Assembly: GCF_003002815.1 (NCBI RefSeq)
Contig: NZ_PVTF01000006.1
Coordinates: 434,001 to 498,000, forward strand
DNA from: Umezawaea tangerina
GTDB lineage: Bacteria; Actinomycetota; Actinomycetes; Mycobacteriales; Pseudonocardiaceae
Direction of reading: 5' to 3'
Length of the DNA: 64,000 nt
A program made the translations under genes and the position numbers. This document shows, in pieces, positions 1 to 64,000 of this stretch. Below the pieces are notes generated by a model that did not search any database, was not told where the DNA came from, and worked only from the letters and a program-made list of their open reading frames with translations. Within the stretch, counting starts at the first letter, position 1; the number at the start of each line of letters is the position of its first letter.

Positions 1-2
1 CG

Positions 3-509
3 GCGCACGTCGGGGCGGGCCGCGCGGTGGCCGCGGCGCGGGCGGCGCTGGAGGCGTGGCAGCCCGGCGACGAGCACCACCTCGCGGGCGACGCCGTCCT
101 GGTCGCCGCCGCGCCCCGGCTCGGCGGCGGGTTCACCGTGGCGTGGGCGGGTGACGCGCGGGCGTACTTCTGGGACGGCGCGGCGCTGACCCAGCTGACC
201 ACCGACCAGACCGTGGCCGAGTACTTCCGCGAGCACGGGCAGAAGCCGACCGCGCGGATGGAGCACGTGGTGACGAACTCGGTGCGGCTCAGCGCGCCCG
301 CGACGATCGGCCTGGCGCACGCGCCGCGCGGTCCCGGCAGGCTGGTGCTGACCTCCGACGGCGTGCACGGGCGGCTCACGCCCGAGGGTTTCCGGCTCAT
401 CATGGCCGGCGCGGGTGATCCGGGGACGACCGCGGCGCTGCTCGTGGCGACCGCTTTGCGGGCCGGCGGCACGGACAACGCGACCGCGTTGGTGGTCGAC
501 GTGGCGTGA
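3..509 (+). CDS. PP2C-family serine/threonine phosphatase, 5'-truncated
   Basis: The frame is open to the left window edge, so the N-terminus lies outside. The visible part carries PP2C-type signatures: GDARAYFWDG (a conserved Gly-Asp loop), LVLTSDGVHG (the metal-binding Asp-Gly pair) and the C-terminal GGTDNATALVV, where the Asp-Asn pair is the last metal-ligand motif of the fold. Members remove phosphate from Ser/Thr using two Mn/Mg ions. In actinomycetes they often counter Ser/Thr kinases or act on anti-sigma systems; which applies here cannot be told. No signal peptide or membrane segment is visible in the remaining part. Confidence 0.8.
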   Translation, partial: AHVGAGRAVAAARAALEAWQPGDEHHLAGDAVLVAAAPRLGGGFTVAWAGDARAYFWDGAALTQLTTDQTVAEYFREHGQKPTARMEHVVTNSVRLSAPATIGLAHAPRGPGRLVLTSDGVHGRLTPEGFRLIMAGAGDPGTTAALLVATALRAGGTDNATALVVDVA

Positions 510-527
510 CGGCGGTTCATTTTCGGA

Positions 528-556
528 ACATTTTCCACCGCAAAACAGGAAAATGT
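528..556. terminator. AT-rich hairpin after the PP2C gene
   Basis: Perfect 9-bp arms ACATTTTCC and GGAAAATGT flank an 11-nt loop, 19 bp after the phosphatase stop codon. It is one of the most AT-rich spots nearby. It may act as a terminator or as a protein-binding dyad; no T-run follows. Confidence 0.45.
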
Positions 557-571
557 GTGATTCACATCACA
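556..571. promoter_or_regulatory. Perfect CRP/GlxR-type binding site
   Basis: TGTGA-TTCACA-TCACA matches the TGTGA-N6-TCACA consensus of cAMP receptor proteins exactly. It lies in the 325-bp gene-free stretch between the phosphatase and cspA, about 265 bp before the cspA start. A role for an actinobacterial Crp/GlxR regulator at the cspA promoter is inferred from position only. Confidence 0.55.
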
Positions 572-834
572 TAGCCCGGTGAAGTTTCATCACAGCCGCT
601 TCAGGCGTCCAGTTCACTCGATCAGGTGGCCACACCCCGGAAATTCGGCTCGAAGGGCCCGAAAATCACCGTGACACGAACCAAAAATATGGCTTTGACC
701 AGCGTGAACGATGTGATTTGGCCCGCTCTTCCAAGTACGACCACGCGAAACCGACGCAGACGTGGCAAGATACCGGGAGAGATCAGGGTTCCTCGTCGTG
801 AGGACCTGACTCAGGCTTACAAGGAGTTAGTCGC
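572..834 (+). promoter_or_regulatory. Long upstream/leader region of cspA
   Basis: No protein-coding signal is seen here. Long 5' leaders that fold differently in the cold are known for csp genes. Close to the start there is a bulged hairpin at 787-806 (GGGTTCCTC against GAGGACC), a small dyad CCTGA-C-TCAGG at 805-815, and a clear AAGGAG ribosome-binding site at 821-826 placed 8 nt before the ATG. The promoter itself could not be located with confidence. Confidence 0.4.
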
Positions 835-1038
835 ATGGCGCAGGGCACTGTTAAGTGGTTCAACGGCGAAAAGGGCTTCGGCTTCATCGAGCAGGACGGT
901 GGCGGTCCTGACGTCTTCGTCCACTACTCGGAGATCACGGGCAGCGGTTTCAAGTCCCTCGACGAGGGTCAGCGCGTGGAGTTCGAGATCGGCCAGGGCC
1001 AGAAGGGCCCGCAGGCCCAGCAGGTCCGCACCGTCTGA
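835..1038 (+). CDS. cspA: Cold-shock protein, single CSD domain
   Basis: A 67-residue protein that is entirely one cold-shock domain, the usual length for CspA-type RNA chaperones. Both RNA-binding motifs are intact: KGFGFI (RNP1, residues 13-18) and VFVHY (RNP2, residues 27-31). The N-terminal AQGTVKWFN and the C-terminal GPQAQQV are typical. Such proteins melt secondary structure in mRNA and are often abundant at all temperatures in actinomycetes. The start is fixed by AAGGAG 8 nt upstream. The gene stands alone, with its own terminator hairpin just downstream. Confidence 0.95.
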
Positions 1039-1053
1039 TCTGTTCGTGAAGTT

Positions 1054-1087
1054 GTGGGCTCGTACTCCAAGGGGAGTGCGGGCCCAC
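1054..1087 (+). terminator. Hairpin terminator of cspA
   Basis: Two 15-nt arms (GTGGGCTCGTACTCC and GGAGTGCGGGCCCAC) pair fully as RNA when two G-U pairs are allowed, around a 4-nt loop. It begins 15 bp after the cspA stop and has no T-run, as is common in actinobacteria. Confidence 0.75.
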
Positions 1088-1113
1088 ACCGCGTTGTGGG
1101 GCCGGAAATCGCG

Positions 1114-1150
1114 TTGACCTCGACCTAGGTCGACGTCCTACGGTCGCCCC
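1114..1150 (+). promoter_or_regulatory. MerR-type promoter (19-bp spacer, palindrome) for the ABC exporter
   Basis: TTGACC (1114-1119) and TACGGT (1139-1144) are separated by 19 bp instead of about 17. The perfect palindrome TCGACCTAGGTCGA (1120-1133) fills the spacer next to the -35. This is the layout used by MerR-family activators, which untwist over-long spacers. A transcript would begin about 7 nt after the -10, which is the A of the ATG at 1151, so the mRNA is probably leaderless. That also explains the missing Shine-Dalgarno sequence. Confidence 0.55.
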
Positions 1151-3022
1151 ATGAGCATGGATGTCACCGCGTGGATGTCGTTGCACCACGTCATGAACGC
1201 CCAGGACAAGCGACCGTTCTCGAAGGCGACAGTCCGCCGCATCGCCCGGTTCGCGCGTCCGCACCGCGCACAGCTGGTCCGCTTCCTCGCCGTCAGCGTC
1301 GTCGCCGCCGTCCTCACCGTGGCCACACCGGTGATCGCGGGCCGGATCGTCACCGCCATCAACGACGGCGGCCCCCTCGACCTCGTGCTCACCCTCGCGG
1401 GTCTCATCGCCGTGATCGCCGTCGTGGAGGCGGGCATCGGACTGCTGTCCCGGTGGCTGTCCGCGGGCATCGGTGAAGGCCTGATCCTCGACCTGCGCAC
1501 GGCCGTCTTCGACCACGTGCAGCGGATGCCCATCGCGTTCTTCACCCGCACCCGCACCGGCGCGCTGGTGAGCAGGTTGAACAACGACGTCATCGGCGCC
1601 CAGCGGGCGTTCAGCGACACCCTGTCCGGTGTCGTGAGCAACCTGGTGACGTTGCTGCTCACCCTGGTCGTGATGGTCGGCATCTCCTGGCAGATCACGC
1701 TGTTGGCGTTGGTGCTGCTGCCGGTGTTCGTCCTGCCGGCCCGCCGGATGGGCGGCAGGCTCGCCGCCCTGGAACGCGAGGCGGCCAACCACGACGCCGC
1801 GATGAGCACCCAGATGACCGAGCGCTTCTCCGCGCCCGGCGCCACGCTCGTGAAGCTGTTCGGCGACCCCGCGGGCGAGTCGGCCGAGTTCGCCACCCGC
1901 GCCCGGCGCGTGCGCGACATCGGCGTCCGCTCGGCGATGGTGCAGACGGTGTTCCTGACCGCGTTGACGATCGTCTCCGCCCTCGCGCTCGCCCTGGTCT
2001 ACGGCCTCGGCGGCTTCTTCGCCCTGCGCGGTTCGCTCGAACCCGGCGCGGTCGTCGCGCTGGCCCTGCTGATCACCCGGCTGTACTCGCCGTTGACCGC
2101 GCTGGCCAGCGCGCGGGTCGAGGTGATGAGCGCGCTGGTGAGCTTCGAGCGCGTGTTCGAGGTGCTCGACCTCAAGCCGCTCATCGCCGAGAAGCCTTCC
2201 GCCACAACGGTTCCCGACGGTCCGGTCGCCATCGAGTTCGACGGCGTCACCTTCGGCTACCCGTCCGCCGACCGCGTCTCGCTGGCCTCGTTGGAAGAGG
2301 TCGCGACCCTCGACACCAGGGGCGGCGTCGACGTCCTGCACGACGTCTCGTTCCGCGCCGAACCCGGCCAGATGGTCGCGCTGGTGGGGTCGTCGGGCGC
2401 GGGCAAGTCCACCATCGCCCAGCTCGCCGCGCGCCTCTACGACGTCGACTCCGGCGCCGTTCGGCTCGCCGGTGTCGACGTGCGCGACCTGACCGCGGCC
2501 ACGATCCGCTCGACGCTCGGCATGGTCACCCAGGACGGCCACCTGTTCCACGAGTCCATCCGCGCCAACCTCCTGCTCGCCGCCCCGTCGGCCACGGAGG
2601 CAGAACTGTGGGAGGTGCTGGAGCGCGCCCGGCTCAAGTCGCTCATCGCGAGCCTGCCCGACGGGCTGGACACGGTGGTCGGCGAGCGCGGGTACCGGTT
2701 GTCCGGCGGCGAACGGCAGCGCCTCACCATCGCCCGCCTGCTGCTCGCCCGCCCTCGGGTCGTCGTGCTGGACGAGGCCACCGCACACCTGGACTCCACG
2801 TCGGAGGCCGCGGTCCAGGAGGCGCTCGGCGAGGCGCTGGCGGGCCGGACCTCCGTCGTGATCGCGCACCGGCTGTCCACGATCCGCGCGGCCGACCTGA
2901 TCCTGGTGATCGAGGACGGGCGGGTCGTGGAACGCGGCACGCACACCGGCTTGCTGGCCGCGGGCGGCCGGTACGAGGAGCTGCACCGGACGCAGTTCAG
3001 CCAGGAGAGCTCCGCGGCCTGA
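1151..3022 (+). CDS. ABC exporter half-transporter (membrane and ATPase domains fused)
   Basis: A 623-residue half-transporter of the MsbA/LmrA type. An N-terminal six-helix membrane domain (about residues 35-330) is followed by a nucleotide-binding domain. Walker A is GSSGAGKST (413-421), the signature is LSGGERQR (517-524), Walker B is VVVLDEATAHLD, and the switch His is in IAHRLSTI. It would work as a homodimer in the cytoplasmic membrane, exporting a lipid or drug; the substrate is unknown. A short insert between the beta strands before Walker A (around residue 380) is unusual. The start at 1151 agrees with a leaderless promoter. The next gene is convergent and ends only 3 bp away. Confidence 0.9.
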   Translation: MSMDVTAWMSLHHVMNAQDKRPFSKATVRRIARFARPHRAQLVRFLAVSVVAAVLTVATPVIAGRIVTAINDGGPLDLVLTLAGLIAVIAVVEAGIGLLSRWLSAGIGEGLILDLRTAVFDHVQRMPIAFFTRTRTGALVSRLNNDVIGAQRAFSDTLSGVVSNLVTLLLTLVVMVGISWQITLLALVLLPVFVLPARRMGGRLAALEREAANHDAAMSTQMTERFSAPGATLVKLFGDPAGESAEFATRARRVRDIGVRSAMVQTVFLTALTIVSALALALVYGLGGFFALRGSLEPGAVVALALLITRLYSPLTALASARVEVMSALVSFERVFEVLDLKPLIAEKPSATTVPDGPVAIEFDGVTFGYPSADRVSLASLEEVATLDTRGGVDVLHDVSFRAEPGQMVALVGSSGAGKSTIAQLAARLYDVDSGAVRLAGVDVRDLTAATIRSTLGMVTQDGHLFHESIRANLLLAAPSATEAELWEVLERARLKSLIASLPDGLDTVVGERGYRLSGGERQRLTIARLLLARPRVVVLDEATAHLDSTSEAAVQEALGEALAGRTSVVIAHRLSTIRAADLILVIEDGRVVERGTHTGLLAAGGRYEELHRTQFSQESSAA

Positions 3023-3025
3023 CCG

Positions 3026-3784
3026 CTACTCCGGCACCCACTCGATGAGCTGGTCGAGGATGCGCGGGTCACCGGCGACCTTCAGCCGGTCCACCGGAAC
3101 GCGGTCGTAGAACGACAGCACCAGATCGCTGGCCGTCGCCGTGGCCGACATGTCCGCGACCTCATCCGTCGCGGCCAACCGGTCGACCCACGCACCCTTG
3201 TCCGACAACCGGAGCCTCCAGGACTCCCCCTCGATCGCGTGGTAGTGCACCACCGCGGGCTCGTGCGGCCACGCGATCGTCGTCGAACAACAGGTCTCCT
3301 GGAACTCCTCGACCCCGTCCAACGCCACCTCTTCCGGCAACGGCCGCGGCACACCCGCCGTCACCTGCGCGTCGTAGGTGTGCACCGCGATCTCCTGCAC
3401 CTGGTGGCGCGCAACAGCTCCACAGGTCGCAGGCGACTGCGCCCTCCCCCACCCGACCCAACACCCACGATCAGGCCCCGCCTCCCGAAGCGCGTCGAGC
3501 AGTTCCCGAGTCGAGTCCGCCATCCACCCAAGAAGCGCCTCCCGCTCCTCCGGCGCCGCCGGCACCACCGGCTGCGCCTTCGCACCAGCCGGCCCCGCCG
3601 CAACCGTGGCCGCCCAGGTACGACGCCCCACACCCAGGTGCTTCACCAGGTCGAACAACGTCCAGTCGGGGCAGGTGGGAACCTGCGCGTGGAGATCAGG
3701 AGCAGAAGCGACAGCCGCGCAGAAGGCGGCAGACCTTTCGTCGATCATGCGAAGCAGGTCGGCGAAGTCCGGGGTGTTGTGCAC
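3026..3784 (-). CDS. Maleylpyruvate isomerase family, mycothiol-dependent protein
   Basis: A 252-residue protein with the N-terminal mycothiol-dependent metal-binding fold (DinB-like four-helix bundle, about residues 8-150) and a C-terminal MDMPI-type domain. Likely metal-binding histidines sit in FDLVKHLG and in RHQVQEIAVHTYDA. The family uses mycothiol, the main thiol of actinobacteria, as cofactor. The founding member isomerises maleylpyruvate, but most relatives have no known substrate, so the reaction here is open. It is encoded alone, convergent with the ABC exporter, with the 800-bp gene-free region upstream. Confidence 0.8.
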   Translation of the reverse strand: MHNTPDFADLLRMIDERSAAFCAAVASAPDLHAQVPTCPDWTLFDLVKHLGVGRRTWAATVAAGPAGAKAQPVVPAAPEEREALLGWMADSTRELLDALREAGPDRGCWVGWGRAQSPATCGAVARHQVQEIAVHTYDAQVTAGVPRPLPEEVALDGVEEFQETCCSTTIAWPHEPAVVHYHAIEGESWRLRLSDKGAWVDRLAATDEVADMSATATASDLVLSFYDRVPVDRLKVAGDPRILDQLIEWVPE

Positions 3785-3837
3785 GCAGGGTGTCTACCAC
3801 TGCGGTCCGAGAGGGGACAGCGAATTTCGCCACGGCC

Positions 3838-4160
3838 CGGTGGGGCGGTGGAGAGGCGGGGCGTCAGAGCCGGGCGGCGGGCTAGCAGGTTGGCGGGGCA
3901 GCGAGGCAGCGGGCGGCGGCAGCGGGCTAACAGATTGGCGTGGCGGCAGGGCAGCGGGCGTTGGGCAACGGGTCAGCAGACGGTGGGCTAACGGAGCGGC
4001 GGGTCAGCGCGGCGGCGGCAGGGGCTGCGGGGCAGTGGCAAGAGCGGGGCCAACGGGGCGGCGGCAGGAGCAGCGGGACAGCGGCAGGAGCGGGGGCGGT
4101 GGGCCAACAGGGCAGCGACGGCGATGGAGCTGCGGCGGGCAGCAGGACACCAAGTGGCCC
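3838..4160. repeat. Degenerate GC-rich short tandem repeats
   Basis: A run of imperfect words built on GGCAGCGGG, GCGGCGGCAG and GGGCTAACAG fills the first half of the 802-bp gene-free stretch 3785-4586. No frame shows conserved protein features. It is probably slippage-derived filler. The rest of the stretch holds a long hairpin (4220-4339) and a second nested palindrome (4436-4540). Confidence 0.5.
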
Positions 4161-4219
4161 ATCAACACATGGCGGGCAACCTACCCAACGAAGCTGGAAG
4201 CGAGCACGCTCGTCCGCTC

Positions 4220-4339
4220 GTGCGGTCGGCTTGACTTGGGGTTTTTGGGCTTAAAATCGGTCGGCGGGCAGGCTCTACCACCTGCCCTTTTTCGCCCGAC
4301 GAAGCCCAAAAAAGGGGCCCCAAGTCAAGCCGACCGCAC
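4220..4339. repeat. 116-bp hairpin repeat element, copy 1
   Basis: Outer arms of 22 bp pair perfectly, starting GTGCGGTCGGCTTGACTTGG; the 116-bp core shared with copy 2 is 4222-4337. Inside lie a second stem (TTTTTGGGCTT with AAGCCCAAAAA) and a central hairpin GGGCAGG-CTCTACCA-CCTGCCC, so the whole element can fold into one long branched stem. The second copy at 42750-42865 lies in inverted orientation. It encodes no protein. It resembles REPIN/MITE-type elements, but no transposase is present. Confidence 0.8.
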
Positions 4340-4435
4340 CCGGAGACGGCTGTAGCGACACCCAGTGTCGAGCACCACCCAATCAATCCCCTCTGTCCAC
4401 TATAGACACACCCCACCAGAGGTCCCCCCACCGCG

Positions 4436-4540
4436 CCCCCCCGAATCCGATGCTACGACACCCCACCGACAATTTCGTCACCCCCAAAACTACCCACCAG
4501 AAATTGTCGTACCCCATCACTACACTCAAATTCGGGGGGG
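4436..4540. repeat. Nested palindrome in C-rich, gene-free DNA
   Basis: An outer stem CCCCCCCGAAT (4436-4446) pairs with ATTCGGGGGGG (4530-4540). An inner stem CGACAATTTC (4467-4476) pairs with GAAATTGTCG (4500-4509). The surrounding 4380-4600 is C-rich, unlike the coding DNA on both sides. It differs in sequence from the 116-bp element and has no second copy in the window that I could see. Confidence 0.6.
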
Positions 4541-4586
4541 GACCCCCGCGACGGGACACACACAAGAAGCTCCGGCCCCCCGCAAA

Positions 4587-5612
4587 TCAAGCAACAGCGT
4601 GCAAATTGCCATCAGCACCCACGATGCACCGGGCGCTGTTCGTACCCCCCTGGACGAACTCGGTCACGCAGCGGCCGAGTTGGGCGTGGCCGTCGGCGTT
4701 GGGGTGGAAGGACTGCTGGGCCAGGTGGATGCCGATGGCGTCCAGGCCGCCGTGCACGAGGGCGTCGGGGTCGACGGTGATGCGGCGCTGCCATTCGCCG
4801 GTGGAGCTGGCGCCCTTGCTGCACGCCTCGTGGTTCTCGGTGGCGCGGGAGAAGTCGAGGAACTTCACGCCCGCGCGGGTGGCGGCGCCGCGCAGGGCGT
4901 CGGCGAACTGGGGGACGGCGACGGTCCGGCCGTACTGGGCGTCTGCCAGGCGCAGCGGGCAGCCGTAGGGACCGTGCAGGACGGAGTCCATCTTCTCGGT
5001 CAGCGGTGAGGCGTAGGAGGTGAGGACGAAGCTGTAGGACGAGTTCGAGTAGCCGGCCTGGGTCATCGCGGAGCGGACGTCGGCGATCGCGGCCTCGACC
5101 TTCGGCGCCATCGCGGCGAGGCGGGCGGGCCACTCGGTTTGCAGGCTGGAGCGGCAGGACGGGCCGAACGGGTTCAGCCAGGCCTCGATGCAGTCGACGA
5201 TGGTGTCGGCGAACTGCGGGTCGTCGTTGGCGCCGATCTGCAGCACGACCGCGGTCACCCGGTTCTGCCGGGCGATGTCGATCAGGCGCCTGGCCTGCGA
5301 GCCCTCGGTGTAGTGCACGGTGTCGGCCAGCGACACGTTCGCCGAGTCGGCGCCGGAGCAGGCGAGGTTGAACGTCCGGTCGGCCACGTGGGTCTGGTGC
5401 ACCAGCGCACGGGTCGAGCGGTGGCACCAGTTGCCGTTCTCGCCCTCGGTGCCGGGCTCGTAGGACCCCGCGCCCTCACCGGAGATGGCGCTGTCGCCGA
5501 GCGACACGATCGCCGTCGGCCGGGTGTCGCGCGGGGCGGCGGACACGGGTTGGGCGATGGCTCCGGTCAGGACCAGAGCGGCGAGTACTGCTCGAAGCGC
5601 ACCGACGCGCAT
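4587..5612 (-). CDS. Secreted SGNH-family lipase/esterase
   Basis: With the start at 5612 the product has 341 residues and a signal peptide: MRVG, a hydrophobic core to about residue 20, then an Ala-x-Ala site near residue 26. The SGNH blocks are present: GDSAISGEG with the nucleophile Ser41, the oxyanion block GANDD, and SFHPNADGH with Asp-x-x-His near residues 300-309. Six or more cysteines suggest disulfides outside the cell. It probably hydrolyses lipid or sugar esters. The start is chosen over a longer frame because a GGAG box lies 5-6 nt upstream and the signal peptide follows at once. Confidence 0.88.
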   Translation of the reverse strand: MRVGALRAVLAALVLTGAIAQPVSAAPRDTRPTAIVSLGDSAISGEGAGSYEPGTEGENGNWCHRSTRALVHQTHVADRTFNLACSGADSANVSLADTVHYTEGSQARRLIDIARQNRVTAVVLQIGANDDPQFADTIVDCIEAWLNPFGPSCRSSLQTEWPARLAAMAPKVEAAIADVRSAMTQAGYSNSSYSFVLTSYASPLTEKMDSVLHGPYGCPLRLADAQYGRTVAVPQFADALRGAATRAGVKFLDFSRATENHEACSKGASSTGEWQRRITVDPDALVHGGLDAIGIHLAQQSFHPNADGHAQLGRCVTEFVQGGTNSARCIVGADGNLHAVA

Positions 5613-5726
5613 GGCGACTCCAGGAAGATCACGGCCATTTCGCGCCGGTCGACGCAAAACGACCGTAATATCGGCGTTACCGCACGACAATGACCCGAAC
5701 GGTGCTCAAACCCCGTGGGTTCGGGT

Positions 5727-7649
5727 TCACGAACCGGTCGTTCTGCCCAGCCGGAACGTGAAGTCGAGCCGCCGCCACCCACCGTCGACGACCCGGCCGT
5801 CCGGGGTCGGCCCGCCGGTGGGGACGAAGTCGACGACGAGGTCGTCCTTCACGCCGAAGACGGTGTCGGAGTCGAGGTACTCGCCGCCTGCCACGAACAG
5901 CTGGGTGATGAGCTTGTGGTGGCCGGGCGCGGAGATCATGAAGTGCACGTGCGGCGCGCGGTACTGGTGGCGCCCGGTCGCCTGGAGCATCCGGCCGACG
6001 GGGCCGTCCACGGGGATCGGGTAGGCCGACGGCAGGATCGACCAGAACGCGAACCGGCCGTCGGCGTCGGTGCGGAACCGGGCGCGCAGCACCGGGCCGT
6101 CCAGGTCGGGCAGCTGGATGTCGTAGAACCCGTCGTCGTCGGCCTGCCACACGTCCACGACCGCGTCCGCGATCGGCGCGCCGTCCGGGTCGGTGACCCG
6201 GATGTCCGCCCACAGCGGGGTTCCGGCGACGCCCTCGGCGAGGTCGGTGCCGGACTCGACCGCGGGCGGGCCGTCCACGTAGAACGGCCCGAGCACCGCG
6301 GACGACGTGGAGTCGGGGGTGCGCGAGTTGGTCAGGGCGTCGACCACGCTGGAGAGCCCCAGGGTGTCCGACAGCAGCACGAACTCCTGCCGCACGTCGC
6401 TGCTGATCTGCCCCGTCCCGGTCAGGAAGTCGACGGCGGCCTGCCACTCGGCCTGGGTCAGGTCGTTGGTGGTGGCGAAGGAGTGCAGCCGCCGCACCAG
6501 GTCCGTCAGCAGCGAGCGGAGGCGCTTGTCCGGGGTGCGGGCGAAGCTCGCGACCACCTCGTCGGTGAGCCACCCGAGGTCGGGCACGCGGCTCGCGGGC
6601 CGCTTGCCGTGCCACGCGTCGGACAGCAGCGCGGCGACGCCCTCGCCGGTCACCTCGCGCGGGTTCTGGTAGACCCGCGAGGTGGAGAGCTCGACCGCGA
6701 GGGGCAGGTCCTCCCGCGGGAAGTCCAGCTGCCGCAACGAGGTCGGGCCGCCGACCGACTCGACCAGGTCGAACACCCCCGCGGGCGCGTCGGGCACGCC
6801 CAGCGCCCCGGCGATGCGCTCCATCACCTCGGGCACGGCCTTCGCGTTGTAGGCCATGACGTGCGGCAGGACCACGGTGTGCGTCTCGGCGTGCGGCAGG
6901 CCGAACGAGCCGCCGAGGGTGTGGCAGATCTTGTGGTGCAGGCTCATCCCGACCGAGCCGAGGCAGGTGCCCGCGAGCCACGCGCCGATCAGCAGGTCGG
7001 CACGGGTGTCCACATCGGACGGATCGGCTGCCAGCGCGCGCAGGCCCCTGGAGATGCGGGCGACCGCGTCCAGCGCGATGGAGTCGGTGACCGGCTCGGA
7101 CTGCGGCGAGTACAGCGCCTCGACGGCGTGCGCGAGGGCGTTGACGGCGCTGGTGACCGACAGGTCGACCGGCAGGCTCAGGGTGAGGTCCACGTCGTAG
7201 ACCACGGTCTCCGGCCGGATCTCCGGCGCGGACCTGGTCGTCTTGCGGCCCTCGGCCGTCTCGCCGAGCACCGCGGTCACCTCGGACCCGGAGTAGGTGG
7301 TGGGCACGATGACCTGCGGCACGTTGGTGCGCGCGGCCAGCGCCTTGGACAGCCCCGTGGTCGAGCCGCCGCCGATCGCGACCACGCAGTCGGCGCTGTT
7401 GGAGCGCAGCACGCCCAGCGCGTGCTCGGTCACCTCGACCGGGGTGTGCATGGCGGCGCCGTCGAAGCGGGCGGCCAGCAGCGGGCCGAGCGACTCCCCC
7501 ACCCGCTGCGCCACGTCGTCCAGCCGCTTGCTCGCCAGCAGGAGCACGCGGTTGCCGCCGACCCTCTCCACCTCCGCCCGCACCTGCGAGATGGTGCCGG
7601 AGCCGAAGACGACGCGGGTCGACCGCACTTCGTGGACGAAGGGCTTCAT
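5727..7649 (-). CDS. Maleylacetate reductase-hydroxyquinol 1,2-dioxygenase fusion
   Basis: A 640-residue fusion of two successive enzymes of the hydroxyquinol branch of aromatic breakdown. Residues 1 to about 355 are an iron-type alcohol dehydrogenase of the maleylacetate reductase group (GGGSTTGLSKA for NAD binding; metal-binding histidines in NALAHAVEA and GLPHAETHTVVLPH). The remainder is an intradiol dioxygenase with the Fe(III) ligands Tyr in DGFYDIQ, Tyr in AYPIP and two His in PHVHF. The dioxygenase half would open hydroxyquinol to maleylacetate and the reductase half would make 3-oxoadipate. Its ATG overlaps the stop of the upstream F420-type reductase by one base, so the two are translationally coupled. 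Confidence 0.88.
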   Translation of the reverse strand: MKPFVHEVRSTRVVFGSGTISQVRAEVERVGGNRVLLLASKRLDDVAQRVGESLGPLLAARFDGAAMHTPVEVTEHALGVLRSNSADCVVAIGGGSTTGLSKALAARTNVPQVIVPTTYSGSEVTAVLGETAEGRKTTRSAPEIRPETVVYDVDLTLSLPVDLSVTSAVNALAHAVEALYSPQSEPVTDSIALDAVARISRGLRALAADPSDVDTRADLLIGAWLAGTCLGSVGMSLHHKICHTLGGSFGLPHAETHTVVLPHVMAYNAKAVPEVMERIAGALGVPDAPAGVFDLVESVGGPTSLRQLDFPREDLPLAVELSTSRVYQNPREVTGEGVAALLSDAWHGKRPASRVPDLGWLTDEVVASFARTPDKRLRSLLTDLVRRLHSFATTNDLTQAEWQAAVDFLTGTGQISSDVRQEFVLLSDTLGLSSVVDALTNSRTPDSTSSAVLGPFYVDGPPAVESGTDLAEGVAGTPLWADIRVTDPDGAPIADAVVDVWQADDDGFYDIQLPDLDGPVLRARFRTDADGRFAFWSILPSAYPIPVDGPVGRMLQATGRHQYRAPHVHFMISAPGHHKLITQLFVAGGEYLDSDTVFGVKDDLVVDFVPTGGPTPDGRVVDGGWRRLDFTFRLGRTTGS

Positions 7650-8305
7650 CAGGCGCTGAACTCCGGGGTTCGGTCGGGGCTCGCGGCGGCGAGCAGCTTG
7701 GGCAGCGTGTCGAGTGTCGCGTCCGCACCGTAGCCGGGGCTACCCGGCTGCTGGCGCCAGGACTCGTCCAGACCGCCCGCGTCGAGGGCGTCGAAGCCCA
7801 GCTCGTCGACGAGCGCCAGCACGACCGCCTTCGCCGCCGCGTCGTCGCCCGCGACCGGCAGGGCGATGCGCCCCTCGGTGCCCGCGGGGACGCCCTTCTC
7901 CAGCAGGTGTCCGGCGTAGATGCCGTTGAACACCTTCACGACCGGGTGTCCGAGCTGGTCGGAGACCCAGCGGCTCTCGGTGGCGCCGTCCTCGATCGCG
8001 TCGATGCGGCCGTCGCGCCCTGGGTAGTAGTTGCCCGTGTCGATCACCGCCACGCCCTCGGCGGCCCCGTCGAGCAGGCCCTTCGGCAGGTCGGCGACCT
8101 TGCCCTCCGGGATGGCGACTACGACCACCTCGGCGCCGCGGGCCACCTCGGCGAGCGGGACCGCCCGCGCGCCGGTCTGCGTCGCCAGGTCCGCGAGCGT
8201 CGCCGGGCCGCGCGAGTTGGCCACGGACACGTCGTGCCCGAGCGCGGTGAGCCGCCGGGTGAGGGCACCGCCGATGTTGCCCGCTCCGATGATGCCGACC
8301 TTCAT
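7649..8305 (-). CDS. NADPH-F420 reductase family (Fno-like) dinucleotide-binding protein
   Basis: About 218 residues, beginning MKVGIIGAGNIGGAL, a clear Rossmann motif, followed by VANSRGP as in F420H2:NADP oxidoreductases. The family moves hydride between NADPH and the deazaflavin F420 or reduces related substrates. The ATG at 8305 is preferred over a GTG at 8314 because GGGAAG then has proper spacing. It is the first gene of a two-gene operon with the maleylacetate reductase/hydroxyquinol dioxygenase fusion, so it may supply reducing power to an upstream hydroxylation of the aromatic substrate. That link is inference. Confidence 0.75.
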   Translation of the reverse strand: MKVGIIGAGNIGGALTRRLTALGHDVSVANSRGPATLADLATQTGARAVPLAEVARGAEVVVVAIPEGKVADLPKGLLDGAAEGVAVIDTGNYYPGRDGRIDAIEDGATESRWVSDQLGHPVVKVFNGIYAGHLLEKGVPAGTEGRIALPVAGDDAAAKAVVLALVDELGFDALDAGGLDESWRQQPGSPGYGADATLDTLPKLLAAASPDRTPEFSA

Positions 8306-8456
8306 CGAGATCACTTCCCGTCCGAGTCGCCTGGGTGCAGCTTGCCCTCACGCGGTCCAACGCGCACCGCCATCCGGATCATTCCGCCGGGCCCGCAAGA
8401 CTGCGGTCGCGGCGACCCGGCGCAGGGGGAAGATCCTCGCGAATCCGAGGAACGGG

Positions 8457-9053
8457 GTGGACCAGTCGGTGGCGCACTTACCCGAGTCCGGCGATCCCGG
8501 TCTGGACCCCGAGGTCGTGCGGCGGGCGGTCGGCGGCGACCAGGCGGCGACGAGGGCGCTGCTGGAGGCGATCAGACCGGTGGTGGTGCGCTACTGCCGG
8601 GCGCGGGTGGGGCGCCACGAGCGGACGTTCGGCTCGGCCGACGACGTCGCCCAGGACATCTGCCTCGCGGTGCTGACCGCGCTGCCGACCTTCCGGGACC
8701 AGGGCAGGCCGTTCCTGGCGTTCGTCTTCGGCATCGCCGCGCACAAGGTCGCCGACGCCCACCGCGCGTCGGCCAAGAACCGCGTCGAGCCCATGTCGGA
8801 GGTGCCGGACTTCGAGGAGGTCGCGGCGGGCCCCGAGGAACGGGCCCTGCTCGACGACCTGTCCACTCGAATGGGTGGTTTGTTGCGAACACTTCCGGAG
8901 CGCCAGCGGGAGATCCTGGTACTGAGAGTAGTGCTCGGCCTGTCCGCTGACGAGGCAGCGGAGGCCATCGGGTCCACGCCCGGAGCCATTCGGGTGGCGC
9001 AGCACCGGGCGTTGACCCAGTTGCGCAAGGCGGTGGGCGCTCCCGGTCGTTAG
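8457..9053 (+). CDS. shbA: RNA polymerase sigma factor, ShbA/SigD type
   Basis: A 198-residue sigma-70 family factor with regions 2 and 4 only. Region 2 reads SADDVAQDICLAVLTALP and then RPFLAFVFGIAAHKVADAHR. Region 4 has LPERQREILVLR and the HTH LSADEAAEAIGSTPGAIRV. The sequence closely fits the ShbA group, which in Streptomyces drives transcription of the principal sigma gene hrdB, and mycobacterial SigD. The GTG at 8457 is chosen because GAGG lies 6 nt upstream. No anti-sigma gene is adjacent, which fits ShbA. It diverges from the F420-type reductase operon. Confidence 0.85.
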   Translation: MDQSVAHLPESGDPGLDPEVVRRAVGGDQAATRALLEAIRPVVVRYCRARVGRHERTFGSADDVAQDICLAVLTALPTFRDQGRPFLAFVFGIAAHKVADAHRASAKNRVEPMSEVPDFEEVAAGPEERALLDDLSTRMGGLLRTLPERQREILVLRVVLGLSADEAAEAIGSTPGAIRVAQHRALTQLRKAVGAPGR

Positions 9054-9086
9054 GCAGTTGTCAAGAAACCGATTTACATTCACGCC

Positions 9087-9422
9087 GTGGAGGACGAGAG
9101 CCCCGAGCTGGTGCTGCGCTCCGCGGTCGAGGCCGCGGTGCGCCAGGTGCTGGGTGCCGGCTCGGCACCCGACCCGTGCGTGGTGATCAACCAGGTCATG
9201 ATCGACTTCGCCGTCCGGGTCGCCGCCGTGCAGCACCAGCTCGCCGCGGTGGCGGAGCGCGACCCCCTGGGCGGGGTGGCGCTGGCCCGCAGGCACCTCG
9301 GCGCGGCGTTCGGCCACTTCAGCGACGGGCGGGCCGCCGAGGGCCGGGCCGAGCTGATCACGGCGCGTGCGCTGCTGAACGGGTCCGGCGACGCCGACCG
9401 CAGCCACGAGTGGAGCCTCTGA
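9087..9422 (+). CDS. Small uncharacterised soluble protein
   Basis: A 111-residue acidic protein with a GTG start, 33 bp after the sigma factor gene and in the same direction. No signal peptide or membrane segment is seen. It looks all-helical, with a conserved-looking core around VINQVMIDFAVRVAAVQHQLAAVAERDPLGGVALARRHLGAAFGHF read in parts. I do not recognise the family. Its place directly behind the sigma gene makes co-transcription likely. A regulatory role toward the sigma factor is possible but not shown by any motif. Confidence 0.6.
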   Translation: MEDESPELVLRSAVEAAVRQVLGAGSAPDPCVVINQVMIDFAVRVAAVQHQLAAVAERDPLGGVALARRHLGAAFGHFSDGRAAEGRAELITARALLNGSGDADRSHEWSL

Positions 9423-9455
9423 AGCCGGAATCGGGGCGGAGGTAGGCTTTCCGCC

Positions 9456-10547
9456 ATGGCTTCCCAGGCAGCGATCGGCTTCACGCGCGGCGCCCCCTCC
9501 TTGGACATCATCGACACCGAAGGGCTGGTCGAGGCGACCAGGCTCGCCTTCGCCGAGGACCCCGCGGGCACGACGGCCTACGGCACAGCGGTCGGCTACG
9601 CGCCGCTGCGCAAGTGGATCGCCGAGCAGCACGGCGTCCCGGTCGAGCAGGTGCTGGTCACCAACGGCTCGATGCAGGCCGACGCGTTCCTGTTCGAGCA
9701 GCTCGTCTCCCCCGGTGACGCGGTCATCGTCGAGGCGCCGACCTACGACCGCACGCTGCTGAACCTGCGCCAGCGCGGTGCCGAGGTGCACCCGATCGCG
9801 CTGCACGAGGACGGCATCGACGTCGACGCGGTGCAGGCGCTGCTGGAGAGCGGTGTCCGCCCGAAGCTCGCGCACATCATCCCGAACTTCCAGAACCCCG
9901 CCGGCTACACGCTGAGCGCGCCGAAGCGGGCCCGCCTGCTCGCGCTCGCCTCGCAGTACGGCTTCACGCTGTTCGAGGACGACCCGTACTTCTCGATCCG
10001 CTTCGAGGGCGAGCAGCTGCCCACGATGCTGTCGCAGGACACCTCCGGCAGCGTCGTGTACGCGTCGTCGTTCTCCAAGACGGTGTGCCCCGGCATCCGG
10101 GTCGGCTACCTCGTCGGGCCCGCGGAGGTCATCGCGGGCATCGCCAAGATCGCGACCACGACCTACATCTCCCCCAACATGGTGTCGCAGTCGATCGTGA
10201 ACCAGTTCTGCCGCTCCGGGCGGCTGGACAAGTCCATCGACACCGTCCGCGCCGCGCTGCGGCAGCGCAAGGACGCCCTGGTAGCGGCGTTGGAGCGCGA
10301 GCTGCCGAAGGCGGAGTACACCGCGCCGCAGGGCGGCTACTTCATGTGGGTCCGGCTGCCCGGCGTGTCGATCGACGCGCTCGCGGACGCCGCGGCCGAG
10401 CACGGGGTGGCGTTCGTGAAGGGCGCGGACTTCCTGCTGGAGGGCGGCGACGACTCGGTGCGGCTGGCCTACTCCGGTCTGTCGGCCGAGGAGATCGACG
10501 AGGGCGTCACCCGCCTCGCGGCGGCCGTCCGCTCGCTCGACGCGTGA
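9456..10547 (+). CDS. PLP-dependent aminotransferase, class I/II (2-aminoadipate type)
   Basis: 363 residues of fold-type I. The PLP-binding lysine is Lys208 in SSFSKTVCPGIRVGYL, and the Asn-Pro pair is in IPNFQNPAGYTLS. It lacks the N-terminal GntR domain of MocR regulators and looks like a LysN/2-aminoadipate transaminase relative; the amino-acid substrate is not certain. It heads an operon: its stop overlaps the ATG of the cyclohydrolase gene by one base, which in turn overlaps the FolD-like gene. This suggests that its product feeds or uses one-carbon units. Confidence 0.85.
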   Translation: MASQAAIGFTRGAPSLDIIDTEGLVEATRLAFAEDPAGTTAYGTAVGYAPLRKWIAEQHGVPVEQVLVTNGSMQADAFLFEQLVSPGDAVIVEAPTYDRTLLNLRQRGAEVHPIALHEDGIDVDAVQALLESGVRPKLAHIIPNFQNPAGYTLSAPKRARLLALASQYGFTLFEDDPYFSIRFEGEQLPTMLSQDTSGSVVYASSFSKTVCPGIRVGYLVGPAEVIAGIAKIATTTYISPNMVSQSIVNQFCRSGRLDKSIDTVRAALRQRKDALVAALERELPKAEYTAPQGGYFMWVRLPGVSIDALADAAAEHGVAFVKGADFLLEGGDDSVRLAYSGLSAEEIDEGVTRLAAAVRSLDA

Positions 10548-11116
10548 TGCGGGACCAGCTCGTAGGGGAGTTCCTGGAGCGGCTGTCGGCACGGGTGTCC
10601 GCACCCGGTGGCGGTGCGACGGCCGCGCTGCACGCCGCCCAGTCCGCGGCGCTGCTGGGCATGGTCGCGCGGTACAGCGACGGGCCCAAGCACGCCGGGG
10701 ACGCGGACGCGATCTCGGCGGTGCTGTCCGAAGTGGACGCTCTCCGGGTCGACGCCCTGCGGCTGGCCGAGGACGACGCCGCGGCGTTCACCGCCGTGAC
10801 CGACGCCTACAAGCTGCCGAAGGGCCCCGAGCGGTCCGCGGCGATCGCGGAAGCGCTTGCGGGAGCCGCCGTCCCGCCGCTGCGCACCATCGCCGTCGCC
10901 GAACGGCTGGTCGCGCTGGCCGAGGTGCTGCTGCCCCTCGGCAACCGCAACGTGATCACCGACGTGGCCGCGGCGGCCGACGCGGCCCGCGCCGCGGCGA
11001 CCACCGCCAGGGTCAACGCGGAGATCAACGGGGCCGCTGTGGAGTCCGATGTGGACGCGTTGGCCGCACGGGCCGACCGGGTCACCTCAAGAGTGCGCGA
11101 GGAGATCGCCAAGTGA
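10547..11116 (+). CDS. fchA: Methenyl-THF cyclohydrolase/formimino-THF cyclodeaminase (FchA-like)
   Basis: 189 residues, a four-helix-bundle protein of the cyclodeaminase/cyclohydrolase family. The signature loop SAPGGGATAALHAAQ lies near residues 18-32, and the typical LLPLGNRNVITDV near residues 127-140. Stand-alone members interconvert 5,10-methenyl- and 10-formyl-tetrahydrofolate (FchA) or release ammonia from formimino-THF. The ATG overlaps the aminotransferase stop, and the next gene, folD-like, begins before this one ends. That FolD copy has lost its cyclohydrolase lysine, so this protein is the natural supplier of the activity. Confidence 0.82.
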   Translation: MRDQLVGEFLERLSARVSAPGGGATAALHAAQSAALLGMVARYSDGPKHAGDADAISAVLSEVDALRVDALRLAEDDAAAFTAVTDAYKLPKGPERSAAIAEALAGAAVPPLRTIAVAERLVALAEVLLPLGNRNVITDVAAAADAARAAATTARVNAEINGAAVESDVDALAARADRVTSRVREEIAK

Positions 11117-11997
11117 GCACGTTGTCCGGCAAGGAGTTCGCCACCACGATCCGCGAGGACGTGACCGAGAGGGCGGCGAAGCTGGCCGTCGACGGCACGT
11201 CCGCGCGGCTGGCCGTGGTCACGGCGACCGCCGACGAGGCCGCCGCCTGGTACGTGCGGTCGATCGCGAAGGCCGCGGAGAAGGTCGGGATCACCTGCGA
11301 CGTGGTGGACCTCGGTGCGGCCGCGACCGGGGCGGAGCTGGCCGAGGCGCTGACCGCGCTGAGCGCGGACGACGCCGTGCACGGGGTCATCCTGCAGACA
11401 CCGCTGCCCGACGGCTTGTCGGTGGCCGACCTGGCCTCCAACATCGTGGCGCGCAAGGACGTCGACGGCTCGAACCCGGCCTCGCTCGGACGGCTGGCCG
11501 CCGGGCTGACCGCGTTCGCGCCCGCCACCGCCGCCGCCGTGGTGGCCCTGCTGGAGCACCACGAGGTGGAGCTGGCGGGCAAGCACGTCGTCGTCGTGGG
11601 GCGGTCGACCGTGGTCGGCAAGCCGGTGGCGCACCTGCTGCTGGACCGGGACGCGACGGTCACGGTGTGCCACTCGAAGACCGCCGACCTCGCCGCGGTC
11701 ACCACGACCGGTGACGTCGTGGTGGCGGCCGTCGGCGTGCCGGGGCTGATCAAGGCCGAGCACGTCCGCGAGGGCGCGACCGTGGTCGACGTCGGCACGA
11801 ACGCCACCGCCGACGGCGGTCTGGTCGGCGACGTCGACGCCGCCGTGGCGGAGAAGGCCGCGCTGACGCCGGTTCCCGGTGGGGTCGGCCCGGTCACCAC
11901 CGCGTTGTTGTTGCGCAACACCGTGGAGGCCGCCGAGGCGGCGACGCAGCGGGTGGCGGTCCCCGGTCGGCGCAGACAGCCCAGCTGGCGCCGCTGA
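11113..11997 (+). CDS. folD: FolD-type methylene-THF dehydrogenase lacking the cyclohydrolase Lys
   Basis: 294 residues with FolD architecture: KDVDGSNPASLGRL, VVVVGRSTVVGKPVAHLLL (NADP binding) and TPVPGGVGPVTTALLLRNT are all present. The catalytic YxxxK motif that gives FolD its cyclohydrolase activity reads Tyr47-V-R-S-Ile51, so the lysine is replaced by isoleucine. The usual CTPxG loop has become FAPATAA. In human and E. coli enzymes this lysine is needed for cyclohydrolase activity. The gene overlaps fchA by 4 bp (GTGA), so the pair may divide the two reactions. A canonical FolD elsewhere in the genome is likely. Confidence 0.85.
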   Translation: MSTLSGKEFATTIREDVTERAAKLAVDGTSARLAVVTATADEAAAWYVRSIAKAAEKVGITCDVVDLGAAATGAELAEALTALSADDAVHGVILQTPLPDGLSVADLASNIVARKDVDGSNPASLGRLAAGLTAFAPATAAAVVALLEHHEVELAGKHVVVVGRSTVVGKPVAHLLLDRDATVTVCHSKTADLAAVTTTGDVVVAAVGVPGLIKAEHVREGATVVDVGTNATADGGLVGDVDAAVAEKAALTPVPGGVGPVTTALLLRNTVEAAEAATQRVAVPGRRRQPSWRR

Positions 11998-12009
11998 CAC
12001 CCCACCGCA

Positions 12010-12057
12010 CGCACGACCCGACCGGTCGGTCCACTTCGGACCGACCGGTCTCGTGCG
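12010..12057. terminator. Strong bidirectional terminator between folD and the aldo/keto reductase
   Basis: A perfect inner stem GACCGGTCGGTCC / GGACCGACCGGTC with a 5-nt loop, extended outward by CGCACGA / TCGTGCG. It fills the gap between two convergent genes and ends next to the reductase stop codon. Confidence 0.85.
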
Positions 12058-12891
12058 TCAGGCCTGGTTGAAGGTGTCCGGGTCGGGGCCGAGGCGCTTG
12101 CCCGTGTCGAGGCCGGACAGCGCGGCCACGTCCTCGTCGTCCAGGGCGAAGTCGAAGACGTCGGCGTTCTCCGCGATCCGGGCCGGGGTCACCGACTTCG
12201 GGATGACGACGGTGCCCAGCTGGAGGTGCCAGCGCAGCACGACCTGAGCGGGCGTGCGGTCGTGCTTGGCCGCGACGGCGGCGACGGTCCGGTCGGACAG
12301 CAGCTCGCCGCCCTGCCCCAGCGGGGACCACGCCTCGGTGGTGATGCCGTGCCGGGTGTGGAACTCGCGCAGCGCCGCCTGGTTGAAGAACGGGTGCAGC
12401 TCGACCTGGTTGACCGACGGCACGACACCGGTCGCGTCGACGAGCTGCTCCAGGTGCTCCGGCTGGAAGTTGGAGACGCCGACCGAGCGCACCCGGCCGT
12501 CGGAGAGCAGCTTTGCGAACGCCTTCCAGGTCTCCACCTGCAGGCCGCGCGCGGGCGTCGGCCAGTGGACCAGGTACAGGTCGAGGCGGTCGAGCCCGAG
12601 CTTGGCCAGGCTGGTGTCGAACGCGCGCAGGGTCTTGTCGTAGCCCTGGTCGGCGTTCCACAGCTTGGTGGTGACGAACAGGTCGTCGCGCGGCACGTCC
12701 GACTCGGCGATGGCGTGGCCGACGGCCTCCTCGTTGCGGTACGCCGCGGCGGTGTCGATGCTCCTGTAGCCCGCCGCGAGGGCGTGCGACACGGCGGCCT
12801 TCGTCTCGTCGTCGGGCACCTGGAAGACGCCGAAGCCGAGCTGCGGCATGGTGACGCCGTCGTTGAGGGTGACGTTCGGGATCGCGGTCAT
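12058..12891 (-). CDS. Aldo/keto reductase (2,5-diketogluconate reductase-like)
   Basis: 277 residues, TIM-barrel oxidoreductase. The full catalytic set is visible: Asp46 (RSIDTAAAY), Tyr51, Lys76 (VTTKLW) and His109 (LVHWP). The NADPH signature IPKSVTPARI is near the C-terminus. It reduces an aldehyde or ketone; the true substrate is unknown. It follows the SDR gene by 20 bp in one operon, transcribed away from a divergent MarR regulator that probably controls both. Confidence 0.9.
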   Translation of the reverse strand: MTAIPNVTLNDGVTMPQLGFGVFQVPDDETKAAVSHALAAGYRSIDTAAAYRNEEAVGHAIAESDVPRDDLFVTTKLWNADQGYDKTLRAFDTSLAKLGLDRLDLYLVHWPTPARGLQVETWKAFAKLLSDGRVRSVGVSNFQPEHLEQLVDATGVVPSVNQVELHPFFNQAALREFHTRHGITTEAWSPLGQGGELLSDRTVAAVAAKHDRTPAQVVLRWHLQLGTVVIPKSVTPARIAENADVFDFALDDEDVAALSGLDTGKRLGPDPDTFNQA

Positions 12892-12911
12892 GAGGTGCGT
12901 CCTTCCACCGG

Positions 12912-13706
12912 TCAGGGGATCAGGGTGTTGGCGATGCCGCCGTCGGCGCGCAGCGCGGCACCGGTCGTGGCCGAGGACAGGTCGGAGGCGACGTAGGCGA
13001 TGAAGTTGCCGATCTCCTCCGGCCGGATGAGGCGCTTGAGCAGCGAGGTGGGGCGCTCGGTCTCCATGAAGCGGCGCTCGGCCTCCTCGAACGGGACGTC
13101 GCGGCCGACGCGGTCGGCGATGAACTCGCGCACGCCCTCGGTCAGCGTCGAGCCGGGCAGCACGGTGTTGACCGTGACGCCGGTGCCCGCGACCTCCTGG
13201 GCCATGCCGCGCGAGACCGCGATCTGGGCGGTCTTCGTCATGCCGTAGTGCACCATCTCGGTGGGGATCTGGATCGCGGACTCGCTGCTCACGAAGATCA
13301 CCCGACCCCAGCCGCGGCCGACCATCCGGGGCGCGTAGTGCCTGGCGAGGCGGATGCCGGACAGCACGTTGACCTCGAAGTAGCGCACCCACTCCTCGTC
13401 GGGGACCTCGAAGACGGGGACGGCGCCGAAGATGCCGAGGTTGTTCACCAGCACGTCGACGTCGGGCAGCTGCCCGACCAGGTCGGCCGCGCCCTCGGCG
13501 GTGGCCACGTCGGCGGCGATGCCGGTGACCTTCGTGGACCCGGTCTCCTCGCGCAGCCCGTCCACGGCGTCCGCGACGCGCCGCTCGTCGCGCCCGTTGA
13601 CGACCACCGCCGCGTCCGCGAGCGCGAGGGCCCTGGCCGCCGCGTAGCCGATCCCGGAGCTGGACCCGGTGACCAGCGCGGTGCGGCCGGTGAGGTCGAT
13701 CTTCAC
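12912..13706 (-). CDS. Short-chain dehydrogenase/reductase
   Basis: 264 residues. TGSSSGIG (13-20) binds the cofactor, NNLG sits near residue 89, and the active site is Ser140/141, Tyr154 and Lys158 (YGMTK). The GTG at 13706 is chosen because AAGGAG lies just upstream and the protein then begins MKIDLTGRTALVTG; the frame further upstream is not SDR-like. It is the first gene of the operon with the aldo/keto reductase and is divergent from the MarR gene, an arrangement often used for detoxification of reactive carbonyls or quinones. Confidence 0.9.
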   Translation of the reverse strand: MKIDLTGRTALVTGSSSGIGYAAARALALADAAVVVNGRDERRVADAVDGLREETGSTKVTGIAADVATAEGAADLVGQLPDVDVLVNNLGIFGAVPVFEVPDEEWVRYFEVNVLSGIRLARHYAPRMVGRGWGRVIFVSSESAIQIPTEMVHYGMTKTAQIAVSRGMAQEVAGTGVTVNTVLPGSTLTEGVREFIADRVGRDVPFEEAERRFMETERPTSLLKRLIRPEEIGNFIAYVASDLSSATTGAALRADGGIANTLIP

Positions 13707-13829
13707 GGTGCTCCTTCTTGTAGGCGGTAAGCTGTAACCAGCGTAAGCAATACTTGCAGACGCCGACTGTTGCACACGCTTGATAGTGCACGCGTGGTCG
13801 ACGACCCGCAAACCGGGAAGGGGTGAACC

Positions 13830-14288
13830 GTGTCACTGGCCGAGGACGCCACCGAGGCGCGCGCCCAGGGCTGGCGGACGCTCGCCGCACTGCACGCGCG
13901 CATCGAGGACAAGCTCGAACGCGCCCTGCAACGCGCGCACGACCTCTCCGTCAGTGAGTACACCGTTCTGGACGTGCTCGCCCGCCAGGACGACTTCCAC
14001 CTGCGGATGTCGCAGGTCTCCCAGGCGGTGGTGCTGAGCCAGTCCGCCACCACGCGGCTCGTGACGCGGCTGGAGGACCGCGGGCTGCTCGGGCGGTACC
14101 TGTGCGCCACGGACCGGCGGGGCATCTACACCGAGCTGACCCCTGCAGGTGTCGCGCTGCTCGACGCGGCGCGGCCGACGCACGACGCGGCGCTGGGCGA
14201 GGCGCTGGCGGAGGCCGAACGGCTGCCCGAGCTCGCACCCCTGGTGACCGCGCTCGCCGGACTGCCCGCGTCAAGCACTTCCAGGTAG
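13830..14288 (+). CDS. MarR-family transcriptional regulator
   Basis: 152 residues. The winged helix is recognisable from LSVSEYTVLDVLARQ through MSQVSQAVVLSQSATTRLVTRLEDRGLLGRY in pieces, and the wing has CATDRRGIYTELTPAG. It dimerises through terminal helices. It is divergent from the SDR-aldo/keto reductase operon, with 123 bp between the starts, so it probably represses that operon and itself. No clear long palindrome is visible in the gap, only a short GCAA-TAC-TTGC dyad at 13747-13757. Confidence 0.88.
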   Translation: MSLAEDATEARAQGWRTLAALHARIEDKLERALQRAHDLSVSEYTVLDVLARQDDFHLRMSQVSQAVVLSQSATTRLVTRLEDRGLLGRYLCATDRRGIYTELTPAGVALLDAARPTHDAALGEALAEAERLPELAPLVTALAGLPASSTSR

Positions 14289-14333
14289 TGGACGGCGTTG
14301 ACGCGCCGTGGCGGAGTTGGTCGGATCAGCCTT

Positions 14334-14798
14334 GTGAGAAACCTGGAACAGCTCGACGCGGCGGACGTCACCTTCGTCATCCGGGTGACCGCACCACAGG
14401 CTTCCAGGGTCGCGAACCGGGTGGCGGACGCGCTCAAGGCCGCGCTGGGGCAGGCGGCCGTGGACGTCGAGGTCCCGGTGCGGCGCGGCGGGCCCGCGCT
14501 GCGGGTGTTCCCCGAGTCCCGCCGGGTGCTGCACCGCGGGGAGGCGGTGGAGCTGACGCGGCTGGAGTTCGACCTGCTGCTGCACCTGTGCAGCCAGCCC
14601 CGGCGGGTGCACCGCAGGGCGGCGTTGATGCACCAGGTGTGGGGCGCCACGACCGTGGTGGACACGCGGACGGTGGACGTGCACGTGCGGCGGATCCGGC
14701 GGAAGCTGGGCGACGCGGCCGGGGTGATCGGGACGGTGCGCGGCGTGGGCTACCGGGTGGACCAGGAGCACCAGGTGAGGGTGGAGCGGGAGGACTGA
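14334..14798 (+). CDS. Stand-alone winged-helix (OmpR/PhoB effector type) protein
   Basis: About 154 residues from a GTG at 14334; a TTG at 14298 is also possible and neither has a strong ribosome-binding site. The C-terminal half is a Trans_reg_C winged helix: LTRLEFDLLLHLCSQPRRVHRR, then DTRTVDVHVRRIRRKLG and TVRGVGYRV. There is no receiver domain, so it is not a standard response regulator. The N-terminal 60 residues (VTFVIRVTAPQASRVANRVADAL) are unfamiliar and may dimerise or bind a partner. Such orphan proteins recur in Pseudonocardiales, with unknown targets. Confidence 0.75.
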   Translation: MRNLEQLDAADVTFVIRVTAPQASRVANRVADALKAALGQAAVDVEVPVRRGGPALRVFPESRRVLHRGEAVELTRLEFDLLLHLCSQPRRVHRRAALMHQVWGATTVVDTRTVDVHVRRIRRKLGDAAGVIGTVRGVGYRVDQEHQVRVERED

Positions 14799-14870
14799 CC
14801 CCTTGCCGCACACCGTGCGCGGGGCACCACCGACGAGGTAGCGGGGCGGGAGGCGGCCTCCGGGCGGTGT

Positions 14871-15317
14871 CTACTCGGCGGCGTCGGGAAGTGGATCGCA
14901 CTCCGGACCGTTGGTCCACAGCTGGTCGGCGGTTCCCTCGTCGAGGCGGCGGGCGTAGAGCTCGACCTTGCGGTGGATGACGGTCAACGCCTCCTGGAGG
15001 TCGTCGACCTGCTGCTGCACGTTCGCCTCGTGGCGGCGGAGGATGTCGAAGCGCTCGACCTCGTTGCCGGGGCCCGCCAGGACCAGGCCCGCGTAGCGCC
15101 GGATCTCGGGCAGGGGCATGCCCGAGGAGCGCAGCTTCGTGCACACCTTGAGCCACTCCACCTCCTCGGTCGTGAACACGCGCCTGCCCGCGGCGTTGCG
15201 CCGCACGGGGGCGACGAACAGGCCTTCCTGCTCGTAGAAGCGCAGGGTGTGGGTGGTGAGGCCGGTCAGCGCGCTGACCTGGCCGATGCTCAGGGTGGTC
15301 TCCGCGGCCGTGGACAT
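14871..15317 (-). CDS. MerR-family transcriptional regulator
   Basis: About 148 residues from an ATG near 15317 (a start at 15326 adds three residues). The MerR winged helix is clear: LSIGQVSALTGLTTHTLRFYEQEGL, then RRVFTTEEVEWL. It is followed by a coiled-coil dimerisation helix around residues 95-130. No cysteine cluster for metals is present, so an organic effector is likelier. It is divergent from an SDR gene whose promoter has the 19-bp spacer and palindrome expected of a MerR target. Confidence 0.9.
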   Translation of the reverse strand: MSTAAETTLSIGQVSALTGLTTHTLRFYEQEGLFVAPVRRNAAGRRVFTTEEVEWLKVCTKLRSSGMPLPEIRRYAGLVLAGPGNEVERFDILRRHEANVQQQVDDLQEALTVIHRKVELYARRLDEGTADQLWTNGPECDPLPDAAE

Positions 15318-15335
15318 GGCTCCCACTCTACGAGC

Positions 15336-15366
15336 TTGACTTCGAGTCGACTCGAACTCATAGCGT
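15336..15366 (+). promoter_or_regulatory. MerR-dependent promoter of the SDR gene
   Basis: TTGACT (15336-15341) and TAGCGT (15361-15366) are 19 bp apart. The perfect 16-bp palindrome TTCGAGTCGACTCGAA (15341-15356) sits between them. It lies between a merR gene and the divergent SDR gene, so the regulator and its site can be paired with good reason. Confidence 0.75.
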
Positions 15367-15394
15367 CGAGGGCGACATCGAGGAAAGGAACACC

Positions 15395-16222
15395 ATGCCC
15401 TCCACCTGGTTCATCACCGGTACCTCCACCGGCTTCGGGCGCCTGCTCGTCGAGGAGCTGCTGGGGCGCGGCGACCGGGTCGCCGCGACGCTGCGCAAGC
15501 CGGAGGCGCTGGACGACCTGCAGGCGGAGCACGGCGACCGGCTGTGGGTCGGCCGGTTGGACGTGACGGACACCGAGCAGGTCCGGAAGGTCGTGGACGA
15601 CGCGTTCCAGGAGCTCGGCACGATCGACGTGGTCGTCAACAACGCCGGTCACGGGGTGTTCGCGTCGGTCGAGGAAGCCACCGACGAGCAGATCCGGCAG
15701 GTCGTGGACACCAACCTGATGGGGTCGATCCACGTGATCCGCGCGGCGCTGCCGCACCTGCGCGCCCAGGGGCGCGGGCGGATCCTCCAGGTCTCGACGG
15801 CGGGCGGGCAGGCGACCTACCCGAACTTCGGGTACTACCACGCGTCGAAGTGGGGGATCGAGGGGTTCTGCGAGACGGTGGCACGGGAGATCGCGCCGTT
15901 CGGCATCGGGCTGACCATCGTGGAGCCCGGTGCCACGCCGACCGGGTTCGGCGGCTCGCTGGCGACCGCGCCGATCATGCCGGAGTACGAGAACACGCCC
16001 GCGGGTGACGTGCGGCGCGCGCTCGCGGACGGCAGCTTCACGTTGCCGAACGACCCGAGGAAGATCGCGAAGGCCATGATCGAGCTGGTCGACACCGGCG
16101 CGGTGCCGCTCCGCCTCCCCCTCGGGTCCGACACCTACCGCGACGTGCGGGCGGCGCTGGTGGCCCGGCTCGCCGAGCACGACGAGCACCGCGAGGTCGC
16201 GCTGTCCGTCGAGCGGGACTAG
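15395..16222 (+). CDS. Short-chain dehydrogenase/reductase under MerR control
   Basis: 275 residues. TGTSTGFG (8-15) and NNAGHG (82-87) are the cofactor motifs; Tyr148 and Lys152 (YHASK) form the active site. The extended C-terminus, with LPLGSDTYRDVR, is typical of the classical SDR group often annotated as oxidoreductase of unknown substrate. The start has a GGAAAGGA box before it. It is transcribed from the MerR-type promoter, so it is probably induced by the small molecule that the regulator senses. The next gene is convergent, 3 bp away. Confidence 0.9.
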   Translation: MPSTWFITGTSTGFGRLLVEELLGRGDRVAATLRKPEALDDLQAEHGDRLWVGRLDVTDTEQVRKVVDDAFQELGTIDVVVNNAGHGVFASVEEATDEQIRQVVDTNLMGSIHVIRAALPHLRAQGRGRILQVSTAGGQATYPNFGYYHASKWGIEGFCETVAREIAPFGIGLTIVEPGATPTGFGGSLATAPIMPEYENTPAGDVRRALADGSFTLPNDPRKIAKAMIELVDTGAVPLRLPLGSDTYRDVRAALVARLAEHDEHREVALSVERD

Positions 16223-16225
16223 TCC

Positions 16226-16579
16226 CTAGGCGGAGTGGGCCAGCGCGCTGGAGAGGGAGTCGAACTCGGTGAACTCGTCGCGCACGCCCAGCAGGTCCAG
16301 CAGGCGGGAGACCTCGGGCGAGCGGATGAGGCGGAGGTCGATGCGGAAGGCGTGGGCGCGGCGGGCGGTCTCCAGCAGGCAGTCGACGCCGACCGAGCCG
16401 AAGAACGTGACCGAGGACAGGTCCAGGACCAGTGGTCCCGAGCCGGAGGCCACGCTGTCCAGGCTCCAGCGGAGCTTGCGGACGGTGGCGATGTCGATCT
16501 CCCCCGAGACGGAGACGACGGTCGCACCCGCCAACCGCCAGCGCTGGACGACGAGCGAACCTTGGATGTCCGTGGGCAC
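16226..16579 (-). CDS. STAS-domain protein, anti-sigma factor antagonist type
   Basis: 117 residues, a single STAS domain. The diagnostic strand-loop reads VLDLSSVTFFGSVGVD, with Ser62 in the phosphorylation loop; the usual Asp-Ser-(Ser/Thr)-Gly is Gly-Ser-Val-Gly here, so the Asp is lost. Relatives are phosphorylated by anti-sigma kinases and release sigma factors when dephosphorylated. The GTG start has GAGGAG 6 nt upstream. No kinase or sigma gene is adjacent, so the partner is elsewhere. The altered motif could change how it is phosphorylated. Confidence 0.88.
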   Translation of the reverse strand: MPTDIQGSLVVQRWRLAGATVVSVSGEIDIATVRKLRWSLDSVASGSGPLVLDLSSVTFFGSVGVDCLLETARRAHAFRIDLRLIRSPEVSRLLDLLGVRDEFTEFDSLSSALAHSA

Positions 16580-16698
16580 CGGATGCTCCTCAGGGTTGCT
16601 GATCCGGTCCCCGACCTGGATCGGATCTCCTCCCCCAACGTAGCCGAGATCCGGTGCACCACAAGCCTTTCACCTGATCGAGGCAACGTCCCGCTGGG

Positions 16699-17214
16699 CT
16701 ACTCGTGGGAGGGTTCACCCGTCGGCACACCGTCCGGGTGGCCCTCGGAGTCGATGGTGTCGCGGTGCCGCTGCATCAGCGGCAGCAGGAACCACAGCGT
16801 CGTGAACCCCACTCCGGCGACGACGCCGAACAGGATCGCCACCCAGCCGCCGACGATGACCTCACCGAGCAGCAGCACCGTTCCGGTCATCGCCGCGGCG
16901 AGGGTGCCGAGGCCGACGACGGTGAACCGGTGGGCGATGGTGATGATGTCCTCGCGCCTGCCGCGGCGGAACAGCATGCGGTGCCACGCGGCGGGCGCGG
17001 TCAGCAGCGCCACCGAGCAGGCCGCGAACAGGATCGTGACCAGGTGCGTGACCCGCACGTACCGGTCGATGTCCTGGTAGCGGTCGGTGAAGACGATCGA
17101 CAGCAGGAAACCGAACAGGATCTGCACGCCCGCCTGCGCGACCCGCAGCTCCTGGAGCAGCTCGTTCAGGTTGCGCTTCAGGCGTTCCTGCTCGGATTCC
17201 TCGGCCTCGCTCAT
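16699..17214 (-). CDS. DUF6328-type four-helix membrane protein
   Basis: 171 residues. A charged N-terminus (EESEQERLKRNLNELLQELRVAQAGVQ) leads into four hydrophobic segments at about residues 30-45, 57-77, 95-118 and 122-145, ending in an acidic tail. The sequence fits the actinobacterial DUF6328 family, which has no known function. The gene stands alone between the STAS gene and an unknown gene, all on the minus strand. No conserved catalytic residues are seen. Confidence 0.75.
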   Translation of the reverse strand: MSEAEESEQERLKRNLNELLQELRVAQAGVQILFGFLLSIVFTDRYQDIDRYVRVTHLVTILFAACSVALLTAPAAWHRMLFRRGRREDIITIAHRFTVVGLGTLAAAMTGTVLLLGEVIVGGWVAILFGVVAGVGFTTLWFLLPLMQRHRDTIDSEGHPDGVPTGEPSHE

Positions 17215-17269
17215 GGCTCAGTTGTACCCCGCGCCAAAACGGACAAACGAGTGCGAACGGCCTAGGCGG

Positions 17270-17842
17270 TCATGCCCTGCGGACGCGGTCGAGGATGCTG
17301 GTCACCGACTCGCGCAGCGCGGTGGCCGCGTCGCCCAGCAACGACGGCGGGGACGGCTTGCGGGGAGCGTGAGCGTCGTCGGCGTCGAGCTCCAGCAGCG
17401 CCCGGACGACCGCGACCACGACGTCGGGGTGGCCGAGCGGCAGGGACTCGCGCACGACCACGCGGACGTCCGCCTGCTGGCCGGTGGTGCGGTCCGGCCC
17501 CTCCTCGGGGTCGACCAGCAGCACCGACCGCACCAGGCCCCGGTACCGGTCGGCCAGGTACAGCGCGCTGGCCGCCGCGGGGCCGCCGGTCAGCAGGTGC
17601 ACGGGCACGCCGCGGCCCTCGAACTCGGCCAGCAGGTCGGACACCTCGCGCCACGGGCCGTCGGCCGCGGGCAGCCTGCACCAGAGCACCTGGAGGTGCT
17701 CCACGAGCGGCTGCCACGTGGCGGGGAGGTCGCCGTGCCTGCCCACCCCGGCGGGGTCGAGCACGACGACGGCGGGCGCGTCCCTGGGACCCGCCCACAG
17801 CGCGGAAGGGCCTGCCGATCGGGTCTCGTCGACATCGCTCAT
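17270..17842 (-). CDS. Uncharacterised protein, alpha/beta-hydrolase-like fold remnant
   Basis: 190 residues. The order of strands and helices (APAVVVLDPAGVGRHGDLPATWQPL, LQVLWCRLP, VPVHLLTGGPAAASALYLADRY, VRSVLLVDPEEG in pieces) resembles an alpha/beta hydrolase. The nucleophile elbow reads TGGPAAA instead of GxSxG, so it is probably not an esterase. There is no signal peptide. It may bind a ligand or protein partner; the function is unknown. Confidence 0.6.
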   Translation of the reverse strand: MSDVDETRSAGPSALWAGPRDAPAVVVLDPAGVGRHGDLPATWQPLVEHLQVLWCRLPAADGPWREVSDLLAEFEGRGVPVHLLTGGPAAASALYLADRYRGLVRSVLLVDPEEGPDRTTGQQADVRVVVRESLPLGHPDVVVAVVRALLELDADDAHAPRKPSPPSLLGDAATALRESVTSILDRVRRA

Positions 17843-17851
17843 GATCGGGTG

Positions 17852-18217
17852 TTACCCGGTTGCGGCCGCTTTAACCATCGGTTCGACCGCGTACACCCTG
17901 TAGGCGTCACGGATGGCTGCGCCACGTTGCGGACCCGCACCCCGCCGGGTCTCACGCCGTGCCCGATGCCGAAGTGCGCGTGCCCGTGGACGGCCAGTCC
18001 GCGTGGTTGCCGACGTTCTCCAGCGCCGGGCCCCGCGCGTCCTTGCCGAGGTGCACGTCGCCGACGGCGGCGATAAGGCCCGCCCGCACGGCGAGTCCTC
18101 AGTGGACTTCCGCACTTCCGGCCAGTCGAGCTGCTCCCGCAGCGCCCGCGCGAACGGCAGCAGCTCGCTGGAGTCGCAGCGGTGGCCGTCCGGCACGAGC
18201 AGCTCGCAGAGCATCAC
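17852..18217 (-). pseudogene. Decayed metallophosphoesterase gene
   Basis: Pieces of a calcineurin-type phosphoesterase survive in different frames. From a GTG at 18089 one frame gives AGLIAAVGDVHLGKDARG, the N-terminal metal-binding GDxH. After a large internal deletion another frame gives LAVHGHAHFGIGHG and VRVRNVAQP, the C-terminal GHxH block. A third frame gives IRDAYRVYAVEP, the family's typical end. The central half of the fold, with its metal ligands, is missing. A short reading frame from 18214 (MLCELLVPDGHRCDSSELL) runs in front of it and is unidentified. The locus cannot make a working enzyme. Confidence 0.65.
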
Positions 18218-18234
18218 CTCGGTCGCGACGGTTC

Positions 18235-19251
18235 CTACTCCGGTGCCAGTGGTGGACTCTGCGGCAGCCCGTCCTGCTCCCCCATGCCCGCCAGCAGCTC
18301 CCGCACCACCTCGCGCGCGTTGCGGGTGGGCTTCCAGCCCAGCTCCGTGCGCGCCCGGTCGGTCGACAGGATCGGCGCACCCAGCGCCAGGTCGACCCAG
18401 CCGGGTGACGTCGGCTGCGCGTGCAGCCTCCAGGTGGCGGTCGCGAGTCCGCGGAAGGCGGACGCCGGGACGGGGACGTGCCGCGCCCCGACCAGTTCCG
18501 CGAGGTCGCGCGGACCGATCACCGGTTCGGCGGCGATGTTCACCGCTCCCGGCAGCCGGGTCTCCAGCACCCGCACGACGGCTTCCGCCACGTCGTCGGC
18601 GTGCACGAACTGAAGCACCAGCCCCGACGGCAGCGGCAGCACCGGGATGCGGCCGGACACCGCCATCCGCAGCAGTCCGGGACGGATCAGCGGGCCGAGG
18701 AAGAACCGCTTGATCTCCGAGGCCGCGTCGGCCTGCATGATCAGCCCCGGTCGCAGCCGGGACGTCGTGAGGTAGGGGTTGTCGCGCCGGACCTCGTCGA
18801 GCAGTCGCTCCACAGTGGACTTGTGCCTGCTGTAGGACGACGACGGGATGCCGCCGACCGGCCACCGCTCGTCGACCCGCCGGGTCTTGTCCGCCCGCGT
18901 GTACGCGCCGACCGACGACATGTGCACCAGATGCGGGACGCGGGCGCCGACGGCGGCGGCGAAGACGCGCTTGCTGCCCATGACGTTGGTGCGGTGCAAC
19001 GCCCGCTCGTCCTGGCTGGGCTGGATGAGCCAGGCCAGGTGGACGACCGCGTCGGCGCCGAGCATCAGGTCGGCCAGCGGCTCCTCGGCGCCCGGCATGC
19101 CGATGTCGACGGCGGCCCAGTCGGCCCGTGAGTACGGCGGTCCCGAGGCGGGGACCCGGCGGGCGACCGCCGTGACCTCCACCTCGGGGGGAAGTGCGCG
19201 CAGCAGCGCCGTTCCGACGTTGCCGCTGGCCCCCGTCACGACGACCCTCAT
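18235..19251 (-). CDS. NAD-dependent epimerase/dehydratase (extended SDR)
   Basis: 338 residues. TGASGNVG (7-14) is the Rossmann motif, HLAW replaces the usual HLA block, and MSSVGAY with YSRHKS gives the Ser/Tyr-xxx-Lys active site. The C-terminal half binds the substrate. Close relatives act on nucleotide sugars or steroid-like substrates; specificity cannot be read here. The ATG at 19251 starts at once with MRVVVTGASG. A small gene lies just upstream in the same direction. Confidence 0.85.
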   Translation of the reverse strand: MRVVVTGASGNVGTALLRALPPEVEVTAVARRVPASGPPYSRADWAAVDIGMPGAEEPLADLMLGADAVVHLAWLIQPSQDERALHRTNVMGSKRVFAAAVGARVPHLVHMSSVGAYTRADKTRRVDERWPVGGIPSSSYSRHKSTVERLLDEVRRDNPYLTTSRLRPGLIMQADAASEIKRFFLGPLIRPGLLRMAVSGRIPVLPLPSGLVLQFVHADDVAEAVVRVLETRLPGAVNIAAEPVIGPRDLAELVGARHVPVPASAFRGLATATWRLHAQPTSPGWVDLALGAPILSTDRARTELGWKPTRNAREVVRELLAGMGEQDGLPQSPPLAPE

Positions 19252-19269
19252 GCGCGCACCTCGCCCGGC

Positions 19270-19449
19270 TCAGTCCACACTGCGCACGACCACCGGGTCC
19301 AGGCCCTCGTCCGGGTCGCCGACCCAGCAGACCCACTCGTCGGGGTCCCGCGCGATCGGGATCATCGGCGCCCACATCCCGTGGCCGCCGAACCGCGCCT
19401 CGCCGGTGGTCGTCGGATCCGTTCTCCGCACAATCTCCACTTGTCCCAT
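19270..19449 (-). CDS. Small hypothetical protein, 59 residues
   Basis: It starts at an ATG preceded by GGACGGAG. The sequence is aromatic-rich (GGHGMWAPMIPIARDPDEWVC in two pieces) and acidic near its end, with no signal or membrane segment. It lies 18 bp before the epimerase gene on the same strand and could be its first operon partner. I do not recognise the family. Confidence 0.5.
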   Translation of the reverse strand: MGQVEIVRRTDPTTTGEARFGGHGMWAPMIPIARDPDEWVCWVGDPDEGLDPVVVRSVD

Positions 19450-19548
19450 CTCCGTCCTCTCCGCGCACGACGACGCCCTCCTGCCGACGGGAGGTCGGCG
19501 GGAGGGCGTCACCGCGTCATCGGGGTCATGCGGACGGGGTACCCACGT

Positions 19549-20943
19549 TCAGCTGCGCGACACCGTCAGATCCCGCGCGGCGGCGTAGGCGGCCCTGACG
19601 GCCGGGGTGGAATCGGCCTCGTAGCTGGTGGTGCTCAGCGCCTCACCCCAGTGCGGAGGGGCTTCCGCGCCGCTCACCGCCCACGCGGCCTGGCGGGCCG
19701 CGCCGTCGGCGACGTACTCGCCGGGAGCGGGAACCAGGACGGGGCAGCCGAACACGGCGGGCGCGATCTCCCGCACCGCGGGCGACTGGGCGCCGCCACC
19801 GATGAGGAGCACCCGGCTGATGGGCGTGCCCACGGCGGCCAGCGCGTCGATCGCGTCGGCCAGGCTGCACAGCATGCCCTCCACAGCGGCCCGCGCGAAG
19901 TGCGCGGGGGTCGCGGTGTCCAGGCGCAGCCCGTGCAGCGCGCCGGTCGAGTCCGGCTTGTTCGGCGTGCGCTCGCCTTCCAGGTACGGCACCAGGACGA
20001 GCCCACCGGTGTCCGGGATGGACAGTGCAAGCCTGGACAGCTCCGCCAGGTCCACGCCGAGCACCCTGGCCGTCGCGTCGAGCACCCTGGAGGCGTTCAA
20101 CGTGCAGACCAGCGGCAGGAACGTGCCCTCGGCGTCGGCGAACCCGCTCACCAGACCCGAGACGTCCGCCGACGGGTGCGGCGATCGAGCGAACGCCGTG
20201 CCGGACGTGCCGATGGAGACGATCACGTCGCCGGGCCCGACCTGGACGCCCAGCGCGGCACCGGCGTTGTCGCCCGCGCCCGCGCCGAGGACCGCTCCGC
20301 CCGCCGTCGTGCCCGCGTGGTCGGCGGGTCCGACCACGCGGGGCAGCACCGGTCGCTTGCCCAGCGCGAGGTCGAGCAGGTCGAGCCGGTACTCGCCGGT
20401 GGACGGCGACCAGTAGCCCGTGCCGCTGACGTCGCTGCGGTCGGTGACCAGGGCCTCCAGCCCCGGCGCGCCCGCGAGCTTCCAGGTCAGCCAGTCGTGC
20501 GGCAGGCACACCGCGGCGACGCGCGCGGCGTTGTCCGGCTCGTGCTCGGCGAGCCACCGCAGCTTCGTCACGGTGAGCGCGGCGACCGGCACGCTGCCGA
20601 CCGCCCGCGCCCACTCCTGCGGACCGCCCAGCTCCCCGGTCAGCGCCGTCGCGGCGGCGGCCGACCGGGTGTCGTTCCACAGCAGCGCCGGGCGCACCAC
20701 CTCGCCGTCGGCGTCGAGGCACACCATGCCGTGCTGCTGGGCCGCCACGGACACCCCGGCGACGTCGTCGAGGCCACCCGCGGCCTCGACGGCCTCGCCG
20801 AGCGCGGTCCACCACGCCGCCGGGTCGACCTCGGTGCCCGTCGGGTGGGACGCCCTGCCCTCGCGGACGAGGGCGCCCGTCTCCGCGTCGCGGACAACTA
20901 CCTTGCAGGACTGCGTGGAGGAGTCGATCCCGGCGACGAGCAT
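19549..20943 (-). CDS. xylB: Xylulokinase
   Basis: 464 residues of the FGGY carbohydrate-kinase family, phosphorylating D-xylulose to xylulose 5-phosphate for the pentose phosphate pathway. The N-terminus [10 protein letters not shown] is the phosphate loop, [11 protein letters not shown] carries the substrate-site residues, and IGTSGTAF with [10 protein letters not shown] is the second ATP-binding part. It lies directly behind xylA with 2 bp between the genes, so the pair is one operon governed by the XylR site. Confidence 0.93.
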
Positions 20944-20945
20944 TA

Positions 20946-22115
20946 TCAGCGAGCTCCCAGGAGGTGTTCGAGCGCCAACTGCGACAAGTGCACGAAACCG
21001 TAACCCTGCGCGCCCGCCGCGTCCACGTCGAAGTCCTCGAACGCGGACCTGTCCGCGAGCAGGTCGCGCGCCGTCTCACCGCGGGAGAGCGTCGGCAGCC
21101 CGAGCTCGGCCACCTTGGCCGCGGCCAGCGCCTCCTGCACCTCGGGGTCGGCGCGGAAGGACGCCGCGCGCTCCTTGAGCAACAGGTAGGTGCGCATGTT
21201 CGCGGCGGCGCTGGACCACACGCCGTCCATGTCCTCGGTCCGCAGCGGCTTGTAGTCGAAGTGCCGGGGACCGTCGTAGCCGCCGTTCTCCAGCAGGTCC
21301 ACGAGGAAGAACGCGGACAGCACGTCGCCGTGGCCGAAGATCAGGTCCTGGTCGAAGCGCGGACCGTGCTGGCCGTTGAGGTCGATGTGGAAGAGCTTGC
21401 CCTGCCACAGCGCCTGCGAGATGCCGTGCACGAAGTTCAGGCCCGCCATCTGCTCGTGGCCGACCTCCGGGTTCACGCCCACCAGCTCGTGGTGCTCCAG
21501 CGTGGAGATGAACGCGAGCGCGTGCCCGATCGTGGGCAGCAGGATGTCGCCGCGCGGCTCGTTCGGCTTGGGCTCCAGCGCGAACCGGATGTCGTAGCCC
21601 TGGTCGATCGAGTACTGCGCGAGCGTGTCGAGCGCCTCGCGGTAGCGGTCGAGCGCGAACCGCACGTCCTTGGCCGCGTCGGTCTCCGACCCCTCGCGGC
21701 CGCCCCAGAGCACGAAGGTCTTCGCACCCAGCTCGGCGGCCAGGTCGAGGTTGCGCAGCACCTTGCGCAGCGCGTACCGGCGCACGCCGCGGTCGTTGCT
21801 GGTGAAGCCGCCGTCCTTGAACACCGGGTGGGTGAACAGGTTGGTGGTCACCATCGGCACGGTGACGCCGGTCTCCTCCAGCGCGTCCTTGAACAGCGAG
21901 ATGCGCTTGTCGCGCTCGCCGGACTCGGTGCCGAACGGCACCAGGTCGTCGTCGTGGAACGTGACGCCCCAGGCGCCCAGCTCGGCGAGCTTGTGGACCG
22001 CGTGCACCGGGTCGAGCGCCGGGCGGGTCGCCTCGCCGAACGGGTCCTGCGCGCGCCAGCCGACCGTCCACAGGCCGAAGCTGAACCGGTCCGCACGAGT
22101 TGGCTGCTCCGCCAC
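20946..22115 (-). CDS. xylA: Xylose isomerase
   Basis: 389 residues, the actinobacterial class I length. [11 protein letters not shown] holds the catalytic His-Asp pair, [13 protein letters not shown] is the metal-binding loop, and HIDLNGQ and FDYKPLR are family blocks. It converts D-xylose to D-xylulose in the cytoplasm with two divalent metal ions. The GTG start has a very strong GGAGGAGG ribosome-binding site. It is divergent from the ROK repressor, and the operator overlaps the -10. Confidence 0.96.
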
Positions 22116-22128
22116 GGGTCCTCCTCCA

Positions 22129-22173
22129 ATAAGTTTGATGCCTAAACTTATAGCGCCTTCGTCGGCAGGTCAA
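22129..22173 (-). promoter_or_regulatory. xylAB promoter and XylR operator
   Basis: A perfect palindrome, ATAAGTTT-GATGCCT-AAACTTAT (22129-22151), covers the -10 box TATAAG (22147-22152, minus strand). The -35 TTGACC is at 22168-22173, 15 bp away. The sequence suits ROK-type XylR regulators. Binding would block xylAB and may also repress the divergent xylR, whose start is at 22211. Confidence 0.8.
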
Positions 22174-22210
22174 CGTTTTCGCCACGTCGTCCAACGGCTA
22201 CCATCCCCCG

Positions 22211-23419
22211 GTGTCCCCACCGCGGCCAGCCGGGCAGCACACCGTCCGACGGCACAACAGCGCCCTGGTGCTCAACGCCATCGCCGACCTGTCCGGGCAC
22301 TCCCGCGCGGAGATCGCCGCGCGCACCGGTCTGACCAAGGCCACCGTGTCGAGCCTCGTCGACCGGATGATCGGCGCGAACCTGGTGGTCGAGGGCGCGG
22401 CGGCGGTCCGCACCGGCCCCGGCAGGCGCGGCACCGCCCTGTTCCTGGCCCCCGACGGCCCGCACGGGCTGGGCGTGGAGATCGGCGTCGACTACCTCGC
22501 AACCTGCCTGATCGACCTGACCGGCGAGGTCCGCGCCCGCTGGATCCAGTCCGCCGACAACCGCGTCCTGTCCCCCGCCCGTGTGCTGTCGCGCGTGACC
22601 AAGGCGGTGCGGACGGCGCTGGCCGAGGCCGACCGGATGGGCGTGCGGGTGGGCGGCATGGGCGTGGCCGTGCCGGGTCTGGTCGAGTCCGCGACCGGCA
22701 TCCTCCGGGTCGCGCCCAACCTCGGCTGGCGCGAGGTCGACGTGCGCGGTGAGCTGCGCAGACGTGCCGACCTGGACGACATCCCGGTGCTCGTGGGCAA
22801 CGAGGCGAACTTCGCCGCGCTCGCCGAGCTGTGGCAGGGCACCGGCCCCCGCGACTTCGTCCACGTGTCCGGCGAGATCGGCATCGGCGCGGGCATCGTC
22901 GTGGACGGCGGCCTGTTCGAGGGCGTGTCCGGCTTCGGCGGTGAGATCGGCCACGTGATGGTCGACCCGCGCGGTCCCGAGTGCGCGTGCGGCGCGCGCG
23001 GCTGCCTGGAACGGCTCGCGGGCCAGGAGGAGATCTACCGGCAGGCGGGCGTGCTGGACGACCGCGCGCCCGAGGAGCTGATCACCGACCTGCTGGACCG
23101 CCTCGCGCACCGCGACCGCAGGTCCGTCGCCGCCACCCGCTCGGCGGCCAGGTGGCTGGGCATCGCGCTGTCCGGTGTGGTCAACCTGCTCGACCTGCCC
23201 ACCGTCGTGCTGGGCGGCACCTACGCCCGGCTGGCCCCGTGGCTGTGGGAACCGCTGCGCGACGAGCTGGCCCAGCGCGTCGTCAGCTCGACCTGGTCAC
23301 CGGTCGAGGTGACCGCGTCCACGCTGGGCTCCGAGGCCGCGGTCCGCGGGGCGGCGGGCTCGGCCGTGCGGGCGATCCTGGCCGACCCCGATCCCTACGT
23401 CACCGCCGCGCTGGCCTGA
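22211..23419 (+). CDS. xylR: ROK-family xylose repressor
   Basis: 402 residues. An N-terminal winged helix (HSRAEIAARTGLTKATVSSLV) is followed by a ROK sugar-binding domain with the zinc motif CACGARGCLE and the ATPase-like GIGAGIVVDGG and GEIGHV. It presumably releases its operator when D-xylose binds. It is divergent from xylAB with the palindromic operator between. The GTG start is 8 residues before the conserved HTVRRHN. Confidence 0.9.
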   Translation: MSPPRPAGQHTVRRHNSALVLNAIADLSGHSRAEIAARTGLTKATVSSLVDRMIGANLVVEGAAAVRTGPGRRGTALFLAPDGPHGLGVEIGVDYLATCLIDLTGEVRARWIQSADNRVLSPARVLSRVTKAVRTALAEADRMGVRVGGMGVAVPGLVESATGILRVAPNLGWREVDVRGELRRRADLDDIPVLVGNEANFAALAELWQGTGPRDFVHVSGEIGIGAGIVVDGGLFEGVSGFGGEIGHVMVDPRGPECACGARGCLERLAGQEEIYRQAGVLDDRAPEELITDLLDRLAHRDRRSVAATRSAARWLGIALSGVVNLLDLPTVVLGGTYARLAPWLWEPLRDELAQRVVSSTWSPVEVTASTLGSEAAVRGAAGSAVRAILADPDPYVTAALA

Positions 23420-23530
23420 GGACAGGGGTGGACGTCCCCACTAGGGGGCCGTCGGAACCCGCGCGCCACCGGCGGACGCGCGACGTGCGCGGTCCGCGGC
23501 GGGCGGGGGTGCGAGCCGGTGCCTGCGTCC

Positions 23531-24490
23531 TCAGCCGGACTCGCGGTAGCTCCCGGTGTACTCCGCCCACTTCCGGTGCCCGCCGACCCAGCGCCGCAGC
23601 AGCGCCACGTACCCGCGCACCTGCTCGTCCACCGGCGGCCCGAACGACGGCAGCTCGGCCGCCTTGCGGGTGAAGTCGCGGACCTCCTCGTCGTGGATCT
23701 CCACGGCGCGGTCCACGGCCTGGTCCAGCACGACGGACTGGGCGCGCATGGTGACCAGCACGAGGTTGTGCACGCCGCCGCGGGCGATCTCCGCCCGGTG
23801 GGTGTAGAGGTCCCGCGCGTACCCGACGATCCGGCACGCGGTGGCGGCCAGCTCGCGCAGGGCCGAGTGCTCGCGGACCGGCCGGGGCAGGTCGACGCCG
23901 TCGACCGGGCCCGCGAAGTGGAACATCGGGTGCAGCCCGACGGTGAGCTCGCAGACCTCGGCGTGCGCCTCCGGTGTCGGCACCGCGCCGAGGTGGTCGT
24001 CCAGGGCCGAGCGCGAGATGGCGTCGAACATCCGCCCGACCTCCGCGGCGAAGCCGTCCACCCACTCCGGACCGCCCAGGGCGAGGAGTCTGGCCCGCAG
24101 GTCCGCCATCGCGCCGACCCTCGGGTCTCCGGGCGGCACGGGCTCGTCGCGCAGCACGGCCAGCAGCAGCGCCAGGTCCTGGTCCGACACCCCGTCCTCG
24201 TGCAGCAGCGCGGCGAACAGGGCCCAGTCGCCCATCAGCCGCAGCTGCTCGTAGTCCGCCCGCGGGTACCCGTAGCCGACGAGATGGCCCAGCTCCTTGC
24301 CGGCCGCCTCGTTCATCGCGTGCGGCGGGAGCAGCCCGACCGAGACGGCCCAGCCGACCGAGTGATCGGTCACCAGGCCGTCCACCGCGTTCGACTCGGT
24401 GTCGAACGCGCACAACACGAACGGCGGCGAGATTTCCGCACGAGATCCGGGCACATCGAGTCCGCTGAGTGTGAACGCGCCTACGCTCAT
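23531..24490 (-). CDS. Terpene synthase-like protein with altered metal motifs
   Basis: 319 residues with the all-alpha class I terpene synthase fold; LMGDWALFAALLHEDG and GGVHNLVLV align with well-known blocks. The Asp-rich metal motif (DDxxD/E) reads Glu98-Asp99-Gly-Val-Ser102 and the NSE motif reads Arg226-D-L-Y-Thr230-H-R-A-Glu234, so Asn and Ser are replaced by Arg and Thr. The C-terminal Arg-Tyr pair is changed to GSYRESG. It may still bind two Mg ions, or may have lost ionising cyclase activity. It lies alone, divergent from the STAND gene, with no prenyltransferase nearby. Confidence 0.75.
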   Translation of the reverse strand: MSVGAFTLSGLDVPGSRAEISPPFVLCAFDTESNAVDGLVTDHSVGWAVSVGLLPPHAMNEAAGKELGHLVGYGYPRADYEQLRLMGDWALFAALLHEDGVSDQDLALLLAVLRDEPVPPGDPRVGAMADLRARLLALGGPEWVDGFAAEVGRMFDAISRSALDDHLGAVPTPEAHAEVCELTVGLHPMFHFAGPVDGVDLPRPVREHSALRELAATACRIVGYARDLYTHRAEIARGGVHNLVLVTMRAQSVVLDQAVDRAVEIHDEEVRDFTRKAAELPSFGPPVDEQVRGYVALLRRWVGGHRKWAEYTGSYRESG

Positions 24491-24680
24491 GGCTCAACCC
24501 ACCTCCGTTGACTGTTCTCCTGGGCCGAGCGGCAGTGACCGGCCACCACCGAAAAATAACGGCGTTTCACAATCTTGGACAACCCCTAGCGGCCCCTATG
24601 CCACACCGCTCGGAATCCGGTCACTGGACGTCGTAGCACCAGCTCAGGACAATCGGAGGCGGGGACGAGGAGGTGAGCGG

Positions 24681-27437
24681 GTGCCGCGTGGGGAACGTCC
24701 GCTGGACGAGGGTGACACTCCGCTGCTGCGGTTCGCGGCCGATCTGCGCACCCTGAGGGACCAGGCGGGCGGTCGCACCTACCGCCAGCTGGGCACCAGG
24801 GCGCACTACTCGGCGACCACCCTCTCCGACGCCGCGGGCGGCCGGAAGCTGCCGAGCCTGGCCGTGACCTTGGCCTACGTGCAGGCCTGCGACGGCGACC
24901 CCGGCGAGTGGGAGGACCGCTGGCGCGAGGTCGCCGCCGAGGTCGCGCCCGCCGAAGCGCGCCGGGCCGACGAGGGCACGCCCCCGTACGCGGGGCTCGC
25001 CGCGTTCCAGCCCGAGGACGCGCCGTGGTTCTTCGGCCGCGAGCGGATGCTCGACGACCTCGTCGCCCGGATGTCGGAGCGGCGGCTGGTCGGGGTGTTC
25101 GGGGCGTCCGGCGCGGGGAAGTCCTCACTGCTGCGGGCCGGGCTCGTGCCCCGGATCGCCGAGGGCGGGCTCGACGACGGGTCGTGCCGGACCACGATCG
25201 TCGTCACGCCCTCCGAGCTCGACCTGAGCGCGGACGTGCTCGACCGGGTCGTCGGCGCGGGCGTGGACGAGCTGGTGCTGGTGGTCGACCAGTTCGAGGA
25301 GGTCTTCACGCTCTGCGGGGACCTGGCCGCGCGCACCGCGTTCGTCGAGGCGCTCCTGTCCGCGTCGCGCACCCGCTGCCGGGTGGTGATCGGGATCAGG
25401 GCCGACTTCTACGGCCACTGCGCCCTGCACCCCGGCCTGGTCGAGGCCCTGAGCGACGCCCAGCTGCTGCTCGGGCCGCTGTCCGCCGAGGAGCTGCGCC
25501 AGGTGATCATGCGACCCGCGGTCAAGGCGGGCTGCACGGTGGAGACGGCGCTGGTGACCAGGCTGGTCGCCGACGCGACCGGGCAGCCCGGCGTGCTGCC
25601 GCTGGTGTCGCACGCGCTGCTGGAGACCTGGCGGCGAAGACGCGGGACCGCGCTCACCCTGGCCGGCTACGAGGCGGCGGGCGGCATCCAGCACGCGCTC
25701 ACCCAGACCGCCGAACGCACGTTCACCGCGCTGGAGACCGACCAGCGCGCCGTGGCGAGGCAGATCTTCCTGCGGCTGACCGCGCTGGGCGACGGCACCG
25801 AGGACACCAAGCGCAGGCTCACCCGCGGCGAGCTGGACGCCGACGACGTGGACACCCAGGTCGTGCTGGACCGGCTCGCGCACGCGCGGCTGCTGACCCT
25901 CGACCAGGACGCCGTCGAGATCGCGCACGAGGTCCTGATCCGCTCGTGGCCCCGGTTGCGCGGGTGGCTGCACGAGAACCGCGAAGGCCTGCGGACGGCC
26001 CGCCAGCTCACCGAGGCCGCCGCCACCTGGAACCTGCTCTCCCGCGAGCCCGACGCCCTCTACCGCGGCACCCGGCTGGACACCGCCGTCGAGTGGGCCG
26101 CGGGCGGCGAGGCCAGGCTCAGCACCCGTGAGCAGGAGTTCCTCGACGCCAGCCTGGCCGACCGCGACCGGGAGCAGGCGCTCGCACTGCGCCGGACGCG
26201 CAGGCTCCGGCAGCTCGTGGCGCTGCTGCTGGTGCTGCTCCTGCTCGCGGGCGGCGCGATCGTGCAGACGATCCGGGCCCAGGACGCCGCCGACGAGCAG
26301 CGCAACATCGCGGTGGCGCAGCAGATCGCGGGCGCGGCCGTGCGGATGCGCGAGTCCAACCGGCCGCTCGCCCAGCAGCTCAGCGTCGCCGCCTACCGGC
26401 TGGAGAGCACCAGGGACGTGGTGGACGGGCTGCTGACCACGTCGGCGGCCAACTGGAACAAGCACCTGATCCGCCGGGTGGTCCCGACCACGGAGGTCCC
26501 GATGGGGCCCGACGGCAGCGCGGTCCGCGGCAAGGGCCAGGTGCCGCAGCAGGACAGCTCCGGCGACCTCGGCTCGGTGCAGTCGCTCGGGTTCACCGCG
26601 GCGGGACGGGTCCTGGCGACCACTCCCGACGAGCTGTGGGACCTGACCGACGCGGGCAAACCCGTTTCGCTGCACCACTTCCCGAACCGGATGGTCGCGA
26701 CCGCGCTGTCGGCCGACGGCACCCGGATGGCGACCGTCGACGACAGCCCCGACAACACCGTGCGGCTGTGGGAGCTCAAGCGGCCCGAGGCGCCCGCGTT
26801 CGTGTCGACCGTGCCGCACAGCGGACAGGGCGGCCGCGAGGTGCGGTTCGACCAGAGCGGTCAGGTGCTCGTCACCATCGACGACGACAGCACGACCACC
26901 CTGTGGCGGCTGGACCGGCCGGACGGACCGCACGAGTTCGGCAGGCTGACCAGCATCCCGCACATCTCCACGATGGCGCTGTCGCAGGACCGGCGGCTGA
27001 TGGCCACCGGCGGCGCGGACGGCGTGATCCGACTGTGGGACATGGCCGACCCGTGGCACCCGGCGAAGCTCGTCGAGCTGGGGGTGCAGGCCGCGGAGGT
27101 GCGCGCGCTGGCGTTCTCCCGCGACGGCAGGCACCTCGCCAGCGCCGCGGGTGACCAGACCGTACGGCTGTGGGACATCTCCGACCCGCGCGCTCCCGGC
27201 GAGCCCGCGACGATCACCGGACCGACCACGTCCGTGCACACGGCGGTGTTCGTGCAGAGCGACGACGGCGGTGACGACGTGGTCGTGATGACGTCGAGCG
27301 GCGACGGCTCGTCACGTCGGTGGGACTTCGACGTGGCGCGGGCCGTGAGCCGCCTCTGCACGGGCAGCACGGCGCTGACCCGCGCGGACTGGGACCGCTT
27401 CTTCCCCGGTTTCCGGTTCACTCCGCCGTGCGGATGA
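24681..27437 (+). CDS. HTH-nSTAND1-TM-WD40 protein
   Basis: 918 residues. Order: an XRE-like helix-turn-helix (about 12-80; RTYRQLGTRAHYSATTLSDAAGG), an nSTAND1 NTPase (about 100-500) with Walker A GASGAGKSS (141-149) and Walker B LVLVVDQFEE, a single membrane helix (about 512-532), and WD40 blades to the end (LWELKRP, IRLWDMADP, VRLWDISDP). STAND proteins are ATP-driven switches that assemble on sensing a ligand. Here a cytoplasmic sensor-DNA-binding half is joined across the membrane to an outside beta-propeller, if the topology is as drawn. The GTG at 24681 follows GAGGAGG. The relation to the terpene gene is unclear. Confidence 0.88.
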   Translation: MPRGERPLDEGDTPLLRFAADLRTLRDQAGGRTYRQLGTRAHYSATTLSDAAGGRKLPSLAVTLAYVQACDGDPGEWEDRWREVAAEVAPAEARRADEGTPPYAGLAAFQPEDAPWFFGRERMLDDLVARMSERRLVGVFGASGAGKSSLLRAGLVPRIAEGGLDDGSCRTTIVVTPSELDLSADVLDRVVGAGVDELVLVVDQFEEVFTLCGDLAARTAFVEALLSASRTRCRVVIGIRADFYGHCALHPGLVEALSDAQLLLGPLSAEELRQVIMRPAVKAGCTVETALVTRLVADATGQPGVLPLVSHALLETWRRRRGTALTLAGYEAAGGIQHALTQTAERTFTALETDQRAVARQIFLRLTALGDGTEDTKRRLTRGELDADDVDTQVVLDRLAHARLLTLDQDAVEIAHEVLIRSWPRLRGWLHENREGLRTARQLTEAAATWNLLSREPDALYRGTRLDTAVEWAAGGEARLSTREQEFLDASLADRDREQALALRRTRRLRQLVALLLVLLLLAGGAIVQTIRAQDAADEQRNIAVAQQIAGAAVRMRESNRPLAQQLSVAAYRLESTRDVVDGLLTTSAANWNKHLIRRVVPTTEVPMGPDGSAVRGKGQVPQQDSSGDLGSVQSLGFTAAGRVLATTPDELWDLTDAGKPVSLHHFPNRMVATALSADGTRMATVDDSPDNTVRLWELKRPEAPAFVSTVPHSGQGGREVRFDQSGQVLVTIDDDSTTTLWRLDRPDGPHEFGRLTSIPHISTMALSQDRRLMATGGADGVIRLWDMADPWHPAKLVELGVQAAEVRALAFSRDGRHLASAAGDQTVRLWDISDPRAPGEPATITGPTTSVHTAVFVQSDDGGDDVVVMTSSGDGSSRRWDFDVARAVSRLCTGSTALTRADWDRFFPGFRFTPPCG

Positions 27438-27479
27438 CCTGTGCTGCGGGAACACCCGGAAGAGCCGATACTCATTCGG

Positions 27480-27896
27480 GTGAGCACTCCTCGTGACGAC
27501 CGCGCGACCGACCTCCACCCCACCGACCTCGGGGTGCCGGCCGATCCGTCGACGCCGGCCGACGAGTCGGTGACCCATCCGCCGGTGCTCCCCGACACCA
27601 CCGACCCGGCTCCCGTCCCGACGCAGCCGCCCGCGTCGCACGTGAAGCTGAAGCCGACCAGGATCAGCGGCACCTGGGTCGCGGTCATCATCGCGATCTT
27701 CGTGCTGATCTTCCTGCTCGTCTTCATCCTGCAGAACCTCGCGGGCGTCACCATCCACTTCCTCGGCGGTGCCTTCACGCTGCCGCTGGGCGTGGCGCTG
27801 CTGTTCGCCGCCATCGGCGGGGCGCTGCTGGTCGCGCTGGTCGGCGCGGCCCGGATCATGCAGTTGCGGCGCCAGACGAAGAGGGCCCTGCGCTGA
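27480..27896 (+). CDS. LapA-domain membrane protein
   Basis: 138 residues from a GTG at 27480, with a further possible GTG at 27441. A Pro-rich hydrophilic N-terminus (about 60 residues) precedes two transmembrane helices (WVAVIIAIFVLIFLLVFILQ and GVALLFAAIGGALLVALVG). The short loop NLAGVTIHFLGGAFTLPLG is typical of the LapA/DUF1049 family, whose proteobacterial members help lipopolysaccharide assembly; in actinobacteria the role is unknown. It begins some 40 bp after the STAND gene and may share its transcript. Confidence 0.8.
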   Translation: MSTPRDDRATDLHPTDLGVPADPSTPADESVTHPPVLPDTTDPAPVPTQPPASHVKLKPTRISGTWVAVIIAIFVLIFLLVFILQNLAGVTIHFLGGAFTLPLGVALLFAAIGGALLVALVGAARIMQLRRQTKRALR

Positions 27897-27912
27897 GGTC
27901 CCGCGTCGCCGG

Positions 27913-28230
27913 TTAGCGCCCGAGCGCGCGGCACACCACCTTGGCGAAGGTGTTGGGCGGCAACGGTTCCAACGCCGTCCACGCACTGTCCACATGCGAC
28001 AGCGTTTCGTCGCGGAACGCCTGAACCGCGTCGCACGCCACCAGCTCCGCGGCCACCTCGCGCACGGTCAGGTCGTCGGCGCCGCCGCGCCCGGCCTCCC
28101 ACACCCGTGCCGTCCGCTCCGGCGCCAACGGCATCGTCACCTCGCCCGACCGCAGGTCCTCCCCCGCGAGCTCGGCCACCGCGCGGCACCGGAGGGCGCC
28201 GGCGCCGTCGGTCGAGCCGGTCCGCCGCAT
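27913..28230 (-). CDS. Small hypothetical protein, Cys-containing
   Basis: 105 residues starting MRRTGSTDGAGALRCRAVAELAGEDL in pieces, with a second part ADDLTVREVAAELVACDAVQAFRDETL and an end TFAKVVCRALGR. It has three cysteines, no signal peptide and no membrane segment. It is convergent with the LapA gene. I do not recognise the family; coding is supported by codon bias and length only. Confidence 0.5.
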   Translation of the reverse strand: MRRTGSTDGAGALRCRAVAELAGEDLRSGEVTMPLAPERTARVWEAGRGGADDLTVREVAAELVACDAVQAFRDETLSHVDSAWTALEPLPPNTFAKVVCRALGR

Positions 28231-28280
28231 GAGTCACCCCCATTACCCTGCGTGGTGGATGATCACGCAGTGCACAACCG

Positions 28281-29303
28281 CTAAGCGCTGGCCCTGACGA
28301 CCAGGGACGTCGGCAGCAGCAGCGACGGCGGCAGGCCTTCCTCGCCCGCCAGCTCGGCCAGCAGCCGCCAGGTCATCGTCCGCCCCAGCTGCTCCACGTC
28401 CTGCTTCACCGTCGTCAGCGGCGGCACCGCCGTCGAGGCCAGGGCGAGGTCGTCGAACCCGACCACCGCGACGTCCTCCGGCACCCGCCGCCCGTTGGCG
28501 TGCAACGACTGCAACGCCCCCAGCGCCATGATGTCCGCCGCCACGAACACCCCGTCGATCGACGGGTCCCTGGCCAGCAGCTCGGTCATGGCCGCCGCGC
28601 CGCTCTCCGGCGTGAAGTCCCCGTAGGCCACCAGGTCGGACTCCATGCCGAACTCGCTGAGCGCCCGGCGCCAGCCGCTCAGGCGGTCCATCCCCACGGC
28701 CATGTCCTTCGACCCGGCGATGGTCGCGATCCGCTTCCGCCCCTTGGTCACCAGGTGCCGGGCGGCCTCCAGGGCGCCGTTGAAGTTGTCCGCGTCCACA
28801 TAGGGCACGCCGGAGGCGCCCAGCGGACGACCGCCCACCACTATCGGCAGCCCGGCGTCGGCCAGCGTCTGCGGCAGCGGGTCCTGGCCGTGCAGGCTGA
28901 TCACCAGCGCACCGTCCACGTGGCCGCCGCAGAGGTAGCCGACCAGGTCCTGCTCGTCGTCCTGCTGGCTCATCATCAGCACGAGCTGCACCCGGTGCCC
29001 GGCGAGCTCGGCGTGCACCCCGCGCAGCACCCCGGCGAAGAACGGGTCGGACAGCACGCGGCTGCCCTGCTCCGACACGACCAGCGCGATGCAGTTGGTC
29101 CGGCTGCCCGCCAACGTCCGGGCGGCCTGGTTGGGGCTGTAGCCCAGGCTCACGATGGCCGCGAGCACGGCTTCGCGGGCCCGCGAGCTGACGTACTGCT
29201 CGCCGTTGATGACCCTGGACACGGTCGACTTGGAGACCCCCGCCTGGCGGGCGACCTCTTCGATCCGCGCCCCGAGGCGGCGGCCGCGGGCGGCCTCAGT
29301 CAT
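28281..29303 (-). CDS. LacI-family transcriptional repressor
   Basis: 340 residues. The HTH IEEVARQAGVSKSTVSRVINGE with its hinge helix SRAREAVLAAI is at the N-terminus. A periplasmic-binding-protein-like domain follows (CIALVVSEQ, DGALVIS, RKRIATIAGS, VAVVGFDDLALAS). It probably senses a sugar. No transporter or hydrolase gene is adjacent, so its targets lie elsewhere. Confidence 0.92.
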   Translation of the reverse strand: MTEAARGRRLGARIEEVARQAGVSKSTVSRVINGEQYVSSRAREAVLAAIVSLGYSPNQAARTLAGSRTNCIALVVSEQGSRVLSDPFFAGVLRGVHAELAGHRVQLVLMMSQQDDEQDLVGYLCGGHVDGALVISLHGQDPLPQTLADAGLPIVVGGRPLGASGVPYVDADNFNGALEAARHLVTKGRKRIATIAGSKDMAVGMDRLSGWRRALSEFGMESDLVAYGDFTPESGAAAMTELLARDPSIDGVFVAADIMALGALQSLHANGRRVPEDVAVVGFDDLALASTAVPPLTTVKQDVEQLGRTMTWRLLAELAGEEGLPPSLLLPTSLVVRASA

Positions 29304-29350
29304 GCGGACCCGTACCGCTCACCCGCGCACCCAGGACGTCCATGGATCAC

Positions 29351-29356
29351 ATAATA
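29351..29356 (-). promoter_or_regulatory. Possible -10 box of the LacI gene
   Basis: TATTAT on the minus strand, 48 bp before the start codon, within an AT-rich patch flanked by TGGA and TCCA (29343-29362). The -35 is not clear. Autoregulation through this patch is possible. Confidence 0.35.
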
Positions 29357-29473
29357 GGTCCAGACGACCCCAGGACCAGCAGGACACCCGTTACCACCAC
29401 CACACCACCCGACCGGGCCATGCCACCCACCGCACTCCCGCGGCGGCGGGTGGCGGCCCGCGCAGGGGGTGCG

Positions 29474-33064
<3,591 letters not shown>

Positions 33065-33099
33065 GCGAAAGCTCCACTCCGGGGTCCTCGCCCCAAGTC

Positions 33100-33232
33100 G
33101 TCGGCACACGGCGGAGCGGAGTTCCTGGCTCCCGGATCGCTCCGGTGACAGTGGCGGGACCGCGTCGGACTTCCACCGACTTCCTCGCTGCTTCGCCGTT
33201 CGGCCTGACAGTACAGCCGTCACGTAGCATCC
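33100..33232 (-). promoter_or_regulatory. Cobalamin riboswitch upstream of cobN
   Basis: On the minus strand the core GGAAGTCGGTGGAAGTCC, the GGTCCCGCCACTGTC block and the B12 box GAGCCAGGAACTC in its usual order (B12 box at 33119-33129) are all present. Downstream, GGGG-CGAGGA-CCCC can form a hairpin directly before the GGAG ribosome-binding site, so control is probably at translation. When B12 is ample, cobN would be shut off. Boundaries are approximate. The element is antisense to the promoter region of cobG. Confidence 0.9.
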
Positions 33233-33237
33233 GGCGC

Positions 33238-34263
33238 GTGCCAACGGAGCGAACCCACGCCGACGCCTGTCCAGGCGCTATCGACGTGCACCCCGCCGCC
33301 GACGGCGGGTTGGCGCGCATCCGGGTTCCGGGCGGAACTCTGACGAAAGTCCAGTTCAGGGCCATCGTGACGGCCTCGGCCGAGCTGGGTGACGGTCAGC
33401 TGGAGCTCACCTCGCGGGCCAACTTCCAGATCCGCGGACTGGCGGACGGGGCCCAGTTCGAGCTCGGCGACCGCATGGCCGAGGCGGGTCTGCTGCCGTC
33501 GCTGACCCACGAACGTGTGCGCAACATCATCGCCGCGCCCCTCTCCGACGACACCCAGGCCGTCGTCGACGCGCTCGACAGGGCGATCTGCGCCACTCCC
33601 GAGCTCGCCGACCTGCCCGGCCGCTTCCTCGTCACGGTCGGCGCCGAGGTCGCCGGACTGGGCGCCGACATCGGCCTGGTCGACGACGCGCTCCTGCTCG
33701 CCGGGCGCGACACCGGACTCAGGGTGGACGACCCGGTGGCCGCCGTGGTCGAGGCCGCCCGGATCTTCGCCGCCGAACGCGGGACGGCGTGGCGACTGGC
33801 CGAGGTGCCCGACCTCGTGGCCCGGATCACCGCCGCCCTGGGCACCCCCACGGCCTCCCCCGGCACCGTCGGCACGACTCCCCCGCCGCCCGGCCCGGCC
33901 GGTGACCGGTTCGTCGTCGGCGCTCCGCTCGGCCGCCTCGACGCCCGCCAGGCCGCCGCCCTCGCCGGCTTCCCCGTCCGGCTCACGCCGTGGCGCGGCC
34001 TGGTCCTGCCCGGCTCGCCCGACCTCACCGGGCTCGGGCTGATCACCGACCCCGACTCCCCCTGGCACGGCGTCACGGCCTGCACCGGACGGCCTGGCTG
34101 CGCGAAGTCGCTGGCCGACGTGCGGACCGACGCCCGGAACTGGCTCGGCACGCCCCACACCCGACCGGTGCACTGGGCGGGCTGCGCCCGACGCTGCGGA
34201 CGACCGTCCGGAGACGTGATCGAGTTCGTCGCGACCGGCGACGGCTACGAGGAGACGAGTTGA
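33238..34263 (+). CDS. cobG: Precorrin-3B synthase
   Basis: 341 residues of the nitrite/sulfite reductase fold with a siroheme/[4Fe-4S] site. Cysteines in [12 protein letters not shown] and [12 protein letters not shown] are the cluster ligands, and [11 protein letters not shown] is the first ferredoxin-like block. It uses O2 to make precorrin-3B, marking the aerobic route. The GTG at 33238 fits [16 protein letters not shown]. It is divergent from cobN and heads cobG-cobH-cobIJ with overlapping genes. Confidence 0.92.
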
Positions 34264-34886
34264 CGAGCTACCTCCAGGACGGCGCCGAGATCTACCGCCG
34301 GTCGTTCGCCACGATCCGCGCCGAGGCGGACCTCGGCGGGTTACCGGCCGACGTCGCGCGCGTGGCGGTCCGGATGATCCACGCCTGCGGGATGGTCGAC
34401 CTGGTGCGGGACATCGCCTTCTCCGCCGACGCGGTCGCGAACGCGCGCGCCGCGCTGCTGGCGGGCGCGCCGATCCTCTGCGACGCCACCATGGTCGCGG
34501 CGGGCGTGACCCGCAAGCGGCTGCCCGCCGACAACGAGGTGGTCTGCACGCTCGGCGACAGCCGCGTTCCGCACCTGGCCGCACGGCTGGAGACCACGCG
34601 CAGCGCGGCGGCGATGGAGCTGTGGCGCGACCACCTGGAGGGGTCGGTCGTCGCGATCGGCAACGCGCCCACGTCGTTGTTCCGACTGCTGGAGATGATC
34701 GACGCGGGCGCCCCGAGGCCCGCCGCCGTGCTGGGCGTCCCGGTCGGCTTCATCGGTGCCGCGGAGTCGAAGGAGGCCTTGGCCGCCAACGACCTCGGGC
34801 TGGAGTACCTGGTCGTGCGCGGACGTCGGGGCGGCAGCGCCATCGCCGCCGCGGCCCTCAACGCGATCGCGAGCGAGGAAGAATGA
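34260..34886 (+). CDS. cobH: Precorrin-8X methylmutase
   Basis: 208 residues from a TTG that overlaps the cobG stop. [10 protein letters not shown] carries the catalytic His that moves the C11 methyl to C12, giving hydrogenobyrinic acid. [15 protein letters not shown] and [14 protein letters not shown] are family blocks. Its end overlaps the ATG of cobIJ (ATGA), so the three genes are translationally coupled. Confidence 0.93.
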
Positions 34887-36337
34887 CGGGCACGCTGTAC
34901 GGCGTCGGAGTCGGCCCCGGCGACCCGGAGCTGGTCACGGTCAAGGCGGCCAGGCTGATCGGCGCCGCCGACGTGGTCGTGTTCCACAGCGCGCGGCACG
35001 GGCGGAGCATCGCGCGGGCGACCGCGGCGCCGTACCTGCGCGAAGGGCAGGTCGAGGAGCAGCTCGTCTACCCGGTCACGACCGAGGACTCCGACGACTA
35101 CCAGGGCGAGATCGACGCGTTCTACGTCGAGTGCGCCGCGCGGCTGGCCGCGCACCTGGACGCGGGGCGGGACGTGGTCGTGCTGGCGGCGGGCGACCCG
35201 TTCTTCTACGGCTCCTACATGCACCTGCACAAGCGGCTGGCCGACCGGTACCCGACCGAGGTCGTGCCCGGCGTGACGTCGGTGAGCGCCGGGTCCGCGG
35301 TGCTGGGCAGGCCGCTGGTGGAGCGCGACGAGGTGCTGACGATCCTGCCCGGCACGCTGCCGCCGGACGTGCTCGCCGAACACCTGGCGCACACCGACTC
35401 CGCCGCGGTCATGAAGCTGGGCCGCACGTTCAAGGGCGTGCGCACGGCGCTGGAGGCGGCCGGGCGGCTGGACGACGCGTGGTACGTGGAACGGGCCACC
35501 ACCGGCAAGCAGCGGACGGCGCCGCTGTCCGAAGTGGACCCCGACACCGTGCCGTACTTCTCGCTCGCGGTGCTGCCCAGCGTGGTCCGGGAGCGCACGA
35601 CCGTCGGCGAGGTCGTCGTGGTCGGTCTCGGACCCGCCGGGCGGGAGTGGCTGACGCCGGAGGCGCGGGCCGCGCTGGCGTCGGCGGACGACCTGGTCGG
35701 CTACGGCCCCTACCTCGACCGCGTGCCGCCGAACCCGCACCAGCGCAAGCACCCGTCGGACAACCGGGTCGAGGCCGAGCGCGCCGCGTTCGCCCTGGAC
35801 CTGGCCAAGTCCGGCTCGCGGGTGGTCGTCGTGTCCTCCGGCGACCCCGGCGTGTTCGCGATGGCCAGCGCGGTGCTGGAGGTCGGCGACGAGGAGCAGT
35901 TCTCGTCCGTGCCGGTGCGCGTGCTGCCGGGGCTGACCGCCGCGCACGCGGTGGCCAGCCGGGTCGGCGCACCGCTGGGACACGACTACTGCGTGGTGTC
36001 GCTGTCGGACCGGCTCAAGCCGTGGGAGGTCATCGCCGGACGGCTGGAGGCCGCGGCGAGGGCGGACCTGGTGCTGGCGGTCTACAACCCGGCGTCGCGC
36101 AGCCGGACGTGGCAGGTCGAGGCCGCGCGGGACCTCCTGCTGGCGCACCGGTCCCCGGACACCCCGGTCGTGATCGGCCGCGACGTCGGCGGCCCTCAGG
36201 AGAGCATCGTGGTCGTGCGGCTGGCGGACCTGGACCCCGCGGTGGTGGACATGCGCTGCCTGCTGCTGATCGGCTCGACCACGACCCGGATCACCGGCAA
36301 GGGCCAGGTCTTCACGCCCCGCCGCTACCCCGCCTGA
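34883..36337 (+). CDS. cobIJ: Fused CobI-CobJ precorrin methyltransferase
   Basis: 484 residues in two SAM-dependent methyltransferase halves. CobI (about 1-235; [26 protein letters not shown]) methylates precorrin-2 at C20. CobJ (about 240-484; [36 protein letters not shown]) methylates precorrin-3B at C17. The fusion is known in actinobacteria, including mycobacteria. It would act just before and just after CobG, which is encoded in the same operon. The last 26 bp overlap the convergent cobK. Confidence 0.93.
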
Positions 36338-37031
36338 CCCACGCCACGGCCGCGGCGACCGAGTCCACGGTCTCCGCGGCCGGGGCGGGCGGGCGGCGCA
36401 CGACCACGACGGGCAGGCCGAGCGACCGGGCCGCGACCAGCTTCGCGGCCGTCTGCCCACCCCCGCTGTCCTTGGTCACGAGCACGTCGATCCGGTACTC
36501 CCGCATCAGCCCCACCTCACCGTCCACTGTGAACGGTCCCCGGTCGAGCAGCACGTGGAGCCGTTGCGGCAGCGGGGGTTCCGGCGGGTCGACCGAGCGC
36601 ACGAGGAAGAACTGGGGGCACCCGGCGAACACCCCGACGTCCTGCCTGCCGGTGGTGAGGAACACCCGGCCGCCCGGCAGGCCCGCCGCGGCCTCCTCCA
36701 GCGAACCGACCCACCTCCAGTCGTCACCGGGCTCCGGCGCCCACCCTGGGCGGCGCAGCACCAGCAACGGGATCCCGACCCGCGCGGTGGCCTCGACGGC
36801 GTTCGCGGTGATGCGCGCGGCGAACGGGTGCGTGGCGTCCACCACGGCCGTGATCCCGTTGCCGCGCAACCACTCCACCAGCCCGTCGACCCCACCGAAC
36901 CCGCCGACCCGCACCGCGCCCTCGGGCAGCCGCGGCTCCGCCACCCGCCCCGCCAACGACGACACCACCAGACCGGGCAGCTCCGCCGCCAACCGCCGCG
37001 CCTCACCGGTGCCGCCGAGGATCAGGATCAC
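36312..37031 (-). CDS. cobK: Precorrin-6X reductase
   Basis: 239 residues. The N-terminal ILILGGTGEARRLA is the NADPH-binding start of CobK/CbiJ, followed by VDATHPFAARITANA and LVTKDSGGGQTAAKLVAA. It reduces precorrin-6A to 6B. The gene is tail-to-tail with cobIJ, overlapping by 26 bp, so the two convergent transcripts form a natural antisense pair at their ends. Confidence 0.93.
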   Translation of the reverse strand: MILILGGTGEARRLAAELPGLVVSSLAGRVAEPRLPEGAVRVGGFGGVDGLVEWLRGNGITAVVDATHPFAARITANAVEATARVGIPLLVLRRPGWAPEPGDDWRWVGSLEEAAAGLPGGRVFLTTGRQDVGVFAGCPQFFLVRSVDPPEPPLPQRLHVLLDRGPFTVDGEVGLMREYRIDVLVTKDSGGGQTAAKLVAARSLGLPVVVVRRPPAPAAETVDSVAAAVAWVRRGSGGA

Positions 37032-37105
37032 CGGGACAGGATATTCGCGGATCGCACTATCGTGTCATTGACACCCTGCGGTCCCGCTGGAAATCTCAAT
37101 AGCAG

Positions 37106-37146
37106 CTGGAGGGGATGAATCGGGGGATTCTCTGGGGCCTCTCCAG
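37106..37146 (+). promoter_or_regulatory. Structured 5' leader of the SH3-like gene
   Basis: CTGGAG (37106-37111) pairs with CTCCAG (37141-37146), enclosing a second stem GAATC / GATTC (37117-37130). A TTGACA lies further upstream at about 37067. The hairpin sits shortly before the GGGGGAGGAA ribosome-binding site and could limit translation. Confidence 0.4.
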
Positions 37147-37170
37147 CGGCAACAGGGGGAGGAATCCAGA

Positions 37171-37545
37171 ATGGAACTCGTTTCCAGGTCGATCACGGCT
37201 TTGTCCGTCGCGGCCGCTCTGCTCATGTCCGGCGCGGCGACCGCACTCGCCGCGCCGCCGGGGGAAGCAGCCGTGTCGGTGCAGGCAGGCTGCCCGGACA
37301 ACACTTGGTCCAACCAGGACAACCGCACCGGCAAGCTGGTCCTGACCGCCGCCAACATCCGCACCGGCCCCAGCACCACCTGCACATCGGTGGGCCAGGC
37401 CCAGACCAGCCACTCCGTCACCCTGCACTGCTGGAAACCGGGCCAGGACGGCACGTGGAGCCACGCGCGGGACAACAGCACCGGGAAGCAGGGCTGGATC
37501 AAGGACACGCTGCTGGCCGGGAACGGTGCCATGATCGCCTGCTGA
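37171..37545 (+). CDS. Secreted SH3b-like protein
   Basis: 124 residues. A signal peptide (MELVSRSITALSVAAALLMSG, cleavage after ALA near residue 28) leads to a mature domain of about 90 residues: LVLTAANIRTGPSTTCTSVGQA and KQGWIKDTLLAG, the pattern of bacterial SH3 domains. Four cysteines (about residues 41, 66, 76 and 124) may form two disulfides. Such proteins bind cell wall or act as secreted inhibitors or binders. It sits between cobK and cobM without an evident link to cobalamin. GGGGGAGGAA precedes the start. Confidence 0.8.
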   Translation: MELVSRSITALSVAAALLMSGAATALAAPPGEAAVSVQAGCPDNTWSNQDNRTGKLVLTAANIRTGPSTTCTSVGQAQTSHSVTLHCWKPGQDGTWSHARDNSTGKQGWIKDTLLAGNGAMIAC

Positions 37546-37682
37546 CCAGGCCAGGTGCGGCAGCCCGCGCAAGTCGCCCGACCTGCACCGCTCCATGACC
37601 GGTCGGGTCGGGCCCCGGCTCCTGAACAGTTCTGGCTCGGCGTGCACACCGAGCCAGGACTCGGGGCTCACCGCATCACGCC

Positions 37683-37784
37683 AGGGCTCAGGCCTCGGGG
37701 CTTGGGCCTCGGGGCTCAGGCCTCGGGGCTCAGGCCTCGGGGCTCAGGGCTCAGGGCTCAGGGCTCAGGGCTCAGGGCTCAGGG
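37683..37784. repeat. GGGCTCA minisatellite between convergent genes
   Basis: A tandem array of GGCCTCGGGGCTCA units changes into about six GGGCTCA heptamers, just beyond the 3' end of cobM. The copy number is probably unstable. It may help end transcription between the SH3-like gene and cobM. Confidence 0.8.
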
Positions 37785-38522
37785 GCGGCAGCGTTCGGCT
37801 GAGTACAGGTGGCTGTCCAGGAACTGGGTGGCGCCCAGAACTCGGCCCACCACAATTACCGCCGTGCGGCGGATATCGGCGGCGAGCACCTGTCCGGCGA
37901 TATCCGCCAAACTACCCCGCAACACCACCTCGTCATCACGGCTCGCACGCGCGACAACGGCCACCGGACAATCCGCACCGTAATTCGGGATCAATTCCGC
38001 GACCACTTCCTCGATCCGCTGCACGGCCAGGTGCAAGACCATTGTCGCGCCCGAGGTACCCAAGGTCGTCAGGTCCTCACCGGGCGGCATCGGGGTGGCG
38101 CGGGCGGAGGTGCGGGTGAGCACGACGGTCTGGCCGACGCCCGGCACGGTGAGCTCGCGCTTGAGCGAGGCGGCGGCGGCGGCGAACGCGGGCACGCCGG
38201 GTGTGACGTCGTAGGGGATGCCGGCCGCGTCGAGGCGGCGCATCTGTTCGGCCATGGCGCTGAAGACGGACGGGTCGCCGGAGTGCAGGCGGGCGACGTC
38301 CGCGCCGGAGTCGTGGGCCGCCACCAGTTCCGCGACGATCTCGTCGAGGGTCAGGTTCGCGGTGTCGACCAGGCGTGCGCCGGGCGGGCAGTGGTCGAGC
38401 AGTTCGACGGGGACCAACGCGCCCGCGTACAGGCAGACCGGCGATGACGCGATCAACTTGGCTCCGCGCAAGGTGACCAGGTCGGCGGCACCGGGTCCGG
38501 CGCCGATGAAGTGGACGGTCAT
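37779..38522 (-). CDS. cobM: Precorrin-4 C11-methyltransferase
   Basis: 247 residues of the corrin methyltransferase fold: [56 protein letters not shown] and a C-terminal [12 protein letters not shown]. It adds the C11 methyl with SAM. The ATG at 38522 follows a GC-rich 240-bp gap shared with a divergent hydrolase gene. The last third has lower GC than its neighbours. The stop lies inside the end of the GGGCTCA array. Confidence 0.92.
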
Positions 38523-38714
38523 GGGGTGTTGGGCGCGGCCGTCGGGGGCGCGCCCGCTCCTCTCCGGACGGGGGCGGGGTCCAGCTCCCCGGCAGCACGT
38601 CCACGAGGAGCCCCGGCGCCATCGTGCCCGATCCGGCGGACGCCCCCACCCCTGACCCGGTCGACGGAAGCGCAGGTGACGGCCCCACGTCGCCACCGAG
38701 GCCCGATTCGTATG

Positions 38715-38739
38715 CTATAGCTTAATCAGCTTGCTATAG
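38715..38739. promoter_or_regulatory. AT-rich dyad, likely operator of the secreted hydrolase gene
   Basis: CTATAGC (38715-38721) and GCTATAG (38733-38739) form an inverted repeat with 11 bp between. The same boxes also give a direct repeat TGCTATAG at 38713 and 38732, 19 bp apart. It lies 27 bp before the TTG start and stands out in a GC-rich gap. The boxes could double as -10 elements. Confidence 0.5.
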
Positions 38740-38765
38740 GTTGTAGCGGATGAATGGAGTGATTC

Positions 38766-40205
38766 TTGAAGACACCTGTCGCACGCCCGCGTCGTCCCCG
38801 ATGGCTTTCGCCCCGTCGCGGCGGGGCGGTGCTCGCGGTCGTGCTCACGGCCGCGGTGGTCAGCGCGCCCGCGGCCGACGCGCGCAGCACGCCACCCGCG
38901 GCCGGGGTCTGCCCGGTCGGCCTGGTGGAGAAGGCCACCTGCTACACGGGCCAGGACCCCGACGGCGCCTACTACGCGGTGGCGATCCCCAAGCGGTGGA
39001 ACGGTTCCCTGGTCGTGCACGCCCACGGCGGGCCCGACTTCGCCTACGACGGGTCGAGCCCGGTCGAGGACCTCCGGCGGTGGGCGGTGATGGTCGACCA
39101 GGGGTACGCCTGGGTCGGGTCGTCCTACCGGCGCGGCGGTTACGGGGTCAGGATGGCCGCCGCGGACACCGACAACGCGCGCAGGCTGTTCACCCGGCGG
39201 TTCGGCAGGCCGGAGCGCACCTACCTGCACGGCCAGTCGTGGGGCGGCAACGTGGCGGCCAAGGTCGCCGAGACCTACGGCAGGCAGCCGGGCACCTACG
39301 ACGGGGTGCTGCTGACCAACGGCCTGCTGGGCGGCGGGTCGCGCGGGTACGACCCCCGCGTGGACCTGCGCGTGGTCTACCAGTACTACTGCCGCAACCT
39401 CCCCCGGCCGACCGAACCGCAGTACCCGCTGTGGCAGGGGCTCCCGGCGGACTCCACCCTGAGCCCCGAGGACGTGCACGCCCGCCTCCAGGAGTGCACC
39501 GGCATCGAGGACGCCGCCGCCCGCACCCCCGAGCAGCAGCGCGACCTGGACGACATCCTGGCCGTCACCCGCCTCCCGGAGCGGACGCTGGACATCCACC
39601 TGCAGTACGCGACCTTCCTCTTCCAGGACGTCGTGTCCAACCGGCTCGGCGGGCGCAACCCGTTCGGCAACCGCGACGTGCGCTACGACGGCTCGCACGA
39701 CGACGCGGCGCTCAACGCGGGCGTGGAGCGGTTCTCGCCGGACCCCACCGCGCGCCGCGACCTGTCCTACGACAGCGACCTGACCGGCCAAGTGTCCGTG
39801 CCTGTCCTCACGCTGCACGCGATCGATGACCCGCAGGTGTTCGTGGAGAACGAGTCCGCCTACCGCGCCACCCTCCAGGGCGCGGGCGGGGAGCGGAACC
39901 TCGTGCAGACGTTCACGACCGAGAGCGAGCACAGCGAGCTGAGCGACTCCGAGTACGCCGCGTCCATCTCCGCGCTCGACGCGTGGGTGCGCACCGGCCG
40001 CAAGCCGACGCCGCGGTCGGTCGCGGGCTCGTGCGGCGCGTTCGACACCACCTACGGCACCGGGTGCTCCTACGACCCGGAGTTCCGGCCCGCGCCGTTC
40101 GCCACGAAGGTCCGGCCCCGGCCGGGCGGCCTTGACTGGCCCGCGTTGACCGCGGCGCAGGAGTGCGCGTGGAGCCGGATCAGCGGCATCGGGATCGCCG
40201 CCTAG
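38766..40205 (+). CDS. Secreted alpha/beta-hydrolase
   Basis: 479 residues from a TTG with GGAG 6-7 nt upstream. A long twin-basic N-terminus (PRRPRWLSPRRGG) precedes a hydrophobic core and an ALA-type site near residue 40, so export is likely. The nucleophile elbow is HGQSWGGN; an Asp is in HAIDDPQVF and a His in TESEHSEL. The nearest look is large secreted esterases/peptidase-like hydrolases; the substrate is unknown. It interrupts the cobalamin cluster and is convergent with cobL. Confidence 0.8.
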   Translation: MKTPVARPRRPRWLSPRRGGAVLAVVLTAAVVSAPAADARSTPPAAGVCPVGLVEKATCYTGQDPDGAYYAVAIPKRWNGSLVVHAHGGPDFAYDGSSPVEDLRRWAVMVDQGYAWVGSSYRRGGYGVRMAAADTDNARRLFTRRFGRPERTYLHGQSWGGNVAAKVAETYGRQPGTYDGVLLTNGLLGGGSRGYDPRVDLRVVYQYYCRNLPRPTEPQYPLWQGLPADSTLSPEDVHARLQECTGIEDAAARTPEQQRDLDDILAVTRLPERTLDIHLQYATFLFQDVVSNRLGGRNPFGNRDVRYDGSHDDAALNAGVERFSPDPTARRDLSYDSDLTGQVSVPVLTLHAIDDPQVFVENESAYRATLQGAGGERNLVQTFTTESEHSELSDSEYAASISALDAWVRTGRKPTPRSVAGSCGAFDTTYGTGCSYDPEFRPAPFATKVRPRPGGLDWPALTAAQECAWSRISGIGIAA

Positions 40206-40214
40206 CCACACGGC

Positions 40215-40248
40215 TCGTGGTCCGTCGGAGCACCCCGGCGGACCACGA
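40215..40248. terminator. Bidirectional terminator between the hydrolase gene and cobL
   Basis: TCGTGGTCCG pairs perfectly with CGGACCACGA, with a 14-nt loop that can pair further. It lies between two convergent genes, 9 bp after one stop and 14 bp from the other. Confidence 0.8.
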
Positions 40249-40262
40249 CCCAGCCGTAGAGG

Positions 40263-41435
40263 TCAGTCGACCGGTTTGGTCACGGCCCAAGTGGTGACCG
40301 GCATGTGCGGGCGCCAGCCGGTGAAGCCGCCGACCGGCGAGGCGCGGTTGACGGCGATCCTGGTCAGGTCGCCACCGAGCCGGGGGTGCCAGGCCGCGAT
40401 GACGGTCTCGGACTCCATGGTCACGGCGTTGGCCACGAGCCTGCCGCCGGGGAGCAGGGCGTCCCAGCAGGCCGCGAGGACACCGGGCGCGGTGAGCCCG
40501 CCGCCGATGAACACCGCCGACGGGCGTTCCAGGTCCTCCAGCGCCTCCGGTGCCTTGCCGACCACGACGTGCACGCCCGGCACGCCGAGGGCGCGGGCGT
40601 TGCGGCCGATCCGCTCGGCGCGTTCGGGGTGGCTCTCGACGCCGATCGCGCGGCACGACGGGTGCACGCGCGCCCACTCGATCGCGATGCTGCCCGCACC
40701 GGCGCCGACGTCCCAGAGCAGCTGGCCGGGCGCGGGCGCCAGCTGGGCCAGGCTGATGGCCCGCACCTCGCGCTTGGTGATCTGGCCGTCGTGCTCGAAG
40801 GCGTCGTCCGGCAGGCCGGGCACCCGCGAAAGCACCTTCGTGCCAACGCATTCGACCGCCAGCACGTGCAGCGGGTCCACGTAGGACAGGTCGGTGTGCA
40901 CCCGCTCCCCCGGCCCGCCGAGGCGTTCCAGCACGGTCAGCTTGCTGTCGCCGTACCCGCGCTCGGCGAGCAGGTCGGCCACCGACGCCGGGGTCGAGCC
41001 GAGCACCAGGATGCGGCGGCCGGGGTGGATCACCGGGTGCAGCAGCTCCGCGGGGCGGCCCACCATGCTGACCACCTCGACGTCGTCCACCGCCCAACCG
41101 AGCCGGGCGCACGCCAGCGACACCGACGACGGGTGCGGCACGACCCGGACGCGGTCGGCGCCGAGCATCCGCACCAGCGTGGAGCCGATCCCGTGGAACA
41201 TCGGGTCGCCGCTGGCCAGCACGCACACGCGGCGGTGCCGGTGGGTCTCGAACAGGCCGGGCAGCGCGGGCAGCATCGGCGACGGCCAGGTGACCCGCTC
41301 GAAACCGCCGGGCACCATCTCCAGCTGCCGGGCGTTGCCCATCAGCACCTGCGCGGCCTCGACCTCGGCCTTGGCGGCCGGGGACAGGCCCTCCCAGCCG
41401 TCGACCCCGATGCCGACCACGGCGACGGCGATCAC
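40263..41435 (-). CDS. cobL: Precorrin-6Y C5,15-methyltransferase (decarboxylating)
   Basis: 390 residues in two halves. An N-terminal CbiE-type methyltransferase (AVVGIGVDGWEGLSP, VLASGDPMFHGIGSTL) and a C-terminal CbiT-type Rossmann methyltransferase (LLWDVGAGAGSIAIEWAR, AVFIGGGLTAPG). It methylates C5 and C15 and removes the C12 acetate carboxyl. The GTG start overlaps the stop of the upstream flavin/F420-type gene by 4 bp (GTGA), so the two are co-translated. Confidence 0.93.
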   Translation of the reverse strand: MIAVAVVGIGVDGWEGLSPAAKAEVEAAQVLMGNARQLEMVPGGFERVTWPSPMLPALPGLFETHRHRRVCVLASGDPMFHGIGSTLVRMLGADRVRVVPHPSSVSLACARLGWAVDDVEVVSMVGRPAELLHPVIHPGRRILVLGSTPASVADLLAERGYGDSKLTVLERLGGPGERVHTDLSYVDPLHVLAVECVGTKVLSRVPGLPDDAFEHDGQITKREVRAISLAQLAPAPGQLLWDVGAGAGSIAIEWARVHPSCRAIGVESHPERAERIGRNARALGVPGVHVVVGKAPEALEDLERPSAVFIGGGLTAPGVLAACWDALLPGGRLVANAVTMESETVIAAWHPRLGGDLTRIAVNRASPVGGFTGWRPHMPVTTWAVTKPVD

Positions 41436-41824
41436 ACGGTCCCCAGCGCTCTGGTGACCCGGATCTCGATCACGACGCGCTCGGGGTTCACCCGCGGCGT
41501 CCGGTACCGCTCGGCGTAGCGCCGTTCGGCGTCCGCGACGGCCTCCGGTTCGCGCCGCACGAAGGCGCGCCCCTCCAACGTGGACCACCGGCGTCCGTCC
41601 ACCTGGCACACCGCGACCCGCGCGCCCTCCTCGCCCGCGGCGAGGACGTGCCGCACCTTGTGCGACCCGCCGGACGTGATCACCCGCGCGACCCCCGCCT
41701 CCACGTCGAGCGTGACACCGACGGGCACCACGTGCGGGGTGCCGTTCGCCCGCACGGTGGTGAGCGTGCACAGGTGGCGCTCGGTCCAGAACTCCCCGAA
41801 GTCCGCGCCCTTGTTCGTCAGCAT
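41432..41824 (-). CDS. PPOX-class split-barrel flavin/F420-binding protein
   Basis: 130 residues from an ATG at 41824 (a GTG at 41830 adds two residues). The split-barrel family is shown by HLCTLTTVRANGTPHVVPVG, SHKVRHVLAAGEEGARVAVCQ and WSTLEGRAFV in parts. In actinobacteria, small members use F420 or flavin to reduce diverse substrates. It is tightly coupled to cobL, yet no role in cobalamin synthesis is established; it may simply share the promoter. Confidence 0.8.
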   Translation of the reverse strand: MLTNKGADFGEFWTERHLCTLTTVRANGTPHVVPVGVTLDVEAGVARVITSGGSHKVRHVLAAGEEGARVAVCQVDGRRWSTLEGRAFVRREPEAVADAERRYAERYRTPRVNPERVVIEIRVTRALGTV

Positions 41825-41862
41825 GCGCACATCATGCTTGATCCCACTGCTACCGTTGACGC

Positions 41863-41934
41863 ATGCACGCAGCGCGTCGATTTAGCCACCCCCGGCCGGG
41901 AGCACCGGTCGCCGGGGTCGTCGGCGTGCGCTGA
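41863..41934 (+). CDS. Possible 23-codon upstream reading frame before the PheS-like gene
   Basis: ATG at 41863 begins MHAARRFSHPRPGAPVAGVVGVR and stops at 41934, 70 bp before the PheS-like start. The following leader can form several GC-rich hairpins. It could be a leader peptide, but there is no run of a control codon and no clear ribosome-binding site. Confidence 0.25.
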   Translation: MHAARRFSHPRPGAPVAGVVGVR

Positions 41935-42004
41935 GCGGTTTCCCGGTGACGGACCGGCCGAGGGGAGTCCCCCGCCAGTCCACTCCACCAGATGGGAATC
42001 CACC

Positions 42005-42706
42005 ATGTTGCTCTCCCGCGACCTCACCGACCCCGCACAGGGTCCCCACGCCATCCAGCTGATCCTCGACGACGTCCTGGCCGCCGTCCGCGACACCGCG
42101 GACACACGGGTGGTGCGCGAGGACCCGGTGACCACCGTCGCCGACAACTACACGAACCTGGGCTGCCCGGCGGAGGGCAGTCCGACCGGGCTGCTGCTGC
42201 GCACGCACACCTCCGCGATGGTGCCGCCCGCCCTGCGCGCCCTGGCCGCCGAAGGCGGGCCGTGGGACGTGCTGCTCGCCTGCCCTGGAGCGATCTACCG
42301 CGACGACCCGGTCGACCGCCTGCACATCCGCGCACCGCACCAGCTCGACCTGTGGTGGCTCGGCCGGACCGTCCACGACGTGGGCGACCTCGTCGTGCGC
42401 GCCGTTCGCGGGGCTTTGCCGGGCGTCACGGTTCGGCTGATCCCGGACTCGTACCCCTACGTCGAGGAAGCAGCGCATGTCGATGTGCTGGTGGACGGGC
42501 GGTGGGTGGAGGTCGGAGGGTGCGGGCGGGTGGCGCGGCACGTGCTGGATCGGGCGGGTGTGCCTGTGGAGGTGGGAGGGGTGGCTTTGGGGTTGGGGCT
42601 GGATCGGTTGTTGATGGTGAGGAAGGGGGTGCCGGATGTTCGGTTGTTGGCAGCGGTGGGGGCTGCTGCGCAGATGGTGGATCTGGCGCCTTATCGGGCG
42701 GTGTAG
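42005..42706 (+). CDS. Stand-alone PheS-like class II aaRS core
   Basis: 233 residues matching the catalytic core of phenylalanyl-tRNA synthetase alpha chain. The motif 2 region is ACPGAIYRDDPVDRLHIRAPHQLDLWWL and motif 3 is ALGLGLDRLLMVRKGVPDVRLL, read in parts, with EVGGCGRVARHVLD between. It lacks the N-terminal coiled coil that PheS uses to hold tRNA, and no pheT is nearby. Such paralogues may activate an amino acid for something other than translation. The last 130 bp are G/T-rich compared with the rest. GATGGGAA is a weak start signal. Confidence 0.78.
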   Translation: MLLSRDLTDPAQGPHAIQLILDDVLAAVRDTADTRVVREDPVTTVADNYTNLGCPAEGSPTGLLLRTHTSAMVPPALRALAAEGGPWDVLLACPGAIYRDDPVDRLHIRAPHQLDLWWLGRTVHDVGDLVVRAVRGALPGVTVRLIPDSYPYVEEAAHVDVLVDGRWVEVGGCGRVARHVLDRAGVPVEVGGVALGLGLDRLLMVRKGVPDVRLLAAVGAAAQMVDLAPYRAV

Positions 42707-42749
42707 GCCACCAGTTGCCAGTTGTGCGGGGCGCTAGTTGTGCGGGGGT

Positions 42750-42865
42750 GTGGTCGATTTGACTTGGGGCCCCTTTTTTGGGCTTCGTCGGGCGAAAAAG
42801 GGCAGGTGGTAGAGCCTGCCCGCCGACTCATTGTAAGCCCAAAAACCCCAAGTCAAATCGACCAC
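42750..42865. repeat. 116-bp hairpin repeat element, copy 2 (inverted)
   Basis: This is the same element as at 4222-4337 in reverse orientation, of equal length, differing at 9 of 116 positions. Six of these are three paired changes in the outer arms that keep every base pair (positions 2, 8 and 9 of the arm). It lies between two convergent genes and could also serve as a terminator. Confidence 0.85.
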
Positions 42866-42916
42866 GGTTGCGTGCTGCGGTTGAGGTTGCGTGCTTCCTT
42901 GCTGCAGTAGGCTTTC

Positions 42917-42992
42917 GTTGGTGTTGCTTGCTTTCGTTGGTTTGGTTGGTGTTGCTTGCGTTGGTTTTGCTTGGTGTTGCTTGGTGTTGCTT
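42917..42992. repeat. T/G-rich GTTGCTTG simple repeat
   Basis: Repeated GGTGTTGCTTG and TTTCGTTGGT words, of low GC compared with the rest, immediately beyond the stop of the PLP-regulator fusion gene. Together with the hairpin element it fills the gap 42707-42997; no gene is seen there. Confidence 0.7.
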
Positions 42993-42997
42993 GCTTT

Positions 42998-44728
42998 CTA
43001 AGTTTTGGCGGTGCCTCTGATCTCGTTGAGGTAGTTGTAGATCGTGTACCTGGTGACGTCCAGGGCGCCTGCTAGGTGGTCGACGGAGTCCTTGATGAGG
43101 AAGTAGCCGGCGTCGTCGAGGACCTTGACCACTTGGGACTTGTGGGTTTTCTTCATCAGTTCCACGGGGACGGTGGCATCGGCGACGGCTCGTTCCACGA
43201 GGAGGCGTTGGAGTGTGTCGACGTCGCCGGGGAAGGTTTCGACCACGCGTTCGGCGCGGCCGGTGGCGGCTTGGTCGCTGTTGACGCAGAGGCAGCCGAC
43301 GGCGACGCCGTCGGCGTCGCGCAGGAAGACGGTGGAGGAGCGGATGACGCGGCCGTCGGGGGCGTAGGTCTCGTAGTTGGTGAGGTCCTGCGTGGTGCCG
43401 CGTCGGACCAGGCCGAGCAGGAGGTCGGTCATCGGGCCGCCCACCTCGCGGCCGGTGAGGTCGCCCGCGATGGCGACGATGGAGTTGGGGAGGGCGCCGA
43501 GGTCGTGCAGGACGACCTCGGTGCCCGCGCCGAGTGCGGCGGCCAGGCTGTTGACGGTGGGGACCAGTGCGGCCAGGACGTCCGAGCCGCCGGAGGCCTG
43601 TTCGATCTCGCGGTGGGCGACGGAGACCGGGCGGCGCACCTCGCGCAGGGCGGCGGCGAAGCGGGCGATGGTCGCCGGGGTGGTGGAGGCGTGCGGGGTG
43701 AGGCGGACGTGCTCGGGGCGGACGGTCGCGGTCACGCCGGTGGCGACCAGGGCCGAGCCGACCACGGACGCGGGGTGGTCGGGCAGCGTGAAGGCGAGGA
43801 TGCCCGCGCGCCGGTCCTCGGCGGACACGACCGTGCCGCCCGCTTCGCGGATGATGTCGGTGAGCTCGTCGAGGCGGGCGGCGATGCGGGCGCCGATGGC
43901 TTGCACACCACCGAGCTCCACCAGTTCCAGCGCGTGCCCGAGCGCACCCGCGGCGACCGGGCTCAGGTTCGTGATGGACCAGCCCGCCGCGCCCTCGGCG
44001 ACGGGGTGGACGTCGTCGTCGAACAGGCCGGGGTCGAGGGCGCCGGTCCAGCCGGACATGAGCGGGTCGAGGCGTTCCAGCGCGCGGTCGGACAGGACCA
44101 TGAACCCGGTGGACCAGCCCGCCCGCAGCCACTTCTGACCGCCGACCACGAGGACGTCGGCGACCTCCCAGGGCTCGTCGACGACACCGAAGCCCTGGAT
44201 GCCGTCCACGACGAGCAGCCGGTCGCCGACGGCCTCGCGGATGCCCGCCAGGTCGGCGCGGTAGCCGGTGCGGAAGTCGACGGCGCTCACCGACACCGCG
44301 GTGGTCGCCGGGGTGAGCGCCTCGTGCACCGCCTCCGGGGTCACCCAGCCGCGGTCGGGGCGCATCCACCGCACCTCCGCGCGGCCCGCCCGCTGCCACG
44401 GGTATGTGTTGGCCGGGAACTCCGCCGCCGAGACGACGACCTCGCCGGTCACTCCGAGCGCGACCTGGAACAGGCCCGTGCTGGTGTTGGGCAGCAGCGT
44501 CACGTGGTCGGTGTCGCTGCGGCACAGCCGGGCGGCGGCGGCCTTCGCCCGCAGCTCCTGCCGCATCAGGTCGTCGACCGTGGAGGGTCCGGCGGCGGCG
44601 GACGCCTCCAGCAGCCGCGTCGACGTGTCGACCACGGCGTGGGAGGGCGGCCCGAACCGGCCGAAGTCCAGGTACCCCTCCGGTTCGTGGAACTGGACGG
44701 AGTACGAGGAGGGGATGCGGTTGGTCAC
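42998..44728 (-). CDS. Class V PLP enzyme fused to a YheO/DauR-type regulator
   Basis: 576 residues in one unbroken frame. Residues 1-365 are a class V aminotransferase/cysteine-desulfurase fold: NTSTGLFQVALG, VVDGIQGFGV and the PLP lysine Lys199 in VVGGQKWLRAGWSTG. Residues about 375-490 are a YheO-like PAS domain (VVLHDLGALPNSIVAIAG, VFLRDADGVAVGCLCVN). The end is a DauR-type HTH (DHLAGALDVTRYTIYNYLNEI). The order is the reverse of MocR regulators, which have the HTH first. It ends an operon with a polar amino-acid ABC importer, starting right at the ATPase stop, so it may both process and sense the imported amino acid. Confidence 0.85.
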   Translation of the reverse strand: MTNRIPSSYSVQFHEPEGYLDFGRFGPPSHAVVDTSTRLLEASAAAGPSTVDDLMRQELRAKAAAARLCRSDTDHVTLLPNTSTGLFQVALGVTGEVVVSAAEFPANTYPWQRAGRAEVRWMRPDRGWVTPEAVHEALTPATTAVSVSAVDFRTGYRADLAGIREAVGDRLLVVDGIQGFGVVDEPWEVADVLVVGGQKWLRAGWSTGFMVLSDRALERLDPLMSGWTGALDPGLFDDDVHPVAEGAAGWSITNLSPVAAGALGHALELVELGGVQAIGARIAARLDELTDIIREAGGTVVSAEDRRAGILAFTLPDHPASVVGSALVATGVTATVRPEHVRLTPHASTTPATIARFAAALREVRRPVSVAHREIEQASGGSDVLAALVPTVNSLAAALGAGTEVVLHDLGALPNSIVAIAGDLTGREVGGPMTDLLLGLVRRGTTQDLTNYETYAPDGRVIRSSTVFLRDADGVAVGCLCVNSDQAATGRAERVVETFPGDVDTLQRLLVERAVADATVPVELMKKTHKSQVVKVLDDAGYFLIKDSVDHLAGALDVTRYTIYNYLNEIRGTAKT

Positions 44729-45493
44729 CTAGAGCACCTTTGCGAGGAACTGCCGAGTGCGTTGATGTTGCGGATTGTCCAACACCTCCCGAGCCGACCC
44801 GGACTCGACGACGGCCCCGTCGACCATGAACGCCACGTGGTCCGCGACCTCCCTGGCGAACCCGACCTCGTGCGTCACGACGATCATCGTCATGCCGTCG
44901 CGGGCCAGCGCGACCATGACGTCGAGCACCTCGCCGACCAGCTCGGGGTCCAGTGCGGACGTCGGCTCGTCGAACAGCATGACCTTGGGCTTCATCGCCA
45001 GCGCGCGGGCGATCGCGACGCGCTGCTGCTGCCCGCCGGACAGCTCGCGCGGGTACGCGCCGCCGCGGTCGCCGAGACCGACCCGCGTCAGCAGCTCCAA
45101 CGCCTCCCGCCGGGCCTCGGCGGGCTTGCGGCCGAGCACCTGGATCGGCCCCTCGGTCACGTTCTCCATGGCGGTGCGGTGCGGGAACAGGTTGAAGCGC
45201 TGGAACACCATGCCGATGTCGCGGCGCTGGGTGGCGACTTCGCGTTCGGGCAGCTCGTGCAGCTTGCCGCCCTTGAGCACGAACCCGACGGGGTGGCCCG
45301 CGACCCAGATGCGGCCCGCGTCGATGGTCTCCAGGTGGTTCACGCAGCGCAGGAACGTGCTCTTGCCCGCGCCGGACGGCCCGAGCAGGCAGACGACCTG
45401 CCCCTCGTCCACGGTCAGGTCGACGCCCTTGAGGACTTCCGTGGACCCGTACGACTTCCGCACGCCGTGGGCGCGCACCAGCGGCTCGGTCAC
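44729..45493 (-). CDS. Polar amino-acid ABC importer, ATP-binding subunit
   Basis: 254 residues. Walker A GPSGAGKST, signature LSGGQQQRVAIARAL, Walker B VMLFDEPTSALDPELV and the switch His in VVTHEVGFA place it in the GlnQ/HisP group. It drives the importer formed by the permease and lipoprotein encoded upstream. The GTG start overlaps the permease stop by 4 bp. An insert around GFVLKGGKLHELPERE is as in HisP-like subunits. Confidence 0.95.
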   Translation of the reverse strand: MTEPLVRAHGVRKSYGSTEVLKGVDLTVDEGQVVCLLGPSGAGKSTFLRCVNHLETIDAGRIWVAGHPVGFVLKGGKLHELPEREVATQRRDIGMVFQRFNLFPHRTAMENVTEGPIQVLGRKPAEARREALELLTRVGLGDRGGAYPRELSGGQQQRVAIARALAMKPKVMLFDEPTSALDPELVGEVLDVMVALARDGMTMIVVTHEVGFAREVADHVAFMVDGAVVESGSAREVLDNPQHQRTRQFLAKVL

Positions 45494-46320
45494 CGCACAC
45501 CCTTCCCGTAGGCGCGTTCCAGGTAGTACTGGCCGACGTTCGCGACGCTGACGACGATCAGGTACCAGAGCGCGGCGGCGATCAGCGTCTCCATGATCTC
45601 CAGGTTGCCCGAGGAGATCCGGTTGGCCGCGTGGATGAGCTCGAGGAACCCGATCACCGACGCCATCGACGTGCCCTTGAGCATGTTGATGAAGTTGTTG
45701 CCGGTCGGCGGGATGATCACCCGCATCGCCTGCGGCAGCACGACCCGGCGGAACGTCTTGCCGGGCGTCATGCCGATGGCCTTGGCCGCCTCGATCTGGC
45801 CGGGGTCCACGCTGTTGAGCCCGGCCCGGACGATCTCCGCCATGTACGCGCTCTCGTTGAGCCCCAGGCCCAGCAGCGCCGCGACGAACGCGGTGATGAT
45901 GACGTTGGTCGGCTCGTGCAGCACGAACGCGTCGGTGAACGGGACCGGGATCGAGATGAACTTGAACACCAGCGCGAGGTTGAACCACAGCAGGATCTGC
46001 AGCAGCACCGGAAGGCCGCGGAACAGCCAGATGTAGCCCCAGGCGAACCAGCGGGCGACCGGGTTGGGCGAGCGCCGCAGCAGCGCCAGCACGACACCGA
46101 GCACGATCGCCCCGGCCTGGGCGCACACCGCGAGGATCACGGTGTTCACCAGGCCGCCGAGCATGATCTCGTGGGTGAAGAAGCCGGGCACGTCCTCGTA
46201 GAGGATCTGCGCGTCGGCCAGCGCGATCCCGAGCAGCGCGAGCAGCCCGAGGATCAGCGCGCCGACGACCCAGCGCCCCCAGTGCCGGATCGGGACGACC
46301 TGGAGGTCCTCACTTGCCAT
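45490..46320 (-). CDS. Polar amino-acid ABC importer, permease subunit
   Basis: 276 residues of the HisM/GlnP family with five or six transmembrane helices. The cytoplasmic EAA loop is visible (EAAKAIGMTPGKTFRRVVLPQAMRVIIPP in pieces), which contacts the ATPase. An extra N-terminal helix (WVVGALILGLLALLGIALA) is present. The ATG overlaps the lipoprotein gene by 11 bp. It probably works as a homodimer since only one permease gene is present. Confidence 0.93.
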   Translation of the reverse strand: MASEDLQVVPIRHWGRWVVGALILGLLALLGIALADAQILYEDVPGFFTHEIMLGGLVNTVILAVCAQAGAIVLGVVLALLRRSPNPVARWFAWGYIWLFRGLPVLLQILLWFNLALVFKFISIPVPFTDAFVLHEPTNVIITAFVAALLGLGLNESAYMAEIVRAGLNSVDPGQIEAAKAIGMTPGKTFRRVVLPQAMRVIIPPTGNNFINMLKGTSMASVIGFLELIHAANRISSGNLEIMETLIAAALWYLIVVSVANVGQYYLERAYGKGVR

Positions 46321-47230
46321 TGAGGGTCACCTTCGAGATCGCCCCCTGGGAGACCTCCCAGGACTCGAGGATCTTGGTGTAGGTGCCGTCGTCGACGAGC
46401 GCCTGCAACGCCGCCTGGATCGACTTGCTGAGCTGCGGGTTGTCCTTGTTCACGCCGATGCCGTACGGGCCGCCGTTGATCGGGTCGGCCTTCACGACCT
46501 CGAAGTACTCGCCCTTGCCCGCGGTCTGCGCCACGTACACGGCGGTCGGCAGGTCGTTGAGGATCGCGGCGACGCGGCCGGTGCGCAGCTGGTTCTGGTT
46601 CTGGGTGTCGCTGTCGGTCGCCGTCACGGTCACCTCGCCCTTGCCCGCGGCGACGCACTTCGTGCTCTGCTCCTTGGCGTAGGCCTCCTGGCTGCTGCCG
46701 AGGTTGACCGCGACGCCCTTGCCGCACAGGTCGTCCGGGCCCTTGACCGAGCTGGGGTTGCCCTTCTGGACCATGATCGTGATGCCGGAGGTGAAGTAGT
46801 CGACGAAGTCGATCGCCTGCTGGCGCTCGGCGGTGTCGTTCATCGCGGCCATCGTCATGTCGATCCGGCCGGACTGGAGGCTGGTGATCAACGAGCTGAA
46901 CGCCATGTCGCTGTACTCGACCTTGAGGCCGAGCTTGGCCGCGATGGCCTTGGCGAGGTCCACCTCGGACCCGATCGCCGTCTTGCCGTCCTCGGCGTAG
47001 AAGTTGTTCGGCGGGTTCTGGATGTTGGAGCCGACCTTCAGTGTGCCGGCGGACACGATCGCGGGCGGCAGACCGGCCGCGAGCGCGTCGTCCTTCTTCA
47101 CCGAGGACACGATCGACTCGGTCGACGGCTTGGCCCCACCGGACGCGGCGGGTGGGGCCGCGTCCGGGTTCGCGCAGGCCACGAGGGTGGACAGCGCGAC
47201 TGCGGTCATGGCGAACCTTCGGATCAACAC
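46310..47230 (-). CDS. Amino-acid ABC importer, solute-binding lipoprotein
   Basis: 306 residues. The lipobox LVAC gives Cys19 as the lipid-modified residue. The mature part is a family 3 solute-binding protein: LKVGSNIQNPPNNFYAEDGK, GSEVDLAKAIAAKLGL, FVDYFTSGITIMVQKG. The GTG at 47230 has GGAGG upstream. It is the first gene of the operon lipoprotein-permease-ATPase-PLP/regulator fusion. The ligand is probably a polar amino acid; which one cannot be read from sequence. Confidence 0.93.
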   Translation of the reverse strand: MLIRRFAMTAVALSTLVACANPDAAPPAASGGAKPSTESIVSSVKKDDALAAGLPPAIVSAGTLKVGSNIQNPPNNFYAEDGKTAIGSEVDLAKAIAAKLGLKVEYSDMAFSSLITSLQSGRIDMTMAAMNDTAERQQAIDFVDYFTSGITIMVQKGNPSSVKGPDDLCGKGVAVNLGSSQEAYAKEQSTKCVAAGKGEVTVTATDSDTQNQNQLRTGRVAAILNDLPTAVYVAQTAGKGEYFEVVKADPINGGPYGIGVNKDNPQLSKSIQAALQALVDDGTYTKILESWEVSQGAISKVTLNGK

Positions 47231-47369
47231 GGCGCCTCCAGGTGTGGTGGCGAAAAGCTACAACTCCTTGTTGAAGAAGTCCACAGCGAGTTGAAATGAA
47301 CCGGGGAATCCTGTGGCCCGTTCGTTCGTTGAACGGGGCAGAAGGACTGCTGTCGAGCTAGGAGGACAC

Positions 47370-47741
47370 ATGGCCACGGTGGAGCTGACCACGAAGAACT
47401 TCGACGAGGTCGTCGGTGGTTCGGACATGGTCCTGGTCGACTTCTGGGCCTCGTGGTGCGGTCCGTGCCGCCAGTTCGGTCCCGTGTACGACAAGTCGTC
47501 CGAGAAGCACGGCGACATCGTGTTCGGCAAGGTCGACACCGAGGCGCAGCAGGAGCTGGCGGCGACCTTCCAGGTCCGGTCCATCCCCACGCTGATGATC
47601 GTCCGCGAGGGCGTCGTGCTCTACGCGCAGCCCGGCGCGCTGCCCGAGGCCGCGCTGGAGGACCTGATCGACCAGGCCCGCAAGGTCGACATGGACGAGG
47701 TCCGCAAGGAGGCGGAGGCGCAGCAGGCGCCCGCCGAGTAG
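47370..47741 (+). CDS. trxA: Thioredoxin
   Basis: 123 residues with the active site WCGPC (Cys30, Cys33) and the cis-Pro in SIPTLMI. The last 15 residues form an extra acidic tail (DMDEVRKEAEAQQAPAE), slightly longer than the usual 105-110 residues. It reduces disulfides in the cytoplasm with thioredoxin reductase. GGAGG precedes the ATG. It is divergent from the amino-acid importer operon and has its own terminator. Confidence 0.95.
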   Translation: MATVELTTKNFDEVVGGSDMVLVDFWASWCGPCRQFGPVYDKSSEKHGDIVFGKVDTEAQQELAATFQVRSIPTLMIVREGVVLYAQPGALPEAALEDLIDQARKVDMDEVRKEAEAQQAPAE

Positions 47742-47749
47742 TCAGCGGT

Positions 47750-47782
47750 GCGGCGACCGGGGTCACGGATCCCGGTCGCCGC
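47750..47782 (+). terminator. Terminator of the thioredoxin gene
   Basis: A perfect 12-bp stem GCGGCGACCGGG / CCCGGTCGCCGC around a 9-nt loop, 8 bp after the stop. The following 300 bp to 48099 hold no gene that I can support. Confidence 0.85.
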
Positions 47783-48050
47783 CCATCGCGCAGGCGCCCC
47801 TTGGCGGCGCGACCCGGTCGCGCTCCGACGACCTGCTCGCCTTGCTCTTGTCACCCCGCACCGGAAACACGATCGACCCCGCCGCTGTGCCGCAGATCTT
47901 GCCGCACCGGCCACTTCACCATTCCCCGCAGCGTGACCGCCGTCGACCCGACGTTGTCCACAAAGGACCGGAAAGCCGACGAGCCCCATCACGCGTTGTG
48001 CCGCCCATGCCCGTCGGGCAACCACTGCCGAGGTTCACCACACCGGGGTG

Positions 48051-48075
48051 GTTGGTTCGTCTCAACAGGGGGTAA
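48051..48075 (+). promoter_or_regulatory. Possible SigB/SigF-type stress promoter
   Basis: GTTGGT and GGGTAA, 13 bp apart, resemble the GTTT-N14-GGGTA stress-sigma consensus, upstream of the membrane-protein trio. The spacing from start (25 bp) leaves room for GAGGAGG. Only moderate similarity. Confidence 0.4.
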
Positions 48076-48099
48076 CCGCCGGTCAGAGAGGAGGCGGTC

Positions 48100-48498
48100 A
48101 TGGACAGCGGTGTGCAGGAAGCGTCGACCGCACAGCTCGTGGGCAAGCTGTCGGAACAGGTCAGCAGGCTCGCCCAGGAGGAGATCAAGCTCGCGGTCGC
48201 GGAGTTGCAGGCCAAGGGCAAGAAGGTCGGCGTGGGAGCCGGGCTGTTCGGCGGGGCCGGTGTGCTCGCGTGGTTCGGCGTCATGTCGCTGATCGCCGGA
48301 CTCGTGCTGCTCCTGGCCACGGTGATGGCGCCCTGGCTCGCGGCGTTCGTCGTCGCGGTCGGCGTGTTCGTGATCGCCGGCATCGTCGCCCTGGTGGGCA
48401 AGAAGCAGATCGACAAGGGCACCCCTCCCGTTCCGGAGGAGGCCATCCAGGGCGTGAAGCAGGACATCGCCACGGTCAGCGAGAGGGCACACCGATGA
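48100..48498 (+). CDS. Actinobacterial holin-X-type (phage holin superfamily III) membrane protein
   Basis: 132 residues. An amphipathic N-terminal helix (TAQLVGKLSEQVSRLAQEEIKLAVAEL in parts) is followed by two transmembrane helices (about 45-75 and 78-100). Despite the family name these are chromosomal proteins, not lysis genes. They recur with DUF3618 and DUF4235 neighbours, as here, where all three genes overlap. A role in envelope stress is assumed in general but not shown. Confidence 0.85.
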   Translation: MDSGVQEASTAQLVGKLSEQVSRLAQEEIKLAVAELQAKGKKVGVGAGLFGGAGVLAWFGVMSLIAGLVLLLATVMAPWLAAFVVAVGVFVIAGIVALVGKKQIDKGTPPVPEEAIQGVKQDIATVSERAHR

Positions 48499-49076
48499 GC
48501 GGCAAGGAAGTCCCCACCGACCCGGCGGCGCTGCGCGCCGACATAGAGAAGACGCGGCAGGACCTCGGTGACACGGTGGAAGCACTCGTGCACAAGGTGG
48601 ACGTGCCCGCGCGGGCGAAGGAGAAGACGTTGCAGGCCAAGGACAAGGCCACCGAGGCGGCGGTGAACGCCAAGGACGCGGCAGCCGCGAAGGCGGTGCA
48701 GGCCAAGGAGAAGGTGACCGAGGCCGCCGCCGCGCTGCCCGCGCAGGTGAACCTCAAGGCCCAGCAGGCGAAGGCGAAAGCCGCCACCGCGACGGCACAG
48801 GCCGTGGACGCGCTTCCGCCCCAGGTGACCGAGAAGGTCGACCAGGCGAAGGCCAAGGTCGGCGAGGCCGCCTCGCACGTGGCCGACGCGATCCCGCCGC
48901 AGGTGACCGCGAAGGTGGACCAGGCCAAGGAGAAGGCGGCCGAGGTCGTCGACTCGCTGCCCGAGCCGGTGGCGCAGCGCGTCGAGCAGGCCCGCAAGCA
49001 CCCGGCCGTGACGGGAGCCGTCATCGCGGCCGTCCTGTTCGTGCTGTGGAAGCTCACCCGGCGCGGGAGGGCCTGA
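48495..49076 (+). CDS. DUF3618 protein with long helical repeat region
   Basis: 193 residues. The N-terminus PAALRADIEKTRQDLGDTVEAL is the DUF3618 signature. It is followed by Ala/Lys-rich repeats (AKEKTLQAKDKATEAA, LPPQVTEKVDQAKAKVGEAA, IPPQVTAKVDQAKEKAAEVV) and a single C-terminal membrane helix (AVTGAVIAAVLFVLWKL). The repeated PPQVTxKVDQAK block suggests an extended helical rod anchored to the membrane. It overlaps both neighbours by stop-start overlaps. Confidence 0.88.
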   Translation: MSGKEVPTDPAALRADIEKTRQDLGDTVEALVHKVDVPARAKEKTLQAKDKATEAAVNAKDAAAAKAVQAKEKVTEAAAALPAQVNLKAQQAKAKAATATAQAVDALPPQVTEKVDQAKAKVGEAASHVADAIPPQVTAKVDQAKEKAAEVVDSLPEPVAQRVEQARKHPAVTGAVIAAVLFVLWKLTRRGRA

Positions 49077-49357
49077 TGAACAAGCTCCTCTACAAGCCGC
49101 TGGGCATGCTCGTCGGCGTGCTGGGCGGCGTGCTCGCCAGCGCCGCGTTCGGCCAGGTCTGGAAGCTCGCCACCGGCGAGAAGGAAGCGCCCAGCGCCAC
49201 GCAGCAGGACCGCAAGTGGAGCGAGGTGCTGATCGCCGCGACCGTGCAGGGCGCGATCTTCGGCCTGGTCAAGGCCGCGATCGACCGCGGCGGCGCCACC
49301 GGGTTCGACAAGCTCACCGGCGAGTGGCCGGGCGACAAGCGCGACATGGACAACTGA
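49076..49357 (+). CDS. DUF4235 membrane protein
   Basis: 93 residues, two membrane segments (LVGVLGGVLASAAFGQVW and VLIAATVQGAIFGLVKAAI). LYKPLGMLVG at the start and DRGG near the end are typical for the family. The ATG shares one base with the stop of the DUF3618 gene. It closes the three-gene operon and is followed by a UUCG-loop terminator. Confidence 0.88.
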   Translation: MNKLLYKPLGMLVGVLGGVLASAAFGQVWKLATGEKEAPSATQQDRKWSEVLIAATVQGAIFGLVKAAIDRGGATGFDKLTGEWPGDKRDMDN

Positions 49358-49405
49358 GCCGACCGAGTCGGCTGGGCCGACCGCGACCGCCTCCCACCAC
49401 CACCG

Positions 49406-49437
49406 AAGCGCCCGTTCCGTTCGCGGAACGGGCGCTT
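49406..49437 (+). terminator. UUCG-tetraloop terminator
   Basis: A perfect 14-bp stem AAGCGCCCGTTCCG / CGGAACGGGCGCTT closed by the very stable loop TTCG. It ends the holin-X/DUF3618/DUF4235 operon. The rest of the gap to 49604 shows no gene. Confidence 0.92.
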
Positions 49438-49604
49438 CTCGTCGTGACCCGGTTGCGGTCTTGACAGGAGGGCACGGTGGGCGCAGTTTGTTGCGTGTGA
49501 CGGAACGCTGTGCGTGCTGCGCAACGACCGACGGTCCGGCAAGAACTTGAACGCGCAACTACCATGGCCGGTGGCAGCACGACCAGCGACCGAGGGAGCA
49601 CGTA

Positions 49605-50123
49605 ATGCCACAGCCAGAGGGCGCCGAGCTGGACCGCATCCGGGCCCACCGCGATGAGCTCAGGGGCAAGTACCTCAAGCCGCTCGCCGACCGCGGCCTG
49701 GCGCCGACGCAGGGCGTGCACCACATCGCCCTGGTCTGCCGCGACGTGGAGACGACGATCAAGTTCTACCAGGAGCTGCTGGGGTTCCCGCTGGTCGAGC
49801 TCGTGGAGAACCGCGACTACGCGGGGTCCAGCCACTTCTTCTTCGACATCGGCAACCGCAACCTGCTGGGGTTCTTCGACTTCCCCGGCCACGACCACGC
49901 GGACTACCAGGAGACCATCGGCGCCGTGCAGCACCTGGCGCTGTCGGTGTCGGCCGAGCAGTTCGCCGCGGGCAAGGCCAAGCTCGAGGCCGAGGGCGTC
50001 GAGTACCTCGGCCCGGACCGCGGTGTCGAGGACAGCGTCTACTTCCGCGACCCCAACGGCGTGGGGATCGAGTTCTACCGCGAGGAACTGGCAGTCTTCG
50101 ACGGTGAACGACTGATGGGCTGA
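49605..50123 (+). CDS. VOC-family (glyoxalase/dioxygenase fold) metalloprotein
   Basis: 172 residues. Metal ligands are visible: His in [12 protein letters not shown], His in [10 protein letters not shown] and Glu in [11 protein letters not shown]. About 35 extra residues precede the fold ([20 protein letters not shown]). It lies 43 bp before the mycothiol-linked dehydrogenase gene in the same direction, so it may act on a mycothiol conjugate or a related aldehyde. The exact reaction is unknown. Confidence 0.85.
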
Positions 50124-50166
50124 CCGAGCAGTACGACGGCGCACGGCGAAAGACGGAGGACGAAAA

Positions 50167-51252
50167 GTGGCGCAGGAAGTCAGCGGTGTGATCGCTCGGG
50201 GCAAGGGGCTGCCGGTCGAGTTGACGACCATCGTGATCCCGGACCCCGGCCCCGGCGAGGCGGTGGTGAGGATCCAGGCCTGCGGGGTCTGCCACACCGA
50301 CCTGCACTACCGCGAGGGCGGCATCAACGACGACTTCCCGTTCCTGCTCGGCCACGAGGCCGCGGGTGTCGTGGAGCAGGTCGGCGAGGGCGTCACCGAC
50401 GTCGAGCCCGGCGACTTCGTCGTGCTGAACTGGCGCGCGGTGTGCGGGGCCTGCCGGGCGTGCAAGCGCGGCAGGCCGTGGTACTGCTTCAACACCCACA
50501 ACGCGGCCCAGCCGATGACGCTCAAGGACGGCACCGCGCTGTCCCCCGCCCTCGGCATCGGCGCGTTCGCGGAGAAGACCCTGGTGCACTCGGGCCAGTG
50601 CACGAAGGTCGACCCGTCGGCCCGCCCGGCCGCCGTCGGCCTGCTCGGCTGCGGCGTGATGGCCGGTCTGGGCGCCGCGATGAACACCGGCAACGTGGGC
50701 CGCGGCGACTCGGTCGCGATCATCGGCTGCGGCGGTGTCGGCGACGGCGCGGTGGCGGGCGCGCGGCTGGCGGGCGCGGCGAAGATCATCGCGGTCGACA
50801 CCGACCCGCGGAAGCTGGAGTGGGCCAAGGGCTTCGGCGCCACCCACTTCGTCAACGCCCGCGAGGTGGACGCGGTCGAGGCGATCAAGGAGCTGACCGA
50901 CGGCTTCGGCGCGGACGTCGTGATCGACGCGGTCGGCCGCCCGGAGACGTGGAAGCAGGCGTTCCACGCCCGCGACCTGGCGGGCACGGTCGTCCTGGTC
51001 GGCGTGCCGACGCCGGACATGAAGATCGAGATGCCGCTGATCGACTTCTTCGGCCACGGCGGCTCGCTCAAGTCCAGCTGGTACGGCGACTGCCTGCCCA
51101 GCCGCGACTTCCCGATGCTCGTGGACCTCTACCTGCAGGGCCGGTTCGACCTCGACGCGTTCGTCAGCGAGGAGATCCCGCTCGACGGCGTCGAGGGCGC
51201 GTTCGAGAAGATGCACAAGGGCGACGTGCTGCGCTCGGTGGTGGTCTTCTGA
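50167..51252 (+). CDS. mscR: S-(hydroxymethyl)mycothiol dehydrogenase (zinc alcohol dehydrogenase)
   Basis: 361 residues. Catalytic zinc: Cys in [11 protein letters not shown], His-Glu in GHEAAG and a later Cys in LLGCGVMAG. The structural zinc site is [15 protein letters not shown], four cysteines. The NAD motif is [18 protein letters not shown]. The sequence fits the NAD/mycothiol-dependent formaldehyde dehydrogenase group, which oxidises the formaldehyde-mycothiol adduct to S-formylmycothiol and can also reduce S-nitrosomycothiol. The MBL hydrolase that overlaps its end completes the path. Confidence 0.88.
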
Positions 51253-51851
51253 TGCGGGTCGACCACGGCGTCACCTCCGGCACGTTCTCGTTGGACGGCC
51301 AGACCTTCGACGTGGACAACAACGTCTGGGTGCTGGGCGACGACGCCGAGTGCGTGGTGGTCGACGCCCCGCACGACGTGGACGCGATCCTCAAGGTCGT
51401 GGACGGCCGTCGGGTGGTGGCGATCCTGGCCACGCACGCGCACGACGACCACGTGCGGGTGGCCCCGGCGCTGTCCGAGGCCACCGGCGCCCCGGTGCTG
51501 CTGCACCCGGCCGACCGGGTCGTGTGGGACCTCACGCACCCCGACCGCGCGCCGGACGGCGAGCTGGCGGACGGGCAGGTGATCACCGTCGGCGGCGGGG
51601 ACGTCCACGTGCTGCACACGCCGGGCCACGCGCCCGGCGCGGTCTGCTTCCACGTGCCGTCGCTCGGTGTCGTGTTCACCGGCGACACGCTGTTCAACGG
51701 CGGCCCCGGCGCGACGGGCCGGTCCTACTCGGACTTCGACACGATCGTCGCGTCGATTAAGGCCCGGCTCCTCCCGCTGCCGCCGGACACGATCGTCCAC
51801 ACCGGACACGGCGACAGCACGACCATCGCCGCGGAGACCGCGAACGTCTGA
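51252..51851 (+). CDS. MBL-fold hydrolase, probable S-formylmycothiol hydrolase
   Basis: 199 residues. The metal motif THAHDDH, a further His in HTPGHAPG, Asp in FTGDTLF and His in VHTGHGD give a full binuclear site. MBL enzymes directly coupled to the mycothiol-dependent formaldehyde dehydrogenase are thought to free mycothiol and formate from the formyl thioester. The ATG shares a base with the dehydrogenase stop. Confidence 0.87.
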   Translation: MRVDHGVTSGTFSLDGQTFDVDNNVWVLGDDAECVVVDAPHDVDAILKVVDGRRVVAILATHAHDDHVRVAPALSEATGAPVLLHPADRVVWDLTHPDRAPDGELADGQVITVGGGDVHVLHTPGHAPGAVCFHVPSLGVVFTGDTLFNGGPGATGRSYSDFDTIVASIKARLLPLPPDTIVHTGHGDSTTIAAETANV

Positions 51852-51862
51852 CCCGCAACGGT

Positions 51863-51888
51863 TCCGGGGAGCCCGCGGGCTCCCCGGA
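51863..51888. terminator. Palindromic bidirectional terminator
   Basis: A perfect 26-bp palindrome starting TCCGGGGAGCCCG, between the convergent MBL and crotonase genes, 12 bp and 6 bp from their stops. Confidence 0.85.
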
Positions 51889-51893
51889 CCGGG

Positions 51894-52661
51894 TCAGAAC
51901 CGCGGCGCCCGCTTCTCCAGGAACGCCGCCACTCCCTCGGCGTACTCGGCGCTGTGCACTGCCTCGTCGTAGAGCGCCCGCACGGCCTCGTCCTCCTCGT
52001 GCATGCCGTCGGTGATGCCGGTGACGATCGTCTTAGCGCCGCGCAGGCTCACCTGGGCCCGCGACGCGATCGTCATCGCCAGCTCGCGCACCCGCGCGTC
52101 GACCGCCTCGGCCTCGTGGATCTCGTTGACCAGGCCGATCCGCAGCGCCGTCGACGCGTCGATGATCTCGCCACTGAACAGGATCTGCTTCGCCCACGAC
52201 GGGCCGACCGCCTCGACCAGCCGCTTGGTGGAGGTGAAGTTGTAGACGATGCCGAGCTTCGCGGGCGTGATGCCGAACCGCGCGCCCGCCTCGGCGATCC
52301 GGATGTCGCACGCCAGCGCCATCTCGCAGCCGCCGCCGATGCAGAACCCGGAGATCGCCGCGATCGTCGGCTTGCCCAGCGTCGCGATCGCCCGCTCCCC
52401 GTTGTGCACCGCCTCGCCGTACCGCGCCGCGCCGTCCGCGCCCTTGCGCAGCGTCGAGAACTCGCCGATGTCCGCCCCCGCCGAGAAGTGCTCGCCCCCG
52501 CGCAGGACCAGCACCCGGATCTCGTCGTCGTGGCGCACGAGGTCGAGCAGGGAGGGCAGCGCGGACCACATGTCGTAGCTCATCGCGTTGCGCTTGGCGG
52601 GCCGGTCGATGGTCAGGGTGGCGACCGGACCGGCCGTGTCGAGGATCAGGTGCTCACTCAC
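51894..52661 (-). CDS. Enoyl-CoA hydratase/isomerase (crotonase) family
   Basis: 255 residues. The oxyanion hole is HFSAGADIGEF and GFCIGGGCEMALACD; the Glu of GGGCE corresponds to one of the two hydratase catalytic residues. The second Glu region (PExxLG) reads TPAKLGIVYNF, so that residue is missing and hydratase activity is doubtful. It may act as an isomerase or on another acyl-CoA. It stands alone with a GTG start. Confidence 0.85.
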   Translation of the reverse strand: MSEHLILDTAGPVATLTIDRPAKRNAMSYDMWSALPSLLDLVRHDDEIRVLVLRGGEHFSAGADIGEFSTLRKGADGAARYGEAVHNGERAIATLGKPTIAAISGFCIGGGCEMALACDIRIAEAGARFGITPAKLGIVYNFTSTKRLVEAVGPSWAKQILFSGEIIDASTALRIGLVNEIHEAEAVDARVRELAMTIASRAQVSLRGAKTIVTGITDGMHEEDEAVRALYDEAVHSAEYAEGVAAFLEKRAPRF

Positions 52662-52781
52662 CCGACGAGCCTACTGGGACCGTTCCCGCCCCCGGTTCGA
52701 CGGGAGTCGAACCTGAGGTGATTCCCGGAGTGGCCTCAGGTCCGGCTGCCGCGGGCCTGGATCGGCCTTAGCCTGTCCGGT

Positions 52782-53870
52782 ATGCGAATCCTGCTGGCCA
52801 CGACCTCCGGAGCGGGGCACTTCGGTCCGCTGCTGCCGTTCGGCGCGGCGTTCCGGGCGCTCGGCCACGACGTCCGCGTCGCCGCGCCCCGGTCGTTCTC
52901 CGCCGCCGTCGTCCGCGCGGGCTACCCGTACCTGCCGTGCGACGACGTGCCCGCGGACGAGATCGCCGCCGTCTACGAGGGCGCGGAGTCGAAGTCCGCC
53001 GCGGAGCAGAACCTCATGGCCGCCAGGGTCTTCACCGACCTCGCCCCGCGCGCCATCCTGCCCGGCATGCTCGCCGCGTTCGCCGACTGGCGCCCGGACC
53101 TGCTCGTCCGCGAGTTCGGCGAACTGGGCTCCTTCATCGCCGCCGAGGTCAACGCCGTCCCCCAGATCCAGGTACTGGTCGGCCTGCGCCGCTTCCACGA
53201 CCTCATGAAGCCGGTCGTCTCCACGCACCTCAGCCCCCTCGCCGAGGCCCACGGCGTCCCCGTCGACCGCCTGTGGACCCTCCCCACCGCCTCCCTCGTC
53301 CCCGCGTCGTTCGACGAGCCCGGCCCCGACGTGATCCACCGCTTCCGCGCCGACACCCCATCCCCGGTTCCGTCCACACAGGACACTCCCCTGGTCTACG
53401 CCTCCTTCGGCACCGTCTCCGGCTCCATCCCCTTCGCCCGCGACGCCTTCACCGCCACCGTCCGCACCCTGTCCACCCTGCCGATCCGCGTGCTCGTCAC
53501 CATCGGCGACGAAGGCGACCCCGCCGACTGGGCCTGGGTGCCGGACAACGTCCGCGTGGAGAAGTGGCTCCCCCAGCACGAAGCCCTCCGCGGCGCCTCC
53601 GCCCAGGTCTGCCACGGCGGCATGGGCTCCGTCCTGGGCGCCCTCACCGCGGGCGTCCCCACGGTCGTCCTCCCCCAGTTCGCCGACCACCCCGACAACG
53701 CCGAACGCCTCGCCGCCACCGGCGCGGGCCTCCGCGTCGACACCCCCGACACCCTCCTCGACGCCGTGTGCAGGGTGCTCGACGACCCCTCGTTCCGCAC
53801 CGCCGCCCACCGCGTCGCCACCGAGATCGCCGCCCTCCCACCCGCCGGCAACGCCCTCGACCTGGTGTGA
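52782..53870 (+). CDS. MGT/UGT-type glycosyltransferase (GT-B)
   Basis: 362 residues in two Rossmann-like halves. The N-terminus MRILLATTSGAGHFGPLLPF binds the acceptor, and the C-terminal half has VRVEKWLPQHEALRGASAQVCHGGMGS and VVLPQFADHPDNAERLAATGAG, the nucleotide-sugar motif of GT1 macrolide-type enzymes. It is shorter than the usual 390-420 residues. With no other biosynthetic genes beside it, it may inactivate foreign macrolides or decorate a metabolite made elsewhere. Confidence 0.88.
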   Translation: MRILLATTSGAGHFGPLLPFGAAFRALGHDVRVAAPRSFSAAVVRAGYPYLPCDDVPADEIAAVYEGAESKSAAEQNLMAARVFTDLAPRAILPGMLAAFADWRPDLLVREFGELGSFIAAEVNAVPQIQVLVGLRRFHDLMKPVVSTHLSPLAEAHGVPVDRLWTLPTASLVPASFDEPGPDVIHRFRADTPSPVPSTQDTPLVYASFGTVSGSIPFARDAFTATVRTLSTLPIRVLVTIGDEGDPADWAWVPDNVRVEKWLPQHEALRGASAQVCHGGMGSVLGALTAGVPTVVLPQFADHPDNAERLAATGAGLRVDTPDTLLDAVCRVLDDPSFRTAAHRVATEIAALPPAGNALDLV

Positions 53871-53954
53871 CTTCTCCGCCGCCACCTGCGGCGGACCACT
53901 CCGTCAGGCACAATCGGTTCGCCAACCGAAGTATTCGACCTGGAGTGGCAACGC

Positions 53955-54257
53955 ATGGTGCTGGTGTGGGTCGTCGGAGTGGTCGTGCTGGTCGCCGCCG
54001 GGTTCGGGGCGGTGGTGCTGCCGTGGTGGCGGGCGCGCGAGGTGGAGCGGCGGACGGCGTGGTCGGCGGCGCGGGCGGCGATCGAGAGCGCCGGGGTGAG
54101 TCGGGATGCCTCGATGTCCCGTGTGGACGAGGCGGAGCGGTTGTTGGCGAAGGCGGAGGCGATCGCGGCCGACCGGGGTGGAACGGCGGCGGCCAGGACC
54201 GCGTCGGAGTGCGCGAGCCGGGCCGACCGGTTGTGGCGGGAGGCCGTTGATGGGTAG
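53955..54257 (+). CDS. Small N-anchored membrane protein (DUF6403-like)
   Basis: 100 residues. One N-terminal membrane helix (WVVGVVVLVAAGFGAVVLPWW) is followed by a soluble helical part, WSAARAAIESAGVSRDASMSRVDEAERLLAKAEAIA in pieces, that ends ADRLWREAV. It resembles the DUF6403 family; that assignment is from memory of pattern. It starts the three-gene cassette, overlapping the next gene by 8 bp. GGAG lies upstream of the ATG. Confidence 0.7.
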   Translation: MVLVWVVGVVVLVAAGFGAVVLPWWRAREVERRTAWSAARAAIESAGVSRDASMSRVDEAERLLAKAEAIAADRGGTAAARTASECASRADRLWREAVDG

Positions 54258-55587
54258 GTGGGCCGGGTGGGTGCGGTGGGGTGCGCTCGGCGCGGCGGTG
54301 GTCGTGCTGGTGGTGTTCCTGGTGGCGCAGCGGCAGAGCATCGACGTGAGCTACGGGCAGTCCCCCTCGTCGTCCGGCCCGGTCCAGGAGGGCTCCGCAG
54401 GTGAGCTGAGCGACGCGACCGTGCCGTCGGTGGACGAGATGACGGCGATGGTGGCGGCCGACCCCGTCGTGCGGCTGCCCGGTTCGATCGCGCACTGGGA
54501 CGAGGACCTGGTGCGCAAGGCGATCGGCGACGCGGGCATCCGGATCCTGGTCGCGCCGCCCGGACTGGACAAGGACGAGCGCGGCCGGGTGCGCGACGTG
54601 GACAACGCGCAGCTGCGGGTGATCGGCACGGAGGTCACCGGCAGCGCCTACCAGGCCTCGGCCGACGACCTGCCGAGCTGGCGGGCCCAGTTCGCGACGG
54701 GTGACGTGACGAGCCTGCTGCTCACGCTGGTCGCGAGCGTCCGCAAGCAGGACCCGCCCGGCGACGTCGACCTGTTCCGCTGGCGGCCGCCGACCGAGGC
54801 CGAGGTCACCGCCGTCGCGGCCGACCTGCGGGCGGGCGGTGTGCACATCGCCGACGGCGCGACGCTGACCGACATCCCGAAGTCGGCCGGACCCGCGTTC
54901 CCGGACGGCGCGCTCTACGCCGCGTTCCCCCAGCAGACCTTCGGCGAACCGGTCCCCGAGTACGGCCCGGCGCTGGCCGCGCTGTTCCCCGGCCGGGCGG
55001 TCGTGGTGGTCTACGGGTCGTGGATCGAGTACCACGGGCCCGACGCGGCGGACTTCGCGGACGTCGTCGCCGCGAGCTTCTACGGCCAGGCCGCCGACCG
55101 GATCAGCACGTACGCCTACCCGCAGGGCAACGTCCTGCACGCCTACCTGAACCGGGTGACCGACGTGCGGTACGCCGGGCTGTTCGACCGCCCGCTGCCC
55201 TACCTGCCGCTCGACCCGCTGCGGGTGGCGCTGCCCGCGCTGCCGTGGCTGTTCGCCGGGTGCGTCGTGGTGTTCCTCGCCCTGTCCACGCGCTCGCTGC
55301 TCGGCCCCCGCCGCGGCCCGCGGTCGGCGGGCGTGCCCGCTCGGCTGGCCGGTCTCACGGCGCTGGCCATCGAGATGTCCGGGCTCACCGACGAGAAGAG
55401 CGACCCGGCGCTGACCCGCGGCATCACCAAGCTGCGCGCGGCGGGCGACGCGCTGGCGGAGAACCTGCCCGACGGGCACGTCCGCACGCTGCTCGACAAC
55501 GCGGAGGCCGAGCTGGACGACACGGCGTGGACGTTGGGGCGCAACGACTACCGCCCGTACAACTACCTCCGGGGCAGGTTGGCGTGA
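54250..55587 (+). CDS. Uncharacterised bitopic membrane protein with large external domain
   Basis: 445 residues. An N-terminal membrane helix (about 12-30), an external domain of about 300 residues, a second helix (about 330-350; ALPWLFAGCVVVFLALS) and a helical cytoplasmic tail. The external part has RILVAPPGLDKDER and VVVVYGSWIEYHGPDAADFADVVAA. I do not recognise an enzyme motif. It shares this layout with the next gene, suggesting that the two products form a complex. It overlaps both neighbours. Confidence 0.75.
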   Translation: MGRWAGWVRWGALGAAVVVLVVFLVAQRQSIDVSYGQSPSSSGPVQEGSAGELSDATVPSVDEMTAMVAADPVVRLPGSIAHWDEDLVRKAIGDAGIRILVAPPGLDKDERGRVRDVDNAQLRVIGTEVTGSAYQASADDLPSWRAQFATGDVTSLLLTLVASVRKQDPPGDVDLFRWRPPTEAEVTAVAADLRAGGVHIADGATLTDIPKSAGPAFPDGALYAAFPQQTFGEPVPEYGPALAALFPGRAVVVVYGSWIEYHGPDAADFADVVAASFYGQAADRISTYAYPQGNVLHAYLNRVTDVRYAGLFDRPLPYLPLDPLRVALPALPWLFAGCVVVFLALSTRSLLGPRRGPRSAGVPARLAGLTALAIEMSGLTDEKSDPALTRGITKLRAAGDALAENLPDGHVRTLLDNAEAELDDTAWTLGRNDYRPYNYLRGRLA

Positions 55588-56453
55588 AGCGGGTCATGAG
55601 GTTCCTCGGCACGGCCTTCGGTGCGGCCGTGCTCGCCTGCCTGGTCCTCGCGGGCTGGGCGCTGTGGTCCGGCGGCGTCCTGGACGGCCCGGTCGCCCGG
55701 CAGGTCCGGTCGTCGTCGGTGTACGCCGCGCCCGGTGTCGAGCTGGACCGGGCGGCCGCCGAGAAGATCATCGGCAACCGCAGGCTGGTCGTCGCCTTCC
55801 TCTCCCCGGACGCCGACCTGAAGGCCGCCTGCAAGGGCGTGCACCAGGCCGCGGACGGCACGATCGCGCTGATGCTCAAGCGCGCCGACGACGAGTACGA
55901 CAAGTACGCCTGCGCCCTGCTGCCCGACAGCGACGACGAGAACTTCGGCAAGGCGTTCGTCGCGGAGTCGATGATCCGCAACGGCGTCGACCAGTTCCCC
56001 GACCGGCCGCTGGAGGTTCTGAAGGTCGTCGCGGTCAACTACGACCTGCTGGTGAAGTCCGGCGCCGTGCCCGACGGCGCCCGCACGATCAGCCCGTCGC
56101 TGCCGCGGTACCTGGTCGCGGCCGCCGCCATCGCGGCCGTGGTGCTGGGTGCCGCCGGGATCTACTTCGGGGCCAGGCGGGCGGGCGGGCTCGCCACCGC
56201 CCGGCAGGAGCGGCGCGACGCCGCCGGTGACGCCCGCAGCGCGTTGGGCGCGAGCGCGGCGGTGCTGGCCCAGCAGATCATCGACCTCGACCGGCGGTAC
56301 ACGGCGACGACCGACAAGGCGTTCGCCCGGAAGTACCGGCGGATCACGACCGACTACACCGGCCTGCTGGCCGAGATCGCGGCGGGCCGGACGCACCCCG
56401 ACGTGCTCACCACCCGCGTCACCGTGCTCAGCGAACGGTGCGCCAAGCTCTAG
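55584..56453 (+). CDS. Uncharacterised bitopic membrane protein, partner of the preceding one
   Basis: 289 residues from a GTG that overlaps the previous stop. Membrane helix about 8-28, an external domain of about 140 residues (YAAPGVELDRAAAEKIIGNRRLVVAFL in parts), a second helix about 178-198 and a helical cytoplasmic tail of about 90 residues. The external domain starts with a pattern like the first part of the preceding protein's (short helix, then a hydrophobic strand). Two cysteines in the external part may pair. The function is unknown. Its end overlaps the convergent oxidoreductase by 4 bp. Confidence 0.72.
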   Translation: MKRVMRFLGTAFGAAVLACLVLAGWALWSGGVLDGPVARQVRSSSVYAAPGVELDRAAAEKIIGNRRLVVAFLSPDADLKAACKGVHQAADGTIALMLKRADDEYDKYACALLPDSDDENFGKAFVAESMIRNGVDQFPDRPLEVLKVVAVNYDLLVKSGAVPDGARTISPSLPRYLVAAAAIAAVVLGAAGIYFGARRAGGLATARQERRDAAGDARSALGASAAVLAQQIIDLDRRYTATTDKAFARKYRRITTDYTGLLAEIAAGRTHPDVLTTRVTVLSERCAKL

Positions 56454-57415
56454 ACGGTGATGACGACCTTGCCGGTCGGGTGCCCCTGCGCGAGGTAGCG
56501 GACGGCGTCGGCGGTGGCGCTCAACGGGTACGTCCGGTCGATCACCGGCCGGACCGTGCCAGCCTCGAGGTGCCCCCGCAGCAGTTCCAGGTCCGCACGC
56601 GGCTGGGAGGCGACGAACGTGCGGATCCGCTGCCCCACGACCAGCGACAGCACCATCCCGCGGAGCTGGCGGTCCATCCCGCGCAGCAGCCGCCCCTCCT
56701 CCTCGCCGCCGACGATGACCAGCGTCCCCTTCGGCGTGAGGGCACGCCGAAGGTGCGCCAACGTCCGGTTGCCCGCCGTGTCCAGCACGAGGTCGTACCG
56801 GGTGCCGTCGGCCAAGTCCTCGCGCGTGTAGTCGACGACCGCGTCCGCGCCGAGCGACCGGACGAGGTCCACCTTCGCCGGTCCGCACACCCCGGTCACC
56901 CGCGCCCCGAACGCCTTCGCCAGCTGCACCGCGTACGCGCCGACCCCGCCGCCCGCGCCGATGACCAGCACGTCCTGCCCCGCCCGCACCCGTCCGGTGT
57001 CGCGCAGCCCCTGCAACGCCGTGCACGCCGACACCGGCACGGCCGCGGCCTGCTCGAACGTCAGGTCCGCGGGTTTCGCCACGAACGCGTCCTCCGCTCC
57101 CACCGCGTACTCGGCGAACGACCCGCCGCACGTGCCGAACACCTCGTCGCCCACCGCGAACCGGCTCACCCCCGGCCCGACCTCCTCGACCACCCCCGCC
57201 ACGTCCAGGCCGAGCGAACGGTCCTTCGGCACCCGCAGCCCCGTCACCAGCCGAACCGGGTACGGCAGCCCCGTCATCAGGTGCCACACCCCCGGATCCA
57301 CCCCGGCCGCCCGCACCCGCACGAGCACCTCGCCGTCCCCGGCCACCGGTCTGTCGACGTCCACCAGTTCCAGCACGTCCGCGGAACCGTAGACATCTCG
57401 CACGATCGCTTTCAC
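56450..57415 (-). CDS. Zinc-independent MDR-type NAD(P)-dependent oxidoreductase (quinone reductase-like)
   Basis: 321 residues. LGLDVAGVVEEVGPGVSRFAVGDEVFG in parts is the MDR signature, and VLVIGAGGGVGAYAVQLAKAFGA binds NADPH. The structural zinc cysteines are absent. It is likely to reduce quinones or enals. The GTG overlaps the stop of the small XRE gene (GTGA); it is the third gene of a leaderless operon. Confidence 0.88.
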   Translation of the reverse strand: MKAIVRDVYGSADVLELVDVDRPVAGDGEVLVRVRAAGVDPGVWHLMTGLPYPVRLVTGLRVPKDRSLGLDVAGVVEEVGPGVSRFAVGDEVFGTCGGSFAEYAVGAEDAFVAKPADLTFEQAAAVPVSACTALQGLRDTGRVRAGQDVLVIGAGGGVGAYAVQLAKAFGARVTGVCGPAKVDLVRSLGADAVVDYTREDLADGTRYDLVLDTAGNRTLAHLRRALTPKGTLVIVGGEEEGRLLRGMDRQLRGMVLSLVVGQRIRTFVASQPRADLELLRGHLEAGTVRPVIDRTYPLSATADAVRYLAQGHPTGKVVITV

Positions 57416-57636
57416 GTCATCTCCCCTGATGAGTACTGGAAAACCTCGTCGAGCGGCACACCGAACACCAGCGCGATCTGGAACGCCATTTCCAACGAAG
57501 GCGAATACCGCCCCTGCTCGATCGCGATCACCGTCTGCCTGCTCACCCCGATGCGCGCCGCCAGGTCCGCCTGCGTCATCTCCCCGTTGGCGAACCGCAA
57601 CGACCGGATCGAGTTCGTGACCCTGGTCGCCTTCAC
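57412..57636 (-). CDS. XRE-family HTH regulator, 74 residues
   Basis: The protein is nearly all HTH: FANGEMTQADLAARIGVSRQTVIAIEQGRYSPSLEMAFQIALVFGVPLDEVFQY in parts. These YozG-like mini-regulators commonly pair with a multi-helix membrane protein, as here. The GTG at 57636 overlaps the preceding stop by 4 bp. It may regulate its own operon promoter. Confidence 0.88.
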   Translation of the reverse strand: MKATRVTNSIRSLRFANGEMTQADLAARIGVSRQTVIAIEQGRYSPSLEMAFQIALVFGVPLDEVFQYSSGEMT

Positions 57637-58061
57637 CACGGCCCGAACCCCTTCCGGTAAGCCGCGATCTTCGCCACGTTCTCGGCCAGCGCCGAGAGCA
57701 CGAAGGCCAGGTAGACGACGTTCGCGATCCAGAAGTGCGCCACCTCGGCCATCGCCAGCAGCAATGCCGCCACCGCCCCGACAACCACGAACGAATGCCC
57801 CGCGTGCTCCCCGAACCGGTAGATCTCCCGATCCCGCTGGTCCTTCTTCTCGACCTCTTTCGAGAACACCACCGCACTCACGATGTTCAGCACAATGGCC
57901 ACCACGACCGCCCCCACGACCGTCCACACCAACGGCCGGACATAAGCGACGTCCACCAGCGCCGAACCACTTTTCCGCCCGAGCACCACCACGAGGTAGA
58001 CCGCATAGGCGACCACCGACACCACCAAGGTGATCCACGACCGTCTTTCTTCGGCTGCCAT
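57633..58061 (-). CDS. Four-helix membrane protein (DUF2178-like) in front of an XRE gene
   Basis: 142 residues from an ATG at 58061. Four membrane helices (SWITLVVSVVAYAVYLVVVL, VWTVVGAVVVAIVLNIVSAVV, SFVVVGAVAALLLAMAEVA, WIANVVYLAFVLSALAENV in separate stretches) with the loop EKKDQRDREIYRFGEHAGH between helices 2 and 3, a feature of this family. The start is set by the promoter, which would give a leaderless mRNA. It may sense membrane state and control the small XRE protein encoded next. Confidence 0.82.
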   Translation of the reverse strand: MAAEERRSWITLVVSVVAYAVYLVVVLGRKSGSALVDVAYVRPLVWTVVGAVVVAIVLNIVSAVVFSKEVEKKDQRDREIYRFGEHAGHSFVVVGAVAALLLAMAEVAHFWIANVVYLAFVLSALAENVAKIAAYRKGFGPW

Positions 58062-58067
58062 GAATCG

Positions 58068-58096
58068 AATGTAAAGCAGCCCATACATGGTGTCAA
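58068..58096 (-). promoter_or_regulatory. Near-consensus promoter giving a leaderless mRNA
   Basis: On the minus strand TTGACA (58091-58096) and TACATT (58068-58073) are 17 bp apart, and the ATG starts 6-7 nt after the -10. There is no Shine-Dalgarno sequence. It drives the membrane protein-XRE-oxidoreductase operon. Confidence 0.78.
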
Positions 58097-58197
58097 GTTT
58101 GCTTAACATCACCGGCCATGGGGCGTCCAAGGGGTCTTCGGACGCGCAACAGGGCACCGGAGACGAAGCGGCCCACCCCGTGGGGTGGGCCGGTCGG

Positions 58198-59010
58198 TCA
58201 GGCGGCTTTCGGGTACATGTTGGCCATGCCCGGTGGTGGGGCGAACGGGTGCCAGTAGCCGTAGGGCTGGGAGAGGCGGTCGGCGATGACCCACATGACG
58301 GAGGGGTTGTAGGCGAAGCCGAGGTGGCTGCAGGAGACGGCCACGTTCTCGGCGCGCGGGCCTTCCGCGGAGCGGCAGCCCTGCCACGGGACGATGCCGT
58401 CGGAGCGCGAGTAGATCGAGGTGGCGGGTACCGGGAACGGGGGGCGGGTGTGCTCGGGCGGGGGCTGGGAGGCGCCTGCCTTGTAGAACCTGGCGAGCAG
58501 TTGGTAGACCGGGTTGGCCCTGGTGTGCTTCATGTCGGTCATCGCGTACGGGCTGCCCATGGTGATGACCTGGCGGACCAGCTCGGGGTGCTCCCTGGCG
58601 ATCTCGCGGGCGAAGATGCCGCCGAGGCTCCAGCCGATGAGGCTGACCTTGTCCGTTTCGCCCAGTTCGCGGAGCAGGGCGCGGATGCCCTGGACGGCGG
58701 GGATGGTGGGGCCGATGTTGCGGCCGAGGCCCCAGCCGTGCACGTCGTAGCCGAGGCGGGACAGGAAGCGGCGCAAAGTCGCCGTCGTGGTGTCGGTGGC
58801 GCCGAGGCCGGGCAGGACCAGCACGGGGTGGCCGTCGCCGCTCGGGGCGGCGCGGAGCAGCTGCCGGGTGGAGGCGAACTGGCCGATGTCGACGGCGGCC
58901 CTCGTCGGCTCGGTGAGGTACCAGAGCAGGCTGGGGGCTTGACCCTCGACGAGCTGGAGAGGAGGCTCGTCCGGCAGCGGGAAGTGGGCGTCTGAAGGTA
59001 GGGCTGACAT
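58198..59010 (-). CDS. Alpha/beta-hydrolase (lipase/acyltransferase-like)
   Basis: 270 residues. VLVLPGLGATDTTTATLRRFL holds the oxyanion part and the nucleophile is Ser in LIGWSLGGIFARE. Asp is in YSRSDGIVPW and the His in SCSHLGFAYNP. The ATG at 59010 has GGAGG 7 nt upstream. It is divergent from the WS/DGAT gene with 150 bp between, so the two may share regulation in storage-lipid turnover. Confidence 0.87.
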   Translation of the reverse strand: MSALPSDAHFPLPDEPPLQLVEGQAPSLLWYLTEPTRAAVDIGQFASTRQLLRAAPSGDGHPVLVLPGLGATDTTTATLRRFLSRLGYDVHGWGLGRNIGPTIPAVQGIRALLRELGETDKVSLIGWSLGGIFAREIAREHPELVRQVITMGSPYAMTDMKHTRANPVYQLLARFYKAGASQPPPEHTRPPFPVPATSIYSRSDGIVPWQGCRSAEGPRAENVAVSCSHLGFAYNPSVMWVIADRLSQPYGYWHPFAPPPGMANMYPKAA

Positions 59011-59163
59011 GGCCACCCTCCGTTCACTCGGCAGATCCACTACTCCATGTGTCCATGATGTTTCCTGAACGTGAATTGCGCCACCCCTAGAACGTCTCGG
59101 TTGGCCCCTCTCTCACCCCCTTAGCGCTGGACTGCGACTGACCGCCGGCCCTACGGTTCCACT

Positions 59164-60561
59164 GTGGACCGGATGAGCGCGATGGACGCAAGCTTCTACT
59201 TCGTCGAGGACGAGAACGTGCCGATGCACGTCGGGTCGGTGCTGGTGTTCGAGGGACCAGCCCCCTCCTACGGCGACGTGATCAGGCTTTTCCTCTCGAA
59301 GATGGACAGCGTGCCGCGCTACCGGCAGCGCGTGCGGAGCCTCCCGCTGCACGTCGGGCGGCCGGTCTGGGTCGACGACGACCACTTCCAGATCCTCTAC
59401 CACGTCCGGCACACCGCCGTGCCCTCTCCCGGTGGTGACGACCAGCTGCGCAACCTCGCTGGCAGGCTGTTCGCGCAGCGTCTGGACCTGACCAAGCCGC
59501 TGTGGGAGATCTGGCTGGTCGAGGGCCTGGAGAACAACCGCTGGGCGATCATCTCCAAGGTCCACCACTGCCTGATCGACGGCGTGGCGGGCACCGACCT
59601 GATGCAGCTGCTGCTCGACGCCCGCAAGGACGTGGCGCTGCCCGAGCCGACCGAGTGGACCCCGCAGCGCAGCCCTTCCCAGCTCGACCTGGTGGTCGAC
59701 GGTGTTCGTGACGCCGTGTGGACGCCGGTGAAGCACCTGGCCGCCATCCCGGCGTTCGCGCGGAGCCTGCGCAGCGGGTCCGAGCTGCTGGACATCGGTC
59801 GTGCGGTGCTCGGCAGCCTCCCCGGCACGGCCAAGCGCCTGACCTCGTCGGCGGCGGGCTCGCTGAACGGCCCGATCGGGCCGCACCGGCGGTGGGTGTG
59901 GACCAAGGCGGACCTCGCCGAGGTCAAGCGGATCCGCAAGGCCACCGGCGGCACCGTCAACGACGTCATCCTGACCGCCATCACGCACGGGTTCCGCGAG
60001 CTGCTGGCCAAGCGCGGCGAGCTGGTCGACGGCCAGGTCGTCCGCACGATGGTGCCGGTGTCGATGCGCGCCGAGAACGAGCACGACCGGCTGGACAACC
60101 GGGTCAGCGCCGTGCTGGTCAACCTGCCGGTCAGCTCGCTCGACCCGTTGGACCGGCTGTCCACGATCCGCGAGCAGATGGACGACCTCAAGGGCAGCCG
60201 CCAGGCCGCGGGCGCCGACGTGCTGACCAAGGCGGGCAACTTCGCCGCCCCCACGCTGCTCGCACTCGGCTCGCGCACCGCGATGCGGTTCCCCCAGCAG
60301 CTGCTCCAGACCGTGACCACGAACGTGCCTGGCCCGCGCGTGCCGCTGTACATGCTGGGCAGGCGCCTGCAGAACATCTACCCGTACGTGCCGATCGCCA
60401 GCACCATGCGGATCTCCATCGGCATCTTCTCCTACCTCGACGAGATCACCTTCGGCATCAACGCCGACTTCGACGGCGTACCGGACGTCCAGGTGCTCGC
60501 CGACGGCATCCGCTCCGGCTTCGACGAGCTCCTCGCCGTAGCGGCGGCCCCCGCCGAGTGA
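59164..60561 (+). CDS. Wax ester synthase/diacylglycerol acyltransferase (WS/DGAT)
   Basis: 465 residues. The catalytic HHxxxDG motif is VHHCLIDG, with His134, His135 and Asp139. NDVILTAITHGFRELL and the C-terminal TNVPGPRVPLYMLG and ISIGIFSYLDEITFGINAD in parts are standard family blocks. It joins acyl-CoA to diacylglycerol or fatty alcohol to make storage lipid at the membrane. The GTG start is at 59164. The next gene overlaps its end (GTGA). Confidence 0.94.
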   Translation: MDRMSAMDASFYFVEDENVPMHVGSVLVFEGPAPSYGDVIRLFLSKMDSVPRYRQRVRSLPLHVGRPVWVDDDHFQILYHVRHTAVPSPGGDDQLRNLAGRLFAQRLDLTKPLWEIWLVEGLENNRWAIISKVHHCLIDGVAGTDLMQLLLDARKDVALPEPTEWTPQRSPSQLDLVVDGVRDAVWTPVKHLAAIPAFARSLRSGSELLDIGRAVLGSLPGTAKRLTSSAAGSLNGPIGPHRRWVWTKADLAEVKRIRKATGGTVNDVILTAITHGFRELLAKRGELVDGQVVRTMVPVSMRAENEHDRLDNRVSAVLVNLPVSSLDPLDRLSTIREQMDDLKGSRQAAGADVLTKAGNFAAPTLLALGSRTAMRFPQQLLQTVTTNVPGPRVPLYMLGRRLQNIYPYVPIASTMRISIGIFSYLDEITFGINADFDGVPDVQVLADGIRSGFDELLAVAAAPAE

Positions 60562-61130
60562 TCCCCGGCCTCGTCCAGTCCGTCCTGCTGCTCGCCACCC
60601 GCCGGTTCACCGACCGGCGGGTAACCCTCCGCATCGGCGACGCCGACGCCTCGATGACCGTCACCGAGGTCGACTGCACCCTCGGCGCACTCGGCATGGC
60701 CCTGGGCCAGTTCGACGACGTCCGCCTGGTCGTGGAAGACGTCGTCTGGAAGCACCACACCGCCCACCGCCTAACCGCGACCTGCCACGACCTCCACCTC
60801 AACCCAGGCCCAACCCTGGTCGCGGGCCCAGTCACCATCGAACTGGTCCTGACCTCGTCAGACCTACCCGACCCCGTAGAAGTCACCCCCGACGGCACCC
60901 TCCGCTGGGCCTTCGTCCCACTCACACCAACAGTGGAGAACGGCGACCTCTGGATCACCACCGGCTACCTACCCCTGCGCAGACAGATCCCAGTCCCCCC
61001 ACTACCAGGCGGCCTACACCTGACCACCGTCACCACCAGACCAAACGAGGTCGTCCTCACCGCACGCTCACCCCAATGGCGCGAACGCCTCCCCCTCAAC
61101 TCCCTGACAAAACTCCTCCGCCCCGCCTAA
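60558..61130 (+). CDS. Uncharacterised protein coupled to WS/DGAT
   Basis: 190 residues, GTG start overlapping the WS/DGAT stop. It is beta-rich (VTLRIGDADASMTVTEVDCTLG, VTIELVLTSSDLPDPVEV, LTTVTTRPNEVVLTARSPQWRERLPL in parts) and resembles LmeA/DUF2993-like lipid-binding proteins in pattern, though it lacks a signal peptide. Its tight coupling suggests a role in lipid handling. The 3' half uses more A and C in third positions than the neighbours. Confidence 0.65.
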   Translation: MIPGLVQSVLLLATRRFTDRRVTLRIGDADASMTVTEVDCTLGALGMALGQFDDVRLVVEDVVWKHHTAHRLTATCHDLHLNPGPTLVAGPVTIELVLTSSDLPDPVEVTPDGTLRWAFVPLTPTVENGDLWITTGYLPLRRQIPVPPLPGGLHLTTVTTRPNEVVLTARSPQWRERLPLNSLTKLLRPA

Positions 61131-61140
61131 CCCCCAGACG

Positions 61141-61210
61141 TTGGACGCAGCCCACCAGCCCAGCCATTGGGCGCAGCCCGCCAGCCCAGCCATTGGGCGA
61201 AGCCCGCCAA
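61141..61210. repeat. 26-bp tandem repeat, 2.7 copies
   Basis: Units start TTGGGCGCAGCCCGCCAGCC and repeat at 61141, 61167 and 61193. They lie in the 431-bp gap 61131-61561 between convergent genes, which holds no supported gene. Confidence 0.85.
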
Positions 61211-61356
61211 CGCGCATCCGGCGCGGAGCGCCTGGGGCCTCGTCGGCGCCAGCCGATGCCTTGTCCGACGCGCAGCGAGGATGCCTGAGTCAGGCGAAGC
61301 CTGATGCTGGCGAAGCCAGCCTTCCCCTCTGCCCCCGATCCACAGCGCCCTCCTGT

Positions 61357-61405
61357 CCGATCTTGCTTGTCAAGACAGCTCTATCGTCTTGACAAGCAAG
61401 ATCGG
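61357..61405. repeat. Perfect 20-bp inverted repeat with 9-nt loop
   Basis: CCGATCTTGCTTGTCAAGAC (61357-61376) and its exact complement (61386-61405). Its lower GC stands out. It lies between convergent genes and could be a bidirectional terminator, but no T-run follows. A TTGACA lies in each arm read outward. Confidence 0.85.
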
Positions 61406-61420
61406 GCATTGAGACAATCG

Positions 61421-61545
61421 CGCGCCGGGGGCTGGGCTTCCCAGGGGTGGGAGGGCAGGGCTGGACTTCGCGCGCCGGGGGCCGGGCTTCCCAGGGGTGG
61501 GAGGGCAGGGGCTGAACTTCACGCGCCGGGGGCCCAACTTCCCCA
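61421..61545. repeat. 50-bp tandem repeat, about 2.5 copies
   Basis: Units begin CGCGCCGGGGGCTGGGCTTC and recur at 61421, 61471 and 61522 with few changes. They end just beyond the stop of the next (minus-strand) gene. Confidence 0.85.
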
Positions 61546-61561
61546 GTTGATGGGCACCCCA

Positions 61562-62470
61562 TCACCCCACCTCAAGCCACCCCAACACCCTCTCCGCCAC
61601 CACCTCCGGCACCTCGATCTGCGGCACGTGCCCAATCCCCTCGAACACGTCGAACCTCCACCCCGGATTCCGCGCAGCAGTAGCCCGCGCCGATCCCACC
61701 GGCACCAACCGGTCCCGGTCCCCCGACATCAGGAACACCGGCGCTTTCACGTTCTTCATCGCCCGCCAGTACGCCCCGCGCCGGGCGTTCACGTACACGA
61801 TCGACTTCGCCGCGGCCAGGAACGCCCCGTCCAGTCCCGGTACTTCCGCCCGCTGCTCCACCAGGCTCATCGACGCCAGCACCAGCTCTTCGGGCACCTT
61901 CGACGAGTCGGCGCACACCAGGTTCATCACCTGCTTTACCTGTTGGCGCGGGGTCTGCCCGGACCGGGCTTTCGCGAGCACCCGTTCCCCCACTCCCGGC
62001 AGGGCGTAGAGGAAGAAGGTGGACATGACCAGCGGGTCCGGTCGGATGCCCAGGACCAGGGGGAGTGCCGGGTCGACCAGGACGAGGTGGGTCACGGTGT
62101 CCGGGTTCGCGGCGGCTTGCAGGATGGAGATCATCCCGCCCATCGAGTTGCCGACCAGCACCACCGGCTTGCGGACGACCTCGCGGAGGAACCGGTTGAG
62201 CAACTGGGCGTTGGCCGCGACCGTCGTCCGCCGCCCTTCGGGGTTGGTCAGCCCGAACCCGGCCAGGTCGACGGCGAGGACGTGCGCGTGCCCGATGAGC
62301 CGCGGGGCGAGCAGGCACCAGTTGAGGTGCGACCCGCCGAGCCCGTGCACGAGGACGATCGTCGGCGCGTCCGGGTCGTCCGGTCCGCCGAAGTCCACGT
62401 AGTGCACCGGGCCGGCAAGATCCGCGTAATGGCTGGTCCCGCCCCAGTTCGCCACGCTCATCGCTGTCAT
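61562..62470 (-). CDS. Alpha/beta-hydrolase
   Basis: 302 residues (a start at 62461 would remove three). HGLGGSHLNW is the oxyanion loop, Ser in GNSMGGM the nucleophile, Asp in SGDRDRLVP and His in GIGHVPQIE. It fits soluble ester or C-C hydrolases, as used in lipid and aromatic breakdown. It follows the patatin gene on the same strand, but two operator-like palindromes at its start suggest its own control. Confidence 0.9.
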   Translation of the reverse strand: MTAMSVANWGGTSHYADLAGPVHYVDFGGPDDPDAPTIVLVHGLGGSHLNWCLLAPRLIGHAHVLAVDLAGFGLTNPEGRRTTVAANAQLLNRFLREVVRKPVVLVGNSMGGMISILQAAANPDTVTHLVLVDPALPLVLGIRPDPLVMSTFFLYALPGVGERVLAKARSGQTPRQQVKQVMNLVCADSSKVPEELVLASMSLVEQRAEVPGLDGAFLAAAKSIVYVNARRGAYWRAMKNVKAPVFLMSGDRDRLVPVGSARATAARNPGWRFDVFEGIGHVPQIEVPEVVAERVLGWLEVG

Positions 62471-62506
62471 ACCGACCAGTATGTCGCTTGGGGCTACCAA
62501 CCGGTA
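62470..62506. promoter_or_regulatory. Two TetR-like operator boxes at the hydrolase start
   Basis: TACCGACCAGTA (62470-62481) and TACCAACCGGTA (62495-62506) are versions of one 12-bp near-palindrome, 25 bp apart. The first covers the ATG and the second lies 25 bp upstream. Such boxes suit a TetR-family dimer; no tetR gene is in the window. Confidence 0.6.
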
Positions 62507-62514
62507 GTCGAGCG

Positions 62515-63390
62515 TCAGGGCGTCTCCGCCGGTGGGCCGCCGGGGTACCCGTAGAGGCCGGGACCGTCGACGTCGACGGTGTCGAGGAACGCGGTGGACG
62601 CGGCGTACGAGCTGGCGACCAGCTCGGCGGTGTGGCTGAAGTCCAGCGGCGTCACGGGCTGCACGGGCGGGCCGGGCAGGTAGAGGACGGGGACGTCGGC
62701 GGAGGCGAGCTCGACCTCCAGCACGGCCTGGTTGCGCATGCTGAGGGTGGCCCAGAACAGCAGCGTCTCGGCGAGGGTCTGCGGCACGGTCGGCAGGTGT
62801 CCGGGGAACGCACAGTCCAGCACCACCAACGACTTCGCCCCCATCGCGAGGGCCTGGCGGATGGGCACGTTGGCGAGCACGCCGCCGTCGTAGAGGACGC
62901 GCCCCTCGTGGTGCACGGGCGGGTAGACGCCGGGGATGGCGCTGCTGGCCAGGATCGCGGGGACGAGCGCGCCGGTGCGGATGATGACCGGCTGGCCGGT
63001 CATCGAGTCGACCGCCACCGCGCCGAACGGGAGCCGCAGGTCGGCGAAGTCGTCCACCCCGCCGAGCCCCTGGGAGATCACGTCGGCCAGCCCGGTGTTC
63101 GGGAACAGGTGGGTCTTGCCGGTGCGCAGCGTGCGGAGCTGGGCGATCGGGCCGCCGGGGAACACCCTGGCGCGGGTCATCCGCTCCCAGATCAGCGCCA
63201 GCCGCTCCGGCGCCTTGTCGGGGTCGAGGGCGAGCAGCGAGCCGTTGACCGAGCCCACCGACGTGCCCACGACCAGGTCGGGGGCGATGCCGTGCTCGGC
63301 CAACGCGCGCAGCATCCCGACCTGACCCGCGCCGAGGCTGCCGCCACCACCCAGCACGAACCCGACCGGGCCGGGGAGATCCGGCGTCAC
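62515..63390 (-). CDS. Patatin-like phospholipase
   Basis: 291 residues. The oxyanion loop is GGGGSLGAG (14-22), the nucleophile Ser44 in GTSVGS, and the dyad Asp in LYDGGVLANVPI. It hydrolyses lipid acyl esters. The GTG at 63390 overlaps the stop of a 43-residue broken copy of its own N-terminus (GTGA), a product of a local duplication. Confidence 0.9.
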   Translation of the reverse strand: MTPDLPGPVGFVLGGGGSLGAGQVGMLRALAEHGIAPDLVVGTSVGSVNGSLLALDPDKAPERLALIWERMTRARVFPGGPIAQLRTLRTGKTHLFPNTGLADVISQGLGGVDDFADLRLPFGAVAVDSMTGQPVIIRTGALVPAILASSAIPGVYPPVHHEGRVLYDGGVLANVPIRQALAMGAKSLVVLDCAFPGHLPTVPQTLAETLLFWATLSMRNQAVLEVELASADVPVLYLPGPPVQPVTPLDFSHTAELVASSYAASTAFLDTVDVDGPGLYGYPGGPPAETP

Positions 63391-63547
63391 GACGGCGGTC
63401 CCGCGGTGACACGGCACAGGTCGTGCACGGCCAGCACACGCTGCACCCCGACCTGACCCGCGCCAAAACCGCCGCCACCCAGCACGAACCCGACCGGACC
63501 GGGGAGGTCCAGCGTCATGACGGTGGTCCGGCGGTGACGCGGTGCAG
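63311..63547. repeat. Imperfect tandem duplication of about 110 bp
   Basis: 63311-63421 and 63436-63547 are alike, each holding the end of the LLM-oxidoreductase frame (RVTAGPPS) and the start of the patatin frame (DLPGPVGFVLGGGG). The offset is about 126 bp. Enough changes have built up that it is not brand new. Confidence 0.85.
63387..63518 (-). pseudogene. 43-residue truncated patatin N-terminus
   Basis: It begins MTLDLPGPVGFVLGGGG, continues FGAGQVGVQRVLAVHDL and ends RVTAGPPS, which is the tail of the upstream oxidoreductase. The start overlaps the oxidoreductase stop (ATGA) and the stop overlaps the patatin GTG. It cannot be an enzyme but may carry ribosomes across to the intact gene. 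Confidence 0.75.
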
Positions 63548-64000
63548 CACGGCCTCCGCCGTGGTGGCCCAGTCGGACTCGACCCACCAGGTCGCGCCCG
63601 CGTCCGCCCAGTCCCGCACGGAGTCGCCGGGCTCGGTCACGCCCTCCGCGACCACGTCGTAGCCCTCCCACGGCAGGCCGATGTCCGCGCGTTCCCGTCG
63701 GGCCGCGGTGACGACCTCGGCCAGTTCGGCGGGTGTGCCGGGACCGCGGGCGCCGTTCGGGTCGAGCACGTTCGGCACCAGCCCGTCCCAGCGGACCGCC
63801 CGGCCGAGCGAGACCGGGCTCGGGTGCGCGCCGACCACCCACACCGGCACCCTGGGCCGCTGCACGGTCGGCGGCGGCGGGAAGAAGTCCGTCTCCTTCA
63901 CGGAGTAGCGCTTGCCGTCGAACGAGAACGGCTGGCCGTGCATCAGCCCGTCGTAGACCGCCAGGCCCTCGTCCACGAGCAGCGCGCGCTCGGCGCGGCC
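63515..64000 (-). CDS. LLM-class (F420-dependent type) oxidoreductase, 5'-truncated
   Basis: The frame is open at the right edge; about 161 C-terminal residues are visible. KRYSVKETDFFPPPPTVQRPRVPVWVVG and AVRWDGLVPN are typical of the luciferase-like TIM-barrel family that uses F420 or FMN. The substrate is unknown. Its stop overlaps the start of the broken patatin copy. Confidence 0.85.
   Translation of the reverse strand, partial: GRAERALLVDEGLAVYDGLMHGQPFSFDGKRYSVKETDFFPPPPTVQRPRVPVWVVGAHPSPVSLGRAVRWDGLVPNVLDPNGARGPGTPAELAEVVTAARRERADIGLPWEGYDVVAEGVTEPGDSVRDWADAGATWWVESDWATTAEAVLHRVTAGPPS

Follow-up and report, generated by a model that had tools for sequence, protein, structure and literature searches.

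The window, that is, the whole 64,000-nucleotide stretch of Umezawaea tangerina DNA that was analysed, contains two copies of a 116-bp hairpin element in opposite orientations, each lying next to the 3′ end of at least one gene. The copies, their parts and their neighbours are as follows.

4222–4337, + strand: hairpin element copy 1, 116 bp
4222–4241, + strand: left outer arm of copy 1 (helix 1), from fold and covariation
4242–4252, + strand: left strand of helix 2 of copy 1, from fold and covariation
4266–4292, + strand: inner 7-bp stem-loop of copy 1 with a run of five Ts (T5), an intrinsic-terminator-like core, from the terminator scan and T-run counts
4302–4312, + strand: right strand of helix 2 of copy 1, from fold and covariation
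4314–4317, + strand: GGGG bulge at the junction of helices 1 and 2 of copy 1, from the fold
4318–4337, + strand: right outer arm of copy 1 (helix 1), from fold and covariation
4190–4221, + strand: left flank of copy 1, common to many copies of the GCGG arm class, with a AGCTGGAAGC unit at 4192 followed by a GAGC/GCTC mini-hairpin
4338–4363, + strand: right flank of copy 1, a ACCCGGAG..GTAGCGACACC unit common to many copies
4587–5690, − strand: neighbour gene of copy 1, 3′ end facing the element (open reading frame and gene caller)
42750–42865, − strand: hairpin element copy 2, 116 bp
42795–42821, − strand: inner stem-loop of copy 2 with T5, from the terminator scan
41648–42706, + strand: neighbour gene of copy 2, whose stop at 42706 faces the element (open reading frame; start approximate)
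42998–44728, − strand: other neighbour gene of copy 2, 3′ end facing the element (open reading frame)

An earlier note on this DNA had described both copies from the letters alone, and its coordinates and lengths were exact to the base. The copies differ at 9 of 116 positions, as claimed; the three compensated arm pairs were found at positions 2/115, 8/109 and 9/108, and the remaining three differences at positions 33, 37 and 38 of the internal loop. Also, the internal hairpin said to be the same in both copies was picked by the terminator scan in each, as an inner stem followed by T5 that resembles a terminator, although with one site found in the copy 2 stretch against a shuffle mean of 1.2 this is not above chance. 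Both neighbours of copy 2 end towards it, so that its gap is convergent. Copy 1, however, is antisense to both of its neighbours, the right-hand one (4587–5690, which we take to be SGNH-hydrolase-like) ending towards it from the opposite strand, so that the T-run of copy 1 does not face the 3′ end behind which the copy lies; reading towards that 3′ end, the scan found only a weaker terminator-like site.

The element is abundant in the window genome (G000; Umezawaea, 10.68 Mb in 34 contigs), where a 22-base pattern of the left arm occurred 57 + 55 = 112 times with up to three mismatches and a 21-base pattern of the right arm likewise 57 + 55 = 112 times. Reversed control patterns had no occurrence in G000 at the same tolerance, and the window copies are therefore no chance pair. 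With patterns that allow three mismatches, 112 is a lower bound. We additionally built a covariance model (R1) from 46 copies of the genus, 45 of them distinct, chosen by a pattern that fixed inner arm bases and left the outer 12 free. Its listed matches cover at least 112 distinct places in G000, in a search that scored 150 candidates per genome and may include opposite-strand matches of the same places. This excludes one refuting outcome named in the earlier note, that only the two window copies exist.

As a plain DNA query, an element copy matched 3 of 60 relatives, all Umezawaea and including the own genome. R1 reached further, with matches in 13 of the 120 family genomes; these belong to 7 of 46 genera, six besides Umezawaea. 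A class-wide draw of 246 genomes gave the own genome as the sole match; stricter filters and the scoring of only 15 candidates per genome make this draw weak evidence of absence. Among named records, eight stretches of Umezawaea endophytica DSM 103496, placed in the Pseudonocardiaceae in the abstract of PMC11008115, matched the element. For the two sister Umezawaea genomes, we sampled 67 copies of G002, from 60 of 77 clusters (at least 84 matches), and 22 copies of G001 in 18 regions; the latter are the best-scoring copies and thus a biased sample. Neither the plasmid nor the phage collection matched the element at E 1e-5, and a plasmid or phage origin was rejected on this ground. No Rfam family reached threshold at either copy, and the sole Rfam match in the window was a cobalamin riboswitch at 33119–33186 on the − strand (41.1 bits against a cut-off of 31.5). 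Among the papers listed from the open-licence literature, none was seen to describe this hairpin family; the earlier note knew of no described family.

Both copies form much more stable folds than their dinucleotide shuffles (z = −10.1 and −8.8, with none of 200 shuffles as good for either copy). Among the 46 genus copies, 97.8% of pair cells hold standard pairs, and both sides have changed at 9 of 43 pairs. Cells with such double changes number 124, where shuffles give 39.6. Two further counts were not extreme: pairs with double changes numbered 9 where 6.7 were expected (15 of 500 shuffles reached as many), and pair types numbered 15 where shuffles gave 17.5 (500 of 500 reached as many). In a cross-genus alignment of 21 sequences from five genera, made with MAFFT without structure, helices 1 and 2 have 92.9% of their cells paired, versus 29 to 53% when slid. 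Double-sided change was seen there at 24 of 31 pairs, including all 11 of helix 2, and in 133 cells against 40 in shuffles; within the genus as well as across genera, none of 500 shuffles reached the observed number of double-change cells. The sequence of helix 2 varies among genera while its pairing is kept, and three of the four columns of the GGGG bulge are invariant in this alignment.

Unpaired arm changes, named in the earlier note as a sign of chance or simple duplication, do occur but are rare. Across the outer 16 pairs, 25 of 1,776 cells are non-Watson-Crick in the 111 placed G000 copies; a T-C mismatch that recurs at position 12 makes up 19 of these. In the 67 G002 copies, 62 of 1,072 cells are non-Watson-Crick, 26 of them at position 12. 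Of 119 distinct copies from the two genomes, 38 have T-C or C-C at that position, the right arm keeping its C, and the position is unpaired in 11 of the 21 rows of the cross-genus alignment.

Neighbouring genes were called by codon usage; 31 kb of the window served as training for all species, and starts are approximate. We placed 111 of the 112 G000 copies, one having been lost to the pattern or flank filter, and none of the 111 lies inside a called gene. Convergent gaps hold 53 of them, tandem gaps 54 (39 sense, 15 antisense) and divergent gaps the other 4. In 107 of the 111 cases one or both neighbouring genes end towards the hairpin, and the distance from the stop of the left gene to the hairpin has a median of 138.5 bases (92 copies with a left gene ending at the hairpin). 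Background gaps, taken from the window and the fetched regions L153–L297 of all three species, of at least 150 bases and without the element (n = 170), comprised 17 convergent, 90 tandem and 63 divergent ones (divergent versus rest, Fisher p = 6e-12). Corresponding counts were 31 convergent, 24 sense, 9 antisense and 3 divergent in G002 (n = 67), and 4, 10, 7 and 1 in G001 (n = 22). Many copies in gene gaps with covarying arms is what the earlier note had asked to be looked for; copy number, the absence of placed copies from called genes and the covarying stems together support its proposal of selection on the folded form.

Within tandem gaps the element lies preferentially in sense with the gene before it: in 39 of 54 cases in G000 (p = 0.0015) and 24 versus 9 in G002 (p = 0.014), while 10 versus 7 in G001 is not significant (p = 0.63). 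Pooled over the three genomes the count is 73 of 104 (73 versus 31, p = 5e-5), a p value that is too small because G000 and G002 copies at shared places are not independent; once the G002 positional partners and all G001 copies are left out, 47 of 67 remain in sense (p = 0.0013). Outside Umezawaea, 7 of 8 sampled copies from genera g30 and g27 and from genome G107 stand in sense behind a gene. The left gene is in sense in just 4 of 11 copies of G009 and 1 of 5 of g34, genomes in which the hairpin is linked to DUF222 genes and most sampled hairpins are preceded by the 5′ side of such a gene.

A run of at least four Ts follows the inner stem in 111 of 111 G000, 42 of 67 G002 and 19 of 22 G001 copies; it is three or shorter in 25 of the 67 G002 copies, and by eye no run of four was seen in sampled g34 and g17 copies. 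As a family, the copies combine the marks of an intrinsic terminator, a GC-rich stem followed by a T-run and a place behind genes in sense, although window copy 1, being antisense, does not share this last property. Position, orientation bias, stem and T-run argue for the earlier suggestion of a widespread terminator and the orientation of copy 1 against it, which together amounts to support rather than proof. REP-like repeats, for their part, may gather at gene ends merely as the least harmful place.

On the hairpin strand, the 100 bases to either side of the element contain little T (8 to 9% for G000 and G002, 11 to 16% for G001) and much C, in G000 regardless of the direction of the neighbouring genes. 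C-rich, T-poor RNA recalls Rho loading sites. In G000, ACGCTGGAA occurs 103 times within 400 bases to the left of hairpins, near 47 of the 111 copies, and within that distance never to the right or on the other strand; AGCGAYAC shows the reverse, with 122 occurrences on the right and 2 on the left. Across the 59 regions L153–L211, ACGCTGGAA was found 42 times between genes and not once in 241 kb of genes. Both motifs mark G000, with hardly any in G002, while G001 has ACGCTGGAA on the right. The examined G000 copies start with GC, GT or GG and end with GC or AC. We also observed in G000 gaps an intergenic unit around ACGCTGGAAGC (for example in L009 and L026, with a variant at window position 4192), which lies on the 5′ side of hairpins alone (103 to 0) and is absent from 241 kb of genes; a unit resembling it lies on the 3′ side in G001.

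By comparing the flanks of the 111 G000 copies with those of the 67 G002 copies, we asked for positional partners under the rule of at least 250 bases of at least 83% homology, on the same side and no more than 600 bases from both hairpins. This rule gave 33 pairs, that is, 33 of the 67 sampled G002 copies, 22 of them with homology on both sides; same-side homology of any extent linked 45 G000–G002 pairs. The flanks of partners are 84 to 96% alike and the partner hairpins themselves 82.7% (82.6% for 33 pairs chosen by eye, a set differing from the rule set in one pair), compared with 81.0% for random G000–G002 hairpin pairs, 93.2% within G000 and 82.3% within G002. In just 2 of 33 cases was the partner the best match among the 67 G002 copies. 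With partners at 82.7% against 93.2% within G000, the places have been inherited and the sequences homogenised.

Arm classes and loop types are combined in many ways in G000, and arm positions 5 and 8 occur in all four combinations, yet at the four class positions no more than 3 of 444 cells are mismatched between the arms (in shuffles, a mean of 42 to 52 of 111 at each position). Between partners, double-sided changes number 43 among the arm cells and single-sided ones 18, against about 5.5 doubles expected if the sides were independent. Some mixed arm classes could also have arisen by recurrent mutation. Of the rare arm letters, 28 are unpaired and 5 paired, which speaks against an instant correction of one arm by the other; such a one-step correction was weakened as a candidate on this count.

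In G001, 3 of 22 copies share a place with G000 copies, and all three places are shared with G002 too. Copy 2 has a positional partner in G002 (L223). At the copy 1 locus, the outer genes of G001 lie about 50 bp apart with no element by R1, and by eye a different, perfect 14-bp stem stands behind the stop codon; the corresponding 5 kb of G002 likewise hold no element by R1. Gene 3026–3784 beside copy 1 is also absent from that place in the G001 and G002 matches, so that neither locus is a clean empty site. Beside copy 1, a second palindrome-like stretch (window 4438–4549) was noticed by eye, with arms of about 11 and 9 bases; a repeat search with a minimum of 12 gave no pair, and it has a 74% match in the corresponding stretch of G002 (2913587–2913706). 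Four G001 regions (L280, L284, L285 and L288) hold inverted pairs of hairpins about 70 to 140 bases apart, the members of a pair belonging to different subtypes.

Outside Umezawaea, the hairpin is linked to DUF222 genes in two genera, and this link is real. Of 21 hairpin matches in G009, 18 were listed, and each of these has a DUF222 match no more than 0.9 kb away; two encoded proteins that were scanned both carry DUF222 and HNH. Four units in this genome have the gene between inverted, outward-facing hairpins 1.8–2.0 kb apart, the hairpins sitting in inverted repeats of 259 to 380 bases; these units (L113–L116), IS-like, about 2 kb long and with hairpin-bearing inverted repeats at their ends, are a possible mobile unit with an HNH protein. 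Similarly, 4 of 5 listed hairpins (of 25 matches) in the g34 genome G035 stand beside a DUF222 match, and DUF222-like frames were found in the fetched hairpin loci of two further g34 genomes (G092 and G119). The listed hairpins of G031 (10), G107 (4) and G080 (2) are not near DUF222 matches. DUF222 matches number 0 in G000, 0 in G001 and 7 in G002, and the query found nothing in the window or in L001–L098, which include Umezawaea copies with at least about 1.5 kb of flank. DUF222 can therefore not be what drives the G000 and G001 copies at present, and we rejected it as their motor.

In behaviour the element is nearest to the ERIC and REP repeats, and we found no described family that holds it. 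ERIC (also IRU or RU-1; enterobacteria, 127 bp) is similar in length, in its long imperfect hairpin, in its many intergenic copies and in that orientation matters; an excerpt of PMC2229807 describes it as an intergenic many-copy hairpin with a short terminal repeat, TA termini and a target duplication. Measured against that excerpt, the Umezawaea termini are not TA, the copies stand behind genes with a T-run, and the equal triplets that flank G000 copies are all ACC and confined to the GTGG arm class. REP, BIME and REPIN sequences are likewise high-copy extragenic palindromes with compensatory changes, the latter reported for REPIN hairpins in the part of PMC3116915 available to us. The Umezawaea genomes, by contrast, have no Y1 match, and their element is a single 116-nt unit with a T-run instead of paired short REPs. 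Higgins and others reportedly brought up gene conversion of REPs in a review of 1988. Pairs of DNA uptake sequences are also a repeated hairpin taken for a terminator, according to an excerpt of PMC2267715, compared with which the Umezawaea hairpin is much longer and structured throughout. Mycobacterial REP13E12, which appears as a named repetitive element, REP13E12/HNH/DUF222, in a portion of PMC10589994, resembles by description the hairpins beside DUF222 genes in the two other genera. It differs from the situation in the window genome, where there are 0 DUF222 matches and the hairpins stand alone.

Among the possible explanations, a structured RNA with a function of its own, small RNA or riboswitch-like and read from one strand, appears very improbable to us despite the strong covariation and stable fold. 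An outer stem kept for RNA of one strand should show more G-U pairs, which are tolerated, than C-A pairs, which are not; however, G000 and G002 together have 16 G-U and 17 C-A (2:2 in G000, 14:15 in G002), and the cross-genus alignment has 14 and 11. With the two equally common, no single RNA strand explains the outer stem, and the strand-specific form of the earlier suggestion of a structured RNA is not supported; the stem would be kept at the DNA level or via transcripts of both strands, which could occur between convergent genes. By eye, most sequences do have a TANNNT motif in the left loop 15–17 nt behind TTKAC, but many G002 copies break it (TGCACT or TGCAAT) and the promoter scan was negative at both window copies, for which reasons a left-strand promoter TTKAC..TANNNT was dropped; the lack of an Rfam family at threshold also counts against an RNA of this kind. 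To a REPIN or MITE that a transposase actively spreads in trans we give almost no credence, even though the copy number is high, the ends are palindromic and the 112 copies, with none of those placed inside a called gene, behave as a high-copy extragenic palindrome. The Y1 transposase (PF01797), the enzyme expected under the earlier REPIN reading, matched 0 of 3 Umezawaea genomes, compared with 5 of 14 controls (5 of the 41 genomes searched), and RAYT is thus not supported as a driver. As to the MITE suggestion, G000 has no lone arms at up to three mismatches (112 left, 112 right), about half of the sampled G002 copies share their places with G000 copies, and the search for a clean empty site gave none. 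Equal flanking triplets, readable as a short duplication, are found in 20 of 27 G000 copies of the GTGG class (4 of 13 in G002), yet in G000 these are always ACC and never another triplet, and the other arm class has them in 0 of 84 G000 and 1 of 54 G002 copies. RAYT acts on REPINs, and the hairpin could in the same way be a non-autonomous offspring of a DUF222-HNH element, an end structure for its nuclease. The G009 hairpins, with their four gene-between-hairpins units, and the four G035 hairpins beside DUF222 matches argue for this descent, but the DUF222 counts in the three Umezawaea genomes, the negative query in the window and L001–L098 and the hairpins of G031, G107 and G080 away from DUF222 matches make it quite unlikely.

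The explanation we favour, tentatively and at little short of an even chance, is an ERIC/REP-like element at gene ends that bears a terminator and is kept alike by gene conversion. The hairpins stand at gene ends with a preference for sense, have a GC-rich stem with a T-run and are flanked by C-rich, T-poor DNA; on the sense strand, the inner stem would end transcription of the preceding gene, and in convergent gaps the long stem would shield the two genes from each other. The covarying fold, the shared places and the homogenised sequence are likewise observed, and ectopic gene conversion would pass sequence between copies, with possible help from the palindrome through hairpin cleavage or template switching, which could also keep both arms matched. 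A selfish ERIC/REP-like repeat without a job, tolerated behind genes and made alike by copying bursts and gene conversion, is possible, although we lean against it. Its size, hairpin form and intergenic habit match ERIC-type repeats as the excerpt describes them, the sets of copies differ by species (3 of 22 G001 copies at G000 places), G001 lacks the element at the copy 1 locus with outer genes about 50 bp apart, and copy 1 is antisense; the sense bias, the T-run of at least four in every placed G000 copy and the 33 of 67 sampled G002 copies kept in place, however, suggest use. Unlikely, in our judgement, is a self-homogenising element, in which the terminator palindrome itself would drive its concerted evolution and would be the same hairpin as the end structure of DUF222-HNH units elsewhere. 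Here the stem, folded out as DNA, would be cut or template-switched and repaired from any sister copy, with stem and cap pieces moving between loci while the arms stay matched and the locus fixed; in some genera the hairpin would have become, or begun as, the end of a DUF222-HNH unit.

Gene conversion among dispersed bacterial palindromes, an idea of long standing, is difficult to demonstrate, since it requires knowing which copies in two species occupy the same place; here some thirty places can be compared at once between two species, the place kept and the sequence replaced. Should the element also stop transcription, it would raise the question of how the likeness of a hundred terminators is maintained in one genome and whether that likeness is used. 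Were the self-homogenising element real, DUF222-HNH would be a second type of enzyme acting on dispersed hairpins, beside RAYT. The DUF222 link would give a lead on the function of a repeated actinobacterial protein family.

Elsewhere in the window, we observed tandem repeats at 37682–37784 (heptamer CAGGGCT, 14.7 copies), 61418–61534 (50-base unit, 2.3 copies) and 63291–63542 (128-base unit, 1.9 copies).
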